A stretch of 64,000 bases of DNA, taken from positions 1 through 64,000 of the forward strand of contig JAIBJM010000007.1 of assembly GCA_020029535.1 (NCBI GenBank). The letters are read 5' to 3'. The notes beneath the pieces were generated by a model. That model searched no databases. It saw nothing but the letters and a program-made list of their open reading frames with translations, and was not told where the DNA came from. This document shows, piece after piece, positions 1 to 64,000 of this stretch (positions are counted from its first letter, which is position 1; the number at the start of each line of letters is the position of its first letter). The DNA comes from Gammaproteobacteria bacterium. Lineage in GTDB: Bacteria > Pseudomonadota > Gammaproteobacteria > Steroidobacterales > Steroidobacteraceae. Both the position numbers and the translations under genes were made by a program.

Positions 1-1
1 G

Positions 2-200
2 ATGCCAAGACCAGGACCGAGAACGACATACAAATACAGTGAGGAGTTCAAGGCGACCGCCGTTCGGTTGAGCCAGATCGCAGGAGTCGCGGTGCAGGAT
101 GTAGCCAACTCGCTTTATATTCATCCCTTCATGTTGTCGCTTTGGCGCAGGCAGGCTCGGGATGGAAAGATCGCGGTCAAAGCCGTGGCAGTGAAAAAAA
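2..200 (+). pseudogene. IS3-family transposase OrfA fragment
   Basis: The first ~65 residues carry the helix-turn-helix of IS3-type OrfA transposase subunits (YSEEFKATAVRL, then a VANSLYIHPFMLSLWRRQ-like recognition segment), which binds the IS ends. After about residue 65 the reading frame continues into sequence with no transposase character, and no OrfB (DDE catalytic subunit) follows. The window edge hides the left end. It is a truncated remnant, not an active element. The downstream gene starts only ~50 bases further on, so the break may mark an old insertion or deletion. Confidence 0.75.
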
Positions 201-252
201 GAGATCGCTGCAGAGCTCAAGGCATGCCGCCGAACATCATTGGAGCGCACAA

Positions 253-753
253 GTGCCCATCACACCGTTCCATTTCGGGCCAGGCGCTGCGTTGCATTCG
301 GCTGCGCCACGGCAGGTCAGTTTTCTGGCATTTTGCGCGGCGAATGTATTCGTAGATATGGAGCCTGCGTATTACCTGATCACCGGTCAGTTCCCGCTGC
401 ATCGGTTCTTTCACACGTACATCGGGGTGTCCATCGTCGTTGTCGCCACGATCGTGGTGTTTCTTGCCGCGCTCAGACCGGCTGCTTTGGTTCCGCTACC
501 AGACTTGTTCCTCTGGAAGCAGCTCACACTTCGACCGGTGGCCATTGGCGCTGCACTTGGCGGCTACTCGCACATTGTCTTGGATAGCATCATGCACAGT
601 GACATTCGGCCGCTTGCGCCATTCAGCGAAAGCAATGGACTGTTCCAGCTCATCTCGCTAAGTGCCTTGCACTGGCTGTGCCTGGGGGCTGGTATCGTCG
701 GCTTGACGGTGCTGGGAATACGAAAGGTGCTCAATGAAGAACGCGCGCGCTGA
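253..753 (+). CDS. small polytopic membrane protein, possible membrane-bound hydrolase
   Basis: The protein has 166 aa if it starts at GTG 253, which has GGAG seven bases upstream; the longer ORF from 142 is rejected because its first 37 residues are a shadow of the IS fragment. It opens with PITPFHFGPG and has several hydrophobic segments plus conserved-looking His and Asp residues (HRFFHTY, HIVLDSIMHSD). This resembles inner-membrane proteins annotated as metal-dependent hydrolases of the YdjM/PF04307 type, but the assignment is from memory. Function unknown; membrane location is clear from the sequence. Confidence 0.6.
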   Translation: MPITPFHFGPGAALHSAAPRQVSFLAFCAANVFVDMEPAYYLITGQFPLHRFFHTYIGVSIVVVATIVVFLAALRPAALVPLPDLFLWKQLTLRPVAIGAALGGYSHIVLDSIMHSDIRPLAPFSESNGLFQLISLSALHWLCLGAGIVGLTVLGIRKVLNEERAR

Positions 754-798
754 CATTTCCTTCCATATGACAGTCCATGGCTGCGCTTTGGTCTGCAC

Positions 799-1101
799 GT
801 GAAGTCAGGCATTAGTCCTCGCACAACCACCATGCGTTGGCTCGCTGTCGTCGCACTCATGCTGACTCACCTTGCACTTGTGGCCATAGTCGGTGCACTG
901 CCTGATGCCGTCGCGCCGATCATAGCCGGCACCATCTACTTGCCACTGTGGCCACTATCCGAAATTGGCATACCCGTCTTCTCACCTGCCGAGTCAGGCG
1001 GCTGGCCCGGCCCGAACGTTCTTGGCTGGCTCGTCTTCGTCGCCATCTGGTCGCTTCTCTGGTGGCTACTCGTCGCAGTCATCATCCGGGTCCGTTCGTG
1101 A
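799..1101 (+). CDS. hypothetical small membrane protein
   Basis: 100 aa from GTG 799, or 89 aa from an internal ATG at 832 (MRWLAVVAL), which begins directly at the first hydrophobic segment. Two long hydrophobic stretches (about residues 14-46 and 75-96) flank a Pro/Gly-rich loop, suggesting two or three membrane helices. No family recognised. It lies 45 bases after the preceding membrane protein on the same strand and may be cotranscribed. Confidence 0.45.
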   Translation: MKSGISPRTTTMRWLAVVALMLTHLALVAIVGALPDAVAPIIAGTIYLPLWPLSEIGIPVFSPAESGGWPGPNVLGWLVFVAIWSLLWWLLVAVIIRVRS

Positions 1102-1396
1102 CCAACGAACTCTTCAGGAGGCGTGCCTGGAGGCCGACACCCACACCACATGTCAATAGAGCCTGAGAAGAAAACATGGGATACGCGATTACGTAGTGTG
1201 CGGTTCGCGCGGCGGCGACGGAATTGCTTTCGCGCCTCGGTTTGTCGACTGCTGGCAGAAGCGAGGAGAATCCAGGTTCTCCACTCTACAGCCAAACTGA
1301 ACGCCCGGTCGGTTTCAAGCACGACGAGGACTACGGCTCAGTAGTTAAAGGAAACTTCGTTGTCTTCTCGAAAGACGATGAGAGGCAGGCAAAAAT
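1102..1396. other. non-coding stretch, nothing recognised
   Basis: Overlapping short ORFs on both strands lack a ribosome site or any family resemblance. A 17-base string also found near the IS110 5' leader occurs at 1136-1152 (see rejected items). Confidence 0.3.
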
Positions 1397-1723
1397 ATGC
1401 ATGCGAAGATTCATCCGACACACGCCAGAGTGACAAGGACGGCAATGCTGGCTTGCCTTGTGGTCACCATTGCAGCCTTCATTGCCGCCTTCTTCGTCGA
1501 GGACGTTATCTTGCACTGGTGCATCGTCATCGCCCTGATAAGCACCGCATTCTTTCTCTTGATCGTGGCGATGCGCGCCAAGATGTGCAGGTGTCCTCAA
1601 TGCAAATCCTGGCTCTTCAGGCAGGTCAAAGTAGATACTGACACGGAGCCAAGAGTGTTCATTTGCAGCACCTGCAACGTTGCCTGGAATTCAGGAGTCG
1701 TTCTCACATTCGGCGGAGACTGA
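1397..1723 (+). CDS. hypothetical membrane protein with C-terminal zinc-ribbon
   Basis: 108 aa. Two hydrophobic helices (about residues 16-37 and 39-58) are followed by a cytosolic tail with two Cys pairs, CPQC and CSTC, spaced as in a zinc ribbon. The ATG at 1397 is followed by basic residues consistent with an N-in topology. No named family recognised; metal binding is inferred from the Cys pairs. It stands alone with ~120 bases on its 3' side before the next gene. Confidence 0.5.
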   Translation: MHAKIHPTHARVTRTAMLACLVVTIAAFIAAFFVEDVILHWCIVIALISTAFFLLIVAMRAKMCRCPQCKSWLFRQVKVDTDTEPRVFICSTCNVAWNSGVVLTFGGD

Positions 1724-1846
1724 GCAGGTGCGGCCGACAGTGTCGGTGAGCAGTACGTCACATCACCTCTGATACAGCTGGCAACCAGTTCACAGAACCA
1801 CACCCGTTGCCCCGGTTGACGGGACCGGAAGACATAAAGTCGGGCG

Positions 1847-3121
1847 GTGATTCCGCGCATCCTCATCGTCGACGGCGATCCGCAGTACGCCCGCTGGCTG
1901 CGTCATCACGTCGAAAGCATATGGTCCGACGCCGACCCGGATTGCCGCAACCATGAGCAGCTCGAGGCGCAGCTGGGCACCCTGGCCACCGACTTCGATC
2001 TGCTGCTGTTGGGCGCGCAGTTCGGCACGCTGCCCGATGCCGACTGCGAAGGATTCGACTGGCTGCGCAAACTGCGCAAGCGCGCCGGTCTGCCACCGGT
2101 GGTGATCATCGCCACCGGTGGCAGCGAACTGACGGCCATCAAGGCGCTGCGGCTGGGCGCGGCCGACTATCTGCCACGCGATCTGCTGACGGCACCGCTG
2201 CTGGAGGCACGGCTGCGTAATGCATTGCTGCGCCATCAGAGCCGCAGCCGTCGACGGCAACGCCGCAAGCATGCGCGCCGCGAGACACGCGGTGCCAGTC
2301 CCGAACAGCTGCGCAGCCTGATCCCGGGTTATGCGCTGATCCGTCCGATCGGCGAATCATCGCGCGCCGCGGTCTGGCTGGCGCGCAGCGAGGCGCGCGG
2401 CAACACGGTGGCGCTGAAGATCAGCAAGCCCGCCACTACCGAGCATGACCAGCAGCTGTTCGCACGCGAATACGCCGCGCTCGGTGCGCTGCGCCACCCA
2501 TCGGTGGTCGACATCTACGACTACGGCATTCATGAGCATCGTGAATACCTGGCGATGGAGTACTTCCCTTGTGGCGACCTGAAGCAGCGGCTGCTGCATC
2601 CGATCACGCCAGCGCAGGCCATCGACCATGTACGGCGCATCGCGCTGGCGCTGCAGGCCGTGCACGGCGCCGGCCTGATGCATCGCGACCTGAAGCCGCC
2701 CAACATCATGTTGCGCGCAGACCGGTCCATCGTGCTGATCGACTTCGGTCTGGCGCGGTACGTGAACTCCACCACCAGCAACACCGCAGTGGGCGTGCTG
2801 CATGGTTCGCCCTACTACATGAGCCCGGAGCAGGTGCGCGGTCTGGTGCTGGACCAGCGCAGCGATCTGTACAGCCTGGGCGTGATCTTTTACGAGATGC
2901 TCAGCGGCCGGAAGCCCTATGTGGGCACCACGGCCATCGAACTGATGGAGCAGCACGTGGCCGGCAGGCGCACGGCGCTGCCGCCCGAACTGTCGCAGTA
3001 CGAAACTCTGCTGACGCCGCTGATGGCCGCTGAACGGGATGAACGCTTCCCTGACGCCAGCGTGCTGCTGGAAGCCATCGACACGCTGTTGCCGAGTACG
3101 GAGCTGGCCCATGCAGTCTGA
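1847..3121 (+). CDS. pseudo-receiver / serine-threonine protein kinase fusion
   Basis: 424 aa. Residues ~1-125 form a response-regulator receiver fold with the acidic pair at D9 and D11, but the phosphoacceptor position (LLLLG, G56) is Gly and the usual Lys of the DYLxKP turn is Arg, so it is probably not phosphorylated. Residues ~155-410 are a Hanks-type kinase with the Lys in VALKISK, the catalytic loop HRDLKPPN, the metal motif DFGLAR and an SPE in place of APE; these look active. No transmembrane segment, so cytosolic. Its 3' end overlaps the CheA-like gene by 11 bases, indicating translational coupling and a shared pathway. GTG start at 1847. Confidence 0.88.
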   Translation: MIPRILIVDGDPQYARWLRHHVESIWSDADPDCRNHEQLEAQLGTLATDFDLLLLGAQFGTLPDADCEGFDWLRKLRKRAGLPPVVIIATGGSELTAIKALRLGAADYLPRDLLTAPLLEARLRNALLRHQSRSRRRQRRKHARRETRGASPEQLRSLIPGYALIRPIGESSRAAVWLARSEARGNTVALKISKPATTEHDQQLFAREYAALGALRHPSVVDIYDYGIHEHREYLAMEYFPCGDLKQRLLHPITPAQAIDHVRRIALALQAVHGAGLMHRDLKPPNIMLRADRSIVLIDFGLARYVNSTTSNTAVGVLHGSPYYMSPEQVRGLVLDQRSDLYSLGVIFYEMLSGRKPYVGTTAIELMEQHVAGRRTALPPELSQYETLLTPLMAAERDERFPDASVLLEAIDTLLPSTELAHAV

Positions 3122-4130
3122 AACGGTGCACGACGCATTGCATGGCGAGCTGGTGCACACCCGCGCCGAACGCGACCTGTGCCGTGCGTTGCTGCTGATG
3201 GATCATGGCAGCAGCCAGCACTTCAAGCGTGAGGCGCGCACTGCCATCGAACGCATACCGGCGCTGCTGCGCGAACCGGCGCGGGAATCGGCCGCCTTCA
3301 AGTTCAAGCTGCAGCGCCTCAGCGGCGAGATGCAGCGCCTGCATGAACTGGCGCTGGAACTGCAGCTGCCGCCACTGGCCGAGCAGATCGAGACTGCCGA
3401 CACAGCGCTGCGGCGCCTGTGCGCACAACTGGAACCCACCGGGGACGATTTTCTGCCGGTGCTGCCGCTGTACGACGGACTGCTGAACACGCTGCGCACC
3501 GTATGCCCGCCCGAGCTCGAACTGGACCCGTCTGATGCCGATGATGCCAAGGCCAGTGCGTCCAGCCTCAGCCTGCGCTCTGTGCCCGGCAAGCTGGAAC
3601 TGGCGCTGCAGCAGCTGGCTGCGCAACTGGTCACTCAGCATCAGAAGGAACTGCGCTTGCTGGTGCGCGGCTTTGCCGACATTCCGGGCGAATGGCACAG
3701 CACACTGTTCGACGTGGCCAGCCAGCTGCTGCGCAACGCGGTCGAATATGGCATCGAAACACCCGAAGTGCGCAGCGCGGCGGGCAAGCCGGTCAGCGGC
3801 ACCGTCGAAGTCGAATTCACGGTGCGCGATCAGCTCATCGAGCTCAGCTTCCGCGACGATGGCCAGGGTCTGGATGCCGAGCGCATTCTCGACGCGGGCA
3901 TTTCACTGGGTCTGCTGTCGGCCGAATCCGACCGCGATGTGCGTCGTGCGGCCGGCCTTATCTTCCGCGCCGGACTCAGCACCGCAGTCGACCCGCAGGG
4001 CCGCGGCCACGGCATGCAGATCGTGCGCGACCGTATCCGCAAGCTCGGCGGGCAGATACAGATCTCAACCAAGAAGGGCCGCTACACCGTGGTCCGCGCC
4101 GATCTGCCACTGAATATTTCAGCGGCTTGA
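3111..4130 (+). CDS. CheA-like histidine kinase ATPase without a visible phosphotransfer domain
   Basis: 339 aa from ATG 3111; the ORF-track start at 3039 lies inside the kinase gene and is rejected. The C-terminal ~150 residues are a GHKL ATPase: N-box LLRNAVEYGIE, G1 box DDGQGL, G2 region GRGHGMQIVRDRI, ending as CheA ATPases do. The N-terminal part is helical and Leu-rich with no obvious HPt His motif and no P5/CheW domain. It may phosphorylate another protein, or act as a switch ATPase of the partner-kinase type. The overlap with the pseudo-receiver/kinase gene suggests they work together. ATP-binding fold is seen; substrate is unknown. Confidence 0.75.
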   Translation: MQSETVHDALHGELVHTRAERDLCRALLLMDHGSSQHFKREARTAIERIPALLREPARESAAFKFKLQRLSGEMQRLHELALELQLPPLAEQIETADTALRRLCAQLEPTGDDFLPVLPLYDGLLNTLRTVCPPELELDPSDADDAKASASSLSLRSVPGKLELALQQLAAQLVTQHQKELRLLVRGFADIPGEWHSTLFDVASQLLRNAVEYGIETPEVRSAAGKPVSGTVEVEFTVRDQLIELSFRDDGQGLDAERILDAGISLGLLSAESDRDVRRAAGLIFRAGLSTAVDPQGRGHGMQIVRDRIRKLGGQIQISTKKGRYTVVRADLPLNISAA

Positions 4131-4179
4131 CACATTTGCTGCATCCAGCTGCAATGCGCCCGGGAAGCCGGGGAATGGC

Positions 4180-5310
4180 ATGCATCTGGTTGATACGACT
4201 CTGTTCTTTTCTCCGACCAGCGGCGGTGTCCGGCGCTATCTGACCGCCAAGCACGACTGGCTGCATGCGCACACCGCGCATCGCCATTCGCTGCTGGTGC
4301 CGGGCGCGACCGATGAATTGAATCCCGGTGGCATCAGCACCGTGGCCGGCACCCGCGTGCCCGGCACCTTCAACTACCGCCTGCCGTTGTCGCCGCATAA
4401 CTGGACCCGCATGCTGGCCGCGCTGCAGCCCGACCTGATCGAAGTCGGCGACGTCTTCCATCCGGCCTGGTGCGCCGCGCGCGTGGCGCGCGAACGCGAC
4501 GTGCCGCTGGTGGCGTTCTTTCATTCCAATCTGCCGCAGATCATCGGCCGGCGCATGGGCTCGACGCTGGAAAGAGCTGTGGGCCGCTATGTCAGCTGGA
4601 TCTACGAGCGCTGCGATCTGCTGCTGGCACCGAGCCGGCTGATGTGCCAGTACCTGCGCGATCTGGGCGTGCGCCGCACCGCGCTGCAGCCGCTGGGCGT
4701 CGATGCCGAAATATTTTCACCAGCGCGACGCGTGCTGAATCTGCGTCGCGAACTGGGCCTGCCGGAAAAAACCCGTCTGCTGGCCTATGCCGGCCGCTTT
4801 TCCGGCGAGAAGAACATCCATGTGCTGCAGGGCGCGCTGGCGCGCCTCGGCCGTCCCTACCATCTGCTGCTGATCGGTGGCGGACGCTGTTCGCGTCCGG
4901 CCGCCAATGTCACCATGCTGCCCTATCGCCGCGACAGCATCGAGCTGGCGCAATGGCTGGCCTCGAGCGATGCGCTGGTGCATGCCGGCAGCAATGAAAC
5001 CTTCGGTCTGGTGGTGCTCGAGGCCATGGCCTGCGGCCGCCCGGTAGTGGGCACGCGCGCCGGCGCGGTGGCTGAACTGGTCGATGAGACGGTGGGGACG
5101 CTGGCCGCACCGAAGGACGAACGCAGCATGGCCGAAGCCATCGCCGCGCTGTACGACCGCAATCTGGAAGTGCTGGGCCATGCGGCCCGCCAGCGCGTGC
5201 TGGCGCGCCACACCTGGGCGCAGGCGTTGCAGCAGCAGTTGAATACCTACGCCAGCATCAGCGCGCGCGTGCGCAGCGGCATCGACGAAGTTCAGCGCGT
5301 CAGCGCGTAG
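4180..5310 (+). CDS. glycosyltransferase, family 4/GT-B type
   Basis: 376 aa retaining GT-B glycosyltransferase. The N-terminal Rossmann half has the acceptor-side GGVRRYL motif near residue 16; the C-terminal half has the nucleotide-sugar motif HAGSNETFGLVVLEAMACG with the EX7E pair typical of GT4. Such enzymes transfer mannose or glucose to lipids or glycans at the cytosolic membrane face; MgtA/PimB-like mannosyltransferases are the closest type by eye. It sits 50 bases after the CheA-like gene and converges with the WD40 gene, overlapping it by 19 bases at the 3' ends. The acceptor cannot be told from sequence. Confidence 0.85.
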   Translation: MHLVDTTLFFSPTSGGVRRYLTAKHDWLHAHTAHRHSLLVPGATDELNPGGISTVAGTRVPGTFNYRLPLSPHNWTRMLAALQPDLIEVGDVFHPAWCAARVARERDVPLVAFFHSNLPQIIGRRMGSTLERAVGRYVSWIYERCDLLLAPSRLMCQYLRDLGVRRTALQPLGVDAEIFSPARRVLNLRRELGLPEKTRLLAYAGRFSGEKNIHVLQGALARLGRPYHLLLIGGGRCSRPAANVTMLPYRRDSIELAQWLASSDALVHAGSNETFGLVVLEAMACGRPVVGTRAGAVAELVDETVGTLAAPKDERSMAEAIAALYDRNLEVLGHAARQRVLARHTWAQALQQQLNTYASISARVRSGIDEVQRVSA

Positions 5311-6311
5311 ATCGTCAGCACACCGCCGCGATCCGCTGCGGCCAGCAACTGGCCATTGTTCGACCAGCGCAGCACAGCGATTTCCTCGTCCAGCAGGTCG
5401 GCGTCCAGCGGTTCACGCGACAGCGCCGGTTGCCAGAGCAACAGACGCCGGTCACGCGCGCCGGACACGAAGTGTGGACCCTGTGGCTGGCACTGCAGTT
5501 GCGTCAGCCGTCCGGTGTGGCCACGCAACTGCAACGGCTCGCTGCCTTCGGGGCCACGCCCGCCAAAGTCCCAGATCACGATCTGATCATCGGCGGCGGT
5601 CACCAGCTGACGGCCACTGGCACTCCAGCCGGTGCAGGTCACCCTGGAACCATAACCCTTCATTTCGGATTGCGTGCCGGCAGCCAGATACCAGAAGTGC
5701 ACGCTGCCATCCTGCAGCCCCGAGGCCAGCACGCGGCCATCGGGGCTGAAGCTCGCGGTCAGGCAAGCGCCCTTCCAGGGATAGTCGCGCGATTGCGCAG
5801 GCACGGGCTGCACGCGATGCACGCGCGCGCCACCGTTGCCGACAGCGGCCAGTTCGCTGGACTTTGGCTTCCAGGCCAGCGCCGCGATGTTGCCGGCGTG
5901 TTCGCCCAACCTCATCTGCTCCGCGCCATCGGCGTCATACACAGTGATCTGCCGCCCCGTGGCCACCGCCAGCAGCTTGCCGTGACCGGCAAAGGCGATG
6001 CGTTCGCTCCATTCGGCCGCCGTGTGAATGACCCGGGCCTCTCGCGTGCGCGCGTCCCACAACCGCACTTCGCCATCCTGACCTGAGGTGGCGAAGCGGT
6101 TGCCGGCGCTCTGCCAGCTGATGGCCAGCGCGCCGCCGGCATGCGCGCCCAGTGTCTGCGTGGCGGCAGTGGCAACCTCGATCCATTGCACGCTGCCTTC
6201 GCCGCCCACCAGCACCAGCGCTGCGGCATCGGGCGACCAGGCTGCGTCCACCGGATAGTCATGCAGCTCAACACGAGCGCGGCGTGTGAGCCGCAGGCGC
6301 GGTGGACTCAC
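5292..6311 (-). CDS. WD40-repeat beta-propeller protein
   Basis: 339 aa made of about seven WD40-like blades, with recurring patterns such as [22 protein letters not shown] and [10 protein letters not shown] and the terminal WD/WY dipeptides. No signal peptide, so cytosolic. Beta-propellers of this kind are protein-binding scaffolds; no catalytic residues are visible. The start ATG overlaps the stop of the upstream cobW-type gene by four bases (ATGA), so the two are translationally coupled, pointing to a shared role in metal handling, though this is inference from context. Confidence 0.85.
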
Positions 6312-7681
6312 GAGACCACGCAGGATTCGAAGCCGGCCTCGAGTTCCTTGCGATCCAGATTGCGGCCGATGAACACCAGCTTGTTGCCGCGCGACTCGCT
6401 GCCCCAGGCGCGCTCGGGCCGGCCGTCGAAGATCATGTGCACGCCGTGAAACACATAGCGGCGCGCCTCGCCGTTGATGTTCAGCACGCCCTTCATGCGC
6501 AGGATGTCGGCACCGCGGCTTTGCAGCAGGTAGGACAGCCAGTCATTGACCTTGGCCGGATCCAGCGCGCGTTGATCGGCAATACCTACCGAGGTGATCT
6601 CGGCCTCATGATGATGCGAACCGAATTCGCTGGCGGCAATCGGTGCGTGCCCGTGCAGATGCAGTCCGAATTCTTCCGGCGCGTGCTCGATGAACAGCAC
6701 CCAGTGTCCTGCTTCCGGCAGCTGCAGCACGAACTCGTCGCCCGCGGTGAGTTGCAGGGCGCACAGCCGGCCCGGTGGCAGCGTTGCGCCACCCTGCACC
6801 GGCAGCGCTTCGCCGGCAAACACTTCGCTGGCAATACCCAGCAGCGCTTCGATGCCGGCTTCGCCCGGTGCAATGGCCTGCAGCGCCACCAGCTTCACCG
6901 ACAGCAAGGCGCCGGGAGCGTGCCCATGATCGTGTTGGTGGTGATGGCCGTGATCGTGGTGGTGATGCGCGCCGGTGTGCAGCAGATGGCGGCCCGCCGG
7001 CAGCTCGAAGCTGCCAGCCCATTCGTAGGGCCGCGGCGGTTCCAGGAAGCGGTTGTCGATGCCGACGGCGCGCGCCAGATCGAAGGCACCGACATTCAGC
7101 ACCTGGTCCAGCGGCAGGCTGGCATTCTGCGTGCGAACGATGCGCGCCGTGGCATTGATGGTGCGCAGGCGCCGTTCCACCTGCGCCAATGCGGCTTCGT
7201 CCACCAGATCGATCTTGTTCAGCAGCATCACGTCGGCGAAGGCCACCTGGTCGGCGGCAATCTGCACGCGCTCGAGCTGCTGGCCGATATGCCGCGCATC
7301 CACCAGCGTGACGATGGCGTCGAGAATGAAATCTTCCTTCAGATCTTCATCGACGAAGAAGGTCTGCGCCACCGGGCCCGGATCGGCCAGGCCGGTGGTT
7401 TCGATCAGCACATAGTCGAAACGGTCGCGGCGTTTGCGCAGCTGGCCCAGCACGCGGATCAGGTCGCCGCGCACCGTGCAGCAGATGCAGCCGTTGGCGG
7501 TCTCGAAGATTTCCTCCTGCGCGCCGATCACCAGCTCGTGATCGACACCCACCTCGCCGAACTCGTTCTCGATCACCGCAATGCGCTTGCCATGCTGCTC
7601 CGACAGGATGCGGTTCAGCAGCGTGGTCTTGCCGGAGCCGAGAAAGCCGGTCAGCACCGTCACTGGAATACGTGTAGTCAC
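6308..7681 (-). CDS. CobW/COG0523-family GTPase (putative zinc metallochaperone)
   Basis: 457 aa. G3E-class GTPase with Walker A GFLGSGKT at residues 12-19, the metal-binding CICC motif at 65-68, the base-recognition motif NKID, a His-rich linker ([16 protein letters not shown], about residues 220-240) and a CobW C-terminal domain. COG0523 proteins deliver metal, often Zn, to client proteins using GTP. The His-rich stretch and CXCC favour Zn or Ni over Co. Coupled to the WD40 gene downstream; four bases separate it from the small gene upstream, so this is one operon with the M50 protease. No Zur box was identified. Confidence 0.92.
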
Positions 7682-7685
7682 TCAA

Positions 7686-8096
7686 TCACCTCGAACGGAA
7701 CCAGCGCAGCAGGGACGCCGCACCGGGTAAACGCAACAGGGTCAGCAGTGCAGCCCAGGCCGCGCGCTGCAGCGGCCTTGCCGCCGGCGGCAGCACCGCG
7801 GCATTGAAGGTCGCCGTCATCGGCCAATGCACCTGCACCGAACGCGCCGACAACAGCATGTCAATGCCGGGCGCCTGCAGCTGCCACCGCAGCGGCTCGC
7901 CCTGCAGCTCGAACAGCCGCACATCGCGCAGCGCGGCCAGCACCGGCGGCAGATTGCGGCCATTGATCCACACATGCAGCTCGCCGTCCGCTTCGGCGTC
8001 GCGGCCGTGCAGATGCAATTGTCCGCTGCCCGCAGCGCGCTGGCATTGCACCGGGCCGGCGAAAGCGGCCACCTGTCGCAGGGTTGATGCATTCAT
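7686..8096 (-). CDS. hypothetical protein
   Basis: 136 aa from ATG 8096, whose ATGA overlaps the stop of the M50 protease gene; the ORF-track start at 8147 is inside that gene. A central stretch with alternating hydrophobic residues (GQLHLHGRDAEADGELHVWI) looks like beta structure, and the C-terminus is Arg-rich with a hydrophobic helix that might sit against the membrane. No family recognised. Its placement between a metallochaperone GTPase and an intramembrane protease, with coupled starts, suggests a shared operon. Confidence 0.6.
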   Translation of the reverse strand: MNASTLRQVAAFAGPVQCQRAAGSGQLHLHGRDAEADGELHVWINGRNLPPVLAALRDVRLFELQGEPLRWQLQAPGIDMLLSARSVQVHWPMTATFNAAVLPPAARPLQRAAWAALLTLLRLPGAASLLRWFRSR

Positions 8097-8824
8097 GCGC
8101 TGCGCAGCGTCTCCACCTGCAGATGCGTCATGTAGGTCATCACGCACAGGAACACCAGCAGCAGCACGTAGTAGCTGCCATAGCGGATGCGCGCCTCGAG
8201 CGGCACCTCGTAATAGCGTGGATTGTGCTCGGGCACTTCGCGTCGCCAGGCGCTGCGCAGCGCGCCATAAATGGTGGGGGCCAGCAGGATCAGGATGATC
8301 AGGAACATCGGGCTGGGAATCAGCAGGAACACGCCCAGCAATATGGGCAGTCCGATCAGCCAGACGCGTGGCGAGAGAATGGCAACGATGCGTCCGCCAT
8401 CGAAGGGCGAGATCGGAATCAGGTTGAACAGGTTGAGGAAGAAGCCCGCGTAGGCCAGCGCCATCAGCAATGCGCTGCCCTGGTTCAGCGCCAGAGCCAG
8501 TGCCAGCACCGCGCCCAGCGTGCCGTAGAAAGGCCCGGCGAAGGCGATCTTCGCCTCCTGCTCCACGCTCAGCGGCTGTTCCTTCAGCTCGATCCAGGCG
8601 CCGACAAAGGGAATGAAGGTAGGCAAGCCCACATTCATGCCCAGGCGCCGCGCCACCACGTAGTGACCCATCTCGTGCACCAGCAGCAGCAGCACGAAGC
8701 CCACCGCGTACCAGATGCCGAAGATGAAGGCATAGACACCGATGGACAGCAGCATGGTGCCGCCCACCTTCAGCAACGGCCCCAGCTTGGCGGCGTTGAG
8801 CAGCAGGAACAGGATTTTCAGCAT
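8093..8824 (-). CDS. site-2-protease-like M50 metallopeptidase
   Basis: 243 aa from ATG 8824; the longer ORF to 9271 would read the methyltransferase gene out of frame and is rejected. It is a polytopic membrane protein with the zinc motif HEMGH at residues 50-54 in a hydrophobic segment and the third-ligand motif NLIPISPFDGG, the S2P hallmarks. There is no PDZ domain, unlike RseP, so it is of the short YwhC/YydH type that cuts membrane-spanning substrates. It overlaps the upstream gene by seven bases and the downstream gene by four. The substrate is unknown. Confidence 0.88.
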   Translation of the reverse strand: MLKILFLLLNAAKLGPLLKVGGTMLLSIGVYAFIFGIWYAVGFVLLLLVHEMGHYVVARRLGMNVGLPTFIPFVGAWIELKEQPLSVEQEAKIAFAGPFYGTLGAVLALALALNQGSALLMALAYAGFFLNLFNLIPISPFDGGRIVAILSPRVWLIGLPILLGVFLLIPSPMFLIILILLAPTIYGALRSAWRREVPEHNPRYYEVPLEARIRYGSYYVLLLVFLCVMTYMTHLQVETLRSA

Positions 8825-9327
8825 GGTTGCGAGCGGTCCATTTCCCACAGGCTGAGCGGCGCCTTGCGGCGCAGCCACATGCCCAGTCCCAGCGGCTCGA
8901 AGTGGCGCTGCAGCTGGCGGCGATACCAGGCGCCGGTGCGCAGTCCTTCGATCTCGTGCGTGCGCGACTGATCGCAGTTGTGCTGCCAGTCCTCGCTGGT
9001 CAGCGCGCCGAAGTACAGCGCGCCGCGACAGACCCGCGCCAGATTGTCGACGGCGCGGCGCGCCTCGGTGGCGTTCAGGTACTGCATGACGTCGTAGCAG
9101 ATCACCAGTTCGAAGCGCTCGCGCATGCGCAGATCCTGCAGCGCGCCCTGACGCCAGCCATAGCGCTTGCACAGGTACTCGCTGTATTCGAAACCGATGT
9201 ATTCGGCGCGTTTGAAATGGCGCAGCAGCGGAGCGCGCAGCAGGCTGGTAATAGGCTTGATCAAAGGCCATCGGGGGGTTTCCAGCCGGGTCTCGTGTAA
9301 CATGCCGGCCCCGGTCATTTTACCCAT
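8818..9327 (-). CDS. class I SAM methyltransferase-like protein lacking motif I
   Basis: 169 aa from ATG 9327, or 161 aa from ATG 9303. The middle shows post-I/II motifs of a class I methyltransferase ([11 protein letters not shown], then [13 protein letters not shown] for motifs II-III), but the glycine-rich SAM-binding motif I expected just before [12 protein letters not shown] is absent. Thus either the N-terminus is deleted or the protein no longer binds SAM. The start abuts rimO, which runs the other way from the next base, so no room exists for the missing part upstream. Likely a decaying gene that still heads the M50-cobW operon. Confidence 0.65.
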
Positions 9328-10662
9328 ATGAATCGAACTGCAACCGTCAAATCGCCTTCCGTGGGCTTTGTCAGCCTGGGCTGTCCCAAGGCACTGGTCG
9401 ACTCTGAACGCATCATCACCGAGCTGAAGCTGCGCGGTTACGAGATCGCGCCCGGCTACCAGGCGGCCGATCTGGTGGTGGTCAATACCTGCGGTTTCAT
9501 CGACTCGGCCATCGACGAATCACTGGACGCCATCGGCGAGGCGCTGGACCAGAACGGCCGCGTCATTGTCACCGGGTGCCTGGGCGCCAATCCGCAGCGC
9601 ATTCTCGAGCGCCATCCCAAGGTGCTGAAGGTCACCGGCCCGCATGCCACGGCGCAAGTGCTGGAAGCCGTCAACGAACATCTGCCGCAACCGCATGATC
9701 CCTTCATCGATCTGCTGCCGCCCCAGGGCATACGGCTGACGCCACGGCACTACGCCTATCTGAAGATTTCGGAGGGCTGCAACAACAAGTGCAGCTTCTG
9801 CATCATCCCGGCGCTGCGCGGCAAGCTCGCCAGCCGTCCGTTGGATGAGGTGCTGTTCGAGGCCGAGAAACTGGTGGCCAGCGGCGTCAAGGAATTGCTG
9901 GTGATCTCGCAGGACACCAGCGCCTATGGCAGCGATATCCGCTACCAGCCGGTCAGCTGGCGCGGTCAGCAGCTTGAATCGCGCTTCATCGATCTGGCGC
10001 GTTCGCTGGGCAGCCTTGGAGTCTGGGTGCGCCTGCACTATGTGTATCCCTATCCGCATGTGGATGCGGTGATCCCGCTGATGGCCGAGCGCGTGGTGCT
10101 GCCTTATCTGGACATTCCCTTCCAGCACGGCAGCCCCACAGTGCTGAAGCGCATGCGCCGGCCGGCGCATGCCGAGAACACCCTGCAGCGCATCGCGGCC
10201 TGGCGGCGCGACTGTCCCGATCTCACGCTGCGCAGCACCTTCATCGTCGGCTTTCCCGGCGAGACCGAAGCCGAGTTCGAGGAGTTGCTGCAGTGGCTGG
10301 ATGCCGCGCAGCTCGATCGCGTCGGCGCCTTCAAGTATTCGCCGGTGGCCGGTGCCACCGCCAATGACCTCGCCGATCACGTGCCGGCCGAGGTGATGGA
10401 GTCGCGCTATGAACGATTCATGGAGAAGGCGGCGACCATCAGCGCGGCGCGGCTGGCGCGACGCGTGGGCAGCAACTGCCGGGTACTGATCGACCGCATC
10501 GAGGACGGCGTAGCCATTGCGCGCAGCGAAGGCGATGCGCCGGACATCGACGGCGTGGTGCGCATCGCCAAAGCCCGCGGATTGCGGGCTGGTGAGTTTG
10601 CCGAGGTGAAGATCGAGGGTGCGGATGCCTACGATCTGGCGGCTCGCGTCGTAACGAATTGA
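9328..10662 (+). CDS. rimO: ribosomal protein S12 methylthiotransferase RimO
   Basis: 444 aa, normal family length. It adds a methylthio group to Asp89 of ribosomal protein S12 by radical SAM chemistry. The N-terminal MTTase domain holds three cluster Cys ([25 protein letters not shown]); the radical SAM motif CNNKCSFC is near residue 151; the C-terminal TRAM domain ends the protein. [14 protein letters not shown] is typical of RimO rather than MiaB. It starts one base after the divergent methyltransferase-like gene, so both promoters must lie within each other's coding ends or leaders. Confidence 0.96.
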
Positions 10663-10673
10663 TGCGGCGGCGC

Positions 10674-10824
10674 GGATGCGTTGCGCCGCTGCGCGCTCAG
10701 GGCGGCGCGCGGCCTTCGGCCGTCCCCTCGCATTGACCGGCGCTTCGCAGACTCAAGGTCTGCTCAGCGCTGATCGGTCAATGCTCGGCGCGCCTCACTT
10801 CGCTTGCATCGGCACAACGCATCC
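10674..10824. repeat. nested palindromic element 3' of rimO
   Basis: Outer arms GGATGCGTTG (10674-10683) and CAACGCATCC (10815-10824) are perfect inverted copies. Inside are CATTGACCG/CGGTCAATG with an inner CAGAC/GTCTG stem, and a small GGCCTTCGGCC hairpin. It begins 12 bases after the rimO stop and could act as a terminator, a REP-like unit or a cassette-array boundary. No coding sequence is supported across 10663-10898. Confidence 0.6.
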
Positions 10825-10898
10825 ACGCCACCACTTCCGTTCATTGCGTTACTTCCAGTCTGGAATTGCGGGAGTTTCTGAGGCCCTGCAAATTGACG

Positions 10899-10959
10899 GC
10901 ATAACAAGGCTATGCTCTAGTCAATACAGATGCTTACGCCTCTCCAAGCCGCGTTATAC
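10899..10959 (+). repeat. integron attC-like site 1
   Basis: Left core GCATAAC followed by AAGGC, and right part GCC then GTTATAC 61 bases on, give the imperfect palindrome of a cassette recombination site (R''-L'' and L'-R'). The cores are variants of RYYYAAC/GTTRRRY. It is supported by two further core pairs downstream; no integrase gene lies nearby. Confidence 0.5.
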
Positions 10960-10964
10960 GGCCA

Positions 10965-10991
10965 AAATGCGGTAAAACACTTACCGCATTT
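10965..10991 (+). other. perfect 11-bp stem-loop upstream of the DUF6174 cassette
   Basis: AAATGCGGTAA and TTACCGCATTT flank a five-base loop. It lies between the first attC-like site and the GTTAGAT core. No U-run follows, so it is not a standard terminator; it may be part of a second folded recombination site. Confidence 0.5.
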
Positions 10992-11008
10992 ATTCGCCCT
11001 AATTAAAA

Positions 11009-11017
11009 GTTAGATGC
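11009..11017 (+). repeat. integron cassette core site (R')
   Basis: GTTAGATGC matches the GTTRRRY consensus and is the exact inverse complement of GCATCTAAC at 11504-11512 on the other side of the DUF6174 gene. Together they bracket that gene as a cassette starting a few bases before its ATG. Confidence 0.6.
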
Positions 11018-11018
11018 C

Positions 11019-11492
11019 ATGAAGCTCTGTGGCTTTGCTCGGGTGGCGTTGCTGGGTGTAGCGGCAGGCTTCTGTGTTGCAGCCGTAGCAGCTGACGAAT
11101 CCGCGCGATTTCTCAAGGCTCACGACAAATGGAACGCACTTAGCGCAAAGACTTATACCTACGACCTCGGAGTTAGCATTGGTGCCGTCTTTGGATACGG
11201 GCACTTTCATGTGAAGGTGAAAGATGGCCGTTGTCTTGCTCGGCACTACGCTGGAGTCGGGCTCGGTCGTCCTAGCTTCGGTGATCGACTCCGATACAGA
11301 CCATGCGATGACTATCTTCCGGCGGACCTCTTTAAGTTGGTTGGAGACGACATAGCCAGAGGATGGAAGGTGAAGGATCTTACGACCGATGCCAGGTACG
11401 GGTTTCCCAGTCGCGCTTCAATCGACAACGATGGCACCATTGAGGATCAGGGGTGGGCCTTTGAGATCACCAACTTCAGGCTTCGCCAGTGA
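11019..11492 (+). CDS. DUF6174-like secreted protein in a gene cassette
   Basis: 157 aa with an N-terminal signal peptide (about residues 1-24, ending AVAA) and a mature domain that recalls DUF6174: an N-terminal W-x-A-x-x-A-x-T-Y-x-Y pattern (WNALSAKTYTYDLG) then V-KV-DGRC. Export to the periplasm is predicted; no function is known for this family. It begins two bases after a cassette core and ends 12 bases before the opposing core, the tight fit typical of integron cassettes. Its base composition is less GC-rich than rimO, consistent with acquisition. Confidence 0.65.
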   Translation: MKLCGFARVALLGVAAGFCVAAVAADESARFLKAHDKWNALSAKTYTYDLGVSIGAVFGYGHFHVKVKDGRCLARHYAGVGLGRPSFGDRLRYRPCDDYLPADLFKLVGDDIARGWKVKDLTTDARYGFPSRASIDNDGTIEDQGWAFEITNFRLRQ

Positions 11493-11503
11493 CGTTTCGC
11501 TAC

Positions 11504-11512
11504 GCATCTAAC
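11504..11512 (+). repeat. left half of an attC (R'') next to the IS110 insertion
   Basis: GCATCTAAC fits RYYYAAC and mirrors the core at 11009. The matching right half is not found; the IS inverted repeat begins ten bases later, so the element interrupts or has replaced the remainder of the site. Confidence 0.55.
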
Positions 11513-11535
11513 CCGTCGTATATGGACTCCCCCTG

Positions 11536-11786
11536 CAAGTAGCAGAGTCGATCATTTTTCTGGCTTGAGGAAACACTTGCAGTCGTATATCCGGCATCGT
11601 GAGTGGGATCTGAAAGTCCCGTGCCGACATGGAATCTGCAACTGACCAGCGCCAATCGTTGCGAACGGCAGGCAAGCTGCCGGAAGAGTTACCGGCGTCT
11701 TGATCAGCGGAAGTCATCCTGAGAGCCATGATGGGTGATCAATCTCTGCGCAAGTGAAGGATTAAAGCATCCAGGTAGTAAGTTGA
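11536..11786 (-). ncRNA. candidate IS1111 guide (seek/bridge) RNA region
   Basis: About 250 non-coding bases follow the transposase, where IS1111 elements encode their guide RNA. A bulged hairpin is visible at 11593-11626 (CGGCA...TGCCG enclosing GGGA...TCCC). The nine bases GTCGTATAT at 11583-11591 also occur at 11515-11523, straddling the left IS end, as expected if one loop matches the joined end or the target. Expression and RNA ends cannot be seen. Confidence 0.5.
11568..11602 (+). repeat. near-identical 34-base direct repeat, copy 1 (inside IS non-coding end)
   Basis: Core TGCAGTCGTATATCCGGCAT is shared without mismatch with a second copy at 13724-13758, with a few differences on both sides. 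Copy 1 overlaps the candidate guide RNA. Confidence 0.7.
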
Positions 11787-12866
11787 TCAGGTGGGCATGG
11801 CAAAGGCCACGCGGCTACGTTTGTGATTCAGTCGAGTCGCGTCATACGGCGCATGATTTCTGAGCACCGCATAACAGATGCGCGCCAGCTTGTTGGCCAG
11901 TGCACAGGTGGCCTTGTTGTGGCAACTGCGCTGCTGCACGGTCAGCGCCCAGGTTCGCAATTGATCCAGTGGTCTACCCATGCGCTTGGCCACGGTGGCG
12001 GCGCGCAAGACGGCACGGGCACCATGCGTGAGCAACATGCGCAGGTAGCGATCTCCGCGTTTGGAGATGCGTCCCAAATGTCGAGTGCTGCCCGATGAAT
12101 GTTCCTTGGGTGTCAGGCCAAACCACGCGGCAAAGTGTCTGGCATCTTTGAAATGCGAGACTTCGCCGCTGGTGGCTGCCACCATCGCCGTGGCGGTGAG
12201 CAAGCCGATACCAGGAACGGAGAGTAACGTCTCGCACGCCGCTGACTGCTTGGCCAGCCTGGACAGCTCACGTTCCAGCTCCGTGATGCGCGCCTCCAGT
12301 AGACGAACTTCCGCCACCAGCAAGCTCATCGGTGGGCGCAATAGAGTCGGCAGGTCCGACTGCGGATCAGCCAAGAGTCGACTGATCTGCTCCAGTCCCA
12401 GCCGCGAACCGACGGCAATCGAAATGCCAAACTCCCGACAGAAGCCGCGCAGAGCATTGATGCGGGACGTGCGCGTGCCCATCCACAGCGAACGGGTTCG
12501 ATGCAGCGCTTGCAAAGCTTGTTGCTCTACCGACTTGATCTTGACCGGCATGATGTCGGCACAGCGGGCTGCTTCCAGCATCGCTTCGGCGTCTGCTGCA
12601 TCGGTCTTGTTGCGCTTCACGTAGGCGCGGATGTAACGCGCTGGCAGCAGCCGGACTCCGATACCCAGACCCACAAGACGACGCGCCCAGTAATGGGCCG
12701 AGCCGCAAGCTTCCATGATGACTACACCGACAGCTCGGTTGACGAAAAATCGCTCAAACTGCGTTCGAGTCAAGCGATGTCGCTCCACCACCCGCCAGTG
12801 AGCATCGGCCACGGCGACCTGGAAAACACTCTTTGCGAGATCGACCGCCACGGTATTAGCATGCAT
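11787..12866 (-). CDS. IS110/IS1111-family transposase
   Basis: 359 aa from ATG 12866 (MHANTVAVDLAK); the ORF-track start at 12938 adds an unsupported leader. The N-terminal RuvC-like DEDD domain shows VAVDLAK, IMEACGS and TDAADAEAM; the C-terminal Tnp20 domain contains LLSVPGIGLLTA and the conserved serine region HSSGSTRHLGRISKRG. IS110 recombinases act with an element-encoded guide RNA to recombine donor and target DNA. The reading frame is intact with normal length, so the element may still be active. Confidence 0.95.
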   Translation of the reverse strand: MHANTVAVDLAKSVFQVAVADAHWRVVERHRLTRTQFERFFVNRAVGVVIMEACGSAHYWARRLVGLGIGVRLLPARYIRAYVKRNKTDAADAEAMLEAARCADIMPVKIKSVEQQALQALHRTRSLWMGTRTSRINALRGFCREFGISIAVGSRLGLEQISRLLADPQSDLPTLLRPPMSLLVAEVRLLEARITELERELSRLAKQSAACETLLSVPGIGLLTATAMVAATSGEVSHFKDARHFAAWFGLTPKEHSSGSTRHLGRISKRGDRYLRMLLTHGARAVLRAATVAKRMGRPLDQLRTWALTVQQRSCHNKATCALANKLARICYAVLRNHAPYDATRLNHKRSRVAFAMPT

Positions 12867-12956
12867 GACAGGACTCCTTCTGGTTGACGCTGACACCCAC
12901 ACCACATGAGTACAGCAGGTGACATGATGCACCTTCAAAATCAGGGGGAGTCCATC

Positions 12957-13046
12957 CCATCACTGGAGCGCATCTATCGAGTGGTCGCTGGCAGTCAACT
13001 ATTCGAAGTTGTTTCAGTCACTGCACATGATTACCGGAGGCCTTAA
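12957..13046 (+). pseudogene. 3' remnant of a RelE/ParE-superfamily toxin (HigB-like)
   Basis: In the frame ending at TAA 13044-13046 the sequence reads IPSLERIYRVVAGSQLFEV then VSVTAHDYRRP, the C-terminal strand and tail typical of RelE/HigB-type mRNA interferases. The start and catalytic N-terminus are missing; the IS inverted repeat ends two bases before the remnant. The stop is directly followed by the antitoxin ATG, the normal toxin-first arrangement. Too short for the ORF track. Confidence 0.7.
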
Positions 13047-13307
13047 ATGAGTCAGTTTCGTCCCGCTAAACGCCGCGTAATCGTGTCGGTTGGTGAATCC
13101 GTGCGCATCATTCGCGAGCTTCAAGAACTTAGCCAGAATCAGCTCGCGCAGCTCACGGGTATACCTCAAGCCACGATTTCGGCGATTGAAAATGACCGGG
13201 TTAGCCTTGGAGTCGAACGGGCAAAGGTTCTGGCCCGAGCGCTGAAGTGCCATCCCGCAGTACTGGTCTTTCCTGGTTGGGATTCCAGTCAGCAATCTGC
13301 GGCATAA
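13047..13307 (+). CDS. XRE-family antitoxin (HigA-like), orphaned
   Basis: 86 aa with a helix-turn-helix (SQNQLAQLTGIPQATISAIE, residues ~32-51) and a C-terminal KCHPAVLVFPGWD tail seen in antitoxins of RelE/HTH pairs. It would bind its own operator and neutralise the toxin, but the toxin gene just upstream is truncated by the IS. CCGGAGG precedes the ATG. Its stop TAA lies inside the core of the following attC, a usual cassette feature. Confidence 0.8.
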   Translation: MSQFRPAKRRVIVSVGESVRIIRELQELSQNQLAQLTGIPQATISAIENDRVSLGVERAKVLARALKCHPAVLVFPGWDSSQQSAA

Positions 13308-13360
13308 CAGATCATTCGAGGCGACGGGGAACGCGCTCCGGTTCAATAGCAACGTTATGC
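13302..13360 (+). repeat. integron attC site 2
   Basis: GCATAAC at 13302 and its exact complement GTTATGC at 13354 bracket 59 bases whose interior (ATTCGAGGCGACG, then GGTTCAATAGCAAC) closely follows the layout of classical 59-base elements. The antitoxin stop overlaps the left core. This is the best-formed attC in the window. Confidence 0.75.
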
Positions 13361-13390
13361 CGCCATGACGTTTGCAATTGGAGAATATTG

Positions 13391-13723
13391 ATGCCGAGTC
13401 CGGTCTACGCCCTTAACCTCTTCGATGTTGCGAATCGGGATGAGTACATCGCGTACTCCCGGCGCTCGGTCAAGGAGGTCCAGGCTCACGGCGGCCGAGT
13501 AGTCGCGCTCGGAAAGTTTCGTGAGGTTGCAGTTGGCGACATGGCACCCCGCATGGTTCTCATTCTTGTCGAGTGGGCGTCCAGGGAGGCTTTTGAGAGC
13601 TACCGCGATGATCCAGCCCTCGCAGACCTCCATCCGCACCGGGTCAATGGCACTCGGAACTACATCTGGCACCTTTTCGACAAGCTTGAGGATCTCAGGC
13701 CGATACTTAAGGCGGTCTCATGA
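13391..13723 (+). CDS. DUF1330-family protein in a gene cassette
   Basis: 110 aa from ATG 13391, 30 bases after the attC core. Dimeric alpha/beta-barrel of the DUF1330 type: YALNLFDVANRDEYIAYS at the start, GGRVVALG and LILVEWASREAFESYRDDP in the middle. No enzymatic residues can be named. Being the third gene of the array it probably entered as a cassette, but no attC follows its stop; instead a 34-base near-copy of IS sequence lies there. Confidence 0.75.
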   Translation: MPSPVYALNLFDVANRDEYIAYSRRSVKEVQAHGGRVVALGKFREVAVGDMAPRMVLILVEWASREAFESYRDDPALADLHPHRVNGTRNYIWHLFDKLEDLRPILKAVS

Positions 13724-13758
13724 GCGGAACACCTGCAGTCGTATATCCGGCATCTTGG
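13724..13758 (+). repeat. near-identical 34-base direct repeat, copy 2 (right edge of cassette patch)
   Basis: It starts at the DUF1330 stop and matches 11568-11602. It may be a fossil end of a related IS1111 element or a targeted site. It marks the boundary with the vapBC locus. Confidence 0.65.
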
Positions 13759-13774
13759 CTTCGAGCGCGCGCGT

Positions 13775-14167
13775 TCAGTGAGCGGACTTCAAACCCAGAT
13801 GCCTGACAAACGGATCGAAATCGCGATCGGAATACAGCAGCGGCATGCGGTTTTCGATGCACCAGGTGGCGATCACGGCGTCGATGGTCTTGCGCACGCT
13901 GATGCCGCGTTTGCGAAGCGCGCGGTAGTTGTCGGCGGTCTTGATTGCCAGCCTTGCGCCGAGCAGGTCGTAAACAGCAAGACTGGCGAGCAATTCGCTG
14001 GCTGACTTGTAGTCGGCGTCGCTGCGGAACCCCTGCAGCACTTCCACCAGAATCAGGTCGCCGATGGCGATGGGCTCCCTGCCCAGCAGGGTGTCGAGGA
14101 AATCCGCTTCAGGACTGGTGTTGCCGTTGAAGTAATCCACCCAGACGCTGGAATCGACCAGGATCAC
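13775..14167 (-). CDS. vapC: VapC-type PIN-domain toxin ribonuclease
   Basis: 130 aa PIN domain, the usual VapC length. Acidic residues of the Mg-binding active site are visible: DSSVWVDYF at the start, the E in ILVEVLQGF, and the TIDAVIATW and YSDRDFDP motifs near the end. VapC toxins cut tRNA or rRNA when freed from VapB. The start overlaps the vapB stop by four bases (ATGA), the standard antitoxin-toxin order. Complete and probably active. Confidence 0.93.
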   Translation of the reverse strand: MILVDSSVWVDYFNGNTSPEADFLDTLLGREPIAIGDLILVEVLQGFRSDADYKSASELLASLAVYDLLGARLAIKTADNYRALRKRGISVRKTIDAVIATWCIENRMPLLYSDRDFDPFVRHLGLKSAH

Positions 14168-14358
14168 CGGTCAAGTCGCATCCGGTCCAGGTCGTCGCGC
14201 CACTTCAGCTTGCCGCGAAAACCCTTCAGGGCTTCCTGCTTCTTCAGCTGGATCAGGGCCTTCAGCCCCAGTTCCACGGCTTCCTTCTTGGTGCGGGCGC
14301 CGCTGGCCCTGATGGCGTCGGCGATCAGCTTTTCATCGATGACAATGTTGGTCCGCAT
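14164..14358 (-). CDS. vapB: VapB-type antitoxin
   Basis: 64 aa from ATG 14358 (MRTNIVIDEKL, the usual family start); an upstream ATG at 14370 would add four residues. The N-terminus is a ribbon-helix-helix DNA-binding unit with TKKEAVELGLKALI; the C-terminal tail (GKLKWRDDLDRMR) is the toxin-binding part. It neutralises VapC and represses the operon. A -10-like TATAAT and an inverted repeat sit upstream. Confidence 0.9.
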   Translation of the reverse strand: MRTNIVIDEKLIADAIRASGARTKKEAVELGLKALIQLKKQEALKGFRGKLKWRDDLDRMRLDR

Positions 14359-14379
14359 GGCGGTTTCCATGTGTATGGT

Positions 14380-14397
14380 TGTGTCATATTATACACA
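14380..14397 (-). promoter_or_regulatory. vapBC promoter -10 with overlapping operator-like inverted repeat
   Basis: On the minus strand TATAAT (14388-14393) lies about 30 bases before the vapB start. The inverted repeat TGTGT...ACACA (14380-14384/14393-14397) overlaps it, fitting repression by VapB. No clear -35 is seen. Confidence 0.45.
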
Positions 14398-14564
14398 CGA
14401 GGTGCAGCCTGCCTTTCTTGCGTGATCGGCATGATTGACGGCCCGGCCGCTTGGCTGATGGACGTCAGCCGCTTCTGACGTCGCGCATCGCCCTTTGCGA
14501 AACGCGAGGCCGGCGGCGTGGACGATAATGTACCCATGCAGGCGCCTGAGGCAGGAGGACAGCG

Positions 14565-14939
14565 ATGAGCGACCAGGTGGTATGGGTGGACATCCCGGTA
14601 CGCGACCTGGAGCGTGCGATCCGTTTTTACTCCGCAGTGCTGGGCGCCACTGTCACACGACAGGGCGGCGACAAGCTCACCTTCGGGCTGTTGCCGCATT
14701 CGGACACGCATGTGGGTGGCTGTCTGTATGTGGCGGACAAAGACAACGCACCTTCGCAGACTGGTCCGCTGATCTACCTGAATGCGGCCGGCCGGCTCAA
14801 GCAGGCCTCGGAGGCGGTGGTGTCGCAGGGTGGACAGATCATTCAACCCCTGCATCCCATTGGTTCCTATGGCTTCCGCGTGATTGCGCTGGATACCGAG
14901 GGCAACCGCATTGCCTTGCATGCGCCCACCGATCGGTAA
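14565..14939 (+). CDS. VOC-superfamily (glyoxalase/bleomycin-resistance fold) protein
   Basis: 124 aa with one paired beta-alpha-beta-beta-beta module: VVWVDIPVRDLERAIRFYSAVLGA at the N-terminus and YGFRVIALDTEGNRIALHAP at the C-terminus, the usual VOC signature. Metal ligands are plausible but incomplete by eye, so whether it is a lyase, dioxygenase or binding protein is open. AGGAGG is placed eight bases before the ATG. It stands alone, converging with the EF-hand gene across a shared terminator. Confidence 0.85.
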   Translation: MSDQVVWVDIPVRDLERAIRFYSAVLGATVTRQGGDKLTFGLLPHSDTHVGGCLYVADKDNAPSQTGPLIYLNAAGRLKQASEAVVSQGGQIIQPLHPIGSYGFRVIALDTEGNRIALHAPTDR

Positions 14940-14950
14940 ACGGTCGCCAT

Positions 14951-14986
14951 GAAAAAAAGCGCTTCTCCGCGAACGGAGAAGCGCTT
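14951..14986 (-). terminator. intrinsic terminator of the EF-hand gene
   Basis: A perfect 13-bp stem (AAGCGCTTCTCCG/CGGAGAAGCGCTT) with a CGAA loop is followed on the minus strand by a run of seven T. It also closes the convergent VOC transcript structurally. Confidence 0.85.
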
Positions 14987-15003
14987 CATCGCGCCGGGCG
15001 GAG

Positions 15004-15291
15004 TTACTTCTTCATCGAAGCATCGAATTCCGCCGAGCTGATCCGACCGTCCCCGTCCCTGTCCGCGGTACCCAGCTTGTTCTTGGCCCAGGAATCGCTG
15101 TCCACTTCGCTCTTGCTCAGATAGCCGTTGCGGTCCGCATCCAGTTGCGAGAACGAATGCTGGGCGCCAGCGCCGGACGACGTGCTGCCAGAAGCACCCG
15201 GTGATGCCGGCGAACTGCCGCTCTCGGGTGACTGGGCCAGGGCCAGACCGCTGATGCCAGCCAGGGTCGCTGCTGCAATGATCTTCATCAT
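15004..15291 (-). CDS. secreted EF-hand calcium-binding protein
   Basis: 95 aa. Signal peptide at residues 1-19 (LAGISGLALAQ), a Ser/Gly/Pro-rich linker, then two EF-hand loops, DADRNGYLSKSE and DRDGDGRISSAE, with the Asp/Asn and Glu ligands in place. It is predicted to bind Ca2+ in the periplasm. AAGGAG precedes the tandem ATG start. Such small EF-hand proteins are common in Xanthomonadales; the partner is unknown. Confidence 0.85.
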   Translation of the reverse strand: MMKIIAAATLAGISGLALAQSPESGSSPASPGASGSTSSGAGAQHSFSQLDADRNGYLSKSEVDSDSWAKNKLGTADRDGDGRISSAEFDASMKK

Positions 15292-15419
15292 GATGGATCT
15301 CCTTCTGGTTTCCGCTCATGCGGAGCTGATTATGAAATCCGGAAGGAGATGAAGTTCGCGAAATTTCCGTCGGCGATCGGAGACTCTTACAGGAAATTTT
15401 CTGTAGGAAGTTTCCGACC

Positions 15420-15557
15420 GGCGCAAGCTCTGCAGGCTTTCAGACAAGCCGCCCGCGCCCGGGCAAGCTGGCCCCAAGTCGTAGTCATCGCTCCCACCGT
15501 ATGACTACCGACCTGAAGAGCCCGAGCGGTCCTCCCTCCTCTCGGGCTCTCTTTTAT
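15420..15557 (+). ncRNA. candidate small RNA with C-rich hairpin loops, convergent to glmS
   Basis: In a 266-base gap between the EF-hand and glmS genes, the plus strand shows successive hairpins: GCCCG-CGCC-CGGGC, GTAGTCAT (15481) with ATGACTAC (15501) around a CGCTCCCACCGT loop, and a 10-bp terminator stem with a CGGTCCTCCCTCCT loop. C-rich loops complementary to Shine-Dalgarno sequences are known in sRNAs such as Xanthomonas sX13. No plus-strand gene needs this terminator. The 5' end is unknown. Confidence 0.5.
15517..15557 (+). terminator. intrinsic terminator of the candidate small RNA
   Basis: AGAGCCCGAG (15517-15526) pairs with CTCGGGCTCT (15541-15550), followed by CTTTTATTTA. The T-rich side is on the plus strand only, so it does not serve glmS. 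Confidence 0.7.
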
Positions 15558-17393
15558 TTATTCGACGGTGACGCTCTTGGCCAGGTTGCGCGGCTGATCG
15601 ACGTCGGTGCCTTTCAGAATAGCCACGTGATAGGCCAGCAGCTGCAGCGGCACGGTGTAGATCACTGGGGCCTGGAAGTAGCTGACATGCCTGGGCATCT
15701 TGATCACATGCACGCCATCGCTGGATTCAAAACCTGAATCCGGGTCGGCGAACACGTACAGCTCACCGCCCCGTGCGCGCACTTCCATCAGGTTGGACTT
15801 CAGTTTCTCCAGCAGGTCGTTGTTCGGCGCGACCGTGATCACCGGCATGTCGGCGTCGACCAGCGCCAGCGGACCATGCTTGAGTTCGCCGGCGGCGTAC
15901 GCCTCGGCATGGATGTACGAAATCTCCTTCAGCTTGAGCGCGCCCTCCATCGCCACCGCATGCAGCGCACCGCGGCCGAGGAACAGCGCGTGATTCTTGT
16001 CGGCAAAGCGCAGCGCCAGCTTGTGGATGACCGGATCCAGCTCCAGCGTCCTCTCGAACAGCGACGGCAGTTCGATCAGTCGCTGCACCAGACCGCGTTC
16101 GCGTTCGGCGTCGGCGCTGTGATGCTTGGCCAGTGCAATCACCAGCATGCCCAATGCAATCAACTGCGTGGCGAAGGCCTTGGTGGAAGCCACGCCGATC
16201 TCCGGACCGGCGCGCGTCAGCATCACCAGGTCGGATTCGCGCACCAGCGAACTCTCGGGCGCATTGCAGATGGCCAGCGTCGAGAGATAACCCAGCTGCT
16301 TGCCAAGCCGCATGGCGGCCAGCGTGTCGGCGGTTTCACCGGACTGCGAGATCGTCACCAGCAGGGTGTTGCGGCCCACCACCGGGTTTCGGTAGCGGTA
16401 TTCGCTGGCAATTTCGACGCGGCAGGGAATGCGGCAGATCTGTTCGATGAAGTAACGCGCCACCACGCCGGCGTGATAGCTGGTGCCGCAGGCGACGATC
16501 TGCACGCCCTCGGTGCGCTTGAATATCTCGGTGGCGGCCGGGCCGAAGGCGGCTTCCAGCAGACGACCGTTGGCAACCCGCTCCTGCAGCGTGTTGGCCA
16601 CCGCGCGCGGCTGCTCGTGGATCTCCTTCAGCATGAAGTGCTTGTACTGACCTTTCTCGGCCGCATCGGCCGACAGCTCGCTGTCGCGTGCCGGCCGTTC
16701 GGCGCTGTTGCCTTCGCGGTCGATGATGCGGATATCGCCGCGCGTGACCTCGGCCACATCGCCTTCGTCGAGGAACATGAAACGGCGCGTCACCGGCAGC
16801 AGTGCGGCGACGTCCGAGGCAACGAAGTTTTCTTCGACGCCCAGTCCCAGCACCACCGGACAGCCCATGCGCGCCACGATGATGCGGCCCGGCTCGTTCT
16901 GGCTGATGACGGCCAGCGCGTAGGCGCCTTCCAGTTCCGACACCGTGGCACGTACGGCCTTGAACAGGTCGCCCAGCTTGGAGAAATGGAAGTGGATGCG
17001 GTGCGCGATCACCTCGGTGTCGGTTTCCGAGGTAAACTGATAGCCGATGCGCTTCAGTTCATCGCGCAGCTCTTCGTGGTTTTCGATGATGCCGTTGTGC
17101 ACCAGCGCCAGGCCGTCGCGCGAGATGTGCGGATGGGCATTGCGTTCGCTGGGCACGCCGTGCGTGGCCCAACGCGTATGCGCGATGCCGAGATGACCGG
17201 CCGCCGGCGTGGTGACCAGCGCCTCTTCCAGCATCTTCACCTTGCCGACGGTACGCACGCGGGCCATCTTCTGCGCGGCGTCGACCACGGCAATGCCCGC
17301 CGAATCGTAGCCGCGGTATTCCAGGCGCTTGAGGCCTTCGATCAGCACCGGCACCACATTGCGTCCCGCGACCGCTCCGACTATTCCACACAT
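15558..17393 (-). CDS. glmS: glutamine--fructose-6-phosphate aminotransferase (isomerizing)
   Basis: 611 aa, standard length. It makes glucosamine-6-phosphate from fructose-6-phosphate and glutamine, the entry step to UDP-GlcNAc. MCGIVGA supplies the N-terminal Cys nucleophile of the glutaminase domain (with HTRWATHG); two SIS domains follow ([14 protein letters not shown]; the C-terminus ends KSVTVE as in other GlmS). It follows glmU by two bases on the same strand, so both UDP-GlcNAc genes are one unit. No glmS ribozyme is present upstream. Confidence 0.97.
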
Positions 17394-17395
17394 CT

Positions 17396-18790
17396 TTACT
17401 GATCCTTGTTGCGCTTGGTGGGCCGCTGCCAGGAGTCGATGGTGATCTGGCGGCCACGCTCCAGCGTCAGCTTGCCGCCCGGGACATTGAGCGTGATCGT
17501 CGAACCGGCGCCGATGGTCGCACCGGTGCCGATCTGCAGCGGTGCCACCAGCATGGCGCCGGAGCCAATGAACACGTCATTGCCAATCTCGGTGCGAAAC
17601 TTGTTCGCACCGTCGTAATTGCAGGTGATGGTGCCCGCGCCAATGTTGACGCGGCTGCCCATGGTGGTGTCGCCGACATAGCTCAAGTGATTGACCTTGC
17701 TGCCCCCGGCGATCTGGCTGTTCTTGATCTCGACGAAATTGCCCAGATGCACTTCGTCGGCGAGCACGGTGCCGGGACGCACGCGGGCGAATGGTCCCAC
17801 CTCGCAACGCGCGCCGATGGTGGCCTGCTCGATGACACAGTTGGGCTTGAAGTGTGTGCCGGCACCCACCTGCACCTTGCTCAACACGCAGTTGGGTCCG
17901 ACGCGCACGCCATCGCCCAGATGCACCGGGCCTTCCAGCACCACATTGATGTCGATGGTGACATCGCGGCCCGCCGTAACGGCGCCGCGTATGTCGATGC
18001 GCGACGGATCGATCAGCGTCACGCCGGCCTTCATCAGTTCGCGCGCGCGCGCGCGGCGGTATTCGCCTTCCAGCTCCGCCAGCTGCAGCTTGTCGTTGAC
18101 GCCCAGCACCTCGGCCGCCGTGGGCGCCAGCAGCGGGCTGACGCGGATCTGTTCGCTCACCGCCATGGCGATGACATCGGTCAGGTAGTACTCGCGCTGT
18201 GCATTGTCGGCCCGCAACCGCGCCAGCCACTGCTTCAGCAGTCCGGCCGGTGCGGCCAGCACACCGCTGTTGCCCTCGCGGATGCGCAGCTGTTCGGCAC
18301 TGGCATCCTTCTGCTCCACGATGCGTTGCACCGCGCCGCCCTCGCGAATGATGCGGCCGTAGCCGGTGGGATCGGGCAGTTCAACGGTGAGCAAGGCCAG
18401 CGCGCGCGGTCCGGCCAGCGCAATCAGCTGACGGAGCGTGGCCGGATCGATCAGCGGCACATCGCCGTACAGCACCAGCACCAGATGGTCATCGGGGATG
18501 GCCGGCATGGCCTGCTGCAATGCATGGCCGGTGCCCAGCTGCTCGGCCTGCAAGGCCCACTGAATATCGTCACGGGCCAGCGCGGCGCGCACCTGCTCGC
18601 CACCATGCCCGTACACCACATGGATGGAGGCCGACTGCAGCGTGGCAGCTCGTTCGAGCACATGGGCGAGCAGCGGCTGGCCCGCCAGCGGGTGCAGCAC
18701 CTTGGGCAGGCTGGAATTCATCCGCTTGCCCTGGCCCGCGGCGAGGATAACTATCGATAAAGGCGGGACTTTTTCGACGGGTGAGGGCAT
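17396..18790 (-). CDS. glmU: bifunctional GlcNAc-1-P uridyltransferase / GlcN-1-P acetyltransferase
   Basis: 464 aa from ATG 18790; the ORF extends to 18883 but the extra 31 residues have no family counterpart. The N-terminal pyrophosphorylase domain starts with [10 protein letters not shown] and [11 protein letters not shown]; the C-terminal left-handed beta-helix has hexapeptide repeats and the acetyltransferase segment [11 protein letters not shown]. It makes UDP-GlcNAc for peptidoglycan and LPS. It follows the atp operon on the same strand, a common gammaproteobacterial order, with one plus-strand small gene between. Confidence 0.96.
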
Positions 18791-18974
18791 GAGGGCCGGC
18801 AATTTAGCACAGCGTTCCGGGCCAGAGCGGATGCGGGCCGCATTTTGCGCCGCGGGGGGCGGCAACCGTAAGTCCTGCGCCAACTTTGTCCGCGCTCACC
18901 GCATATTGTCGACTCGCGATTTGCTTTCCGCGCCGCCAGAGTCGGTGGCAAGCCTTGCCGTAATGGGTCACCAA

Positions 18975-19325
18975 ATGCCGCGGAACAAATCGTATATACA
19001 AAATGTTTTGTCAGAACTCGCGGGGGTCGATGTGGGTGGACCAATCTCCGGCGCTGGGCGGCGGCCGCGCACGCACCGTGTGCGTGCCTTGAAGTTCGGT
19101 CGCGGGCCGCAGATCGCACCACCGAAGATTGCAGTGAGCATTCGACTCAGCCCGCAGGTTCTGGCTTATTTCAGACGTGGCGGGCCACGTTGGCAGTCAC
19201 GGATCGATGAACTGCTGGGCTACTACGTGGCGGTGAGCGGGCGTCGGGCGCGCCTGCAGCGACAGCTGGAGGCACAGCGACGCGTCGAAGCTGCGCGGCG
19301 GCCGGTTGCGAAGCGCCAGCGCTAG
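18975..19325 (+). CDS. BrnA/DUF4415-like antitoxin-type protein
   Basis: 116 aa from ATG 18975 (another ATG at 18963); the ORF-track start at 18624 is inside glmU. The segment KIAVSIRLSPQVLAYFRRGG followed by WQSRIDELLGYYV is the ribbon-helix-helix pattern of BrnA/DUF4415 antitoxins. The N-terminal half is basic and low in known features. No BrnT toxin adjoins it. It runs against the housekeeping block and its stop overlaps the atpC stop by four bases. An orphan regulator is the likeliest reading. Confidence 0.5.
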   Translation: MPRNKSYIQNVLSELAGVDVGGPISGAGRRPRTHRVRALKFGRGPQIAPPKIAVSIRLSPQVLAYFRRGGPRWQSRIDELLGYYVAVSGRRARLQRQLEAQRRVEAARRPVAKRQR

Positions 19326-19744
19326 CCCTTGCCCTTGCGCATGCGCTCGATCAGCTTCAGCTGCGCGGCAGCCCGCGCCAGCTCGGCCAGCGCCTCGGCC
19401 TGCTCCAGCTTGTCGATCTTGCCGGCCAGCGCCTCTTCGGCGCGCTGCCGCGCCGCCAGTGCGGCGACCTCGTCGAGATCGTGGGCGCGAATCGCAGTGT
19501 CGGCGAGGATGGTGACGCGGTTGGGCTGCACTTCCAGCGCCCCGCCGCCGACGAACACCGAGGTCTCGCCCTCGGCGGTCTTCACGCGCACTTCACCGGC
19601 CTTGATCAGCGTCAGCAGCGGAGCATGCCGCGGCGTGATGCCCAGCTCGCCTTCGGTGGCCGGCACAAACACCATTTCGGCCTCGCCAGAGAAAATCTCG
19701 CCTTCGGCGCTGACGATGTCGACGTGGATTGTTTTACCGGCCAT
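19322..19744 (-). CDS. atpC: ATP synthase F1 epsilon subunit
   Basis: 140 aa. N-terminal beta-sandwich (HVDIVSAEGEIFSGEAEMV, GELGITPRHAPLLT) and a C-terminal helical hairpin, the parts that link gamma to the c-ring and can inhibit ATP hydrolysis. It is the last gene of the atp operon, one base after the atpD stop. Confidence 0.96.
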   Translation of the reverse strand: MAGKTIHVDIVSAEGEIFSGEAEMVFVPATEGELGITPRHAPLLTLIKAGEVRVKTAEGETSVFVGGGALEVQPNRVTILADTAIRAHDLDEVAALAARQRAEEALAGKIDKLEQAEALAELARAAAQLKLIERMRKGKG

Positions 19745-19745
19745 G

Positions 19746-22054
<2,309 letters not shown>

Positions 22055-22063
22055 CGCGTGAGC

Positions 22064-23602
<1,539 letters not shown>

Positions 23603-23627
23603 GACTTTAAGTCCTTTGAATGAAACC

Positions 23628-24164
23628 TTATGCCGTCAACTCTTGCGCCAGACGCGCCAGGCGCGCCTTGACCGAGCCGTCGATGGCCAGATCGCCCGCG
23701 CGCACCACGGCGCCACCGATCAGCGTCGGATCGACGTCCGCGGCAACGCGCACCGTGCGGTTGAAGCGTTTCTCGAGCGCCGCCACCAGCTTCGCGCGCT
23801 CGTCGGCGCCCAGCGGCGCCGCCGAGGTGATGCTGACGTCGACCACGCGCTCGGCGTCGGCCTTGAACTGATCGAAAATCCGCGAGATTTCCGGCAGCAA
23901 GGGCAGCCGCCCGTTCTCGGCCAGCAGCGCGATGAAGTTGCGGCCCTGCTGATCGAGCTCGGAGCCGGCGATATCGCTGATGAGCTCCGCCAGCTGCGCA
24001 GCCGTGACCGCAGGGCTACCGAACAACCCGCGCACACGTTCGTCGCTCACCGCGAGAGCGGCGCGGGCCAGCGCCCCGGACCAGGAGCCGAGACGCCCGT
24101 CAGCCTGCGCGCGCGCAAAGGCGGCTTTGGCGTATGGACGTGCAACTGTCAGACGGTCTGCCAT
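23628..24164 (-). CDS. atpH: ATP synthase delta subunit
   Basis: 178 aa from ATG 24164 ([16 protein letters not shown]); the ORF extends to 24278 but that part overlaps atpF. The N-terminal helical bundle binds alpha, and the C-terminal [21 protein letters not shown] region contacts the b stalk. It is the stator cap of F1. Confidence 0.96.
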
Positions 24165-24171
24165 GTTGCCC

Positions 24172-24642
24172 CTAGATCTCCGTCGCCAGCTTGCCGAGGA
24201 TGTCGGCATGCCTGGCCGGATCGATCTCGCGACCCAGCACCTTCGCCGCCGAGCGCACGGTGAGATCGGCCACTTCACGTCGCAGCGTCTCGCGCGCCTT
24301 GGCCGTTTCCAGCTCGATCTGCTGCTTCGCGGCGGCGACCAGGCGATCGCCTTCCGACAGCGCGCTCTGCTTGGCAGCCTCCACGATCTCGTTCGAGCGC
24401 TTGGAAGCCTGATCGACGATCTGGTTGGCGCGCTCGCGCGCCTCGCGGATCAGCGCGTCGACCTGGCCCTTGGCCTCGTCCAGATTCTTCTGGCCTTTCT
24501 CAGCGGCTTCCAGACCCTCTGCGATCTTCTTGCGGCGGTCCGCATTGGCCTGAGCCAGTGGCGGCACCACGAACTTGTTGAAGAACCAGAGCAGGATCAG
24601 GAAAACGATGATCTGCCCGATGAATGTCGCATTGACGTCCAT
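24172..24642 (-). CDS. atpF: ATP synthase F0 b subunit
   Basis: 156 aa with one N-terminal membrane helix (FIGQIIVFLILLWFFNKFV) and a long charged coiled-coil forming the peripheral stalk dimer. Family length is normal. It precedes atpH by seven bases. Confidence 0.96.
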   Translation of the reverse strand: MDVNATFIGQIIVFLILLWFFNKFVVPPLAQANADRRKKIAEGLEAAEKGQKNLDEAKGQVDALIREARERANQIVDQASKRSNEIVEAAKQSALSEGDRLVAAAKQQIELETAKARETLRREVADLTVRSAAKVLGREIDPARHADILGKLATEI

Positions 24643-24659
24643 CGACTATCTCCCGGGTA

Positions 24660-24968
<309 letters not shown>

Positions 24969-24990
24969 TTAACGAAAGCGGATCAAATCG

Positions 24991-25818
<828 letters not shown>

Positions 25819-25840
25819 TTATACCGCTGCCCTGGCCAAC

Positions 25841-26239
25841 TCAATCGTGCGTCGGTGGTAACGTCCGGGCGGCCGAGAGAGCCGGCACAAACCAGAACAC
25901 CACCAGCGTCGCAATGTATGCCGTCACCAGCGGCGGCCAAACCACCCAGCTGGTGCGCGCGACAATGACGAACAACGCCACCGTCAGTCCAATCTTCATC
26001 AACTGCCCGAAGGCCAGCCGACCGAGGATCTGCCCCGGCCCCTTGCCGGGCCGCAGTGCAGTCATTGTCATGTACAGGTTGGCGATTGCGCCTATCGAGC
26101 CGCCGACCAGCGCCGACAACCCGTGCCGCGAACCCCAGACCAGCAGGCAGAGCACTGCGATTCCCAGAGTCGCCGCCGTTTGCACGAGCAGGATCCGCGT
26201 GGCGAGCCGCCGCATCTCGGGGTCGCGCGTCAGAATCAT
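25841..26239 (-). CDS. atpI: ATP synthase protein I
   Basis: 132 aa with four hydrophobic helices, the AtpI/UncI pattern (LVGGSIGAIANLYMTMTAL). AtpI helps c-ring assembly and is not essential. First gene of the atp operon, with its own promoter and a leader hairpin upstream. Confidence 0.88.
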   Translation of the reverse strand: MILTRDPEMRRLATRILLVQTAATLGIAVLCLLVWGSRHGLSALVGGSIGAIANLYMTMTALRPGKGPGQILGRLAFGQLMKIGLTVALFVIVARTSWVVWPPLVTAYIATLVVFWFVPALSAARTLPPTHD

Positions 26240-26258
26240 GTCGTGAATCCTGCAGACA

Positions 26259-26280
26259 ACAAAAAAGCCACTGAGTGGCT
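26259..26280 (-). terminator. terminator-like hairpin in the atpI leader / parB 3' end
   Basis: AGCCAC-TCA-GTGGCT followed by TTTTTTG on the minus strand. It lies downstream of the atp promoter and only ~20 bases before atpI, so it can end parB transcripts but would also lie inside the atp leader. Confidence 0.65.
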
Positions 26281-26331
26281 CGCTTTTCCTTGCCCGGCAA
26301 CCACTTACGGCTGCTGCTGCGAAGGCGCGCG

Positions 26332-26360
26332 ATTATAGGGGGGAAGCGCAGCGGCTTCAA
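26332..26360 (-). promoter_or_regulatory. sigma70-type promoter of the atp operon
   Basis: On the minus strand TTGAAG (26355-26360) and a perfect TATAAT (26332-26337) are 17 bases apart. Transcription would start near 26325, giving a leader of about 85 bases before atpI. Confidence 0.75.
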
Positions 26361-26398
26361 GAAAACGAAGGATTTTCCGCGGCAATTATGTTCGCAGG

Positions 26399-27319
26399 CT
26401 AGCGGATGTGGGCCAGGATGCCGTCCAGTTCATCAAGGCTGTTGTAGCTGACCACCAGCCGGCCCTTGCCATTGCGGGCATGCTCGAGGGCAACGCGGGC
26501 GCCCAGCTTCTCGGCCAGATCATCCTGCAGGCGCTGGATGTTGGGATCCAGCGCGCCAGCGTCGCTGCCCGCCGTGTTGGCGGCATTGGCCGTGGCCGGT
26601 TGACCGATGCGCCGCACCAGCGCCTCGGTTTCACGCACCGACAGGCTCTTGGTCACCACCAGCGTGGCCAACTCCACCTGCTTGCGTTTGTTGTCCAGGC
26701 CCAGCAGCGCGCGGGCATGGCCCATTTCCAGCTCGCGGCGCTCCAGCCGTTCGCAGACCTCGGGCGCCAGCTCCAGCAGGCGCAGCAGATTGCTGACGGC
26801 AGCGCGTGAACGACCCACGGCGTCCGCAGCCTGTTGATGTGTAAGGCGAAATTCGGCAATCAGCCGCTCGAGCGCGCGGGCCTCTTCCAGCGGATTGAGG
26901 TTCTCGCGCTGGATGTTCTCGATCAGCGCCATCGCGATGGCCGCATCGTCCGGCACTTCGCGGACCACGGCCGGAATCTCGCTGAGGCCGGCCTGCTGGG
27001 CCGCGCGCCAGCGGCGTTCGCCGGCGATGATTTCGTAGCGTTGTGCCTGTCCCGCCACCGCCGCCAGCGGCCGCACTACGATGGGCTGCACCACGCCCTG
27101 GGCGCGGATCGACGCTGCCAGTTCGGTCAGCGACTCCGGCCGCATGTCGAGGCGAGGCTGGTAGCGACCGCGCTGCAGCAGGTCGAGGGGCAGCTTGGCC
27201 AGCAGATCGCCGGCACGAGGCGTGGCGCCACTGGCGCCTGCGGCAGGTGCCGCCGGCCGTGCCTGGGCCAGCAGATCGGCGAGTCCTCGCCCGAGAGTGG
27301 GTTTCTTCGGCTGCGTCAT
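26399..27319 (-). CDS. parB: chromosome partitioning protein ParB
   Basis: 306 aa. ParB/Spo0J layout: N-terminal ParA-stimulating region ([13 protein letters not shown]), CTPase/ParB box with GERRWRAA and the [14 protein letters not shown] motif, the HTH ([23 protein letters not shown]), and a C-terminal dimer domain. It loads at parS and organises the origin region with ParA. It overlaps parA by four bases. No consensus parS was spotted in the window. Confidence 0.96.
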
Positions 27320-28110
27320 GAGGCCGATGATAGCGTCAGCAGTTCATCCTCGCGGCGGAGCATCTCGCCGGCCAGCGCCAGATAGGCCAGCGCACCGCGC
27401 GAATCCCTGTCGTGCTGGATGGCCGGCCTGCCGAACGACGGTGCTTCGGCCAGCCGCACATTGCGCGGCACCACGGTGCGGAACACCTTGTCACCGAAGT
27501 GCGTCATCAGCTGCGCGCTAACCTCGGTGGCCAGATTGTTGCGCGGGTCGTACATGGTGCGCAGGATCCCTTCGATTTCCAGCACCGGATTGGCGGCGTC
27601 GCGGATCTGTTCAATGGTCGAGACCAACGCTGACAGACCTTCCAGCGCGTAGAACTCGCATTGCATCGGAATCAGCACGCTGTCGGCGGCCACCAGCGCA
27701 TTGACGGTGAGGATGTTCAGCGACGGCGGGCAATCGATCAGGATCACATCGTACTGCTCACGCACCGGCGCCAGCGCTTCACGCAGCTTTGCCTCGCGGC
27801 CCGCGCCGAGCGCCAGCAACCGCACCTCGGCGGCCGTCAGATCCTGGTTGGCCGGCAGCAGCCACATCTCGGCCGTGGGCAGCGGCACGATGGCCTCGGC
27901 AGCAGTGCAGTCGCCCAGCAGCACCTCCAGCGTGCCGCGCGCCAGCGTCGATTTGTCGATGCCGCAGCCGGTGGTGGCATTGCCCTGCGGGTCCAGATCG
28001 ATCAGCAGCACACGACGCCGCGTCGCCGCCAGCGAAGCAGCGAGATTGACGGCGGTGGTGGTTTTGCCCACACCGCCTTTCTGGTTGGCAACCGCGATGA
28101 CCTTCTTCAT
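27316..28110 (-). CDS. parA: chromosome partitioning ATPase ParA (Soj)
   Basis: 264 aa with the deviant Walker [19 protein letters not shown] at residues 11-28 and the [18 protein letters not shown] Walker B region. It is of the short chromosomal type without an N-terminal HTH. It forms ATP-dependent gradients on DNA that move ParB-parS. ATGA overlaps join it to rsmG upstream and parB downstream, so three genes are coupled. Confidence 0.97.
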
Positions 28111-28754
28111 GCGGGCGCCAGTCTAACGCGCTCCAGCGTCAACAGATGGCGCTCGGCGTTCAGGCCCGGCACTTCAACAACCTGCGTATCACGCAGCGAC
28201 CAGGAATCCGGCAGCGCCCCGACTTCGTCGGCCGGATAGCGGCCCTTCATCGCCAGCAGGCAACCATCCTCCTCACAAAGTCCGCCAGCGGTGCGCACCA
28301 GATCGGGCAGTGCCGCGACGGCGCGCGCGATCACCGTGTCGAAGCGCTGCGCCGGCAAGACTTCCATGCGTGCATGCAGGGGCGTGACATTGCGGAGCCC
28401 GAGACTGCGCACCGCATGCGCAACGAAGCGGATCTTCTTGGCCGTGGAGTCGATCAGGGTGAAGGACAGTTCCGGCCGCGCAATGGCCAGCGGCAAACCG
28501 GGGAAACCAGCGCCGGTGCCCACATCGGCAATGCGCGTACCGCGCAATGCCACCGCTGCCGACAGGCTGTCCAACAGATGATGCGTCAGCATGGCCTGCC
28601 GATCGGTCAGCGCCGTCAGGTTGTAGGCCGCGGACCACTGCTGCAGCTCATCGAGCAGGCGGGTCAATTGCAGCAACTGTGCCTCATCCAGCGGCACGCC
28701 CAGTTGCGCGGCGCCAGCCTGCAGCGTGCGTCGTTCGCCGGACTCAGTCGCCAA
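28107..28754 (-). CDS. rsmG: 16S rRNA (guanine527-N7)-methyltransferase RsmG
   Basis: 215 aa from TTG 28754 (reads as [13 protein letters not shown] after the start), which matches the usual RsmG N-terminus; the ORF to 28829 would extend deep into the reductase gene. Motifs: [12 protein letters not shown], the SAM loop [15 protein letters not shown], and [10 protein letters not shown]. It methylates G527 of 16S rRNA. The usual upstream partner mnmG is missing here and an acuI-like gene takes its place. Confidence 0.93.
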
Positions 28755-29748
28755 TGCGCACCACGGTGCGACCGCGCACGCCGGCGCGCAGATAGTCGGC
28801 GAATGCCGCCGGCAGATCGTTGAATGCAATGGTGCGCGTCAGGATGCGATCCAGATGGCGTGGCCGCAGATCGGCGCCGATACGCTGCCACAACCGCCGA
28901 CGCTGATCCTGTGGCAGACCGCTGGAGCTGATGCCGAGCAGGTTCACACCGCGCAGGATGAAGGGCATCACCGTCATCGACAGCTGCGGGCTGGCGGCCA
29001 TGCCGATGCTGGCCACATTGCCCGCATCGCGGGTCGAAGCCAGCAATCGCGCCAGCAGCGTACCGCCGACGTTGTCGATGGCGCCGCCCCAGCGCGCTGT
29101 CTGCAGCGGTTGATCGCCGGCGCCCAGCTCGGACGGCGTCACCACTTCGCTGGCACCGAGGTCGCGCAGATAGTCAACCGCATCGGCCTTGCTGCTGACC
29201 GCCACCACCTGATAACCACGCGCTGCCAGCAGATCCACGGCCACCGAACCAACCCCGCCACTGGCGCCGGTGACGACGATGGGTCCCGATTCGGGGCGCT
29301 GGCCATTGTGTTCCATATGATCGATGGCCAATGCCGCTGCAAAGCCGGCGGTTCCGACCGTCATGGCCATGCATGCATCGAAGCCTGCCGGCATTGGCAT
29401 CACCGTCTCGGCCGGCACACGGGCGTAGCGCGCATAACCGCCATCGCGGGTCTCGGACAGACCGCTGCCTTGCACCAGCACCAACTCGCCGGTGCGCACC
29501 GCGGGCGCCGAGGATGCGATGACACGCCCCGCCAGATCGATGCCGCCCACCAGCGGAAAGCGGCGCAGGATGCTGCCAGCGCCGGTGGCCGCCAGCGCAT
29601 CCTTGTAGTTGATCGAGGAGTAACTGACCTCGATCACCACCTCGCCCGGCGACAGGTCTTCCAGTCGCAGCGTGTCGAAGTGCGCCTCGATGCGCCCATC
29701 GATGCGGTGAATGCGATAACCCGTGAAAGCGCCGATCTGTGATGACAT
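28744..29748 (-). CDS. acuI: acryloyl-CoA reductase-like MDR oxidoreductase (AcuI/YhdH)
   Basis: 334 aa zinc-free medium-chain reductase. The start MSSQIGAFTGYRI and the YSSINYKDALAATG and GGIDLAGRV motifs are typical of the YhdH/AcuI group; the NADPH-binding fold has VVTGASGGVGSVAVDLLA. These enzymes reduce acryloyl-CoA to propionyl-CoA and guard against acrylate. ATG 29748 chosen over the track start for family fit. Its 3' end overlaps the rsmG start by 11 bases. Divergent from the S9-like gene. Confidence 0.9.
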   Translation of the reverse strand: MSSQIGAFTGYRIHRIDGRIEAHFDTLRLEDLSPGEVVIEVSYSSINYKDALAATGAGSILRRFPLVGGIDLAGRVIASSAPAVRTGELVLVQGSGLSETRDGGYARYARVPAETVMPMPAGFDACMAMTVGTAGFAAALAIDHMEHNGQRPESGPIVVTGASGGVGSVAVDLLAARGYQVVAVSSKADAVDYLRDLGASEVVTPSELGAGDQPLQTARWGGAIDNVGGTLLARLLASTRDAGNVASIGMAASPQLSMTVMPFILRGVNLLGISSSGLPQDQRRRLWQRIGADLRPRHLDRILTRTIAFNDLPAAFADYLRAGVRGRTVVRIGD

Positions 29749-29785
29749 GATTTGTCCAGCTCCCAACGATCACGATAGCAAGGGC

Positions 29786-31624
29786 ATGCAGCAATTCAAA
29801 CGCGGCGATTCGATCGGCATCCGGTTTCTGTGGGTCCTGTTGGCGCTGCTGCCACCGGCAGCAGCCGCGCAACGCCTGGAACGCGACGGCCTGGTGTTCG
29901 ATGGTGTATCCCAGATAGCGGTGGGTGCCGGACCCGAGCGCTATCGTGCCGATGAAGCCCGCTTCGTCGACTGGTTGCCGGATGGCAGCCTGCTGGTGCT
30001 GGCAGGGCCGGCCGGCCAGTTGCAGTTGCAACGCCTGCCCACGGCGCTGGCCCCCGCCGAACCGCAACCCATCGCCGGCGATCGCATTCTGCAGGCCATC
30101 ACCCCGGATCAGGGCGCTGCGGCGCTGGCATTGTTGCGCATCAATGCGCAGGGCGGCGGCACGCTGGAGAGCGTGCAGTGGCCGACACTGAACGTGCAAC
30201 GACTGGTGGATGCGGCAACACCACCGACAGCGCCGCTGTGGGCGCATGACGGGCGCCGGCTGGTGTTCTCCGGGCGGCGCGGGAGCGACGCCGATCTGTA
30301 TCTGGTTGAAGCCGGCAGCGCGGCGTTGCCGCGGCTGATTGCAGGCGGTGGCGGCCACTGGCGCGCCGAAGACTGGTCGCTGGATGACAGCCAGCTGCTG
30401 GCGGTGCGCGAGGATGCGATCGAAGGTTCGCAGCTGCATCGCGTGGATCCGCGCAGCGGCACCGTGCAGAGACTGATTACCGTGAAGAACAGGGGGCAGG
30501 ATGCCCGCCGTGTGCGCATCACGCAGGCGCGCTTCGCGGCGGCCGGCCGCGCAGTGCTGTATCTGTCGGACGAGGGCAGCGAATTCCTGCGATTGCGCCG
30601 TCTCGATCTGGAAGATGGCGTGGTCAGCGATGTCATGCCGCCGCGAGCGCAGGACATGGAGTTGTTTGCGCTCAGCACCAACGGTCGGCGACTGGCCTGG
30701 GTCTGGAACAGCAATGGCTCGCATCGCCTGGTGCTGCGCGATCTGCCCGGCGGGCGCGAGCGCATCGCGACCAGCCTGCCCGGCGGATCCATTGCCCGTC
30801 TGAAGTTCGATCGCGGCGGCGAACAGCTGGCGATGGACATCGACAGCGATTTCGCGCCGCGTGATGTCTACGTGGTCGGATTCGATTCCGGCAGCGTCAC
30901 GCGCTGGACGCGCAGCAGCGCAGGCCCCGCGGGCACGGCTTCGATGCAGATGCAGACACTGCGCTTCCCGACCTGGGATCGCGTCAATGGCCGCCCGCGC
31001 GAGCTGCTGGCGCGCGTCTACCGCCCGACGGCCGGCGGACCGCATCCGGTGCTGATCTGGCTGCCTGGCGAGGACCGCCAGCCACGCGATCATTTCGATC
31101 CACTGCTGCAGTACCTGATCGCCGAGCGCAACTACGTGGTCATCGTGCCCGCATTGCGCGGCAGTGGCGGCAAGGGGCGCAGCTTCGCCGCGCTGGATGA
31201 TGGCGCACTGCGCGACGATCCGGTGCGCGATGTGGGTTCGTTGCTGGTATGGGCCGGCTTGCAGTCCGATCTGGACCGCACGCGCACCGCCATCCTCGGC
31301 AGCGGCGACTCCGCCACGCTGGCGCTGAACTCACTGCTGCAATACGGCGAGCGGCTGCGCGCGGCAGTGACCATCGATGGCAGACCTGCGACCACGCAGC
31401 CGCAGGCCTTGCGGCGGCCGGTGCTGATCGTACGTGGAATGCAGCAACCGCTGGCTTCGCGTGCCGGCACCGAACAATCAATGTGGAGTCTGCGCGCCAC
31501 GGGAAATCAGATCTGGCTGGTTGGCCCGATGCAGGAGGCAGCACTGGTGGAGCCGGCGCAGGACGCCGAGATACTGCGCGTGATTGCGCAATTCCTGCAG
31601 GCTGCGAATCAGCCTGGCAACTGA
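29786..31624 (+). CDS. prolyl-oligopeptidase-like (S9) protein with a degenerate catalytic triad
   Basis: 612 aa from ATG 29786 with AAGGGC before it. A signal peptide (FLWVLLALLPPAAAAQ) is followed by a beta-propeller half and an alpha/beta-hydrolase half (PVLIWLPGEDRQPRDHFDPL, VIVPALRGSGGKG). In S9 enzymes the nucleophile sits in GGSYGG; here the stretch is AILGSGDSATLA with Gly at the aligned Ser. The Asp loop reads RGMQQPLASRAG and the His loop reads VGPMQEAAL, so Asp and His are also gone. Periplasmic; probably a non-catalytic peptide-binding homologue. Confidence 0.75.
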   Translation: MQQFKRGDSIGIRFLWVLLALLPPAAAAQRLERDGLVFDGVSQIAVGAGPERYRADEARFVDWLPDGSLLVLAGPAGQLQLQRLPTALAPAEPQPIAGDRILQAITPDQGAAALALLRINAQGGGTLESVQWPTLNVQRLVDAATPPTAPLWAHDGRRLVFSGRRGSDADLYLVEAGSAALPRLIAGGGGHWRAEDWSLDDSQLLAVREDAIEGSQLHRVDPRSGTVQRLITVKNRGQDARRVRITQARFAAAGRAVLYLSDEGSEFLRLRRLDLEDGVVSDVMPPRAQDMELFALSTNGRRLAWVWNSNGSHRLVLRDLPGGRERIATSLPGGSIARLKFDRGGEQLAMDIDSDFAPRDVYVVGFDSGSVTRWTRSSAGPAGTASMQMQTLRFPTWDRVNGRPRELLARVYRPTAGGPHPVLIWLPGEDRQPRDHFDPLLQYLIAERNYVVIVPALRGSGGKGRSFAALDDGALRDDPVRDVGSLLVWAGLQSDLDRTRTAILGSGDSATLALNSLLQYGERLRAAVTIDGRPATTQPQALRRPVLIVRGMQQPLASRAGTEQSMWSLRATGNQIWLVGPMQEAALVEPAQDAEILRVIAQFLQAANQPGN

Positions 31625-31625
31625 A

Positions 31626-32261
31626 TCAATCGCCCGACTGGAACCACCAGGTGCGCTTCAGCACCGTCTTCAGCGGCGGCTTCTGCTGCGCGTAGTAGGC
31701 CGCAATCTGCTCGATGTCGGCTTTGGTCAGCGTGGTGGTGAACGGCTGCATGATGGCGTTCTTGCGACTGCCGTTCCTGTACTCCTCCAGAGCGCGCGCG
31801 AGGTAGTCGGCATGCTGACCAGTCAGCGTCGGATACTCGGGAGTGATGCCCACGCCATCCTTGCCATGGCAGGCCACGCACAGTGCAGTGACCTTGGCGG
31901 GCGCGGTGCCCGTGCTGGTGGTGGTCACCGGCAGGGGCGCCCCAGCCAGGTAGGCCGCAATGTCCTGCATATCCTGGTCGCTGAGCGAGGCGGCCTGCGC
32001 ATACATCGTGGCGTGCGACCGCTCCTTGTTTTTGTAGCCCTTCAGCGCGGCGACCAGATACTCGGGATGTTGCCCGACCAGCCGCGGCACGCTGTAGGTG
32101 GGATAGACGTTCTTGTAGTTCTCGATGCCATGGCAGCCCAGGCAGGTATAAGCCAGTGCCTTGCCGCGCCCCGGATCACCGGCGGCCTGCGCACCGTTCG
32201 CAGCCACCAGCAGCGCCACGACGCCGAGGGCCTGTACCAGGGATCGCATCGTCAAGGGCAT
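31626..32261 (-). CDS. di-haem cytochrome c4-type protein
   Basis: 211 aa from ATG 32261, with GGAG upstream. Signal peptide (VVALLVAANGAQA) then two c-type domains with haem motifs CLGCH and CVACH and the expected later Met ligands. Cytochrome c4 shuttles electrons in the periplasm to terminal oxidases such as cbb3. Two convergent genes end within a few bases of each other. No oxidase genes are in the window. Confidence 0.9.
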   Translation of the reverse strand: MPLTMRSLVQALGVVALLVAANGAQAAGDPGRGKALAYTCLGCHGIENYKNVYPTYSVPRLVGQHPEYLVAALKGYKNKERSHATMYAQAASLSDQDMQDIAAYLAGAPLPVTTTSTGTAPAKVTALCVACHGKDGVGITPEYPTLTGQHADYLARALEEYRNGSRKNAIMQPFTTTLTKADIEQIAAYYAQQKPPLKTVLKRTWWFQSGD

Positions 32262-32341
32262 ACTCAGGCTCCGCGAAGTCATTGAATCCGGTCGGTAAAA
32301 ACGGCCGCAAAGTGTAAGGTCTCGATCCGGGATTTGCCAGC

Positions 32342-32779
32342 ATGATTGCCCTGATCCAACGTGTCAGCGAAGCCAGCATCAGCGTCGATGGCGAGATCCG
32401 CGCGAGCATGGGACCGGGACTGCTGGCGCTGATCGGCGTGACCTCCGGCGATGAATCAGCCAGTACGCGACGGCTGCTCGAGCGCATGCTGGGATATCGC
32501 GTGTTTCCAGACAGCGATGGACGCATGAACCGCGCATTGCGCGAGCACGGCGGCGGATTGCTGCTGGTGCCGCAGTTCACGCTGGCAGCCGATACCCGCC
32601 GCGGCACCCGTCCCGGATTCTCCACCGCCGCCGAGCCGGCGCGGGCCCGGCAGCTGTTCGATGAGCTGGTTGGGCTGGCGCGCGCCGCACACCCGCAGGT
32701 GGGCTGCGGCGAGTTCGGCGCTCACATGCAGGTCCGGCTGCTGAATGACGGTCCCGTAACCTTCTGGCTGGAAAGCTGA
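32342..32779 (+). CDS. dtd: D-aminoacyl-tRNA deacylase
   Basis: 145 aa, normal length. Starts MIALIQRVSEASISVDGE; the active-site motifs VPQFTLAADTRRGTRPGF (with the nucleophilic Thr region) and NDGPVTFWLES (Gly-cisPro) are present. It removes D-amino acids and glycine from mischarged tRNA. Next to tat genes on the same strand. Confidence 0.95.
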   Translation: MIALIQRVSEASISVDGEIRASMGPGLLALIGVTSGDESASTRRLLERMLGYRVFPDSDGRMNRALREHGGGLLLVPQFTLAADTRRGTRPGFSTAAEPARARQLFDELVGLARAAHPQVGCGEFGAHMQVRLLNDGPVTFWLES

Positions 32780-32876
32780 ATTTGTGAACCGGGCCGGCGG
32801 ACTGTCCCGCTGCTGTCAGCAACTTGGCCTATGATTGATGGTCTATACAGCCTGGACCTCCAGGCGGGAGCAGAGC

Positions 32877-33140
32877 ATGGGCAACATCGGGTTCAAGGAA
32901 ATCCTGCTGATTCTGGTTGTAGTGCTGCTGGTGTTCGGCACCAAGAAACTGAAGAGCATCGGTTCGGACCTCGGTTCGGCAGTGCGCGGCTTCAAGAAGT
33001 CGATGTCGGAGGGCGAGGCCGAAGAGCAGGCATCGCTGGCGGCCAACAAGCAGATCCCGGGACCGGCGGGTCGGGATGCAGAGTTCCCCGAGACCGGCAG
33101 CGGCAATCGCGATACGCACAAGAACGGGCCGGGCGGCTGA
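32877..33140 (+). CDS. tatA: Tat translocase subunit TatA
   Basis: 87 aa from ATG 32877 (MGNIGFKEILLILVVVLLVFG); the track start 32835 adds an unlikely polar leader. One membrane helix, a hinge FGTKKLKSIGSDLGSAVRGFKKSM, and a disordered acidic tail. TatA oligomers form the pore that passes folded twin-arginine substrates. Confidence 0.95.
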   Translation: MGNIGFKEILLILVVVLLVFGTKKLKSIGSDLGSAVRGFKKSMSEGEAEEQASLAANKQIPGPAGRDAEFPETGSGNRDTHKNGPGG

Positions 33141-33155
33141 CAGCGATCCGTCCGC

Positions 33156-33521
33156 ATGTTTGAAGTCGGCTTCTCCGAGATCGTGCTGATCTTCGGCTTG
33201 GCACTGGTGGTGCTCGGGCCGGAGAAGCTGCCCCGACTGGCCGCCAATATCGGCCGCTGGGTGGGCCGGGCGCGCGCCATGGCGCGACAGTTCCGCGATC
33301 AGCTGGAGACTGAAGCGGAAAGCCTCAAGTCCACCGTGAACGAGACGCAGACCGGCCTGCAATCGGGCATCGCCGACCTGGAAGCATCACTGTCGTCGGT
33401 GGGGCGCGATCTGAACGAGACCAGCAAACAGATCGATCTCGAACTGACGCAACCCGCGCAGCCCGACCCGGCAGCGGCCAACGCGCAGCCGGACAACGGG
33501 CCCAATGAGCACCGAACCTGA
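33156..33521 (+). CDS. tatB: Tat translocase subunit TatB
   Basis: 121 aa. MFEVGFSEIVLIFGLALVVLGPEKLP is the TatB-type N-terminus with the conserved Glu; a long amphipathic and charged helix follows. With TatC it forms the receptor for twin-arginine signal peptides. Its end overlaps tatC by 17 bases. Confidence 0.95.
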   Translation: MFEVGFSEIVLIFGLALVVLGPEKLPRLAANIGRWVGRARAMARQFRDQLETEAESLKSTVNETQTGLQSGIADLEASLSSVGRDLNETSKQIDLELTQPAQPDPAAANAQPDNGPNEHRT

Positions 33522-34260
33522 GCCGCTTCCCGAAGGCACGCTGATCTCCCATCTGCTGGAACTGCGCACGCGGCTGATGCGCGCATTCCTGGCGGTGATC
33601 GTGGTCTTCGTGCCCTGCGCCATCTACGCCAACGAACTGTTCGAGTTTCTGGCGCGACCGCTGATCGCACAGCTGCCTGCGGGCAGCTCGCTGATTGCAA
33701 CCGGCGTCACCTCGCCGTTCACCACGCCGTTCAAGCTGGCCTTCATGGTGGCGCTGGTGATCGCCATGCCCATCGTGCTGTACCAGATCTGGGCCTTTGT
33801 CGCGCCCGGCCTGTACCGGCGCGAGAAACGTTTCGCGCGGCCACTGCTGGTTTCCTCCATCGTGCTGTTCTACTGCGGCGTGGCCTTCGCCTACTGGGTG
33901 GTGTTCCCGGTGATCTTCAGGTTCTTCGTCGCCACGGCGCCGCGCGGCGTGGCCGTGATGACCGACATCGCCAACTACATGGATTTCGTGCTGATGATGG
34001 TGCTGTCCTTCGGCGTGGCCTTCGAGGTGCCGATTGCCGTGGTGCTGCTGGTGATGACCGGGCTGGTGAGCGTGGAAAAGCTCGGTTCGGCACGCGGCTA
34101 TGTGCTGATCGGCATCTTCGTCATCGCCGCGCTTCTGACGCCCCCCGACGCCATATCCCAGAGCATCATGGCGGTGCCCATGTATCTGCTCTATGAAGGT
34201 GGCATCATCTTCGCCAGGCTGATGCGCCGCGGCGCACCCAGGGAAGATGCCGACCGATGA
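33505..34260 (+). CDS. tatC: Tat translocase subunit TatC
   Basis: 251 aa with six membrane helices. HLLELRTRLMRAF at the N-terminus and FRFFVATAPRGVAVMTDIANYMDF in the middle are diagnostic of TatC. It binds the twin-arginine signal. Overlaps tatB upstream and, by four bases, the POT carrier gene downstream. Confidence 0.96.
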   Translation: MSTEPEPLPEGTLISHLLELRTRLMRAFLAVIVVFVPCAIYANELFEFLARPLIAQLPAGSSLIATGVTSPFTTPFKLAFMVALVIAMPIVLYQIWAFVAPGLYRREKRFARPLLVSSIVLFYCGVAFAYWVVFPVIFRFFVATAPRGVAVMTDIANYMDFVLMMVLSFGVAFEVPIAVVLLVMTGLVSVEKLGSARGYVLIGIFVIAALLTPPDAISQSIMAVPMYLLYEGGIIFARLMRRGAPREDADR

Positions 34261-35768
34261 GCGAATCCACCACCGTAGTCGCCGCCCACTCTAACCGCAG
34301 CTTCTTCGGCCAGCCGGTCGGGCTCTCGACGCTGTTCTTCACCGAGCTGTGGGAACGCTTCAGCTACTACGGCATGCGGGCGTTGCTGGTGCTGTTCCTG
34401 GTCGATGCGGTACAGGAAGGCGGCTTCGGACTCGACGATCGCACCGCCACTGCGATCTACGGCCTGTACACGGCGGCGGTATATCTGTCGGCGCTCCCCG
34501 GCGGATGGATTGCGGACCGGCTGATCGGCACGCAGGCGGCCGCGCTGTGGGGCGGCGTGATCATCGCCATCGGGCATCTGCTGCTGGGCATCTCGGGTTC
34601 ATCGCATCAGGCCTTTTATCTGGGCCTGCTGGTGATCGTGGCCGGCACCGGCCTGCTGAAACCCAATCTCAGCGCGCTGGTGGCGCAGCTCTATCCCGAG
34701 GGCGGCTCGCGCCGCGATGCCGGCTTCACCATCTACTACATGTCGATAAACGTCGGCGCCTTCCTGGGTCCGCTGCTCACCGCCTGGCTGGCGCAGCAAT
34801 ATGGCTGGCATGTCGGCTTCTTCGCCGCGTCGGTGGGCATGCTCGTCGGCGTGGCCTGGTTCCTGCGTACGCGGGCGCTGCTCGGCGATGCCGGCCGCGG
34901 TCAGCCGCCGGTGCCTGCCGGGCAGAAGCGACCCGATGTGAAGCTGTGGCTCAGCGTCTGCGCCGCGGTCATGGCGCTGATCGCCATCGTGATGGTCAGC
35001 GGTGTGATCCGCATTCCGCCTGCCGAGCTGCAGGCCCATTCCACCTGGATCATCGTCGCGATCTCGGCGGCCTATTTCATCTACTGGTTCTTCTTCGCCG
35101 GCCTCGATGCACCTGAACGCAAGCGCGTGGTGATGATGCTGGTGCTGTTCGTCGCGTGCGCGCTGTTCTGGTCGGGCTTCGAACAGGCCGGCTCCTCGTT
35201 CAACCTGTTTGCCGACCGTTACACCAATCGCGTTGTCGGCGACTTCACCATTCCCGCCGGCTGGTTCCAGTCGCTGAACCCCATCTTCATTGTGGCGTTT
35301 GCGCCGCTGTTCTCGGCCCTGTGGGTATGGCTGGGCGCGCGCGGGCTGGATCCCAGCTCGCCCACCAAGTTCGTGTTCGGCCTGCTGGGCATGGCGGTGG
35401 GCTTCCTGGTCATGGCCGCTGCCGCCCGCTACGTCGCCGCCGGCAGCATGGTGGCGCCGGGCTGGCTGGTCAGCGTGTACCTGATTCATACCTTCGGCGA
35501 ACTGTGCCTCAGTCCCGTGGGCCTGTCGGCCTTCACCAAACTGGCGCCGGCGCGCTTCGTCGGCCAGAGCCTGGGCGTGTGGTTCCTGGGCACGGCGTTG
35601 GGCAACCTGATCGCCGGCCGCATCGCCGGAGAGTTCGAGGCCGACAACCTGCCCGCCATGCCGGGGCAGTTGATGCGTATCTTCTGGTTCGGCACGATCT
35701 GCGCAATCGTGCTGGTGGTGGTCGGAACGCTGATCAACCGCTGGATCAACGCCAAGCCGCGCGCCTGA
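34257..35768 (+). CDS. proton-dependent oligopeptide transporter (POT/PTR2)
   Basis: 503 aa, 12-14 membrane helices. The N-terminal LFFTELWERFSYYGMRA carries the ExxER proton-coupling motif of POT carriers, and GGWIADRLIGTQ and FTIYYMSINVGAFLGP fit PTR2 signatures. It imports di- and tripeptides with H+. The coupled start with tatC and the peptidase next door suggest one peptide-uptake unit. Confidence 0.94.
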   Translation: MSESTTVVAAHSNRSFFGQPVGLSTLFFTELWERFSYYGMRALLVLFLVDAVQEGGFGLDDRTATAIYGLYTAAVYLSALPGGWIADRLIGTQAAALWGGVIIAIGHLLLGISGSSHQAFYLGLLVIVAGTGLLKPNLSALVAQLYPEGGSRRDAGFTIYYMSINVGAFLGPLLTAWLAQQYGWHVGFFAASVGMLVGVAWFLRTRALLGDAGRGQPPVPAGQKRPDVKLWLSVCAAVMALIAIVMVSGVIRIPPAELQAHSTWIIVAISAAYFIYWFFFAGLDAPERKRVVMMLVLFVACALFWSGFEQAGSSFNLFADRYTNRVVGDFTIPAGWFQSLNPIFIVAFAPLFSALWVWLGARGLDPSSPTKFVFGLLGMAVGFLVMAAAARYVAAGSMVAPGWLVSVYLIHTFGELCLSPVGLSAFTKLAPARFVGQSLGVWFLGTALGNLIAGRIAGEFEADNLPAMPGQLMRIFWFGTICAIVLVVVGTLINRWINAKPRA

Positions 35769-35785
35769 CAAAACCGGAGGGTCGC

Positions 35786-37612
35786 ATGCTTGCTCCGCTG
35801 ATCCGTTGCGCCGCGCTGTTTGCCGCCGGCGCCGCACTGCTGGCCGCCTGCACCGGCCGCCAATCCGCACCCACCGAAACCGCCGACCAGTTCGTTGCGC
35901 GGGTCAACCGCGAAATGACCGGGCTGTCGCGCGAGCTCAATGAAACCGGCTGGATCCAGGCCACCTACATCACGGCGGATTCGCAAAGCCTCAGCGCCCG
36001 CGCGCTGGACCGCTACCTGGCCTACTTCAGCTCGGCGGTAAAGGCCTCGCGCGCCTACGACGGCCAGCAGCTGTCGCCGCAAACCGCACGCGCGTTGCAG
36101 AAGCTGCGCCTCGGCGTCAGCGCACCGGCACCCGAGGATCCGGCCAAGCGCGCCGAACTGACCAGGTTGTCCACCCGACTCGAAGCCACCTATGGCGAAG
36201 CCAAGTTCTGCGTGGACGGCGCCGATCATCCCGACAGCTGCAAGGGCGTCGATGACCTCGGCGAAATTCTGGCCACCACGCGCGACTACGCGCGGCTGGA
36301 GAAAATCTGGACCGGCTGGCACGACCAGGGCGCGCAGATGCGCGAGGACTACGCACGGTTTATCGGGCTGGCCAATGAGGGTGCGAAAGAGCTGGGCTTT
36401 GCCGATCTCGGCGCCATGTGGCGTTCGGGCTATGACATGCCGGCCGATGAATTCACCGCCGTGGCCGAGAAACTGTGGAACCAGGTCAAGCCGCTGTACG
36501 AAGCGCTGCACTGCTACGCCGGCGCGAAACTGGCCGCGAAGTACGGCGCCGACAAGGTCAAGGCCGGCGAGCCGATTCCAGCGCATCTGTTCGGCAACAT
36601 GTGGGCGCAGCAGTGGAACCGCATCTACGACGACATCCTGATGCCGTACCCGAGCGTGCGCGTCGAATCCGCCGATCGTGCACTGAAGGCGCAGCACTGG
36701 GACGCCGTGCGCATGACGAAATCCGCCGAGAGTTTCTACACCTCGCTGGGTTTCCAGACGCTGCCGGCCAGCTTCTGGGAACGCTCCATGCTGGTCCGTC
36801 CGCGCGATCGCGAGGTGGTGTGCCACGCCAGCGCCTGGGACATCGACACGCAGGATGATGTGCGCATCAAGATGTGCATGAAGCAGACCGAAGAAGATCT
36901 GTTCACCATCTATCACGAGCTGGGCCACGTCTATTACTACCTCAGCTACAAGACGCTGCCGTACCTGTTCCAGGACGGCGCGCATGACGGTTTCCATGAA
37001 GCCATCGGCGACACCGTGAATCTGTCGGTGACGCCGGCCTACCTGACGCAGATCGGCCTGGCGCGCGCCGCCAAGCCCAGCCGCGAAGCGGTGCTCAATG
37101 CACAGATGAAGCTGGCCGCCGAGAAGATCGCCTTCCTGCCCTTCGGCAAGGTGGTGGACGAGTGGCGCTGGAAGGTGTTCTCGGGCGAGATCAAGCCGGC
37201 CGACTACAACCGCAGCTGGTGGGAACTGCGCCGCAAGTACCAGGGCATCGCGCCGCCGGTCGTGCGCGATGAGACGCAGTTCGATGCCGGCGCCAAATAT
37301 CACGTGCCGGGCAACACGCCGTACACGCGCTACTTCCTGTCTTTCATCCTGCAGTTCCAGCTGCACAAGGCGCTGTGCGATGCCGCCGGCTTCAAGGGCC
37401 CGCTGCACGAGTGCTCGGTGTTCGGCAGCAAGGAAGCCGGCGCGAAGTTCCAGCAGATGCTGGCCGCCGGCGCCAGTGAGCCCTGGCAGGACACGCTGGA
37501 AAAACTCACCGGAAAACGCGAGATGGATGCCGCGGTGATCATCGAGTACTTCCAGCCGCTGATGCAGTGGCTGGCCGAACAGAACAAGGGCCGCAGCTGC
37601 GGCTGGACCTGA
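35786..37612 (+). CDS. M2-family peptidyl-dipeptidase (ACE-like), lipoprotein
   Basis: 608 aa from ATG 35786 with GGAGG six bases upstream; the 818-aa track ORF starts inside the POT gene. Lipoprotein signal with LLAAC lipobox. Zinc motif HELGH in FTIYHELGHVYYYLSY and the downstream third-ligand motif HEAIGD mark an angiotensin-converting-enzyme-like metallopeptidase; chloride-site and substrate residues cannot be judged by eye. It removes C-terminal dipeptides from peptides in the periplasm, supplying the neighbouring transporters. Confidence 0.95.
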   Translation: MLAPLIRCAALFAAGAALLAACTGRQSAPTETADQFVARVNREMTGLSRELNETGWIQATYITADSQSLSARALDRYLAYFSSAVKASRAYDGQQLSPQTARALQKLRLGVSAPAPEDPAKRAELTRLSTRLEATYGEAKFCVDGADHPDSCKGVDDLGEILATTRDYARLEKIWTGWHDQGAQMREDYARFIGLANEGAKELGFADLGAMWRSGYDMPADEFTAVAEKLWNQVKPLYEALHCYAGAKLAAKYGADKVKAGEPIPAHLFGNMWAQQWNRIYDDILMPYPSVRVESADRALKAQHWDAVRMTKSAESFYTSLGFQTLPASFWERSMLVRPRDREVVCHASAWDIDTQDDVRIKMCMKQTEEDLFTIYHELGHVYYYLSYKTLPYLFQDGAHDGFHEAIGDTVNLSVTPAYLTQIGLARAAKPSREAVLNAQMKLAAEKIAFLPFGKVVDEWRWKVFSGEIKPADYNRSWWELRRKYQGIAPPVVRDETQFDAGAKYHVPGNTPYTRYFLSFILQFQLHKALCDAAGFKGPLHECSVFGSKEAGAKFQQMLAAGASEPWQDTLEKLTGKREMDAAVIIEYFQPLMQWLAEQNKGRSCGWT

Positions 37613-39517
37613 GTGAACACCACCGCCGCCAGCGCCGGCGCGCAGCTGACGTTGCGCGCCGTGGTGCTGGGCATCGTGCTGGCTGCATTGCTGGCGGCCG
37701 CCAACACCTATCTCGGCCTGTTCGCCGGATTGACCATCGCTTCCGCCATTCCAGCGGCGGTGGTATCGATGGCGGTGCTGAAGCTGCTCGGCGGCGGCAG
37801 CATTCTCGAGAACAACATCGTGCAGACCGGCGGCTCGGCCGGCTCTTCCACCGCCACCGGCGTGATCTTCACCGCACCGGCGCTGGTGATGCTGGGCTTC
37901 TGGAGCGATTACCGCTACGGCTGGATCTTCGCCTTCGCCGCGCTGGGCGGCGTGCTCGGCGTGCTGTTCACGGTACCGCTGCGGCGCGCGCTGATCGTCG
38001 AACAGAAACTGCGCTTTCCCGAAGGCGTGGCCGCGGCCGAAGTGCTGCGCGCCGGTGCCGACCCGGCGCGTGGCGCGAAGTTGCTGGCCATCACCGCCGC
38101 CGCCGGTGCAGCACTGAAGCTGTGCGCCGCCAACGGCCTGCGCCTGATTCCGGATGCCGCCGCGGTGGCCGGCTTCGCCGGCAAGGGCCTGATGTATCTG
38201 GGCACCAACCTGTCGCCCGCCATTCTCGGCGTGGGCTATATCTGCGGCATCAACGCCGGCATCGTGATGATTGCCGGCAGCCTCATCGCCTGGGACATCG
38301 CGCTGCCGATCTATTCCGCCTTCCATGATGTCGCCGGCGCCAGTGCCGCCGACGCGGCCTATCTGATCTGGTCGAAACAGATCCGCTACATCGGCGTCGG
38401 CACCATGGTCATAGGAGGACTGTGGACGCTGTATTCGATCCGCGGCGCCATGATCTCCAGCGTGCGCGCTGCACTGAGCGCCACGACGCGGCTGTCGAAT
38501 GGCGGCAGCGATCATCGCGAGCAGGACCTGCCGCTGCGCTGGATGCTGATCGGTGTGGCGGTATGCACGGTACCTCTGTTCTTCATGTATCACGAAGTGG
38601 TCGGCAGCTATCTGGTCAGCATTCCGATGACGCTCGCCATGATCGTGCTGGCCTTCGTGTTCTGCGCCGTATCGGCCTACATGACCGGTCTGGTCGGCGG
38701 TTCCAACGATCCGGTGTCCGGCATGATCATCGCGACCATTCTGGCCGGCTCGGCACTGCTGCTGGTGCTGACCGGCGGCAATACCGCCGTCGGCCCGGTG
38801 GCCGCCGTGATGATCGGCGCCGCCGTGTGCTGCGCGCTGTGCCTGGCCAGCGACAATCTGCAGGACCTGAAGTGCGGTCACCTGGTCGGCGCCACGCCCT
38901 GGCGCCAGCAGCTGATGCTGGCCATCGGCGCCGTCACCAGTGCGCTGGTGCTGGCGCCGGTGCTGAACCTGCTGGCGCGCGCCTATGGCATCGGCGTGGC
39001 CGATGCGGCACATCCGAATCCGCTGATTGCCCCGCAGGCGGTGCTGATCAGCTCGGTGTCGAAGGCGCTGTTCGGCGGCTCATTGCCCTGGAACATGGTG
39101 ATCGCCGGCGTGTTGATCGGCGTGGTCGTGATCGTGATCGATGAGTGGCTGCGGCGCGGAGCGCACGGCTTCCGCGCGCCAGTGCTGGCAGTGGCCGTGG
39201 GCGTGTACCTGCCGCTGGATGTGATGATGCCGATCTTCCTCGGCGGCGTGCTGAGCTGGCTGGTGAATCGACGCAACCGCGACAACAGCGGCGAATCGCT
39301 GGCCAGCCGCGGCATGCTGTTCGCGGCCGGTCTGATCGCCGGCGAATCGCTGATGGGTGTGCTGATTGCCTTCCCCATCGTGCTGTCCGGTCGCGCCGAT
39401 GTGTTGTCGCTCCCCGCAGCCTGGCAACTACCGGCCTGGGCCGGGCAACTGCTGGGCCTGGCGGTGATGGCCGTGATCGGCGCCTGGCTGTACCGCGCCG
39501 CCACGCGCAGCAAGTAG
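37613..39517 (+). CDS. OPT-family oligopeptide transporter
   Basis: 634 aa from GTG 37613, directly after the peptidase stop. Many hydrophobic helices; the segments TLRAVVLGIVLAALLAAANTYLGLFAGLTIASAIPAA and GGSNDPVSGMIIATIL are typical of bacterial OPT proteins. OPT carriers take up peptides or metal-chelates with protons. Gene order with POT and M2 points to peptides. Confidence 0.92.
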   Translation: MNTTAASAGAQLTLRAVVLGIVLAALLAAANTYLGLFAGLTIASAIPAAVVSMAVLKLLGGGSILENNIVQTGGSAGSSTATGVIFTAPALVMLGFWSDYRYGWIFAFAALGGVLGVLFTVPLRRALIVEQKLRFPEGVAAAEVLRAGADPARGAKLLAITAAAGAALKLCAANGLRLIPDAAAVAGFAGKGLMYLGTNLSPAILGVGYICGINAGIVMIAGSLIAWDIALPIYSAFHDVAGASAADAAYLIWSKQIRYIGVGTMVIGGLWTLYSIRGAMISSVRAALSATTRLSNGGSDHREQDLPLRWMLIGVAVCTVPLFFMYHEVVGSYLVSIPMTLAMIVLAFVFCAVSAYMTGLVGGSNDPVSGMIIATILAGSALLLVLTGGNTAVGPVAAVMIGAAVCCALCLASDNLQDLKCGHLVGATPWRQQLMLAIGAVTSALVLAPVLNLLARAYGIGVADAAHPNPLIAPQAVLISSVSKALFGGSLPWNMVIAGVLIGVVVIVIDEWLRRGAHGFRAPVLAVAVGVYLPLDVMMPIFLGGVLSWLVNRRNRDNSGESLASRGMLFAAGLIAGESLMGVLIAFPIVLSGRADVLSLPAAWQLPAWAGQLLGLAVMAVIGAWLYRAATRSK

Positions 39518-39520
39518 GCG

Positions 39521-40417
39521 ATGTCTTCGATGCCGAACAACGCCGACCGCAGGCGGCTGTATCTGGCCTTCTTTTCGGTCTATGTGTTCTGGGGCTCGAG
39601 CTTCGTGGCCGCGCGCATCGGCGTGCAGCAGCTGCCACCCTTCCTGTTCGGCGGTGTGCGCTTCATCATCGCCGGCGCCATCATGCTGCTGATCTCGAAG
39701 CTGTATCGCAATCGCGTGCAGCCGCAGCGGCACGAATGGCGGCATCTCATCGTGCTGGCCTGCTGTGGCTTCCTGCTGTCCAACGGCCTCAATGTGTGGG
39801 CACTGCAGTTCGTGTCGTCGAATCAGGCCGCGCTGCTGAATGCCAGCGTGCCCTGCTGGATCGTATTGCTGGGCGCCTTCGGCTCGCGCGCGCATCGGCC
39901 CGGCCCACGCGCCATGCTGGGTGTGCTGCTTGGCGTGATCGGCACCATGCTGGTGATCGGCAAGGGCGCCGGCAGCAGCGGCCCGTTGGGCGCGCAGCTG
40001 GTCATGCTGGCCGGCTGCTTCGCCTGGGCGGTGTCGACCATCTACCTGCGCAACAGTGGCAACGTGCTGCCGGTGCTGACACTGATCGGCTGGCAGATGT
40101 TTCTCGGCGGCGTCTCGCTGCTGCTGGTGGGTCTGGTCATCGGCGAGTTGTCGCGCTGGCAATGGACGGTGCCGGGCACGATTTCATTGGCGTATCTGAT
40201 CGTGTTCGCATCCTGCTGTGCGCACACCGCACACGCCTGGCTGGCCACGCGCACCACACCGGCACGGCTGGGCACCTACGGCTACGTGAACCCGGCCATC
40301 GCCGCGCTGCTGGGCTGGCTGGTGCTGGATGAGAGGCTGGGCGTATTGCAGCTGCTGGGCATGGCCGTGGTGCTGGGTGGCATGCTGCTGATCAATTGGC
40401 CGCGCGTGTCCAGGTGA
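39521..40417 (+). CDS. EamA/DMT-family transporter
   Basis: 298 aa, ten membrane helices in two EamA repeats. The first has YVFWGSSFVAARIGVQQLPPFLFGGVRF and the second AWLATRTTPARLGTYGYVNPAIAALLGW, both characteristic. Members export amino acids or metabolites. Three bases after the OPT gene, so likely the end of the peptide-uptake operon, perhaps relieving amino-acid overload. Confidence 0.9.
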   Translation: MSSMPNNADRRRLYLAFFSVYVFWGSSFVAARIGVQQLPPFLFGGVRFIIAGAIMLLISKLYRNRVQPQRHEWRHLIVLACCGFLLSNGLNVWALQFVSSNQAALLNASVPCWIVLLGAFGSRAHRPGPRAMLGVLLGVIGTMLVIGKGAGSSGPLGAQLVMLAGCFAWAVSTIYLRNSGNVLPVLTLIGWQMFLGGVSLLLVGLVIGELSRWQWTVPGTISLAYLIVFASCCAHTAHAWLATRTTPARLGTYGYVNPAIAALLGWLVLDERLGVLQLLGMAVVLGGMLLINWPRVSR

Positions 40418-40601
40418 TCGCTTACTGCTCCCGCACCGGCGGCGACGCCAGGGAAAACACCACTGCTCGCAGTTCCTTTTCACTGCCCGTTCACTGTTGA
40501 GAACGCTCGCAGCCATTACGGCTCCGTGCTGCCTGTTTCGCTATACACGCGGACACGATGCGTGCGCCATGCCGATCGGACAAGACGGCAATTCGGGCTC
40601 T

Positions 40602-40727
40602 TCACGTAGAAACGTGGTCCCGATCCTCGCGGTGGAACGCGTAGGCATCCGAGGGCAGCGGGGCGAGCGACAGCAGGATGGCCGCGCACACCGATAGAGC
40701 CCGACTCAAGGTCGTTCGCCAAGCCAT
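40602..40727 (-). CDS. short ORF with a signal peptide (too short for the ORF track)
   Basis: 41 aa from ATG 40727, preceded on the minus strand by AAGGA. MAWRTTLSRALSVCAAILLS then PLPSDAYA makes a clean signal peptide, leaving a 13-residue His/Asp/Arg-rich mature end. It follows the 69-aa ORF at 40782-40991 by 54 bases. No relatives recognised; it could be a secreted peptide or chance. Confidence 0.35.
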   Translation of the reverse strand: MAWRTTLSRALSVCAAILLSLAPLPSDAYAFHREDRDHVST

Positions 40728-40781
40728 GATCTGATCCTTCCCTGGTTCCTGATCTGTCTTCCGTGACGTTTTCGCTCAGCG

Positions 40782-40991
40782 CTACTTCTTCTTCACTGCA
40801 GCCGACGGCTCCTGCGGGGGCGCCTCGGCCTGCAGGCGCTGCACGCTCGAGCGGCCACCCGGCTCCGCCGGCTTGGAGATCCACACCACCTGTTTGTGCG
40901 GTTCCTTGTCTGCGCCGACGGTGGTCTCTTCAACGATGAGACGGTCGGCCAGCACCTGCGTGATCACGAGCGTGCCGCTGATGGGGGCCAT
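40782..40991 (-). CDS. hypothetical small protein
   Basis: 69 aa from ATG 40991 (MAPISGTLVITQVLADRLIV); the track start 41087 overlaps the divergent gene. The first 25 residues could form beta strands and the tail is charged and Pro/Glu/Lys-rich. No family recognised. It starts 30 bases from the divergent DUF433 gene. Confidence 0.35.
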   Translation of the reverse strand: MAPISGTLVITQVLADRLIVEETTVGADKEPHKQVVWISKPAEPGGRSSVQRLQAEAPPQEPSAAVKKK

Positions 40992-41021
40992 GTGCGATGA
41001 TCCGATCTGCGGAGGTGCCCC

Positions 41022-41720
41022 ATGGGAAAGGAACACGTTGATCGACTGCGGCGGACGCCCGCATACCCGTTCATCGAGGCTGCGCACTACCTCAACATGC
41101 CGGTGAGCACGCTGCGCGCGTGGTGTATCGGGCAGGATTACAAGGTCAACGGAGCGCCCCGGCGATTCCAGCCGCTCATCGAGCTGGACGGCACCAAGAG
41201 CGAGGGCCTGTCATTCCTGAACCTCGTGGAGGCGCATGTCCTGGCGGCTATCCGCCGTAAGCACGACATCCCGCTGCCCAAGGTTCGGGAGGCTTTGGCG
41301 TTCATGCAGGCGAAGATGAATACGCCGCGGCCGTTGGTGGAGCGTTCCTTCCAGACCGATGGCGTAAATCTCTTTGTCGACGAACTCAGTTCCCTCGTAA
41401 ACGTGACGCGCGAGGGCCAGATCGAAATGAAGGAGCTGCTGCTGGCGCACCTTCATCGGATCGAACGTGATCCTGCCGGCCTTCCCATCCGCCTGTTTCC
41501 GTTCACCCGGACGGGAACGCAGGAGCGGGAGGCGCCTGTGCAGATCGATCCCACCGTTGCCTTCGGGCGCCCCTCCTTGCGCGGCCGAGCGGTTCCCGCG
41601 GCGGTTCTGGCGGACCGCTTCAAGGCTGGCGAGCCGATGACTGAGCTGGCCAGCGATTTTGGCGTCACCGTGGAGGTCATTGAAGACGCCATCCGGTGCG
41701 AGCTTGATCGCGCGGCCTGA
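41022..41720 (+). CDS. DUF433-domain antitoxin (VapB45-like)
   Basis: 232 aa. The N-terminus has a MerR-like helix-turn-helix (FIEAAHYLNMPVSTLRAW) and a central helical part; the C-terminal ~60 residues are a DUF433 domain (VQIDPTVAFGRPSLRGRAVPAAVLADRF). Proteins of this layout pair with DUF5615/VapC45-type PIN-like toxins. The gene overlaps the toxin-like gene that follows by 17 bases. It should repress its own operon and hold the toxin, though the toxin is broken. Confidence 0.8.
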   Translation: MGKEHVDRLRRTPAYPFIEAAHYLNMPVSTLRAWCIGQDYKVNGAPRRFQPLIELDGTKSEGLSFLNLVEAHVLAAIRRKHDIPLPKVREALAFMQAKMNTPRPLVERSFQTDGVNLFVDELSSLVNVTREGQIEMKELLLAHLHRIERDPAGLPIRLFPFTRTGTQEREAPVQIDPTVAFGRPSLRGRAVPAAVLADRFKAGEPMTELASDFGVTVEVIEDAIRCELDRAA

Positions 41721-42124
41721 GCCGACCTTCTACGTCGACGAGTCCATCTTCTCGAATGCCCTCGTTGCGGAGCTGACGGCGGCCGGCATCGCCTTCGACC
41801 GGGTCGGATTAACCGTCCCGTTGGGCGCCCCAGACGAGGTCTGGCTTTCCCATTGTGGAAAGCACTCCTACCTTGCCCTCACCCGGGATCAGCGGATCAG
41901 GTACCGCGCTCTGGAGAAGCAGGCCCTGATCGACCACGGCGTCGCGTGCTTCACATTCACTCAAGGGCAGGCAACGGCGACCCAAGTGCGCAACGCGCAT
42001 CGTCGAACTGGCGCCGAAGATGGTGGCGATCGCCGCCAGCCAATCGCGGCCGCTTCTCTACACATTTGGCCTGACCGGGGGGCTTGCGAAGGTGACGTTG
42101 CGAAGCGGCCGAGAATCGAAGTAG
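41704..42124 (+). pseudogene. PIN-like toxin (VapC45/DUF5615 type), frameshifted
   Basis: From TTG 41704 the frame reads ARPEPTFYVDESIFSNALVA with acidic Asp/Glu of a PIN-like site, LALTRDQRIRYR and FTFTQGQATATQVRNA. At about 41996, in a GCGC run, the coding frame shifts; the expected tail RIVELAPKMVAIAASQSRP and GGLAKVTLRSG continues in another frame to TAG 42122-42124. Two bases appear to be lost. It is either inactivated or a sequencing error. Confidence 0.75.
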
Positions 42125-42345
42125 GCGGCGCCCAGCCAACGGCGGGGCAGCCGCTTCTCGATCTCGCGTCGCTGCTGCCCAGTGCTGAGGGCTGCCCCAA
42201 GAACGCAAAGGGCGGAACGGCGACTAAGGTTTCTGTTGGGTCGTCACCATGGGAGGCGCGGCCCAGAAGGACCCAGATTGAATAGTTTGATGAGCCAATT
42301 CGAATCGGGACGAGCAAAGGGTAGCCAGCCGCTCGCCGGACCATG

Positions 42346-42377
42346 CAAAACGGCGCACTCGATTTGAGTGCGCCGTT
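42346..42377 (-). terminator. intrinsic terminator 3' of the lipoprotein gene
   Basis: AACGGCGCACTC and GAGTGCGCCGTT form a perfect 12-bp stem with a five-base loop; on the minus strand TTTTG follows. The rest of 42125-42416 holds no supported gene. Confidence 0.7.
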
Positions 42378-42416
42378 CCGCTGACCCGGAGCGGAACGCC
42401 CCAGGTCATTCGGGCG

Positions 42417-43439
42417 TCAATTGGTCGTGATGCGCGTCAGCGTGACCGCACTCTCGCCGGGCGGCGTGACAGTCAGCGTGTCACCGCTGACGGAGAAGCC
42501 GAAGGTGTCGCCGTCCATGCCGGCATCGCCATTGGCATCGAGTGCAAACAGCGTGCTGCTCACCGCAGCACCGGCGCTCAGATTGGAAGTGATGCTGCCG
42601 GAAGCCACGGTGTACTGGCCATCTTCAAAGCCGTTCCAGGCGCCCGCGCCGCTGCTGGCGCTGGAACTCAGAAGCTCATCGGTCGTCGTGAGCATGTAAG
42701 TACCGTCGCTGAGGAAGACGACGAAGTCCTGCGAATCAGGCATGGCCCAGCTGCCGGTCAGGCTGCCGCTGGTGCCGGTCACCGCCGTAGCTACATCGGC
42801 CGTCGTTTCCCCATCGGCCAGCAGACTCAGCGAAGTGGCGCTGGTCTGGGTCAGCGTGCCGGTGAATCCGCTCAGACCGGCATCGTTGGTGTCGGTGTCC
42901 ACCATCCGCAGCACGGTGCTGAATGCATTGGTGGTCGAGTTCCAGCTGTAGATGCCGTATTCCACCGTGTTGTCGAGGTCGCCTGCCGCGCCATTGTGCG
43001 AGGCGATTACATAGCTGCCGTCGGCATAGAACGTGACGACCGTTCGCCCAAGCATGTATGTGCCGGTCAGCGTTGAAGCGGTCTTCGCGGCACATTTCAC
43101 CTGTGCCTGGGTGTTGTTGCCGCCAGCAATCGAACCCCAGGTGTTGCCCAGAATGCAGGTCAATCCTGTCGGCTGCGCGCTCAGACTGACGTGGAATTCG
43201 GTGCCAGTGGCCAGTCGCTCGTTGAAATTGAAATTGGCGCTGCCGGAAGACACGGTGATCTCGTCCAGCTGCGCGCCGGTGTCGGCGTTGCTCAGCTTCA
43301 GCTTCAGGCCACTGGCGGTCAGGCCGGTGATGTCGCCGCTCACCTGGTAGTCGGTGACGAAGGAAGTGTCGCCGCCGCCGCAGGCGCTGAGCGACAGACC
43401 GACGACACCGGCCAACAGGCATTGACTGAGTTGCATCAT
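42417..43439 (-). CDS. hypothetical lipoprotein with repeated beta-rich modules
   Basis: 340 aa from ATG 43439 (MMQLSQCLLAGVVGLSLSACGGG) with GGGAGGAAGC upstream; lipobox LSAC. Two sections share the pattern LTGTYMLGRTVVTFYADGSYVI and LTGSWAMPDSQDFVVFLSDGTYML, i.e. repeated lipocalin-like strands that recur in adhesin-associated surface lipoproteins. Low Lys/Arg, rich in Ser/Thr/Gly. It should be anchored in the outer membrane. Function unknown. Confidence 0.75.
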   Translation of the reverse strand: MMQLSQCLLAGVVGLSLSACGGGDTSFVTDYQVSGDITGLTASGLKLKLSNADTGAQLDEITVSSGSANFNFNERLATGTEFHVSLSAQPTGLTCILGNTWGSIAGGNNTQAQVKCAAKTASTLTGTYMLGRTVVTFYADGSYVIASHNGAAGDLDNTVEYGIYSWNSTTNAFSTVLRMVDTDTNDAGLSGFTGTLTQTSATSLSLLADGETTADVATAVTGTSGSLTGSWAMPDSQDFVVFLSDGTYMLTTTDELLSSSASSGAGAWNGFEDGQYTVASGSITSNLSAGAAVSSTLFALDANGDAGMDGDTFGFSVSGDTLTVTPPGESAVTLTRITTN

Positions 43440-43981
43440 GTAAGCTTCCTCCCAGATGAATTTTCCAAGTGTATAGGCTTGACACCTGTAGCGGACGGGT
43501 GCTACCAGGACGAAAACCATGCGGCATGGTCAGGGAGAGTCTGCTTAATCCGCCTCACCCAAACGAGCGAGGTCTAACTGAACTGTGAAGCGCGCACGTC
43601 AACAGTGAAAGATCATGCTGCGGGATTTCATGTAACAGGATTTGACGGCCAATGATCCGGCATCGAGAACAACAACTATCGAATCTGATCGCTTCCATCT
43701 ACGACTCCGCCACTGATCGCAGCGCATGGGCCAGGACGCTGTAGAACAGTTGTAGCTGAATCGAGAACTGGCACGCCACTACGACGTGTGTCGGAGTTGA
43801 TGCCTCAGCGCAGCTGGCCGCGCCGCACCGCGAACGTCAACGCCGCTGATCCCGGCGTTCGCCCAGTTGCGGAACCGAGGGCAGCAATCACGATTTGCGG
43901 CGCGCCGTGCAATGTGAGGGCATGGCCGCAGGCCATGCGCCGCCATGAGTGAGCGATGCTCGCGGCTCCGCGACTGGGCGA
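43440..43981. other. non-coding stretch
   Basis: No ORF here has family support. One hairpin GCATGGCC-GCA-GGCCATGC lies at 43920-43938, between the 3' end of the holin-like gene and the lipoprotein leader, and may end the holin-operon transcript. The region next to the lipoprotein gene should hold its promoter. Confidence 0.4.
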
Positions 43982-44362
43982 TCAGCGTGGCGGCCGGTGG
44001 ATGACAATGTCGATCTTGCCGCGCGGCCCGATCAGCCAGGCGCCGATCCAGCCGGCCAGGCCGACCACGATGGCGCCCAGCAGCGCCGCGCCGAAGCTGT
44101 CGATGTGAAAGCCGGGCAGCATGGCGGCCACCAGCGCCAGCATGCCGGCATTGATGACGAACAGGAACAGTCCCAGCGTCAGCAGCGCCAACGGCAGGGT
44201 CAGGATCAACGCCAACGGCCGCACCACCGCATTGACCACACCCAGCAACACACCGGCCAGCAGCAGCGTGGCCGGGTCGTCGATGCGGATGCCATCCACC
44301 CAGAACGTGGCCAGCCACAGGCCCAGCGCGGCAATCATGGCGCGCACCAGAAATCCGGTCAT
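43982..44362 (-). CDS. phage-holin-family (PF04020-type) membrane protein
   Basis: 126 aa with four hydrophobic helices; WVDGIRIDDPATLLLAGVLLGVVNAVVRP and LTLGLFLFVINAGMLALVA are typical of the chromosomal superfamily IV holin-like proteins. These are widespread bacterial membrane proteins and not a phage sign here. It overlaps the SRPBCC gene by four bases. Confidence 0.85.
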   Translation of the reverse strand: MTGFLVRAMIAALGLWLATFWVDGIRIDDPATLLLAGVLLGVVNAVVRPLALILTLPLALLTLGLFLFVINAGMLALVAAMLPGFHIDSFGAALLGAIVVGLAGWIGAWLIGPRGKIDIVIHRPPR

Positions 44363-44796
44363 GGCCGCACGCGCCTTTCAGTGGCGATCTTCAGGCGCTG
44401 CAGTGCGCGGGCCCAGCCGTCGCGCAGCCGCAGATAGAACGGCTCCCACTGGGGCCCATCGGGAATGCCCGAGCCCAGCAGCCGCAGCACCGAGCCACCC
44501 TCGGCGGTATCCAGAATGAAGTCGTCGACGATGACGCTGTCGGTGGCCGGCATGCCGCGTTCCGGCATGTACAGCAGACGCAGCCGGCGCGGTGGCAGGA
44601 ACACGTCCATGTGCGCTTCGCGCTCCAGATCGCGCTCGGCGCGGATACTGAAGCTGCCGCCGGGGCGTGCATCGATGCGCGCTGCAGGGGCATACCACTC
44701 GGCCACCCGTTCAGGCTCGATCAGTCCACGCCACAATATTTCCTGCGGCGCAAGCACATCGATGCGATGCGCATAGCCGCGCGGGCGCTCAGGCAC
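44359..44796 (-). CDS. SRPBCC/AHSA1-family protein
   Basis: 145 aa from GTG 44796, eight bases inside the dedA end; the ORF to 44835 is not supported. Helix-grip fold with VLAPQEILWRGLIEPERVAEWY at the start, ARPGGSFSIRAE in the middle and a long C-terminal helix, as in AHSA1 proteins. A hydrophobic ligand pocket is expected; the ligand is unknown. Confidence 0.75.
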   Translation of the reverse strand: MPERPRGYAHRIDVLAPQEILWRGLIEPERVAEWYAPAARIDARPGGSFSIRAERDLEREAHMDVFLPPRRLRLLYMPERGMPATDSVIVDDFILDTAEGGSVLRLLGSGIPDGPQWEPFYLRLRDGWARALQRLKIATERRVRP

Positions 44797-45442
44797 GCGA
44801 TTGCCTCCCGCGATCACGCCACAACACCAACGCAATCGGCGCCAGCGAGACCAGGATGATCAGAATGGTCACCAGTCCGAAGTTGTTCTTCACCGGCAGC
44901 AGATTGCCGAACAGGAAACCGGTCACCATGAACAGCGCGACCCAGCCCGCGCCGCCGCCGATGTTGTAGAGCTGGAAGCGGCCCCAGTGCATGCGGCTCA
45001 CACCGGCCACGAAGGGCGCAAAGGTGCGGATGATGGGCACGAAGCGCGACAGCACGATGGCCATGCCGCCGTGACGAGTGAAGAAATCCTCGGTGCGCTG
45101 CAGATACTCCCGGCGCAGGAACCGCCCGTTACCGGCGAAGGCGCGCTGGCCGATCGCCCGGCCGATGAAATAGTTGGCGGTGTTGCCGGCAATTGCGGCA
45201 AAAATCAGCAAGGCCGTCATCCATCCCAGATGCAGCGTGCCGCTGGTATCCACTGCGGTCAGCGCGCCCAGCGCGAACAGCAGCGAATCGCCGGGAAGAA
45301 AGGGTGTCACCACCAGACCCGTTTCGGCAAAGATCACTGCAAACAGGATGGCGTAGATCCAGATGTCATAGCGCATGATCAGCTCGATCAGATGCCGGTC
45401 CAGATGCAGGATGAGATCGAGGAACTGCTGCAGCAAAGCCAT
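44789..45442 (-). CDS. DedA-family membrane protein
   Basis: 217 aa. Conserved DedA motifs: FAETGLVVTPFLPGDSLLFALGAL with the membrane-embedded acidic residue and FVPIIRTFAPFVAGVSRM with the key Arg. DedA proteins are proton-driven carriers, some recycling undecaprenyl phosphate or phospholipid. Located between ctp and two small envelope genes on the same strand. Confidence 0.93.
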   Translation of the reverse strand: MALLQQFLDLILHLDRHLIELIMRYDIWIYAILFAVIFAETGLVVTPFLPGDSLLFALGALTAVDTSGTLHLGWMTALLIFAAIAGNTANYFIGRAIGQRAFAGNGRFLRREYLQRTEDFFTRHGGMAIVLSRFVPIIRTFAPFVAGVSRMHWGRFQLYNIGGGAGWVALFMVTGFLFGNLLPVKNNFGLVTILIILVSLAPIALVLWRDRGRQSRA

Positions 45443-45451
45443 GTCGGCAGC

Positions 45452-46717
45452 TCAGGAACGACGCGGACGGCGTGGCGCAGCCGCCAGGTGCGGCCCACCG
45501 CGCAATCCCTGCAGCGCAACGCCAATGACGCTGTCGCGGCGGGCCAGCGTAGGTGCATCGTCCGCGGTGTCCAGATCCGGCAGCGGCGCCTCGTCAACAT
45601 TGATCACGACATCGGGCGTGATGCCGCGCTGGTTCAACGACTGGCCCTTCGGCGTGTAGTAATTGGCCGTGGTCAGCTTCAGCGCCTGTCCGCCAGAGAG
45701 CGGCATCACCGACTGCACCGACCCTTTGCCATAGGTGCGGCGCCCATACAACGTGGCGCGATTGTTGTCGCGCAGGGCAGCGGCGAGGATTTCCGCGGCC
45801 GAGGCCGATCCGCCATTGACCAGCACGGCGATGCGCGCGCCGGACAGAAGATCCCCCGGCTCGGCCTGCTCGATGAAGGCGGCGTCTTCGCTGCGGCCAC
45901 GACCGCTGACGATCACGCCCTGTTCGAGGAAGTTGTCGGCCACCGCCACCGCGGCATCCAGCACGCCACCGGGATTGTTGCGCAGGTCGATGACCAGACC
46001 CTGCAGCGTGTTGCCATGGGCCCGACCCTGCAACCGCACCAGCTCGCGGGCAAACTCATCGGCAGTGGATTCGGTGAAGCTGCTGATGCGCAGATAACCA
46101 TAGTCCGGAGCCAGCAGCTGCGCCGCGACGCTGGGCAGTTCCACTTCGGAGCGCACAATGTCGAAATCCAGCGGCTGTCCTTCGCGCAACACCGACAGCC
46201 GCACGCGGGTGCCCGGCTCGCCGCGCACGCTGTTGACCGCGGCATCGAGCTGATCGGCGCCGAAGCGGCGGCCATCGATGGTGACGATCAGATCGCCCGC
46301 GCGCACGCCGGCACGGGCGGCCGGCGAGCCGGTCATGGACCCGGTGACGCGCACACCGTCGGCAACCGCTTCCACCTCGATGCCGATACCCGCGTACGAT
46401 CCGCTGGTCATCAGCTTCAGCGCGGCGTATTCGTCGCTTTCCAGGAAGCCGGAGTAGTCGTCCAGACCCTCCACCATGCCGTGCATGGCCTGGCGCATCA
46501 GCTGATGATCGTCGACCGGATCGACATAGTATTCGCGCACGCGCTGCAGGATTTCCGCCAGCAGCCGCGCATCTTCCCAGGGTACGACGGGGGTCTCCGC
46601 AACGGCAGCCACCGATGAGGCTGACCGCTCAGCCATTACACGGCCAGCCACCGACAGCATGATGCCGAGCATCACTCCGGCCAGCAGGGCGATGACCCAA
46701 CGGGTGCGGGAAATCAT
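45452..46717 (-). CDS. ctpA: carboxy-terminal processing protease (S41)
   Basis: 421 aa. N-terminal signal/anchor (RTRWVIALLAGVMLGIMLS), a PDZ domain (about residues 105-190, YAGIGIEVEA to DGRRFGADQL) and the protease with Ser in NGGSASAAEIL and Lys in RTYGKGSVQS. Periplasmic Ctp enzymes trim proteins including wall hydrolases. It follows envC in many genomes; here a signalling gene sits between them. Confidence 0.94.
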   Translation of the reverse strand: MISRTRWVIALLAGVMLGIMLSVAGRVMAERSASSVAAVAETPVVPWEDARLLAEILQRVREYYVDPVDDHQLMRQAMHGMVEGLDDYSGFLESDEYAALKLMTSGSYAGIGIEVEAVADGVRVTGSMTGSPAARAGVRAGDLIVTIDGRRFGADQLDAAVNSVRGEPGTRVRLSVLREGQPLDFDIVRSEVELPSVAAQLLAPDYGYLRISSFTESTADEFARELVRLQGRAHGNTLQGLVIDLRNNPGGVLDAAVAVADNFLEQGVIVSGRGRSEDAAFIEQAEPGDLLSGARIAVLVNGGSASAAEILAAALRDNNRATLYGRRTYGKGSVQSVMPLSGGQALKLTTANYYTPKGQSLNQRGITPDVVINVDEAPLPDLDTADDAPTLARRDSVIGVALQGLRGGPHLAAAPRRPRRS

Positions 46718-46726
46718 GCCTCGATA

Positions 46727-48994
46727 CTACACGGCAATGGCGGTAAACGGCGCGTCCGGCGGGTGAGGGCTGGCCGCGGCGGCGGCATACAGCGGCAACT
46801 GGGCCAGTACATCGGCCAGCAGCATCGGCTTGCCGATGGCGAAACCCTGACCATAGTCGACGCCCAGCTGGGCGACGCGCATGCGGATCTCATCGGTTTC
46901 CACATACTCGGCCACCGTGACCAGATTCATGGCGCGCGCCAGCTGGGCCACGGCCTGGATCATCGACTCGGCCTTGGGATCCTTGAGCACATCGCGCACG
47001 AAACTGCCGTCGATCTTCAGCATGCTGATGGGCAGCGAGCGCAGATAGGCCAGCGAACTGAGGCCGGTGCCGAAATCATCGAGCGCAATGCCGCAACCCA
47101 GCTTGCAAAGGCGCCGCATCAGCTCTTCGGCATGCTTCAGATTGCCCACCGCGGCGCTTTCAGTCAGCTCGAAGCACAGCGCAGCCGGATTGATGCCACT
47201 GGTCTGGATCAGCCCGGCCACATGGTCGGTGAAGCCTGCTTCGCGCAGCGACTGGCCGGAAAAATTGATGGTGAATATCACCGGGTCTTCGGCCAGCAGG
47301 TCGGCATGCGGCTTCAGCATTTCGATGGCCTGGCCGATCACCCAGCGATCGATCTCCGGCATGATCTGGTAGCGCTGCGCTGCTGACAGGAAGTGATCCG
47401 GTCCCACCGTCACGCCATCGGCATTGATCATGCGCAGCAGAATCTCGAAATGCGGCACGTGATGCCGCGTCGACAGCGGCGCCAGCAGCTGCGCGTTCAG
47501 CAGCAGCCGGTCTTCGACCATGGCCGTGCGCAGATCGCCAATGACGTTGATGTCGGTGAAGCGCTTGATGATGCTGGCGTCGGATTCCTCGAACACCTCG
47601 ACGCGATTGCGGCCGCGGTCGTTGGCCGCCTTGCAAGCCGTTTCGGCGGCAGCGAAGGCATGCGTGAACCCCTGGCAGCGCGCGTCCACGGCGGCCACAC
47701 CGATGCTGGCCGAAACCTGCATACTGCCATCGCCGATCTGCATGGAAATCTTCTCGACGCCCTGGCGCAACGCTTCGGCAAAGTTGCTGGCCACGTTCAG
47801 TTCGGCCAGAAACAGCAGCGCAAAGCGGTCACCGGAAATACGTGCGGCGATTGCGCCCGGCGGCAGACGCTGCCGGATCAGTTCGCCTACCTGCGTCAGC
47901 ACACGGTCGCCCACATGCATGCCGAAAGTGTCGTTGATGACATGCAACCGGTTCATGTCGAGGTACAACGCGCTCCAGCTGGAGCTGCCGCTGCGCGCCT
48001 TCAGCACGCTTTGCACGCGCTGTTCAAAGGCAGGACGGGTCAGCAGGCCGGTCAACGCGTCGTAGCTGTTGCTGATCATGGTGCCGACGCGTCGCGCCAC
48101 CAGTTCGGCCAGGCGCATATGCCGGGCCACGAACTCCGGTGCGTCATCGCGGCGGAACAGCGCCAGCACACCCATGGGCGTGCCGTCATTACGCAGCACC
48201 GGGCAGGACAGGATGCAGCAGCACGACGCCTTCTCGCCGCTCGTCAGCTTGACCCGGCTGGCAATCACGGCCTCGCGGCGCATCTGCGCCATCGACAGCA
48301 GATGACGATGTGCCTTGGCCACCAGCCCCGGATCCATCGCATCCTTTTCGCCGGCATGCACCAGCACCAGGTTCTTTTCCGGAACGATCAGTGCCGCCAG
48401 TCCCGCCGACATGTGTCGCGCGGCATTGGCAAGAATGTCCTTCAGGTCGTCGGCGGAATCGGCGTGGCGCTCGGCGCCGCTGCCAGCCACTTCCAGCAGC
48501 ATCGACAGGTCGCTGTCATGCGTGGCCACCGAATCCTGCAGATCGACGATTTCGCGGCGTGCCAGCAGCTCGCGTCGCAAGCACTCGATGGCCGGCCGCA
48601 CCAGCGCATGGAAGTAGCTGAACGGCCGCTGTTCGGCTTCGGTGCCGGCGCGACAGCGCACCGCCACCACGGCGAACACTTCGTGCTCCTCACCGTCGCG
48701 GCGCAGCCAGAACACATAGAGCGGCTCGCCTTCATCCGACTGCAGCTCTTCACCGGGTTGTCCCGGCTGCCGGGCAGCGGTGCTCAGTGATTCCCAGATC
48801 AGACGTCGCGTGGCCTGATCGATGGCCATCATCTCGCTGGACCAGCAGACTTCGGCGCGCACATTGAACACGCTGAGACCGCTCATGCGCGGCAGCAGCA
48901 CGCGCACCAGCTGCGCATAGGGATCGAGCGACGACCAGGTCACCGTCGAGGCAGTGTTGGCAGCGGAAGTGTCGTCGGTCATGGCTGGGGGCAT
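46727..48994 (-). CDS. GAF-like/degenerate GGDEF/EAL cyclic-di-GMP phosphodiesterase
   Basis: 755 aa from ATG 48994 (or 48982). An N-terminal region with a GAF-like segment (about residues 180-310) is followed by a GGDEF domain whose signature reads RISGDRFALLF, so it cannot make c-di-GMP, and an EAL domain with EIL, NFSGQSL, FELTES, DDFGTGLSSL and KIDGSFVR, keeping the metal and catalytic residues. Net activity should be c-di-GMP hydrolysis. No membrane helix. It separates envC from ctpA. Confidence 0.9.
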   Translation of the reverse strand: MPPAMTDDTSAANTASTVTWSSLDPYAQLVRVLLPRMSGLSVFNVRAEVCWSSEMMAIDQATRRLIWESLSTAARQPGQPGEELQSDEGEPLYVFWLRRDGEEHEVFAVVAVRCRAGTEAEQRPFSYFHALVRPAIECLRRELLARREIVDLQDSVATHDSDLSMLLEVAGSGAERHADSADDLKDILANAARHMSAGLAALIVPEKNLVLVHAGEKDAMDPGLVAKAHRHLLSMAQMRREAVIASRVKLTSGEKASCCCILSCPVLRNDGTPMGVLALFRRDDAPEFVARHMRLAELVARRVGTMISNSYDALTGLLTRPAFEQRVQSVLKARSGSSSWSALYLDMNRLHVINDTFGMHVGDRVLTQVGELIRQRLPPGAIAARISGDRFALLFLAELNVASNFAEALRQGVEKISMQIGDGSMQVSASIGVAAVDARCQGFTHAFAAAETACKAANDRGRNRVEVFEESDASIIKRFTDINVIGDLRTAMVEDRLLLNAQLLAPLSTRHHVPHFEILLRMINADGVTVGPDHFLSAAQRYQIMPEIDRWVIGQAIEMLKPHADLLAEDPVIFTINFSGQSLREAGFTDHVAGLIQTSGINPAALCFELTESAAVGNLKHAEELMRRLCKLGCGIALDDFGTGLSSLAYLRSLPISMLKIDGSFVRDVLKDPKAESMIQAVAQLARAMNLVTVAEYVETDEIRMRVAQLGVDYGQGFAIGKPMLLADVLAQLPLYAAAAASPHPPDAPFTAIAV

Positions 48995-49079
48995 CCGACG
49001 CCCAGAATCGTCGATCCCGGTCACCCAGGACCATGAACCGCGTCGCCTTTTCTTGTAGGTAGGGGACTTAGTGCGGGAA

Positions 49080-50234
49080 TCAGCCCGGGCCGGCGCGCCG
49101 GAACCAAGGCCTGGGGTCGATGGGTTTGCTGGCACGGCGGATCTCGAAGTAGAGCTCCGGGCGGGTGCGCCCGCCGGTATCCCCAGCCGAAGCGATCACC
49201 TCTCCGGCGCTGACATTCTCACCCACCGCCTTGTGCAGCTGGTCGTTGTAGCCATACAGGCTCAGGTACCCGTCGCCGTGATCGAGGATGGTCAGCAGGC
49301 CGAGCCCGGGCAGCCAGTCGGCGTACACCACCCGGCCAGCCGACACCGCTCGTACCGCTGCGGCCCGTTCGGTGGCGATGACCACACCGTCCCAGCGCAC
49401 GCCGGAGGCACGCTGCTCGCCATAGCGGGCCACCAGCCGCCCCGACACCGGCCACTCCAGCCGGCCGCGCAGTTTGCTGAAGGCCGTGTTCGTATCGGGC
49501 GGTGGCGCCGTGCGCAGCGAGCGTTCCAGCTCCCGCAGCAGTTTTTCCAGGTCAGCCTGCTGGGCGCGCAACCGTGTCAGGGCCTGGGTGCGCGACTGCG
49601 CTTCCCGCTGCAGCGTGGCCAACACCTTCTGCCGCTCATTGCGCCGGCCCTGCAGCTGTTCCAGCCGTGTCTGTCGCTGGCGCTGCAGCTCCGAGAGGCG
49701 CTCCTCGGTGGAACTCAGTTCGGCATCGATGGCATCGAGACGCACCAGGCGCTGCTGGATGGTGGCGATCTGCCCGGCGCGGGCGCGACCGAAGTAGCTG
49801 TAATAGCCCAGCATGCGACCGACGCGCGCCGGCTCGCGCTGGTTCAGCAGCAGTTTCAGCGGCTCGGTCTGGCCGATGGCATAGGCCACCCGCAGCTGGC
49901 TGGCCAACGCGGTCCGTTCGCCATCCAGCAACTGCTGCTCCTTCTGCCGCTCCTCGGTCAGGCGCGCACGCTGCGCGCTGCTTTCGCTCTGCTGCTCCTG
50001 CACGCTCTGCAGCTGTTGCCGGGCTTCACCCACCGACAGCTCGGCCTCGCGCAGATTGCGCGTGACGCGGTCGCGCTGCGCGGCATCACGGCCCAGTTCG
50101 CCGGTCAGCTTTTCAATGCGCTCGCGGATGGTCTGCAGTTGCTGTTCGGTCTGCCGCGCCGATGTTGCGGCTGCCAGTGGCATGGCGGTCAGCAAGGCCG
50201 CGATACAGGGCAAACAGCAACGCAAGAGGTTCAT
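49080..50234 (-). CDS. envC: murein hydrolase activator EnvC-like
   Basis: 384 aa. Signal peptide (LPCIAALLTAMPLAAA), a long coiled coil (about residues 26-255) and a C-terminal LytM/M23 domain in which the catalytic ligands are replaced (GVRWDGVVI, HGDGYLSLYGY, LYFEIR), as in EnvC. EnvC activates amidases at the septum. Neighbouring yibN-secB genes and ctpA keep the usual gammaproteobacterial order. Confidence 0.93.
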   Translation of the reverse strand: MNLLRCCLPCIAALLTAMPLAAATSARQTEQQLQTIRERIEKLTGELGRDAAQRDRVTRNLREAELSVGEARQQLQSVQEQQSESSAQRARLTEERQKEQQLLDGERTALASQLRVAYAIGQTEPLKLLLNQREPARVGRMLGYYSYFGRARAGQIATIQQRLVRLDAIDAELSSTEERLSELQRQRQTRLEQLQGRRNERQKVLATLQREAQSRTQALTRLRAQQADLEKLLRELERSLRTAPPPDTNTAFSKLRGRLEWPVSGRLVARYGEQRASGVRWDGVVIATERAAAVRAVSAGRVVYADWLPGLGLLTILDHGDGYLSLYGYNDQLHKAVGENVSAGEVIASAGDTGGRTRPELYFEIRRASKPIDPRPWFRRAGPG

Positions 50235-50258
50235 GGCAAAAGTCTAGCGCAGCAGGGC

Positions 50259-50264
50259 TATAAT
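50259..50264 (+). promoter_or_regulatory. -10 element of the yibN-grxC-secB-gpsA operon
   Basis: A perfect TATAAT lies 44 bases before the yibN ATG; no strong -35 is seen. A short hairpin GCCCTG-AAAA-CAGGGC follows in the leader. Confidence 0.5.
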
Positions 50265-50307
50265 GCGCGGCCCTGAAAACAGGGCAATGCATGGATCAGA
50301 GGCCGTC

Positions 50308-50730
50308 ATGGCGCAGTTGCTGCAATACATCGCCAATCATCCGTGGCTGTCCGGCTTCGCACTGGTGGCTGCGACGGCGGTGCTGATCTATGAATCGCGC
50401 GCCCGGATACAGAACGAGAATTCGGTCAGCCCGCAGGAAGCGGTGCGGCTGATGAACCAGGGGGCCGCGCTGCTGGATGTGCGTACCAGCGAGGAATTCG
50501 CCGGCGGTCATGTGCGCGGCGCGCGCAACCAGCCGCTGGCGTTGCTGGGCGAGGCCGAGGACAAGCTGAAGAAGCACAAGGACAAGCCGGTCATCGTCTG
50601 CTGCGACCGCGGTTCGCTGGCGTCCACGGCGGTTCGCGTGCTCGGCAAGCAGGGCTTCACCAAGGTATTCAACCTGCGCGGCGGCCTGACGGCCTGGCGC
50701 ACCGAGAACCTGCCGCTGGTGCGCGACTGA
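50308..50730 (+). CDS. yibN: membrane-anchored rhodanese-like protein YibN
   Basis: 140 aa from ATG 50308 with AGAGG upstream. One N-terminal membrane helix (GFALVAATAVLIYESRARI) and a rhodanese domain with LLDVRTSEEFAGGHVRGARN and the active Cys in VIVCCDRGSLAS. It probably moves sulfur or acts as an accessory of membrane insertion; the E. coli homologue lies at the same place. First gene of the secB operon. Confidence 0.92.
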   Translation: MAQLLQYIANHPWLSGFALVAATAVLIYESRARIQNENSVSPQEAVRLMNQGAALLDVRTSEEFAGGHVRGARNQPLALLGEAEDKLKKHKDKPVIVCCDRGSLASTAVRVLGKQGFTKVFNLRGGLTAWRTENLPLVRD

Positions 50731-50733
50731 CGG

Positions 50734-50997
50734 ATGGGCGCCGCGCCGGTCGTGATGTACACCCGTTCGTGGTGTCCCTACTGCCACCGCGCACGCGCCC
50801 TGCTCGAACGCCGTGGCGCGCGCTTCGAGGAGATCGACATTGAGGAACATCCGGAACGGGCAGCCGAGATGATTGCGCGCAGCGGCCGGCGCGCGGTGCC
50901 GCAGATTTTCATCGGCGATCGCCATGTGGGCGGCTCCGATGATCTGCATGCGCTGGATGCCGCCGGCGAACTCGAGCCCCTGCTGCGCGCCGGCTAG
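50734..50997 (+). CDS. grxC: glutaredoxin 3
   Basis: 87 aa with active site CPYC (YTRSWCPYCHRA), the cis-Pro region RAVPQIFI and GGSDDLHAL for glutathione binding. A dithiol glutaredoxin reducing disulfides such as in ribonucleotide reductase. Three bases after yibN. Confidence 0.95.
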   Translation: MGAAPVVMYTRSWCPYCHRARALLERRGARFEEIDIEEHPERAAEMIARSGRRAVPQIFIGDRHVGGSDDLHALDAAGELEPLLRAG

Positions 50998-51056
50998 AAT
51001 CCCTGCGGCCTTATTTTCACAGACAGACCCTTACAGCAATCACCAGGAACACCATC

Positions 51057-51536
51057 ATGACCGAAGCTGCTGCCACCGATAGCCAGAACAACCAGCCTGC
51101 CGCCGCCCAGCTGGCACTGCAGGCGGTGTACATCAAGGACTGCTCCTTCGAGTCTCCGCAGGGTCCGCGGCTCAATGGCGAGTGGAATCCGCAGATCGGT
51201 CTGGATCTGAACACCGCGGTGAATCCGATCGACGGCGACCTGCGCGAAGTGGTGTTGACGGTGACGGTGTCGGCCAAGCAGGGCGACCGCACCGTGTTCC
51301 TGATCGAGGTGAAGCAGGCCGGTGCCTTCGTGATGCAGAACCTCTCGCAGGAAGACTTCAAGCGTGCCGCCGGTGTCATCTGCCCTGGCGTGCTGTTCCC
51401 GTATGCGCGCGCGGTGGTCTCGAACCTGATCAGCCAGGGCGGCTTCCCGCAGCTGCTGCTGCCGCCGGTCAACTTCGAAGCGCTGTACACCGCCAGCAGC
51501 GACGCCGCCGCAGCGGCCACCGCCACCAAGAACTGA
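51057..51536 (+). CDS. secB: protein-export chaperone SecB
   Basis: 159 aa. QAVYIKDCSFESPQGP and the TVTVSAKQGDRTVFLIEVKQAG and PYARAVVSNLISQGGFPQLLLPPVNF motifs are those of SecB. The tetramer keeps preproteins unfolded and hands them to SecA. Its stop overlaps the gpsA ATG (TGATG). Confidence 0.97.
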   Translation: MTEAAATDSQNNQPAAAQLALQAVYIKDCSFESPQGPRLNGEWNPQIGLDLNTAVNPIDGDLREVVLTVTVSAKQGDRTVFLIEVKQAGAFVMQNLSQEDFKRAAGVICPGVLFPYARAVVSNLISQGGFPQLLLPPVNFEALYTASSDAAAAATATKN

Positions 51537-52555
51537 TGAGCACCAGCGCCGCGGCCGCCGCAGAGATCGCCGTGCTCGGCGCGGGTTCCTGGGGCACGGC
51601 GCTGGCGATCCAGTGCGCGCGGGCCGGCGCCGCGACACGGCTGTGGGGCCGGGATGCCGCGTTGATGCGTGACATGGCCCGCGATCGCTGCAATCGCCGC
51701 TACCTGGCTGATGCGCCGTTTCCGGAACGCCTGCAGGTGGTGGAGGATCTGGCCGCTGCGCTGGCCGGCGTCAACGACGTGCTGGTGGCGGTGCCCAGCG
51801 ACGGCTTCCGGGAGCAGCTGCAACAGCTGCGTCCGCTGCTGCGGCCCGAACAGCGGCTGTGCTGGGCCACCAAGGGATTCGAGATCGTCAGCGGCAAGCT
51901 GCCGCATCAGGTGGTCGGCGAAATCTTCGGCGCCGAACGACCCACCGCCGTGCTCTCCGGACCCACCTTCGCGCATGAGGTGGGCCAGGGATTGCCCACT
52001 GCCATGACCATTGCCTCGCTCGATGCGGATTACGCCGCCTCGCTGGCGCATGACATTTCATCGGAAAATTTCCGCGCCTACACCTCCACCGACATCACCG
52101 GCGTCGAGGTCGGCGGTGCGGTGAAGAATGTCATCGCCATCGGCGCCGGCATGCTCGATGGCCTGGGCTTCGGCGCCAACTCGCGCATTGCGCTGATCAC
52201 GCGCGGACTGATGGAGATGACGCGTCTGGGCATCGCACTGGGTGCGCGGCGCGAAACCTTCATGGGCCTGGCTGGTCTCGGCGATCTGGTGCTGACCTGC
52301 ACCGACGATCATTCGCGCAACCGGCGTTTCGGGCTGATGCTGGCGCGCGGCCGCAGCGTGGATCAGGCGCGTCATGAAATCGGTCAGGTGGTCGAGGGCT
52401 ATCACGCTGCGCGCGCCCTGCAATCGGTGGCGGCGCGCGAACGGGTCTCGATGCCGATTGCCGAAGGCATTCACGGCGTGCTGTATCACCATCTCGAAGT
52501 CAATCAGGTGGTGCGCGGTCTGATGACGCAGCCGATCGGACCGGAGTTCGATTAG
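51536..52555 (+). CDS. gpsA: glycerol-3-phosphate dehydrogenase (NAD(P)+)
   Basis: 339 aa from ATG 51536; the 457-aa track ORF starts inside secB. NAD(P) loop VLGAGSWGTALA, the catalytic Lys in VGGAVKNVIAIGAGM, and the substrate segment TCTDDHSRNRRFG. It makes sn-glycerol-3-phosphate for phospholipids. End of the yibN-grxC-secB-gpsA operon; cysE, often next, is absent. Confidence 0.97.
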   Translation: MSTSAAAAAEIAVLGAGSWGTALAIQCARAGAATRLWGRDAALMRDMARDRCNRRYLADAPFPERLQVVEDLAAALAGVNDVLVAVPSDGFREQLQQLRPLLRPEQRLCWATKGFEIVSGKLPHQVVGEIFGAERPTAVLSGPTFAHEVGQGLPTAMTIASLDADYAASLAHDISSENFRAYTSTDITGVEVGGAVKNVIAIGAGMLDGLGFGANSRIALITRGLMEMTRLGIALGARRETFMGLAGLGDLVLTCTDDHSRNRRFGLMLARGRSVDQARHEIGQVVEGYHAARALQSVAARERVSMPIAEGIHGVLYHHLEVNQVVRGLMTQPIGPEFD

Positions 52556-52585
52556 CGCTGGCCTGCGCCGGCCTTCGCGAGGGCT

Positions 52586-52924
52586 TCAGGCGGTCAGTTT
52601 GAGCAATCCGAACAGCACACCTGCACACGCGATTGCTACGGAACCCAGTTTGACTGTCAGCTGCGATTGCAGCTTGTCCATCTTCTGTTCGAGTCCGTCG
52701 CGGACGTGGTGCAGGCTGCCTTTGAGTGCTTCCACGTCCTTTGACAGCAATTCAAATTTTGATGCCATTTCCTGCCGGACCAGCCTCATCTCAGCACTGA
52801 ACTCGCTGCGCGTGACCAACTGGGCGAGCGCGTCCTGCTCCATCGCGTCGATGACGGCACGAGCCTTGTCATTGGGGACGTTGATGCTCACCAGCGCATC
52901 ATACAGCGAGTACAAAACGCCCAT
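52586..52924 (-). CDS. DUF1640-like coiled-coil membrane protein
   Basis: 112 aa from ATG 52924 (MGVLYSLYDALVSINVPNDKA). A helical head (VIDAMEQDALAQLVTRSEFSA), a coiled coil and a C-terminal hydrophobic helix (VAIACAGVLFGLLKL) match bacterial DUF1640/CCDC90-like proteins. Likely anchored in the inner membrane; role unknown. It converges with gpsA. Confidence 0.7.
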   Translation of the reverse strand: MGVLYSLYDALVSINVPNDKARAVIDAMEQDALAQLVTRSEFSAEMRLVRQEMASKFELLSKDVEALKGSLHHVRDGLEQKMDKLQSQLTVKLGSVAIACAGVLFGLLKLTA

Positions 52925-53137
52925 GATCCCGCTCTCCACAATTGCTCTCGAACCGGGGATTCTCCGCTGGCGGAAGATCTTGTTCACCGCGCAAATCTCC
53001 GGCGTTTAGCCAAAAATCGACCACCTGCCGGGATTCACTCGGCCTGGATCTATGCGCAGCGTGTTCGCACCGCGTTGAGGGAGCGGTGGGCATGTGGTCA
53101 AATCAATGCGAAGAAGAGCGGCAGGGTTGGTGGAGTT

Positions 53138-53722
53138 ATGCACCAAATTCAATGCAGATGCGGCGCCATACGCGGTCAAATTCACGATACGGGAACCTGC
53201 AATCGGGTCGTTTGTTACTGCTCCGATTGTCAAGCCTTCGCGAAATTTCTCGGCAAGTCCGACGAAGTGCTGGATGTACATGGTGGGACTGAAATCGTGC
53301 AAGTAGCTCAGCCGCGCCTGATCTTTTCACAAGGTCAAGAGCATCTCGCCGCAGTGCGGCTCAGCGAGAAAGGCATGGTTCGGTGGTATGCGGCATGCTG
53401 CAAGACACCTATTGGGAACACCATGCTCGACCCTAAAGTCTCCTTCATTGGTCTTATTCACTCATCGCTCGATCGCTCTAAAATGGACATGGACTTCGGA
53501 AAAAACGTTGCCCGAGTGAATACCGATGCAGCGCTTGGAGAGCCGAAGCCGAAGCAGAGGGGACTTCTCGGCGTCATCCTGCGATTTCTCTGGCTCGTTT
53601 TCTCAACGCGCATAGGCGGTCGGTACAGGAAATCGCAGCTATTCAATGAGTCTGGTGCCCCCGTCGTACGTCAAACGGTACTTACTGCCGAAGAACTCGG
53701 GCACTTGAAGAGTGCCGTATAA
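53138..53722 (+). CDS. DUF6151/GFA-like zinc-fold protein
   Basis: 194 aa from ATG 53138 (MHQIQCRCGAIRGQI); the track start 53075 is less fitting. CRCGAIRG, CYCSDCQAFAKFL and the later CCKTPIGN supply Cys ligands like the GFA fold of glutathione-dependent formaldehyde-activating enzymes. Activity not predictable. Lower GC than its neighbours; its stop lies within an attC-like core, so it may be a gene cassette. Confidence 0.75.
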   Translation: MHQIQCRCGAIRGQIHDTGTCNRVVCYCSDCQAFAKFLGKSDEVLDVHGGTEIVQVAQPRLIFSQGQEHLAAVRLSEKGMVRWYAACCKTPIGNTMLDPKVSFIGLIHSSLDRSKMDMDFGKNVARVNTDAALGEPKPKQRGLLGVILRFLWLVFSTRIGGRYRKSQLFNESGAPVVRQTVLTAEELGHLKSAV

Positions 53723-53779
53723 CATGGCGCTCAAGCGGCACAGTCGCTATCGTGCCCGCCCCTTAAGCTTTACATTAGT
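53717..53779 (+). repeat. degenerate attC-like site
   Basis: GTATAAC, then CGCTCAAGCGG, and CCTTAAGC before ATTAGTA follow the 59-base-element layout, but the right core departs from GTTRRRY. The stop of the preceding gene lies in the left core. Confidence 0.35.
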
Positions 53780-53816
53780 AGGCGGCACTACACGCGCCTG
53801 CAACCAATCAACAACC

Positions 53817-54236
53817 ATGCAAAGCAACAGCAAGATTGTCCTCCGCTTCATGGAGGAAGTTCTAAATCAGGGAAATATCGACTCCACCGGCCAGTTCTTT
53901 TGGGAGGACATGGTGGAGCAGGTTCCGTTTCCCGGTCAGGGTCCGGGCGTGGAGGGTTTGAAAGATGTCCTGCGCGGGATGCGCGCCGCTTTTCCAGATA
54001 TGCACTGGTCGATCGAGGAACAGATGGCCGATGGCGACAGGGTGCTGACCCGCTTCGAGTGGACGGGCACCCACCGGGGCGAATTTCTCGGCGTGCCCGC
54101 CACGGGGCGCCCCGTCAAGGTCTGGGGCACGGTCATTGACCGGTTTCAGGATGGCAAAATCAAGGACACGCGCCTCATCATGGACGCGCTCGGGTTGATG
54201 GTGCAGCTCGGCGTGTTTCCCCCGCCGAAGGCATGA
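53817..54236 (+). CDS. SnoaL-like polyketide-cyclase-fold protein
   Basis: 139 aa from ATG 53817. NTF2-like fold: VLRFMEEVLNQGNIDS, then GVEGLKDVLRGMRAAFPDMHWSIEEQ and RFEWTGTHRGEFLGVPATGRPV, the pattern of ester cyclase/SnoaL proteins in many soil bacteria. It binds small substrates; no specific reaction can be assigned. A single gene with no obvious operon partner. Confidence 0.85.
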   Translation: MQSNSKIVLRFMEEVLNQGNIDSTGQFFWEDMVEQVPFPGQGPGVEGLKDVLRGMRAAFPDMHWSIEEQMADGDRVLTRFEWTGTHRGEFLGVPATGRPVKVWGTVIDRFQDGKIKDTRLIMDALGLMVQLGVFPPPKA

Positions 54237-54359
54237 CCGCAAAGCCGCCTATCGTCACTGCAGCTGCAGCGAACCCAGTCATCGCGTCCAGGTTGCAATC
54301 GAACGCCCTCGTGGGCCGGGTCGCTGAGCTTGGGTCGTTGGCCTTCAAGGACCAATGCG

Positions 54360-55001
54360 ATGCTTAAACAACGCGGTGAAAAAACAGCCAACGGGAAGTG
54401 GTTTACTCCTTCGGCAGAACGCAACAAGGGCCCGATACTCGATGTGCTTGCGCGCGTTCTACCCCGCCCCGGCCTGGTGTTGGAGATCGCCAGCGGCACG
54501 GGGCAGCACGTTGTGCATTTCGCCAAAGCGCTCTCAGATCTCACCTGGCAGCCGTCCGATCCAGATGCGGAGCTTCGAGAGTCTGTTGCCCTGCGGGTTC
54601 GGGAGGAACAGCGAGCCAAAGTCAATAGCCCCATTGACCTTGATGTGACCAGGCTTCCTTGGCCTTTGCAAACGGCGGATGCGGTGGTCGCCATTAACCT
54701 GATTCACGTCGCGCCGCGGTCCGCGACGCTCGCATTGTTCGAAGGTGCGAAGGCTTTGCTTTCCGCAGAGCAGGTTCTGTTCCTGTACGGCCCCTACCGT
54801 CGATTCGGTCACCATACTTCAGAGGGTAATGCGCAGTTCGATCTTGATCTTCGTGCGCACAATCCCGAGTGGGGCCTTCGCGACCTGGAGACTGTGTCAG
54901 ACGTTGCCGCTGGCGCCGGATTCGTACTGGCCGAGACTGTCGAGATGCCCGCCAACAACTTCAGTCTGGTTTTCAAACGACGTGAGCGGCCAGAGAGATA
55001 G
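54360..55001 (+). CDS. DUF938-family SAM-dependent methyltransferase
   Basis: 213 aa from ATG 54360. KWFTPSAERNKGPILDVLARVLP at the start, motif I LEIASGTGQHVVHFA, and AVVAINLIHVAP identify DUF938. Class I methyltransferase fold with unknown substrate. Stands alone, before the second vapBC locus. Confidence 0.88.
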   Translation: MLKQRGEKTANGKWFTPSAERNKGPILDVLARVLPRPGLVLEIASGTGQHVVHFAKALSDLTWQPSDPDAELRESVALRVREEQRAKVNSPIDLDVTRLPWPLQTADAVVAINLIHVAPRSATLALFEGAKALLSAEQVLFLYGPYRRFGHHTSEGNAQFDLDLRAHNPEWGLRDLETVSDVAAGAGFVLAETVEMPANNFSLVFKRRERPER

Positions 55002-55036
55002 GTGACAGTCGCCGCACGGGCCGCGGTGCCGATTGA

Positions 55037-55068
55037 CATCATGATGTTCTGCTCATAGCATCATGATG
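55037..55068 (+). promoter_or_regulatory. paired operator of the second vapBC operon
   Basis: The 10-base palindrome CATCATGATG occurs twice, at 55037-55046 and 55059-55068, 22 bases apart (about two helical turns), and the second overlaps the GTG start. This fits cooperative VapB/VapBC binding and self-repression. Confidence 0.65.
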
Positions 55069-55316
55069 TGCGTACTACCCTGACCATCGATGATGATGTG
55101 GCTGCCCGCCTCGCGGCGGAAGCACGCCGCAGCGGCCGGCCATTCAAGGTGCTGGTCAATGAAGTCCTGCGCGCCGGTCTGGCGAAACAGAGGCCGACAC
55201 AGCGACCCCAGCGATTTCAGGTCGAACCGCATGATTTGGGTGGTCTGCGGCCGGGGCTGTCGCTGGACAAGATCGGCACCTTGCTGGAGGAGATCGAAGG
55301 CACGCAGCATCGATGA
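55068..55316 (+). CDS. vapB: ribbon-helix-helix antitoxin (VapB-type)
   Basis: 82 aa from GTG 55068. MRTTLTIDDDVAARLAAEARRSG is a ribbon-helix-helix DNA-binding start; the tail (FQVEPHDLGGLRPGLSLDKI) should wrap the toxin. It overlaps the PIN gene by four bases. Autoregulation is supported by the tandem palindromes at its start. Confidence 0.88.
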   Translation: MRTTLTIDDDVAARLAAEARRSGRPFKVLVNEVLRAGLAKQRPTQRPQRFQVEPHDLGGLRPGLSLDKIGTLLEEIEGTQHR

Positions 55317-55741
55317 TCGTGGTGGACGCCAATGTGCTGCTGTATGCCTATGACACCAGTTCGCCATCACATGCGACCTGTCGCGACTGGTTCAACGACG
55401 CCCTCAATGGTCACGAGCAGATCGGCCTGCCATGGCAGACGTTGCTCGCCTTCGTACGCATCTCGACAAACCCGCGCGCATTCAGGATGCCGCTGTCGGC
55501 GGCACGGGCCTGCGATATCGTCTCTGCCTGGCTGGACCGCCCACAGGTGATCGTGCCCGCTGCCGGGGACAATTTCTGGCCGTTGTGTCGCCAGCAGATC
55601 GAGGCCGCGAAAGTCAGTGGTCCTACGATCACCGATGCAGCATTAGCGGCCATTGCACTGGAACACGGCGCCACGCTCTGCACCACGGATCGTGATTTCC
55701 ACCGCTTTGACGGTCTGAAGTTGCTCGACCCGACCAGATAA
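55313..55741 (+). CDS. vapC: VapC-type PIN-domain toxin ribonuclease
   Basis: 142 aa PIN domain with VVDANVLLYAYDTSS, the Glu/Asp positions near TDAALAAIALEHG, and CTTDRDFHRF at the end, all acidic ligands present. It belongs to the larger VapC group with a central WQTLLAFVRISTNPRAF segment. The antitoxin start is coupled. Distinct in sequence from the 13.8-kb VapC. Confidence 0.92.
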   Translation: MIVVDANVLLYAYDTSSPSHATCRDWFNDALNGHEQIGLPWQTLLAFVRISTNPRAFRMPLSAARACDIVSAWLDRPQVIVPAAGDNFWPLCRQQIEAAKVSGPTITDAALAAIALEHGATLCTTDRDFHRFDGLKLLDPTR

Positions 55742-55760
55742 CGCGCCGTCGCGGCGTGCG

Positions 55761-56222
55761 CTAACTGCCGGCAAACCCCTGCTGCCGCCACGCTTCAAAC
55801 ACCACCACCGCCACGGCATTCGAAAGATTCAGGCTCCGGTTGCCGGGCCGCATCGGTATGGACACATGCAGTGCATCCGGCAGCGCGTCCAGCACCGACT
55901 GTGGCAAACCGCTGGTCTCCCGCCCAAAAAGCAGCGCATCGCCCGGCTGATACTGCTGCCGGCTGTAGCAGTCCACTCCGCCGGTTTCGACGATCAGCAG
56001 GCGGGCCGGCTGCAGCTGGCGCAGGCAGGTCTCCAGATCCGGATAGCTGTGCACGGCCGCCATCTCGCGATAGTCCAGTCCGGCGCGCCGCACCGAGGCG
56101 TCGTCGATGCGGAAGCCCAGCGGTTCGATCAGATGCAGCTGGCAACCGGTGTTGGCGCACAGGCGGATCACATTGCCGGTATTGGGTGGGATCTCCGGCT
56201 GATACAGGATGACGTGAAACAC
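55761..56222 (-). CDS. trmL: tRNA (cytidine/uridine-34-2'-O)-methyltransferase TrmL
   Basis: 153 aa SPOUT enzyme. HVILYQPEIPPNTGNVIRLCANTG at the start, GRETSGLP and SIPMRPGNRSLNLSNAVAVVVFE near the end form the trefoil-knot SAM site. It methylates the wobble ribose of tRNA-Leu. In E. coli trmL follows gpsA-cysE; here accessory genes lie between. Confidence 0.95.
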   Translation of the reverse strand: MFHVILYQPEIPPNTGNVIRLCANTGCQLHLIEPLGFRIDDASVRRAGLDYREMAAVHSYPDLETCLRQLQPARLLIVETGGVDCYSRQQYQPGDALLFGRETSGLPQSVLDALPDALHVSIPMRPGNRSLNLSNAVAVVVFEAWRQQGFAGS

Positions 56223-56250
56223 GACACTAGCCTAAGCGATAATTCCCGCC

Positions 56251-57210
56251 ATGAGCATCGCATCGCTTGGCATCAACTTCTGTGGCCTGGAACTGGCCTC
56301 ACCCATCGTGCTGTTGTCGGGCTGCGTGGGCTTCGGTGAGGAATACACGCGCGTCGAGGGCTTCAGCAACCGTGACGTCGGCGCCATCGTGCTCAAGGGC
56401 ACCACCGGCGCGGCGCGGCTGGGCAACCCGCCGCATCGCATCGCCGAGACCTACGAGGGCATGCTGAATGCCATCGGCCTGCAGAATCCGGGCGTAGACA
56501 AAGTGGTGCGCGAGATCCTGCCGACGCTGGATTTCAGCGAGACGCGTTTCTTCGCCAATGTCTGCGGCTCGACGATCGAGGAGTATGTCGAGGTCACGCG
56601 CCGTTTCGATGACTCGCGCATCGATGCCATCGAGATCAACATCTCCTGCCCCAACGTCAAGGAAGGCGGCGTGCAGTTCGGCAATGTGCCGGAAATGTCG
56701 GCGCGCGTGGTCGCGGCCTGCCGGGCCGTGACGAAGAAGCCGCTGATCACCAAGCTGTCGCCGAACCAGACCGACATTCGCGAAAATGCACGACGCTGCA
56801 TCGAGGCCGGCACCGATGCCTTTGCCGTCATCAACACCGTGATGGGCATGGCCATCAATGTGCAGACCCGCAAGCCGGTGATCGGCAATGTGCAGGGCGG
56901 CCTGTCGGGCCCGGCCATCAAACCAATCGCGCTGCTGAAGGTCAAAGAGGTGCATGAGATCGCAGCACCGCACCGCATTCCCATCATCGGCCAGGGTGGC
57001 ATCACCAATGCCACCGATGCGCTGGAGTTCATCATCGCCGGCGCCAGTGCGGTGGGCATCGGCACAGCGCTGTTCTACGACCCACTGGTGTGCAAGCAGG
57101 TCAACGCCGGCATCGCCGACTATCTGGCACGCCATGGCCTGTCTTCGGTGCAGGAACTGGCGGGTACATTGCAGCTGCCCGCGCCTACGGCGGCACGCGC
57201 CGCCTGCTGA
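56251..57210 (+). CDS. pyrD: dihydroorotate dehydrogenase, class 1B catalytic subunit
   Basis: 319 aa FMN TIM barrel. NISCPNVKEGGVQFG holds the catalytic Cys of class 1 enzymes, KLSPNQTDI and GIGTALFYDP the FMN phosphate site. Class 1B normally works with an FeS/FAD partner PyrK, which is not in the window. It oxidises dihydroorotate in pyrimidine synthesis. It is divergent from trmL with 28 bases between. Confidence 0.88.
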   Translation: MSIASLGINFCGLELASPIVLLSGCVGFGEEYTRVEGFSNRDVGAIVLKGTTGAARLGNPPHRIAETYEGMLNAIGLQNPGVDKVVREILPTLDFSETRFFANVCGSTIEEYVEVTRRFDDSRIDAIEINISCPNVKEGGVQFGNVPEMSARVVAACRAVTKKPLITKLSPNQTDIRENARRCIEAGTDAFAVINTVMGMAINVQTRKPVIGNVQGGLSGPAIKPIALLKVKEVHEIAAPHRIPIIGQGGITNATDALEFIIAGASAVGIGTALFYDPLVCKQVNAGIADYLARHGLSSVQELAGTLQLPAPTAARAAC

Positions 57211-57228
57211 AGACACCAGGAGGTTCCC

Positions 57229-57543
57229 ATGTCGATTGCAGAGGAACTGGAACGATTGCAGGCACTTCGCGAACGCGGTGTGCTCGATGAAGGCGAGTAC
57301 GCCCGCGCCAAGGCGCGGGTGATCGGCGAGCAGAATCCGGGCGAGGCGGGTTCGTTTCTGCGGCGGCTGTCGCGGTCCGGCTCGGATCGCGTGCTCGGCG
57401 GGGTATGCGGCGGCCTCGGTCGCCACACCGGCCTGCCATCCTGGGCCTGGCGGGTCATTTTCTGCGTAACCACGCTGTACGCCGGCGCCGGACTGCTGTT
57501 CTACATACTGCTGTGGGTCTTCATTCCATCCGATGTGAACTGA
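57229..57543 (+). CDS. PspC-domain membrane protein with SHOCT-like N-terminus
   Basis: 104 aa. Residues ~3-30 (EELERLQALRERGVLDEGEYARAKARVI) resemble a SHOCT module, followed by the PspC domain RVLGGVCGGLGRHTGLP and a terminal hydrophobic helix. PspC proteins sense envelope stress in the psp system, but no pspA/F is nearby. AGGAGG precedes the ATG. Confidence 0.88.
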   Translation: MSIAEELERLQALRERGVLDEGEYARAKARVIGEQNPGEAGSFLRRLSRSGSDRVLGGVCGGLGRHTGLPSWAWRVIFCVTTLYAGAGLLFYILLWVFIPSDVN

Positions 57544-57629
57544 ACCACGCACGCTGTTAACTATTACAGCTGGCACCGCTGCTGCTTTGAGCTAGGTTGG
57601 CCGGGGGTACCCACAGCGCGGAGAACAGC

Positions 57630-58826
57630 ATGGGCAATGGCGGTGATCTGCTGCTGGTCGTCGACAGCGACGAATCAGGATTGCAGCAGGGTCGCGCGCT
57701 GGCGGCGCTGCTCGGTTGCGAATGCGTCACTGCCGGCAGCAGCGCCGAGCTGCGCGAAGTGCTGGCGCTGCGCACACCCACGGTGGCACTGGTGGCCATC
57801 GACATGAGCGAGGATCAGGGCGTCGGCGCCATGCTGATGCTGGCCGCCACCGCCAACCGATCGCCCACCGTGGTGTTTGGCAATGTCGACGCCCGCGTGC
57901 TGGCCAGCGCGCGCCGGCTGGCGGACCAGCATGGCCTGCCCACATTGGGCGCACTGCAGCGGCCGCTGAGTCTGGATGAGGCGGAGCTGCTGATCGCCCC
58001 GGCGCTGCGCAGCGGTCAGCTGATTGCCGAAGCCGAACTGCGCCAGGCCATCGATGAACAGCAGCTGCTGCTGTACTTCCAGCCGCAGGTGGCGCTGACC
58101 ACCGGCGCCATCAGGGTGCGCGGTGCCGAAGCGCTGGTGCGCTGGAAGCATCCGCAGCGCGGCCTGCTGTATCCGGCACAGTTCCTGCCCAGCTTCGAGC
58201 GATCAGGCCTGATCGGCGCGCTGACCGACACCGTGATCACCGAGGCCCTGCGTCAGGCCGGCGGCTGGAGCCGCATCGACAGCACGTTGACCATTACCGT
58301 GAACCTCAGTCCGCGGCTGGTACGCGACCGACAGTTCCCGACGCGGCTGGCGCTGTTGCTGCGCGAATTCGAGCTGGATCCGCAGCAGCTGCTCATTGAC
58401 GTCACCGAAGAACCGCTGCGGCGCGACTACGAACGCATCCTCGACGTGTTTACCCGGTTGCGCATCATGAATGTGGGCCTGGTGCTGGATCATTTCGGCA
58501 CCGGCTATTCGTCGATCACCGAGCTGTATCGCATGCCGTTCACCGAGGTGAAGCTCGACCAGTCGCTGATCGCGGAACTGCCCCATAACCGCGAGGCCTG
58601 CATCGTGGTCGAGACACTCGCCACGCTGGCGCACAAGCTGAGCATGAAGGCCTGCGCGGCCGGCGTGGAAACCGATCTGGCGCTGGAGACGCTGCGCAGC
58701 TACGACTTCGATTACGTGCAGGGCCAGGCCCTGTGCGAACCGGTGCCCGCTGCCGATATCGACGACCTGATCCGTCACTGGCATTGGCCACAAAAATCGG
58801 AGCCGCTACGTCGAGCAGCGGGATAG
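57630..58826 (+). CDS. receiver-like/EAL-domain protein
   Basis: 398 aa from ATG 57630 with GGAG upstream. Residues ~5-125 look like a receiver domain with an Asp in VALVAIDMSE; the EAL domain has EALVRW, VNLSPRL and VKLDQSL, but the usual DDFGTG reads DHFGTG, replacing one of the acidic metal-site residues, so phosphodiesterase activity is doubtful. It may instead bind c-di-GMP as a sensor. Ten bases before the NYN gene start. Confidence 0.85.
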   Translation: MGNGGDLLLVVDSDESGLQQGRALAALLGCECVTAGSSAELREVLALRTPTVALVAIDMSEDQGVGAMLMLAATANRSPTVVFGNVDARVLASARRLADQHGLPTLGALQRPLSLDEAELLIAPALRSGQLIAEAELRQAIDEQQLLLYFQPQVALTTGAIRVRGAEALVRWKHPQRGLLYPAQFLPSFERSGLIGALTDTVITEALRQAGGWSRIDSTLTITVNLSPRLVRDRQFPTRLALLLREFELDPQQLLIDVTEEPLRRDYERILDVFTRLRIMNVGLVLDHFGTGYSSITELYRMPFTEVKLDQSLIAELPHNREACIVVETLATLAHKLSMKACAAGVETDLALETLRSYDFDYVQGQALCEPVPAADIDDLIRHWHWPQKSEPLRRAAG

Positions 58827-58835
58827 ACTGGCCCC

Positions 58836-59573
58836 ATGGCTGCTCCCATCACCGACCGTCTGGCAGTACTGATCGACTCCGACAATGCCCAGGCGTCACT
58901 GATCGGCGAATTGCTGATCGAAATCGCCCGATACGGCACCGCAACCGTCAAGCGCGCCTATGGCGACTGGACCACCGCCAATCTCGGTGGCTGGAAGGAC
59001 GCTCTGCTGAAGCACGCCATCCAGCCCATACAACAGTTTCGCTACACCACCGGCAAGAACGCCACCGATTCGGCGCTGATCATCGATGCCATGGACCTGT
59101 TGCATGGCGGCCGCGTCGACGGCTTCTGCCTGGTCTCTTCCGACAGCGATTTCACGCGGCTGGCCACGCGCATTCGTGAGGCCGGACTGATCGTCTACGG
59201 CTTCGGCCAGAAGAAGACGCCCAAGCCGCTGGTCGCCGCCTGCAACAAGTTCATCTACACCGAGATTCTGGGTTCGCAGTCGTCGTCGTCAGAGAAGGAA
59301 ACCGTCGAGGCCGAGATCGAACCGCTGCAGCCGCTGCTTGTGCAGGCCATCAGCGACGCAACGCGCGACGACGGCTGGGCCGCACTGGGCGTAGTGGGCT
59401 CGCTGATCACCAAGAGCCACCCATCCTTCGACGCGCGCAACTACGGCTTTCCCAAGCTCAGCGAACTGGTGCAGAAGCAGCGCTATCTGGAGATCAGGTC
59501 CGAACCCACCGCCGACGGCACCGCCCGACACCTGTACGTGAAGATGAAGCCGGTGGCGGGGCGCAGGAATTAG
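58836..59573 (+). CDS. NYN-domain nuclease-like protein with C-terminal LOTUS/OST-HTH
   Basis: 245 aa. The NYN (PIN-like) domain has VLIDSDNAQASL, NATDSALIIDAMDLL and CLVSSDSDFTRLA with the four acidic residues of the Mg site. The C-terminal ~75 residues (KHPSFDARNYG-like SHPSFDARNYGFPKLSELV) form an OST-HTH domain that binds RNA. An RNA-processing role is likely; the substrate is unknown. Its stop overlaps the end of the ORF6N pseudogene on the other strand. Confidence 0.92.
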   Translation: MAAPITDRLAVLIDSDNAQASLIGELLIEIARYGTATVKRAYGDWTTANLGGWKDALLKHAIQPIQQFRYTTGKNATDSALIIDAMDLLHGGRVDGFCLVSSDSDFTRLATRIREAGLIVYGFGQKKTPKPLVAACNKFIYTEILGSQSSSSEKETVEAEIEPLQPLLVQAISDATRDDGWAALGVVGSLITKSHPSFDARNYGFPKLSELVQKQRYLEIRSEPTADGTARHLYVKMKPVAGRRN

Positions 59574-59940
59574 CGCGAGACGCTGAGCTTGCGCGCCAGC
59601 TGGGTATTGCTTTCCAGCATGGCTCGCAACCTGACGAAGGCCCGCACGATATAGACGCTCATGGCTGCCGCTCGCGGGCTGTTGAGGATGGTGGCGGCCA
59701 TGACCGCTCTTTAAAGGTCACAAATTGTGACCTTAAAGACGCAATATCCTGATTCTTAAGAGATAATAGAAAATCAGAAGGAAATCGATCGGCGTTCCGC
59801 CTGACCGCCTGATTCAGGGCTTTGGTGCTTACGCCATAGAGGGCCGCCAGATCCGAGTCCAGCAGCACCCGCTGGCCTCGAAGGACGAGGATCTTCTTCG
59901 AGACCTCAAGCGGTGCGACGTCGGAGCCTTCGGTTCCCAT
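59570..59940 (-). pseudogene. ORF6N (KilA-N-like) gene, frameshifted with an internal deletion
   Basis: ATG 59940 opens VSKKILVLRGQRVLLDSDLAALYGV and RFPSDFLLSLKNQDIASLRSQFVTF, a clear ORF6N DNA-binding domain. After FKERS the conserved HG-containing middle is missing and the frame is lost; the C-terminal part MAATILNSPRAAAMSVYIVR continues in another frame from 59701 to 59570. ORF6N proteins are phage-like regulators often lodged in type I restriction loci, as here. Confidence 0.8.
59714..59734. repeat. palindrome inside the first ORF6N pseudogene
   Basis: AAGGTCACAA and TTGTGACCTT flank one central A, over the codons for LRSQFVT. The same position in the second ORF6N fossil carries an even longer palindrome. 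Confidence 0.7.
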
Positions 59941-60090
59941 GCACCCAAGCCTGCGTCACGTAGGTGGCGGTAACCAGCCGCTGAATACAGCACGTTCGTA
60001 CAGATTCAGGCTGCCCTTAAGCCGCCCCCGCCATCTGCACTATTGCCGCTTCACTGTCGGGTTCATCAGACCGAGTATCGCTTCAGCCTG

Positions 60091-60121
60091 AACTTGAGGT
60101 CGCAAATTGCGACCTCAAGTT
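60091..60121. repeat. 31-bp palindrome inside the second ORF6N pseudogene
   Basis: Arms AACTTGAGGTCGCAA and TTGCGACCTCAAGTT are perfect over 15 bases with a single central A, at the codons equivalent to LRSQFAT. Confidence 0.75.
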
Positions 60122-60330
60122 TCCAAGCTCATGATTGGTAAGCACAAACATGAAATCACCCGGAAACCTCCTGGCATTTCGGGCAACAGCTTCATTGAAG
60201 CGCTTCGTCGCAACACCCTAGAGAGCGGCCAGGTCCGAATCAAGGAGCACTCGTTGGCCACGAATGACGTAAATCTTCTGACCAATCGTTTTCTCAACCG
60301 CCTGTTCCGCGTTCCCTGCCATCTGGCAAT
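60093..60330 (-). pseudogene. second ORF6N remnant with a nonsense codon
   Basis: On the minus strand one frame reads GQKIYVIRGQRVLLDSDLAA, L, a TAG at 60218-60220 where the Tyr of LYGV belongs, then GVATKRFNEAVARNARRFPG and NLRSQFAT. Both ends are lost. The TAG is one base from a Tyr codon. It lies upstream of the first ORF6N gene on the same strand and differs enough to be a separate paralogue. Confidence 0.8.
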
Positions 60331-60618
60331 CCTGCGCGAATGCGGTGACCGCTTCAGCCTGCATTTCCACCCTGTTCGTCCTGGAAAGCGGCTCGTTCTA
60401 CGCCCCGGCCGCAGTACGCCGCACCCACTACCCGCCGCGCGCGGTGCAGGGTTTCTACAAGAAGCCCATGGTCAATGTCACCCACGAAGAGCGCGGACCT
60501 TGGGCCGCCATCTGGGACAACGGGTGACCTTGTCGCGGGCGATCAGCCCGTCATAGTCGTAGACGCGCCAGCGTTGGCTAGCAGCTCGACGGCGAGATCG
60601 CGTCGGAGACAGCTCGCA
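60331..60618. other. junction region without an intact gene
   Basis: The minus strand around 60520-60590 encodes, without a start, RWRVYDYDGLIARDK, which resembles the post-recognition part of HsdM-type methylases; it is short and uncertain. A plus-strand open stretch ending at 60527 has no known relatives. Confidence 0.3.
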
Positions 60619-61062
60619 TCATCCGTTCATCGTCCAATCCGCGCAAAGCAGCTCCGCCTGCGCGAGAACGGTCTTCACCGCTTCCTCCTGCAAGTCCGGC
60701 GGATAGCCGTACCTGTTCAGGATGCGCTTCACCATGACCTTGATCTTCGCCCTTGCGCTCTCGCGCAGCGTCCAGTCGATGGTCACGCTCTTGCGTACCT
60801 GGGTGATCAACTCGGCGGCAATCACCTTGAGCTTGTCATCGCCCATCGCCTCCAAGGCTGATTCATTGGCGGCGAGCGCGTCGTAGAAGGCTTTCTCATC
60901 CTCCGTCAGCCCCATCTCCTGGCCCGCCTTGGTGGCAGCGTCGAGATCCTTGGCCAGTTTGATCAGCTCAACGAATACGCGTGTGTCCGTGTGAAGTGTT
61001 ACGTCGACGAAATCCAGTTCGGCTTGCGCCTTCCCGATCTTGAATAACGTAGAGACTCTCAT
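60619..61062 (-). CDS. chimeric ORF: foreign N-terminus fused to HsdR C-terminal domain
   Basis: 147 aa. From about residue 32 the sequence ELIKLAKDLDAATKAGQEMG, LTEDEKAFYDALAANESA and RKSVTIDWTLRESARAKIKV is the C-terminal helical domain of type I restriction HsdR, which contacts the methylase core; motor and nuclease domains are absent. The first ~31 residues (MRVSTLFKIGKAQAELDFVD) do not belong to HsdR and recall the start of another, uncharacterised protein family. It starts nine bases after the nuclease-helicase gene. Confidence 0.75.
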   Translation of the reverse strand: MRVSTLFKIGKAQAELDFVDVTLHTDTRVFVELIKLAKDLDAATKAGQEMGLTEDEKAFYDALAANESALEAMGDDKLKVIAAELITQVRKSVTIDWTLRESARAKIKVMVKRILNRYGYPPDLQEEAVKTVLAQAELLCADWTMNG

Positions 61063-61071
61063 GTGAACGCT

Positions 61072-63018
61072 TCATTTGGAGCCGGGGTCGTCAAGTGATA
61101 GGTCATAGTAAGCGTGCGACTCGGCCACTTTATCCAATAGCACTTCATGACTTGCTCCAGATAGTCGGCTAAGGAAGTGCTGTTCCACAGTCTTGTCCGT
61201 GAAATAAACGAAGCATCCCTTCATACCTCTTGTCATCAACGTGCGATATGTATTCTTGATAATGAGGTTAGCCTTGCGATCAGCGTCCTCAGGGTTATCT
61301 GCCCGTAAGCGCTTATACCCATTCATGGACTTGTCGTGTTTTGAGCGCTTTAGAGGGCGCGCCACAACGCTCCCGTCCTGCATCGCCATATCCGGGCCGA
61401 CTATTACTCCTATGTATTCAACCTCTAATCCTTGGCACGTATGGATACATCCAATCTCGTTCACCGACTCTGGTGCAACCATCCATAGGCCGCCATCCTT
61501 CGTGAGATTCCACTTCATCCCGAACCCATGCTCCGGAATCACCACGTCGTAAGCGGTCGCGTCTTTCTTGCTATTCCAGTCCCAGCAATATCCCGCCACC
61601 ATTCTGGCCTTGTTGAATGTCTTGTTCCTTTCCAGAATTTCTCGACGCATTTCTTCCGGAGATGAGAACACGCGAAAGTCAAACTCATTTCTACTTAGGA
61701 CTTCATTCGCAGTTGGTCTCAACCCAAGTGTGTTGTCGAGCCAAGCCAAATACCCGTCTGATCCGTTGCACCGGAATTGAGACTCCAATTTCAACGGGGT
61801 TACTAACGCACCCGCGGCGCGAGCGAGCCGCTCGATTTCCGATCTTTCACCGATATCCTTGAATGTTACGCGCTGATCCTCGTCGAGAAAGAAGATCGAG
61901 CACTTAGCGGATCCAATTAGCTCCTGGATTTGGTTGGTCCCCAGATTGCCGAAAAGTCCAGATTTCTCGTTGAGTCTATGAGCCTCGTCGACCACAAGCG
62001 CGTCAAATACGTTCGCATGTGTTTCGGTGAATGCACCTGATCCTGAAAAGAGGTTTGAGATCTGTGATTTACGCAACGAACCAGCGAGCGCCTGTTCGAA
62101 TACGGCTCTTGGCGCGGCATTCTTAGTCACGTACTTCGTCACCAAGCGTCGACCGGTAAGTGCGACGAGCAAATTGATTGCAACCACCGACTTTCCAGTC
62201 CCAGGTCCGCCTTCGACAATCACGACGTGCTTTGATTTCTCAGACGCATGGGTAGCTAAAGTTAGCGCCGTCTCGTAGACGACCTTTTGGTCGTCGATTA
62301 GAACAAATTCCTGCTTGCCTGCCAGCATACCGGTCAAGCTATCTACCAATCCCTTGGAAGGGCGAATTCGGCCGTTTTCCATTCGGTAGAGAAGCGAGCG
62401 CTCGTCGCCATATCGAACGTGACGCTTAATGAACTCGCGGAGCTTGTCTTTCTCCGTCTCGCCCTTCAGGAATATCGGCGCTAGCTGCACATAGTGTGCG
62501 TAAAAGCTGTCCGTCAATACGCCGTTGTCCGAGTAGTTGTGTAAATACGCGCAAGGGCGAAGTCCCACCTCCGCATCGTAGATTGCCTCATTGAAATTCA
62601 GCAGCAATGAGGCGTACGACCAGGCTTGGTAGGAAGGATGGCTCGTGTCTTTCGTTCCGTGCGCATACCTCGTGTTCACAACCCCATCAATGTCGGTCTT
62701 GCTGGCGGTCTCCCACTGCTTTAGTTCAATGATTATGAGTTGGTCGAGCTTGGAATCGTTCGCGCCGGACAAAATGAAATCAATGCGCTTGGATGTTTGT
62801 GGAATCGAGTATTCAATGGCGACTCCACAATCGTGCGGTATGTCGTCATCGTTAAGAACTTTTGCGACTGCCAGCAAAGACTCCTTCCAGGATCTAATCT
62901 CTGACCGCGCCACTGAACGGCCGGTGCGAGATCGGAATGCCGTCAAGATCACGTCTTCGATATCCTTCGTGAAAGCGTCTTTAAGAAAGCTGCCTTTGGT
63001 AGCCTGGTAGACAATCAT
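61072..63018 (-). CDS. PD-(D/E)XK-like nuclease/SF1 helicase fusion (DUF2075)
   Basis: 648 aa. The N-terminal ~150 residues hold RIDFILSG and LIIIELKQWE, the D...ExK pattern of a restriction-endonuclease fold. The rest is a DUF2075 superfamily 1 ATPase: Walker A VEGGPGTGKS, Walker B ALVVDEAHRLN, sensor FFLDEDQR, then IGCIHTCQGLEVEYIGVIVG and LMTRGMKGC near the end. Such proteins are frequent in defence islands. Nine bases follow the mazG stop and nine precede the chimeric ORF. Visibly lower GC than the chromosome, consistent with transfer. Confidence 0.85.
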   Translation of the reverse strand: MIVYQATKGSFLKDAFTKDIEDVILTAFRSRTGRSVARSEIRSWKESLLAVAKVLNDDDIPHDCGVAIEYSIPQTSKRIDFILSGANDSKLDQLIIIELKQWETASKTDIDGVVNTRYAHGTKDTSHPSYQAWSYASLLLNFNEAIYDAEVGLRPCAYLHNYSDNGVLTDSFYAHYVQLAPIFLKGETEKDKLREFIKRHVRYGDERSLLYRMENGRIRPSKGLVDSLTGMLAGKQEFVLIDDQKVVYETALTLATHASEKSKHVVIVEGGPGTGKSVVAINLLVALTGRRLVTKYVTKNAAPRAVFEQALAGSLRKSQISNLFSGSGAFTETHANVFDALVVDEAHRLNEKSGLFGNLGTNQIQELIGSAKCSIFFLDEDQRVTFKDIGERSEIERLARAAGALVTPLKLESQFRCNGSDGYLAWLDNTLGLRPTANEVLSRNEFDFRVFSSPEEMRREILERNKTFNKARMVAGYCWDWNSKKDATAYDVVIPEHGFGMKWNLTKDGGLWMVAPESVNEIGCIHTCQGLEVEYIGVIVGPDMAMQDGSVVARPLKRSKHDKSMNGYKRLRADNPEDADRKANLIIKNTYRTLMTRGMKGCFVYFTDKTVEQHFLSRLSGASHEVLLDKVAESHAYYDLSLDDPGSK

Positions 63019-63027
63019 TGGATGTGC

Positions 63028-63405
63028 TCAAAGGTCTGTGTATTTCTTGTTGTTGCCACGAGCTTTTTGTATCGGGTACTTGGACGCATTGATTTCTATC
63101 TTCCCTTCGGCCGCCGCAGCAAGGTCAATGTCCAGTTTGTCGGCAAGCCGAATCAGATAGAGGAAGACATCAGCCACCTCTTCTCGAATCTTGGTTCGTT
63201 TTTCATTGGGCATTGACTGAGAGTCGGCTTCAGAGAGCCATTGAAAGTGCTCCATCAATTCTGCCGCTTCGACGCTGAGAGCCATAGCCAGGTTTTTTGG
63301 CGAGTGAAACTGATCCCAGTCACGCTCTTTGGCGAACCGTCGGAGTTTGTCACGCAGGATCTGAAGCTGATCCGAACTGCCGCTAGCAGAATCTTCATTC
63401 ATCAT
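63028..63405 (-). CDS. MazG-like nucleotide pyrophosphohydrolase
   Basis: 125 aa from ATG 63405 (MMNEDSASG). An all-alpha NTP pyrophosphatase with the metal-binding helices [14 protein letters not shown] and [19 protein letters not shown]. It hydrolyses (d)NTPs to monophosphates. The ATG overlaps the stop of the shortened hsdM (ATGA), so translation is coupled. Adjacent to a nuclease-helicase, it probably forms a defence pair acting on nucleotides and DNA; that role is inference. Confidence 0.88.
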
Positions 63406-63884
63406 TGGAATCTGACCTCGCCGTGCCAAGTCAGGATACGGTCCTCGTAGGGAGCGAGCATCTTCATCAGGCAGCGCACCACGCAACTCGGCGTGTAGAA
63501 CTGCCCGCCGTTCTTGCCCTCGGCGCTGGCGAAGCGGGTGAGGAAATACTCGTAGACGCGACCGAGCAGGTCGACGGAACGGTGAGTCTTCTCGCCCTCG
63601 CTGGCGGCGGTGAGTTCGATGGTGGCGATGACGTCGATGAGCTCGCCGAGACGCTGCTTGTCGAGCCCGGGGCGGGCGTAGTCCTTCGGCAAGACGCCCT
63701 TGATGAGCTTGGCGCGGTGTTCCTCGAAGGTGTCGGAGATGTACTTGAGGAAGATCAGGCCGAGGACGACGTGCTTGTATTCCGCCGCGTCCATGTTGTT
63801 GCGGAGCTTGTCGGCGGTGAGCCAGAGCTTGGCTTCGAAGCCGAGGGAGGCGGAGGAGCTGGTCTTTTTCGGTGTGCGTGGCAT
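63402..63884 (-). pseudogene. hsdM: type I modification subunit HsdM, shortened and internally deleted
   Basis: 160 aa. It begins as a normal HsdM ([40 protein letters not shown]) but jumps from HRAKLI straight to [20 protein letters not shown], lacking the usual intervening segment of roughly 60-80 residues. It reaches [20 protein letters not shown] and then ends in unrelated [14 protein letters not shown] before the DPCCGSG/NPPF catalytic motifs. It cannot methylate DNA. The frame is open, so a truncated protein may still be made. Confidence 0.85.
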
Positions 63885-63905
63885 TTCTATATAAGTTCAG
63901 CAGTT

Positions 63906-64000
63906 ATGGGGCGTGCGCGCCGGGTTGCCAAATTGGAAGCTTGGGTGGTGGAGCAACTGCCAGATGTCGAGTCGATCGCTGATCGCATAGTCGTTCTGCG
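63906..64000 (+). CDS. partial ORF at the window edge
   Basis: ATG 63906 opens at least 31 codons, reading GRARRVAKLEAWVVEQLPDV, divergent from hsdM. It runs off the window; no family can be named. Confidence 0.25.
   Translation, partial: MGRARRVAKLEAWVVEQLPDVESIADRIVVL

Follow-up and report, generated by a model that had tools for sequence, protein, structure and literature searches.

Two overlapping genes in the window (the whole stretch of 64,000 nucleotides analyzed here) encode a receiver-like domain fused to a Ser/Thr kinase (gene A) and an HPt-like domain joined to a CheA-P4-type ATPase (gene B), and neither of the two domains retains the residue that would carry phosphate in a His–Asp relay. 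Comparisons of sequences and predicted structures establish the anatomy of the two proteins, their loss of phosphotransfer residues, their common ancestry with HPt-bearing kinases, conserved pairing of the genes, and selection on the dead domains; we infer A–B binding, gating of the kinase, and the targets of the pair. On balance we lean toward a pseudo-two-component pair, in which docking would be retained and the nucleotide cycle of the GHKL ATPase would gate the kinase without phosphate transfer. The features of the two genes are as follows.

1847..3121, + strand: gene A, pseudo-receiver and Ser/Thr kinase (424 aa, GTG start; Pfam)
1847..2236, + strand: pseudo-receiver domain, residues 1–130 (alignment and secondary structure of the model)
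2192..2293, + strand: long helix, residues 116–149, at the receiver–kinase joint (predicted structure)
2330..3082, + strand: Hanks Ser/Thr kinase domain, residues 162–412 (Pfam, invariant columns, Foldseek)
3111..4130, + strand: gene B, pseudo-HPt and CheA-P4-type ATPase (339 aa; HATPase_c)
3111..3121, + strand: overlap of 11 bp between the 3' end of gene A and the 5' end of gene B (sequence)
3198..3509, + strand: pseudo-HPt domain, residues 30–133 (hhalign, alignment, helices of the model)
3591..4121, + strand: GHKL ATPase domain, residues 161–337 (PDB sequence and fold matches, alignment)

Gene A: A Pseudo-Receiver Fused to a Ser/Thr Kinase

The N-terminus of gene A matches Response_reg (8.8e-07, slightly under the curated Pfam cut-off) and is also matched by PDB receivers. 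In the predicted structure (pLDDT 90.9), the (beta-alpha)5 elements follow their normal order. When aligned with Asp-bearing relatives and with canonical receivers encoded in the same genome, gene A has Gly56 (codon 2012–2014) at the phosphosite and Arg111 (codon 2177–2179) at the conserved Lys position; Ala89 occupies the conserved Thr position, and one residue of the acid pair is Gly10, with Asp9 retained. Gene A thus departs from canonical response regulators at the phospho-Asp at the end of strand 3, the Lys, the Thr, and the acid pair, and has the receiver fold without key residues that defines a pseudo-receiver. An offset phosphosite was considered, since an acidic residue is common among relatives two positions beyond the Asp site; it was rejected because the window has Gln there and because a gap-free alignment with Asp-bearing sister kinases places this residue outside the active site.

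The kinase domain (Pkinase, 1.1e-43) resembles those of PknA/PknB, Aurora, and CaMKII in Foldseek comparisons. Its catalytic set is present (Lys191, Glu208, His279-Arg-Asp281, Asn286, and Asp299-Phe-Gly, the DFG motif at 299–301) and is invariant or nearly so in 43 aligned sequences and across 60 relatives; judged by these residues, it is a Hanks Ser/Thr kinase with an intact catalytic apparatus. The initial annotation of this DNA had described a receiver with Gly at the phosphosite and Arg at the conserved Lys, fused to an intact Hanks kinase, and both parts of that description agree with the alignments and the Pfam match.

Gene B: A Pseudo-HPt Domain Joined to a CheA-P4-Type ATPase

Gene B most likely starts at the ATG at 3111, which gives the 11-bp overlap with gene A; the orthologous genes in locus L117 overlap by 4 bp. 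The C-terminal half matches HATPase_c (9.2e-13), and the predicted structure (pLDDT 87.9) is closest to CheA P4, with Foldseek TM-scores of up to 0.88 by target length. The ATPase boxes comprise N-box Asn209, G1 DDGQG (249–253), and G2 GRGHG (297–301). Tyr213 (window 3747–3749) lies in the N-box where the CheA “DHGIE”/“HGIE” motif has His, and His is found at the equivalent site in 33 of the 35 gene B-type partners covered there; the ATPase of the window may be weakened by this substitution. Pfam detected no CheW-like (P5) domain in gene B, and the protein stops after P4.

The N-terminal ~130 residues, by profile comparison and modeled fold, are a His-less HPt-like domain homologous to the HPt of sensor kinases. 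A profile of orthologs over gene B residues 20–135 matches the HPt profile of membrane paralogues with an hhalign probability of 99.3 (E 3e-20, 114 columns), and the model has HPt-like helices at residues 32–54, 60–83, 87–104, and 111–131, with pLDDT mostly above 90. The His of the paralogue motif “ELHSVKGEA” aligns with Gln75 (codon 3333–3335) in the gene B sequence “EMQRLHELA,” so that the HxxKG motif is gone. Pfam Hpt has no direct match in gene B, although the membrane paralogues do match it. Gene B therefore combines HPt homology and a helical bundle with the absence of a phosphorylatable His; of the CheA parts, it has the P4 ATPase and lacks a CheW-like P5 and a working P1.

The earlier description of gene B as a CheA-like GHKL ATPase that overlaps gene A and has no CheW part is upheld by these matches. 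It erred in denying the protein an HPt part: an HPt-derived domain is present, with Gln75 in place of the His. A usable phospho-Asp or HPt His, named by the initial annotation as the observation that would overturn its reading, was sought by alignment, and neither was found in genes A and B. The mixed two-component and Ser/Thr layout, unlike a standard His–Asp pathway, is likewise supported, with both phosphotransfer domains present and catalytically dead.

Membrane Paralogue and Its Operon

The genome of the window also encodes a gene B paralogue of 722 aa on contig 120, to which gene B aligns from residue 21 to near its end with 34% identity. This paralogue matches Pfam Hpt (1.5e-06) and HATPase_c and, by reading of the sequence, has a PAS-like region and an N-terminus with hydrophobic stretches. 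It belongs to four genes (L128, 3237–8037) encoding a TonB_C-ended protein, the membrane HPt-GHKL sensor kinase, CheY, and the phosphatase CheX. No chemotaxis genes are nearby in the part seen, and no description of this operon architecture was found in the papers searched.

All 15 pair-bearing genomes checked for the membrane sensor and CheX are at least 91% complete. Five of them (G034, G052, G042, G251, and G156; 91–100% complete) keep the pair and have neither a full-length membrane HPt sensor nor a CheX match. Trans-phosphorylation of the membrane paralogue was rejected as the general mechanism on this ground, and a general role of the pair in feeding the CheY of the membrane sensor is unlikely for the same reason. 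It is possible that gene B feeds this CheY where both are encoded, as in the genome of the window.

Distribution and Catalytic Residues Among Relatives

Searches of 98 related genomes, and then of 217 genomes of the same family, retrieved about 100 loci, in which catalytic sites were read from alignments. A receiver-kinase directly beside a pseudo-HPt ATPase was found at 36 loci, counting the window, which are spread over five genera of one family; conservation of the gene pair across these loci indicates that the pairing is not due to chance. The receiver Asp is absent from all 36 paired loci and the HPt His from 35 of the 36 partners, and the sole His-bearing partner (L130) is missing the KG that should follow. 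At the His site, the paired partners have Asp (13), Arg (6), Thr (4), Ser (3), Val (3), Gln (2), Ala (2), Gly (1), or Glu (1). All 24 unpaired membrane paralogues keep HxxKG. N and G1 boxes are intact in all 35 paired ATPases covered, and reading frames are open, without stops, in nearly all A/B loci. In a published survey, Asp is missing from about 2.0% of receivers and His from 0.9% of Hpt domains (PMC12632262); given these frequencies, both losses in one gene pair are far from the rule.

No unpaired pseudo-HPt-type gene B was recognized except in L142, where the contig breaks off short of the expected gene A position. Receiver-kinases lacking an adjacent GHKL gene account for 21 of the 60 window-clade loci (see below), some of them near contig ends, indicating that some lineages either do without the partner or encode it at another site. 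When the gene B sequence alone was used to scan a genome collection, only one weak match was obtained, and plasmid searches returned only generic kinases and CheA.

In genus g21, some paired ATPases (L147 4189–6782, L134, and L132) have also lost G2-box glycines, and the kinases of L147 and L078 have HGD/HCD instead of HRD. These changes suggest further drift within that genus.

Ancestry and Order of Losses

A tree built from the kinase domain, with receiver columns excluded, separates the window clade from a sister clade (SH-aLRT 99). Asp is present in 20 of the 28 sister-clade members, versus none of the 59 window-clade members (of 60) in which the site is covered. Only window-clade kinases were found next to an HPt-GHKL gene (39/60), an arrangement never seen in the sister clade. 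Because the Asp loss falls on one branch, its association with partnering comes close to a single event. In the tree of the GHKL ATPases, the paired proteins cluster together, beside the membrane sensors.

Three loci (L153, L155, and L156) combine an Asp-less window-clade kinase with an adjacent membrane HPt-GHKL sensor in which the HPt is intact. Their gene order is TonB_C-ended (TonB/TPR) protein, receiver-kinase, membrane HPt-GHKL sensor, CheY, and CheX. The N-terminal region of the upstream TonB_C protein looks receiver-like, and that of a relative (L157) matches Response_reg weakly. This longer operon is likely to be the parental arrangement of the A/B pair. Loss of His and Asp in one step is excluded by these three loci, which show that Asp was lost first or separately. 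As read from the alignments and trees, the HPt His was probably lost in the lineage whose kinase partner shrank, a sequence of changes represented by few independent events.

The same genome holds a second receiver-kinase paralogue (G000:C74:11816-13033; L122 4281–5537), a sister-clade member with Ala for Asp that lies close to purF and has no GHKL neighbor. In another family, an Asp-bearing sister receiver-kinase (L084 4355–5919) adjoins a free-standing HPt protein of 104 aa (Pfam Hpt 6.8e-09), possibly a live HPt–receiver pair for comparison.

Selection on the Dead Domains

Values of dN/dS were calculated by the Nei–Gojobori method for nine informative pairs of close loci, a tenth pair being too similar. 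The ranges were 0.12–0.28 for the receiver, 0.07–0.39 for the pseudo-HPt, 0.07–0.19 for the GHKL ATPase, and 0.05–0.13 for the Ser/Thr kinase. The low values in both dead domains indicate that these are maintained, rather than decaying.

Neighboring Glycosyltransferase and Surroundings

A glycosyltransferase gene follows gene B in the window.

4180..5310, + strand: GT4 glycosyltransferase close to the GlcNAc-phosphatidylglycerol synthase GpgS (NCBIfam NF053787)

This gene scores 445 bits against NF053787, below the NCBIfam GpgS cut-off of 480. A search with PF10096 (DUF2334), which we take as a stand-in for COG3233, the partner deacetylase GpgD, gave no match in the genome of the window. In all 64 genomes that have both genes on one contig, the GT4 gene lies downstream of gene A on the same strand and within 10 kb. 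It comes directly after gene A, at a distance of 141–196 bp and with no gene B between, in 31 genomes; in the remainder, it comes after gene B or past genes on the opposite strand. The linkage to gene A is thus strong and only partly operon-like. On the strength of conserved gene order, the GT4 enzyme is one possible target or output of the pair. In Pseudomonas aeruginosa, GpgS is a characterized enzyme and belongs to gpgSDF (PMC12713373).

By eye, GspA/GspB-like genes are located upstream of the receiver-kinase in L112 (526–2865), L116 (219–959), and L163 (422–1135), which may point to an ancient connection with type II secretion or the cell envelope. In the window itself, a transposase-like N-terminus occurs at the very start (within 1–1800) and an IS110-type transposase at 11787–12938, both also recognized by eye. 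Upstream of gene A, the coding signal is weaker where relatives have the TonB_C gene.

Proposed Mechanism and Alternatives

For the pseudo-two-component pair, we propose the following route. The ancestral operon would have combined the receiver-Ser/Thr kinase with a membrane PAS-HPt-GHKL sensor kinase, CheY, CheX, and a TonB/TPR protein. The paired lineage would have lost the receiver Asp and the HPt His while retaining the folds, the GHKL nucleotide site, and the Ser/Thr kinase, and the ancestral receiver–HPt docking surface would survive as a fixed protein–protein contact. Binding or turnover of nucleotide by the GHKL domain would then alter the pose of the pseudo-HPt; this would shift the pseudo-receiver and the long helix leading to the kinase, and the shift would turn Ser/Thr phosphorylation up or down with no His–Asp transfer. 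More tentatively, the same may hold across the family: the pair could be the phosphotransfer-free descendant of a phosphorelay, in which the docking contact would now place a eukaryote-like kinase under the direct control of the nucleotide state of a CheA-type ATPase.

Intact N, G1, and G2 boxes in gene B are also what would be expected if it were a split CheA-like kinase acting in trans on a separate HPt, such as the one in the contig 120 membrane paralogue feeding CheY and CheX, with the link to gene A incidental. There is precedent in the CheA3/CheA4 pair of Rhodobacter sphaeroides, where P4 acts on the HPt of another protein, and a paralogue that has an HPt, with CheY and CheX genes next to it, is indeed present in the genome of the window. 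We nevertheless regard this as unlikely: five near-complete or complete genomes have the pair and neither the membrane HPt sensor nor CheX, the HPt-derived domain of gene B is itself under purifying selection, and the conserved neighbor is a Ser/Thr kinase, not CheY. Other chemistry between the two proteins is similarly improbable. The kinase of gene A, its catalytic residues intact, might phosphorylate the pseudo-HPt/GHKL partner, or the GHKL domain might be a Ser/Thr kinase acting on gene A in the manner of SpoIIAB/RsbW; Ser or Thr does stand at the old His site in 7 of the 36 partners, but Asp, Arg, Val, Gln, Ala, Gly, or Glu is mostly found there elsewhere, so that no acceptor is conserved, and the GHKL domain resembles CheA P4 rather than the anti-sigma kinase family.

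The two domains might also work independently within one operon, the pseudo-receiver being only a module for dimerization or localization and gene B regulating another protein, such as the glycosyltransferase. The 31 genomes in which gene A stands directly upstream of the glycosyltransferase without gene B fit this reading, to which we give little credence given that B lies directly beside A in five genera and that L142 alone has an apparently unpaired pseudo-HPt-type B. Least credible is the idea that the pair is a functionless remnant, left over from the longer operon and in the course of being lost. In its favor, none of the key phosphotransfer residues is left, no TonB/TPR, CheY, or CheX gene stands beside the pair in the window, and debris of mobile elements is present upstream; decay is, however, already disfavored by dN/dS values well below 1 in every domain, by frames that are open in nearly all loci, and by kinase catalytic residues that are near-invariant across 60 relatives.

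Relation to Known Systems

Every part of the pair has known relatives, and searches of the open-access literature yielded no description of a pseudo-receiver Ser/Thr kinase combined with a pseudo-HPt ATPase. Bacterial pseudo-receivers likewise have the receiver fold without phosphotransfer residues, and contacts are presumed to be their mode of action (Bourret et al., 2025; PMC12632262); unlike those, gene A has a Ser/Thr kinase as its output and an adjacent dedicated partner with an equally dead HPt. The membrane PAS-HPt-GHKL sensors of the same family share a homologous HPt-GHKL core with gene B, but keep the HPt His and KG, have hydrophobic N-terminal parts, and are accompanied by a live CheY and the CheX phosphatase. 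CheA (P1–P5) has the same P4-type ATPase fold and N/G1/G2 boxes, whereas gene B has no phosphorylatable HPt and no CheW-like P5 and is not located with chemotaxis genes. Pseudo-histidine kinases, like gene B, are histidine-kinase relatives that lack a phosphorylatable His; gene B differs from them in being of the HPt/CheA type rather than the HisKA type and in having a Ser/Thr kinase as its neighbor. Gene A shares its catalytic domain and residues with PknB-type Hanks kinases, except that an N-terminal pseudo-receiver replaces the membrane PASTA sensor.

How pseudo-receivers are switched on and off was called a mystery in a 2025 review (PMC12632262). The A/B system offers a pseudo-receiver whose catalytic output is intact and whose partner, fixed genetically, has a matching dead HPt; live relatives and a visible, likely route of loss are also available, and these features make this question directly testable. 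Furthermore, the pair illustrates a possible way in which a His–Asp system turns into a Ser/Thr one.
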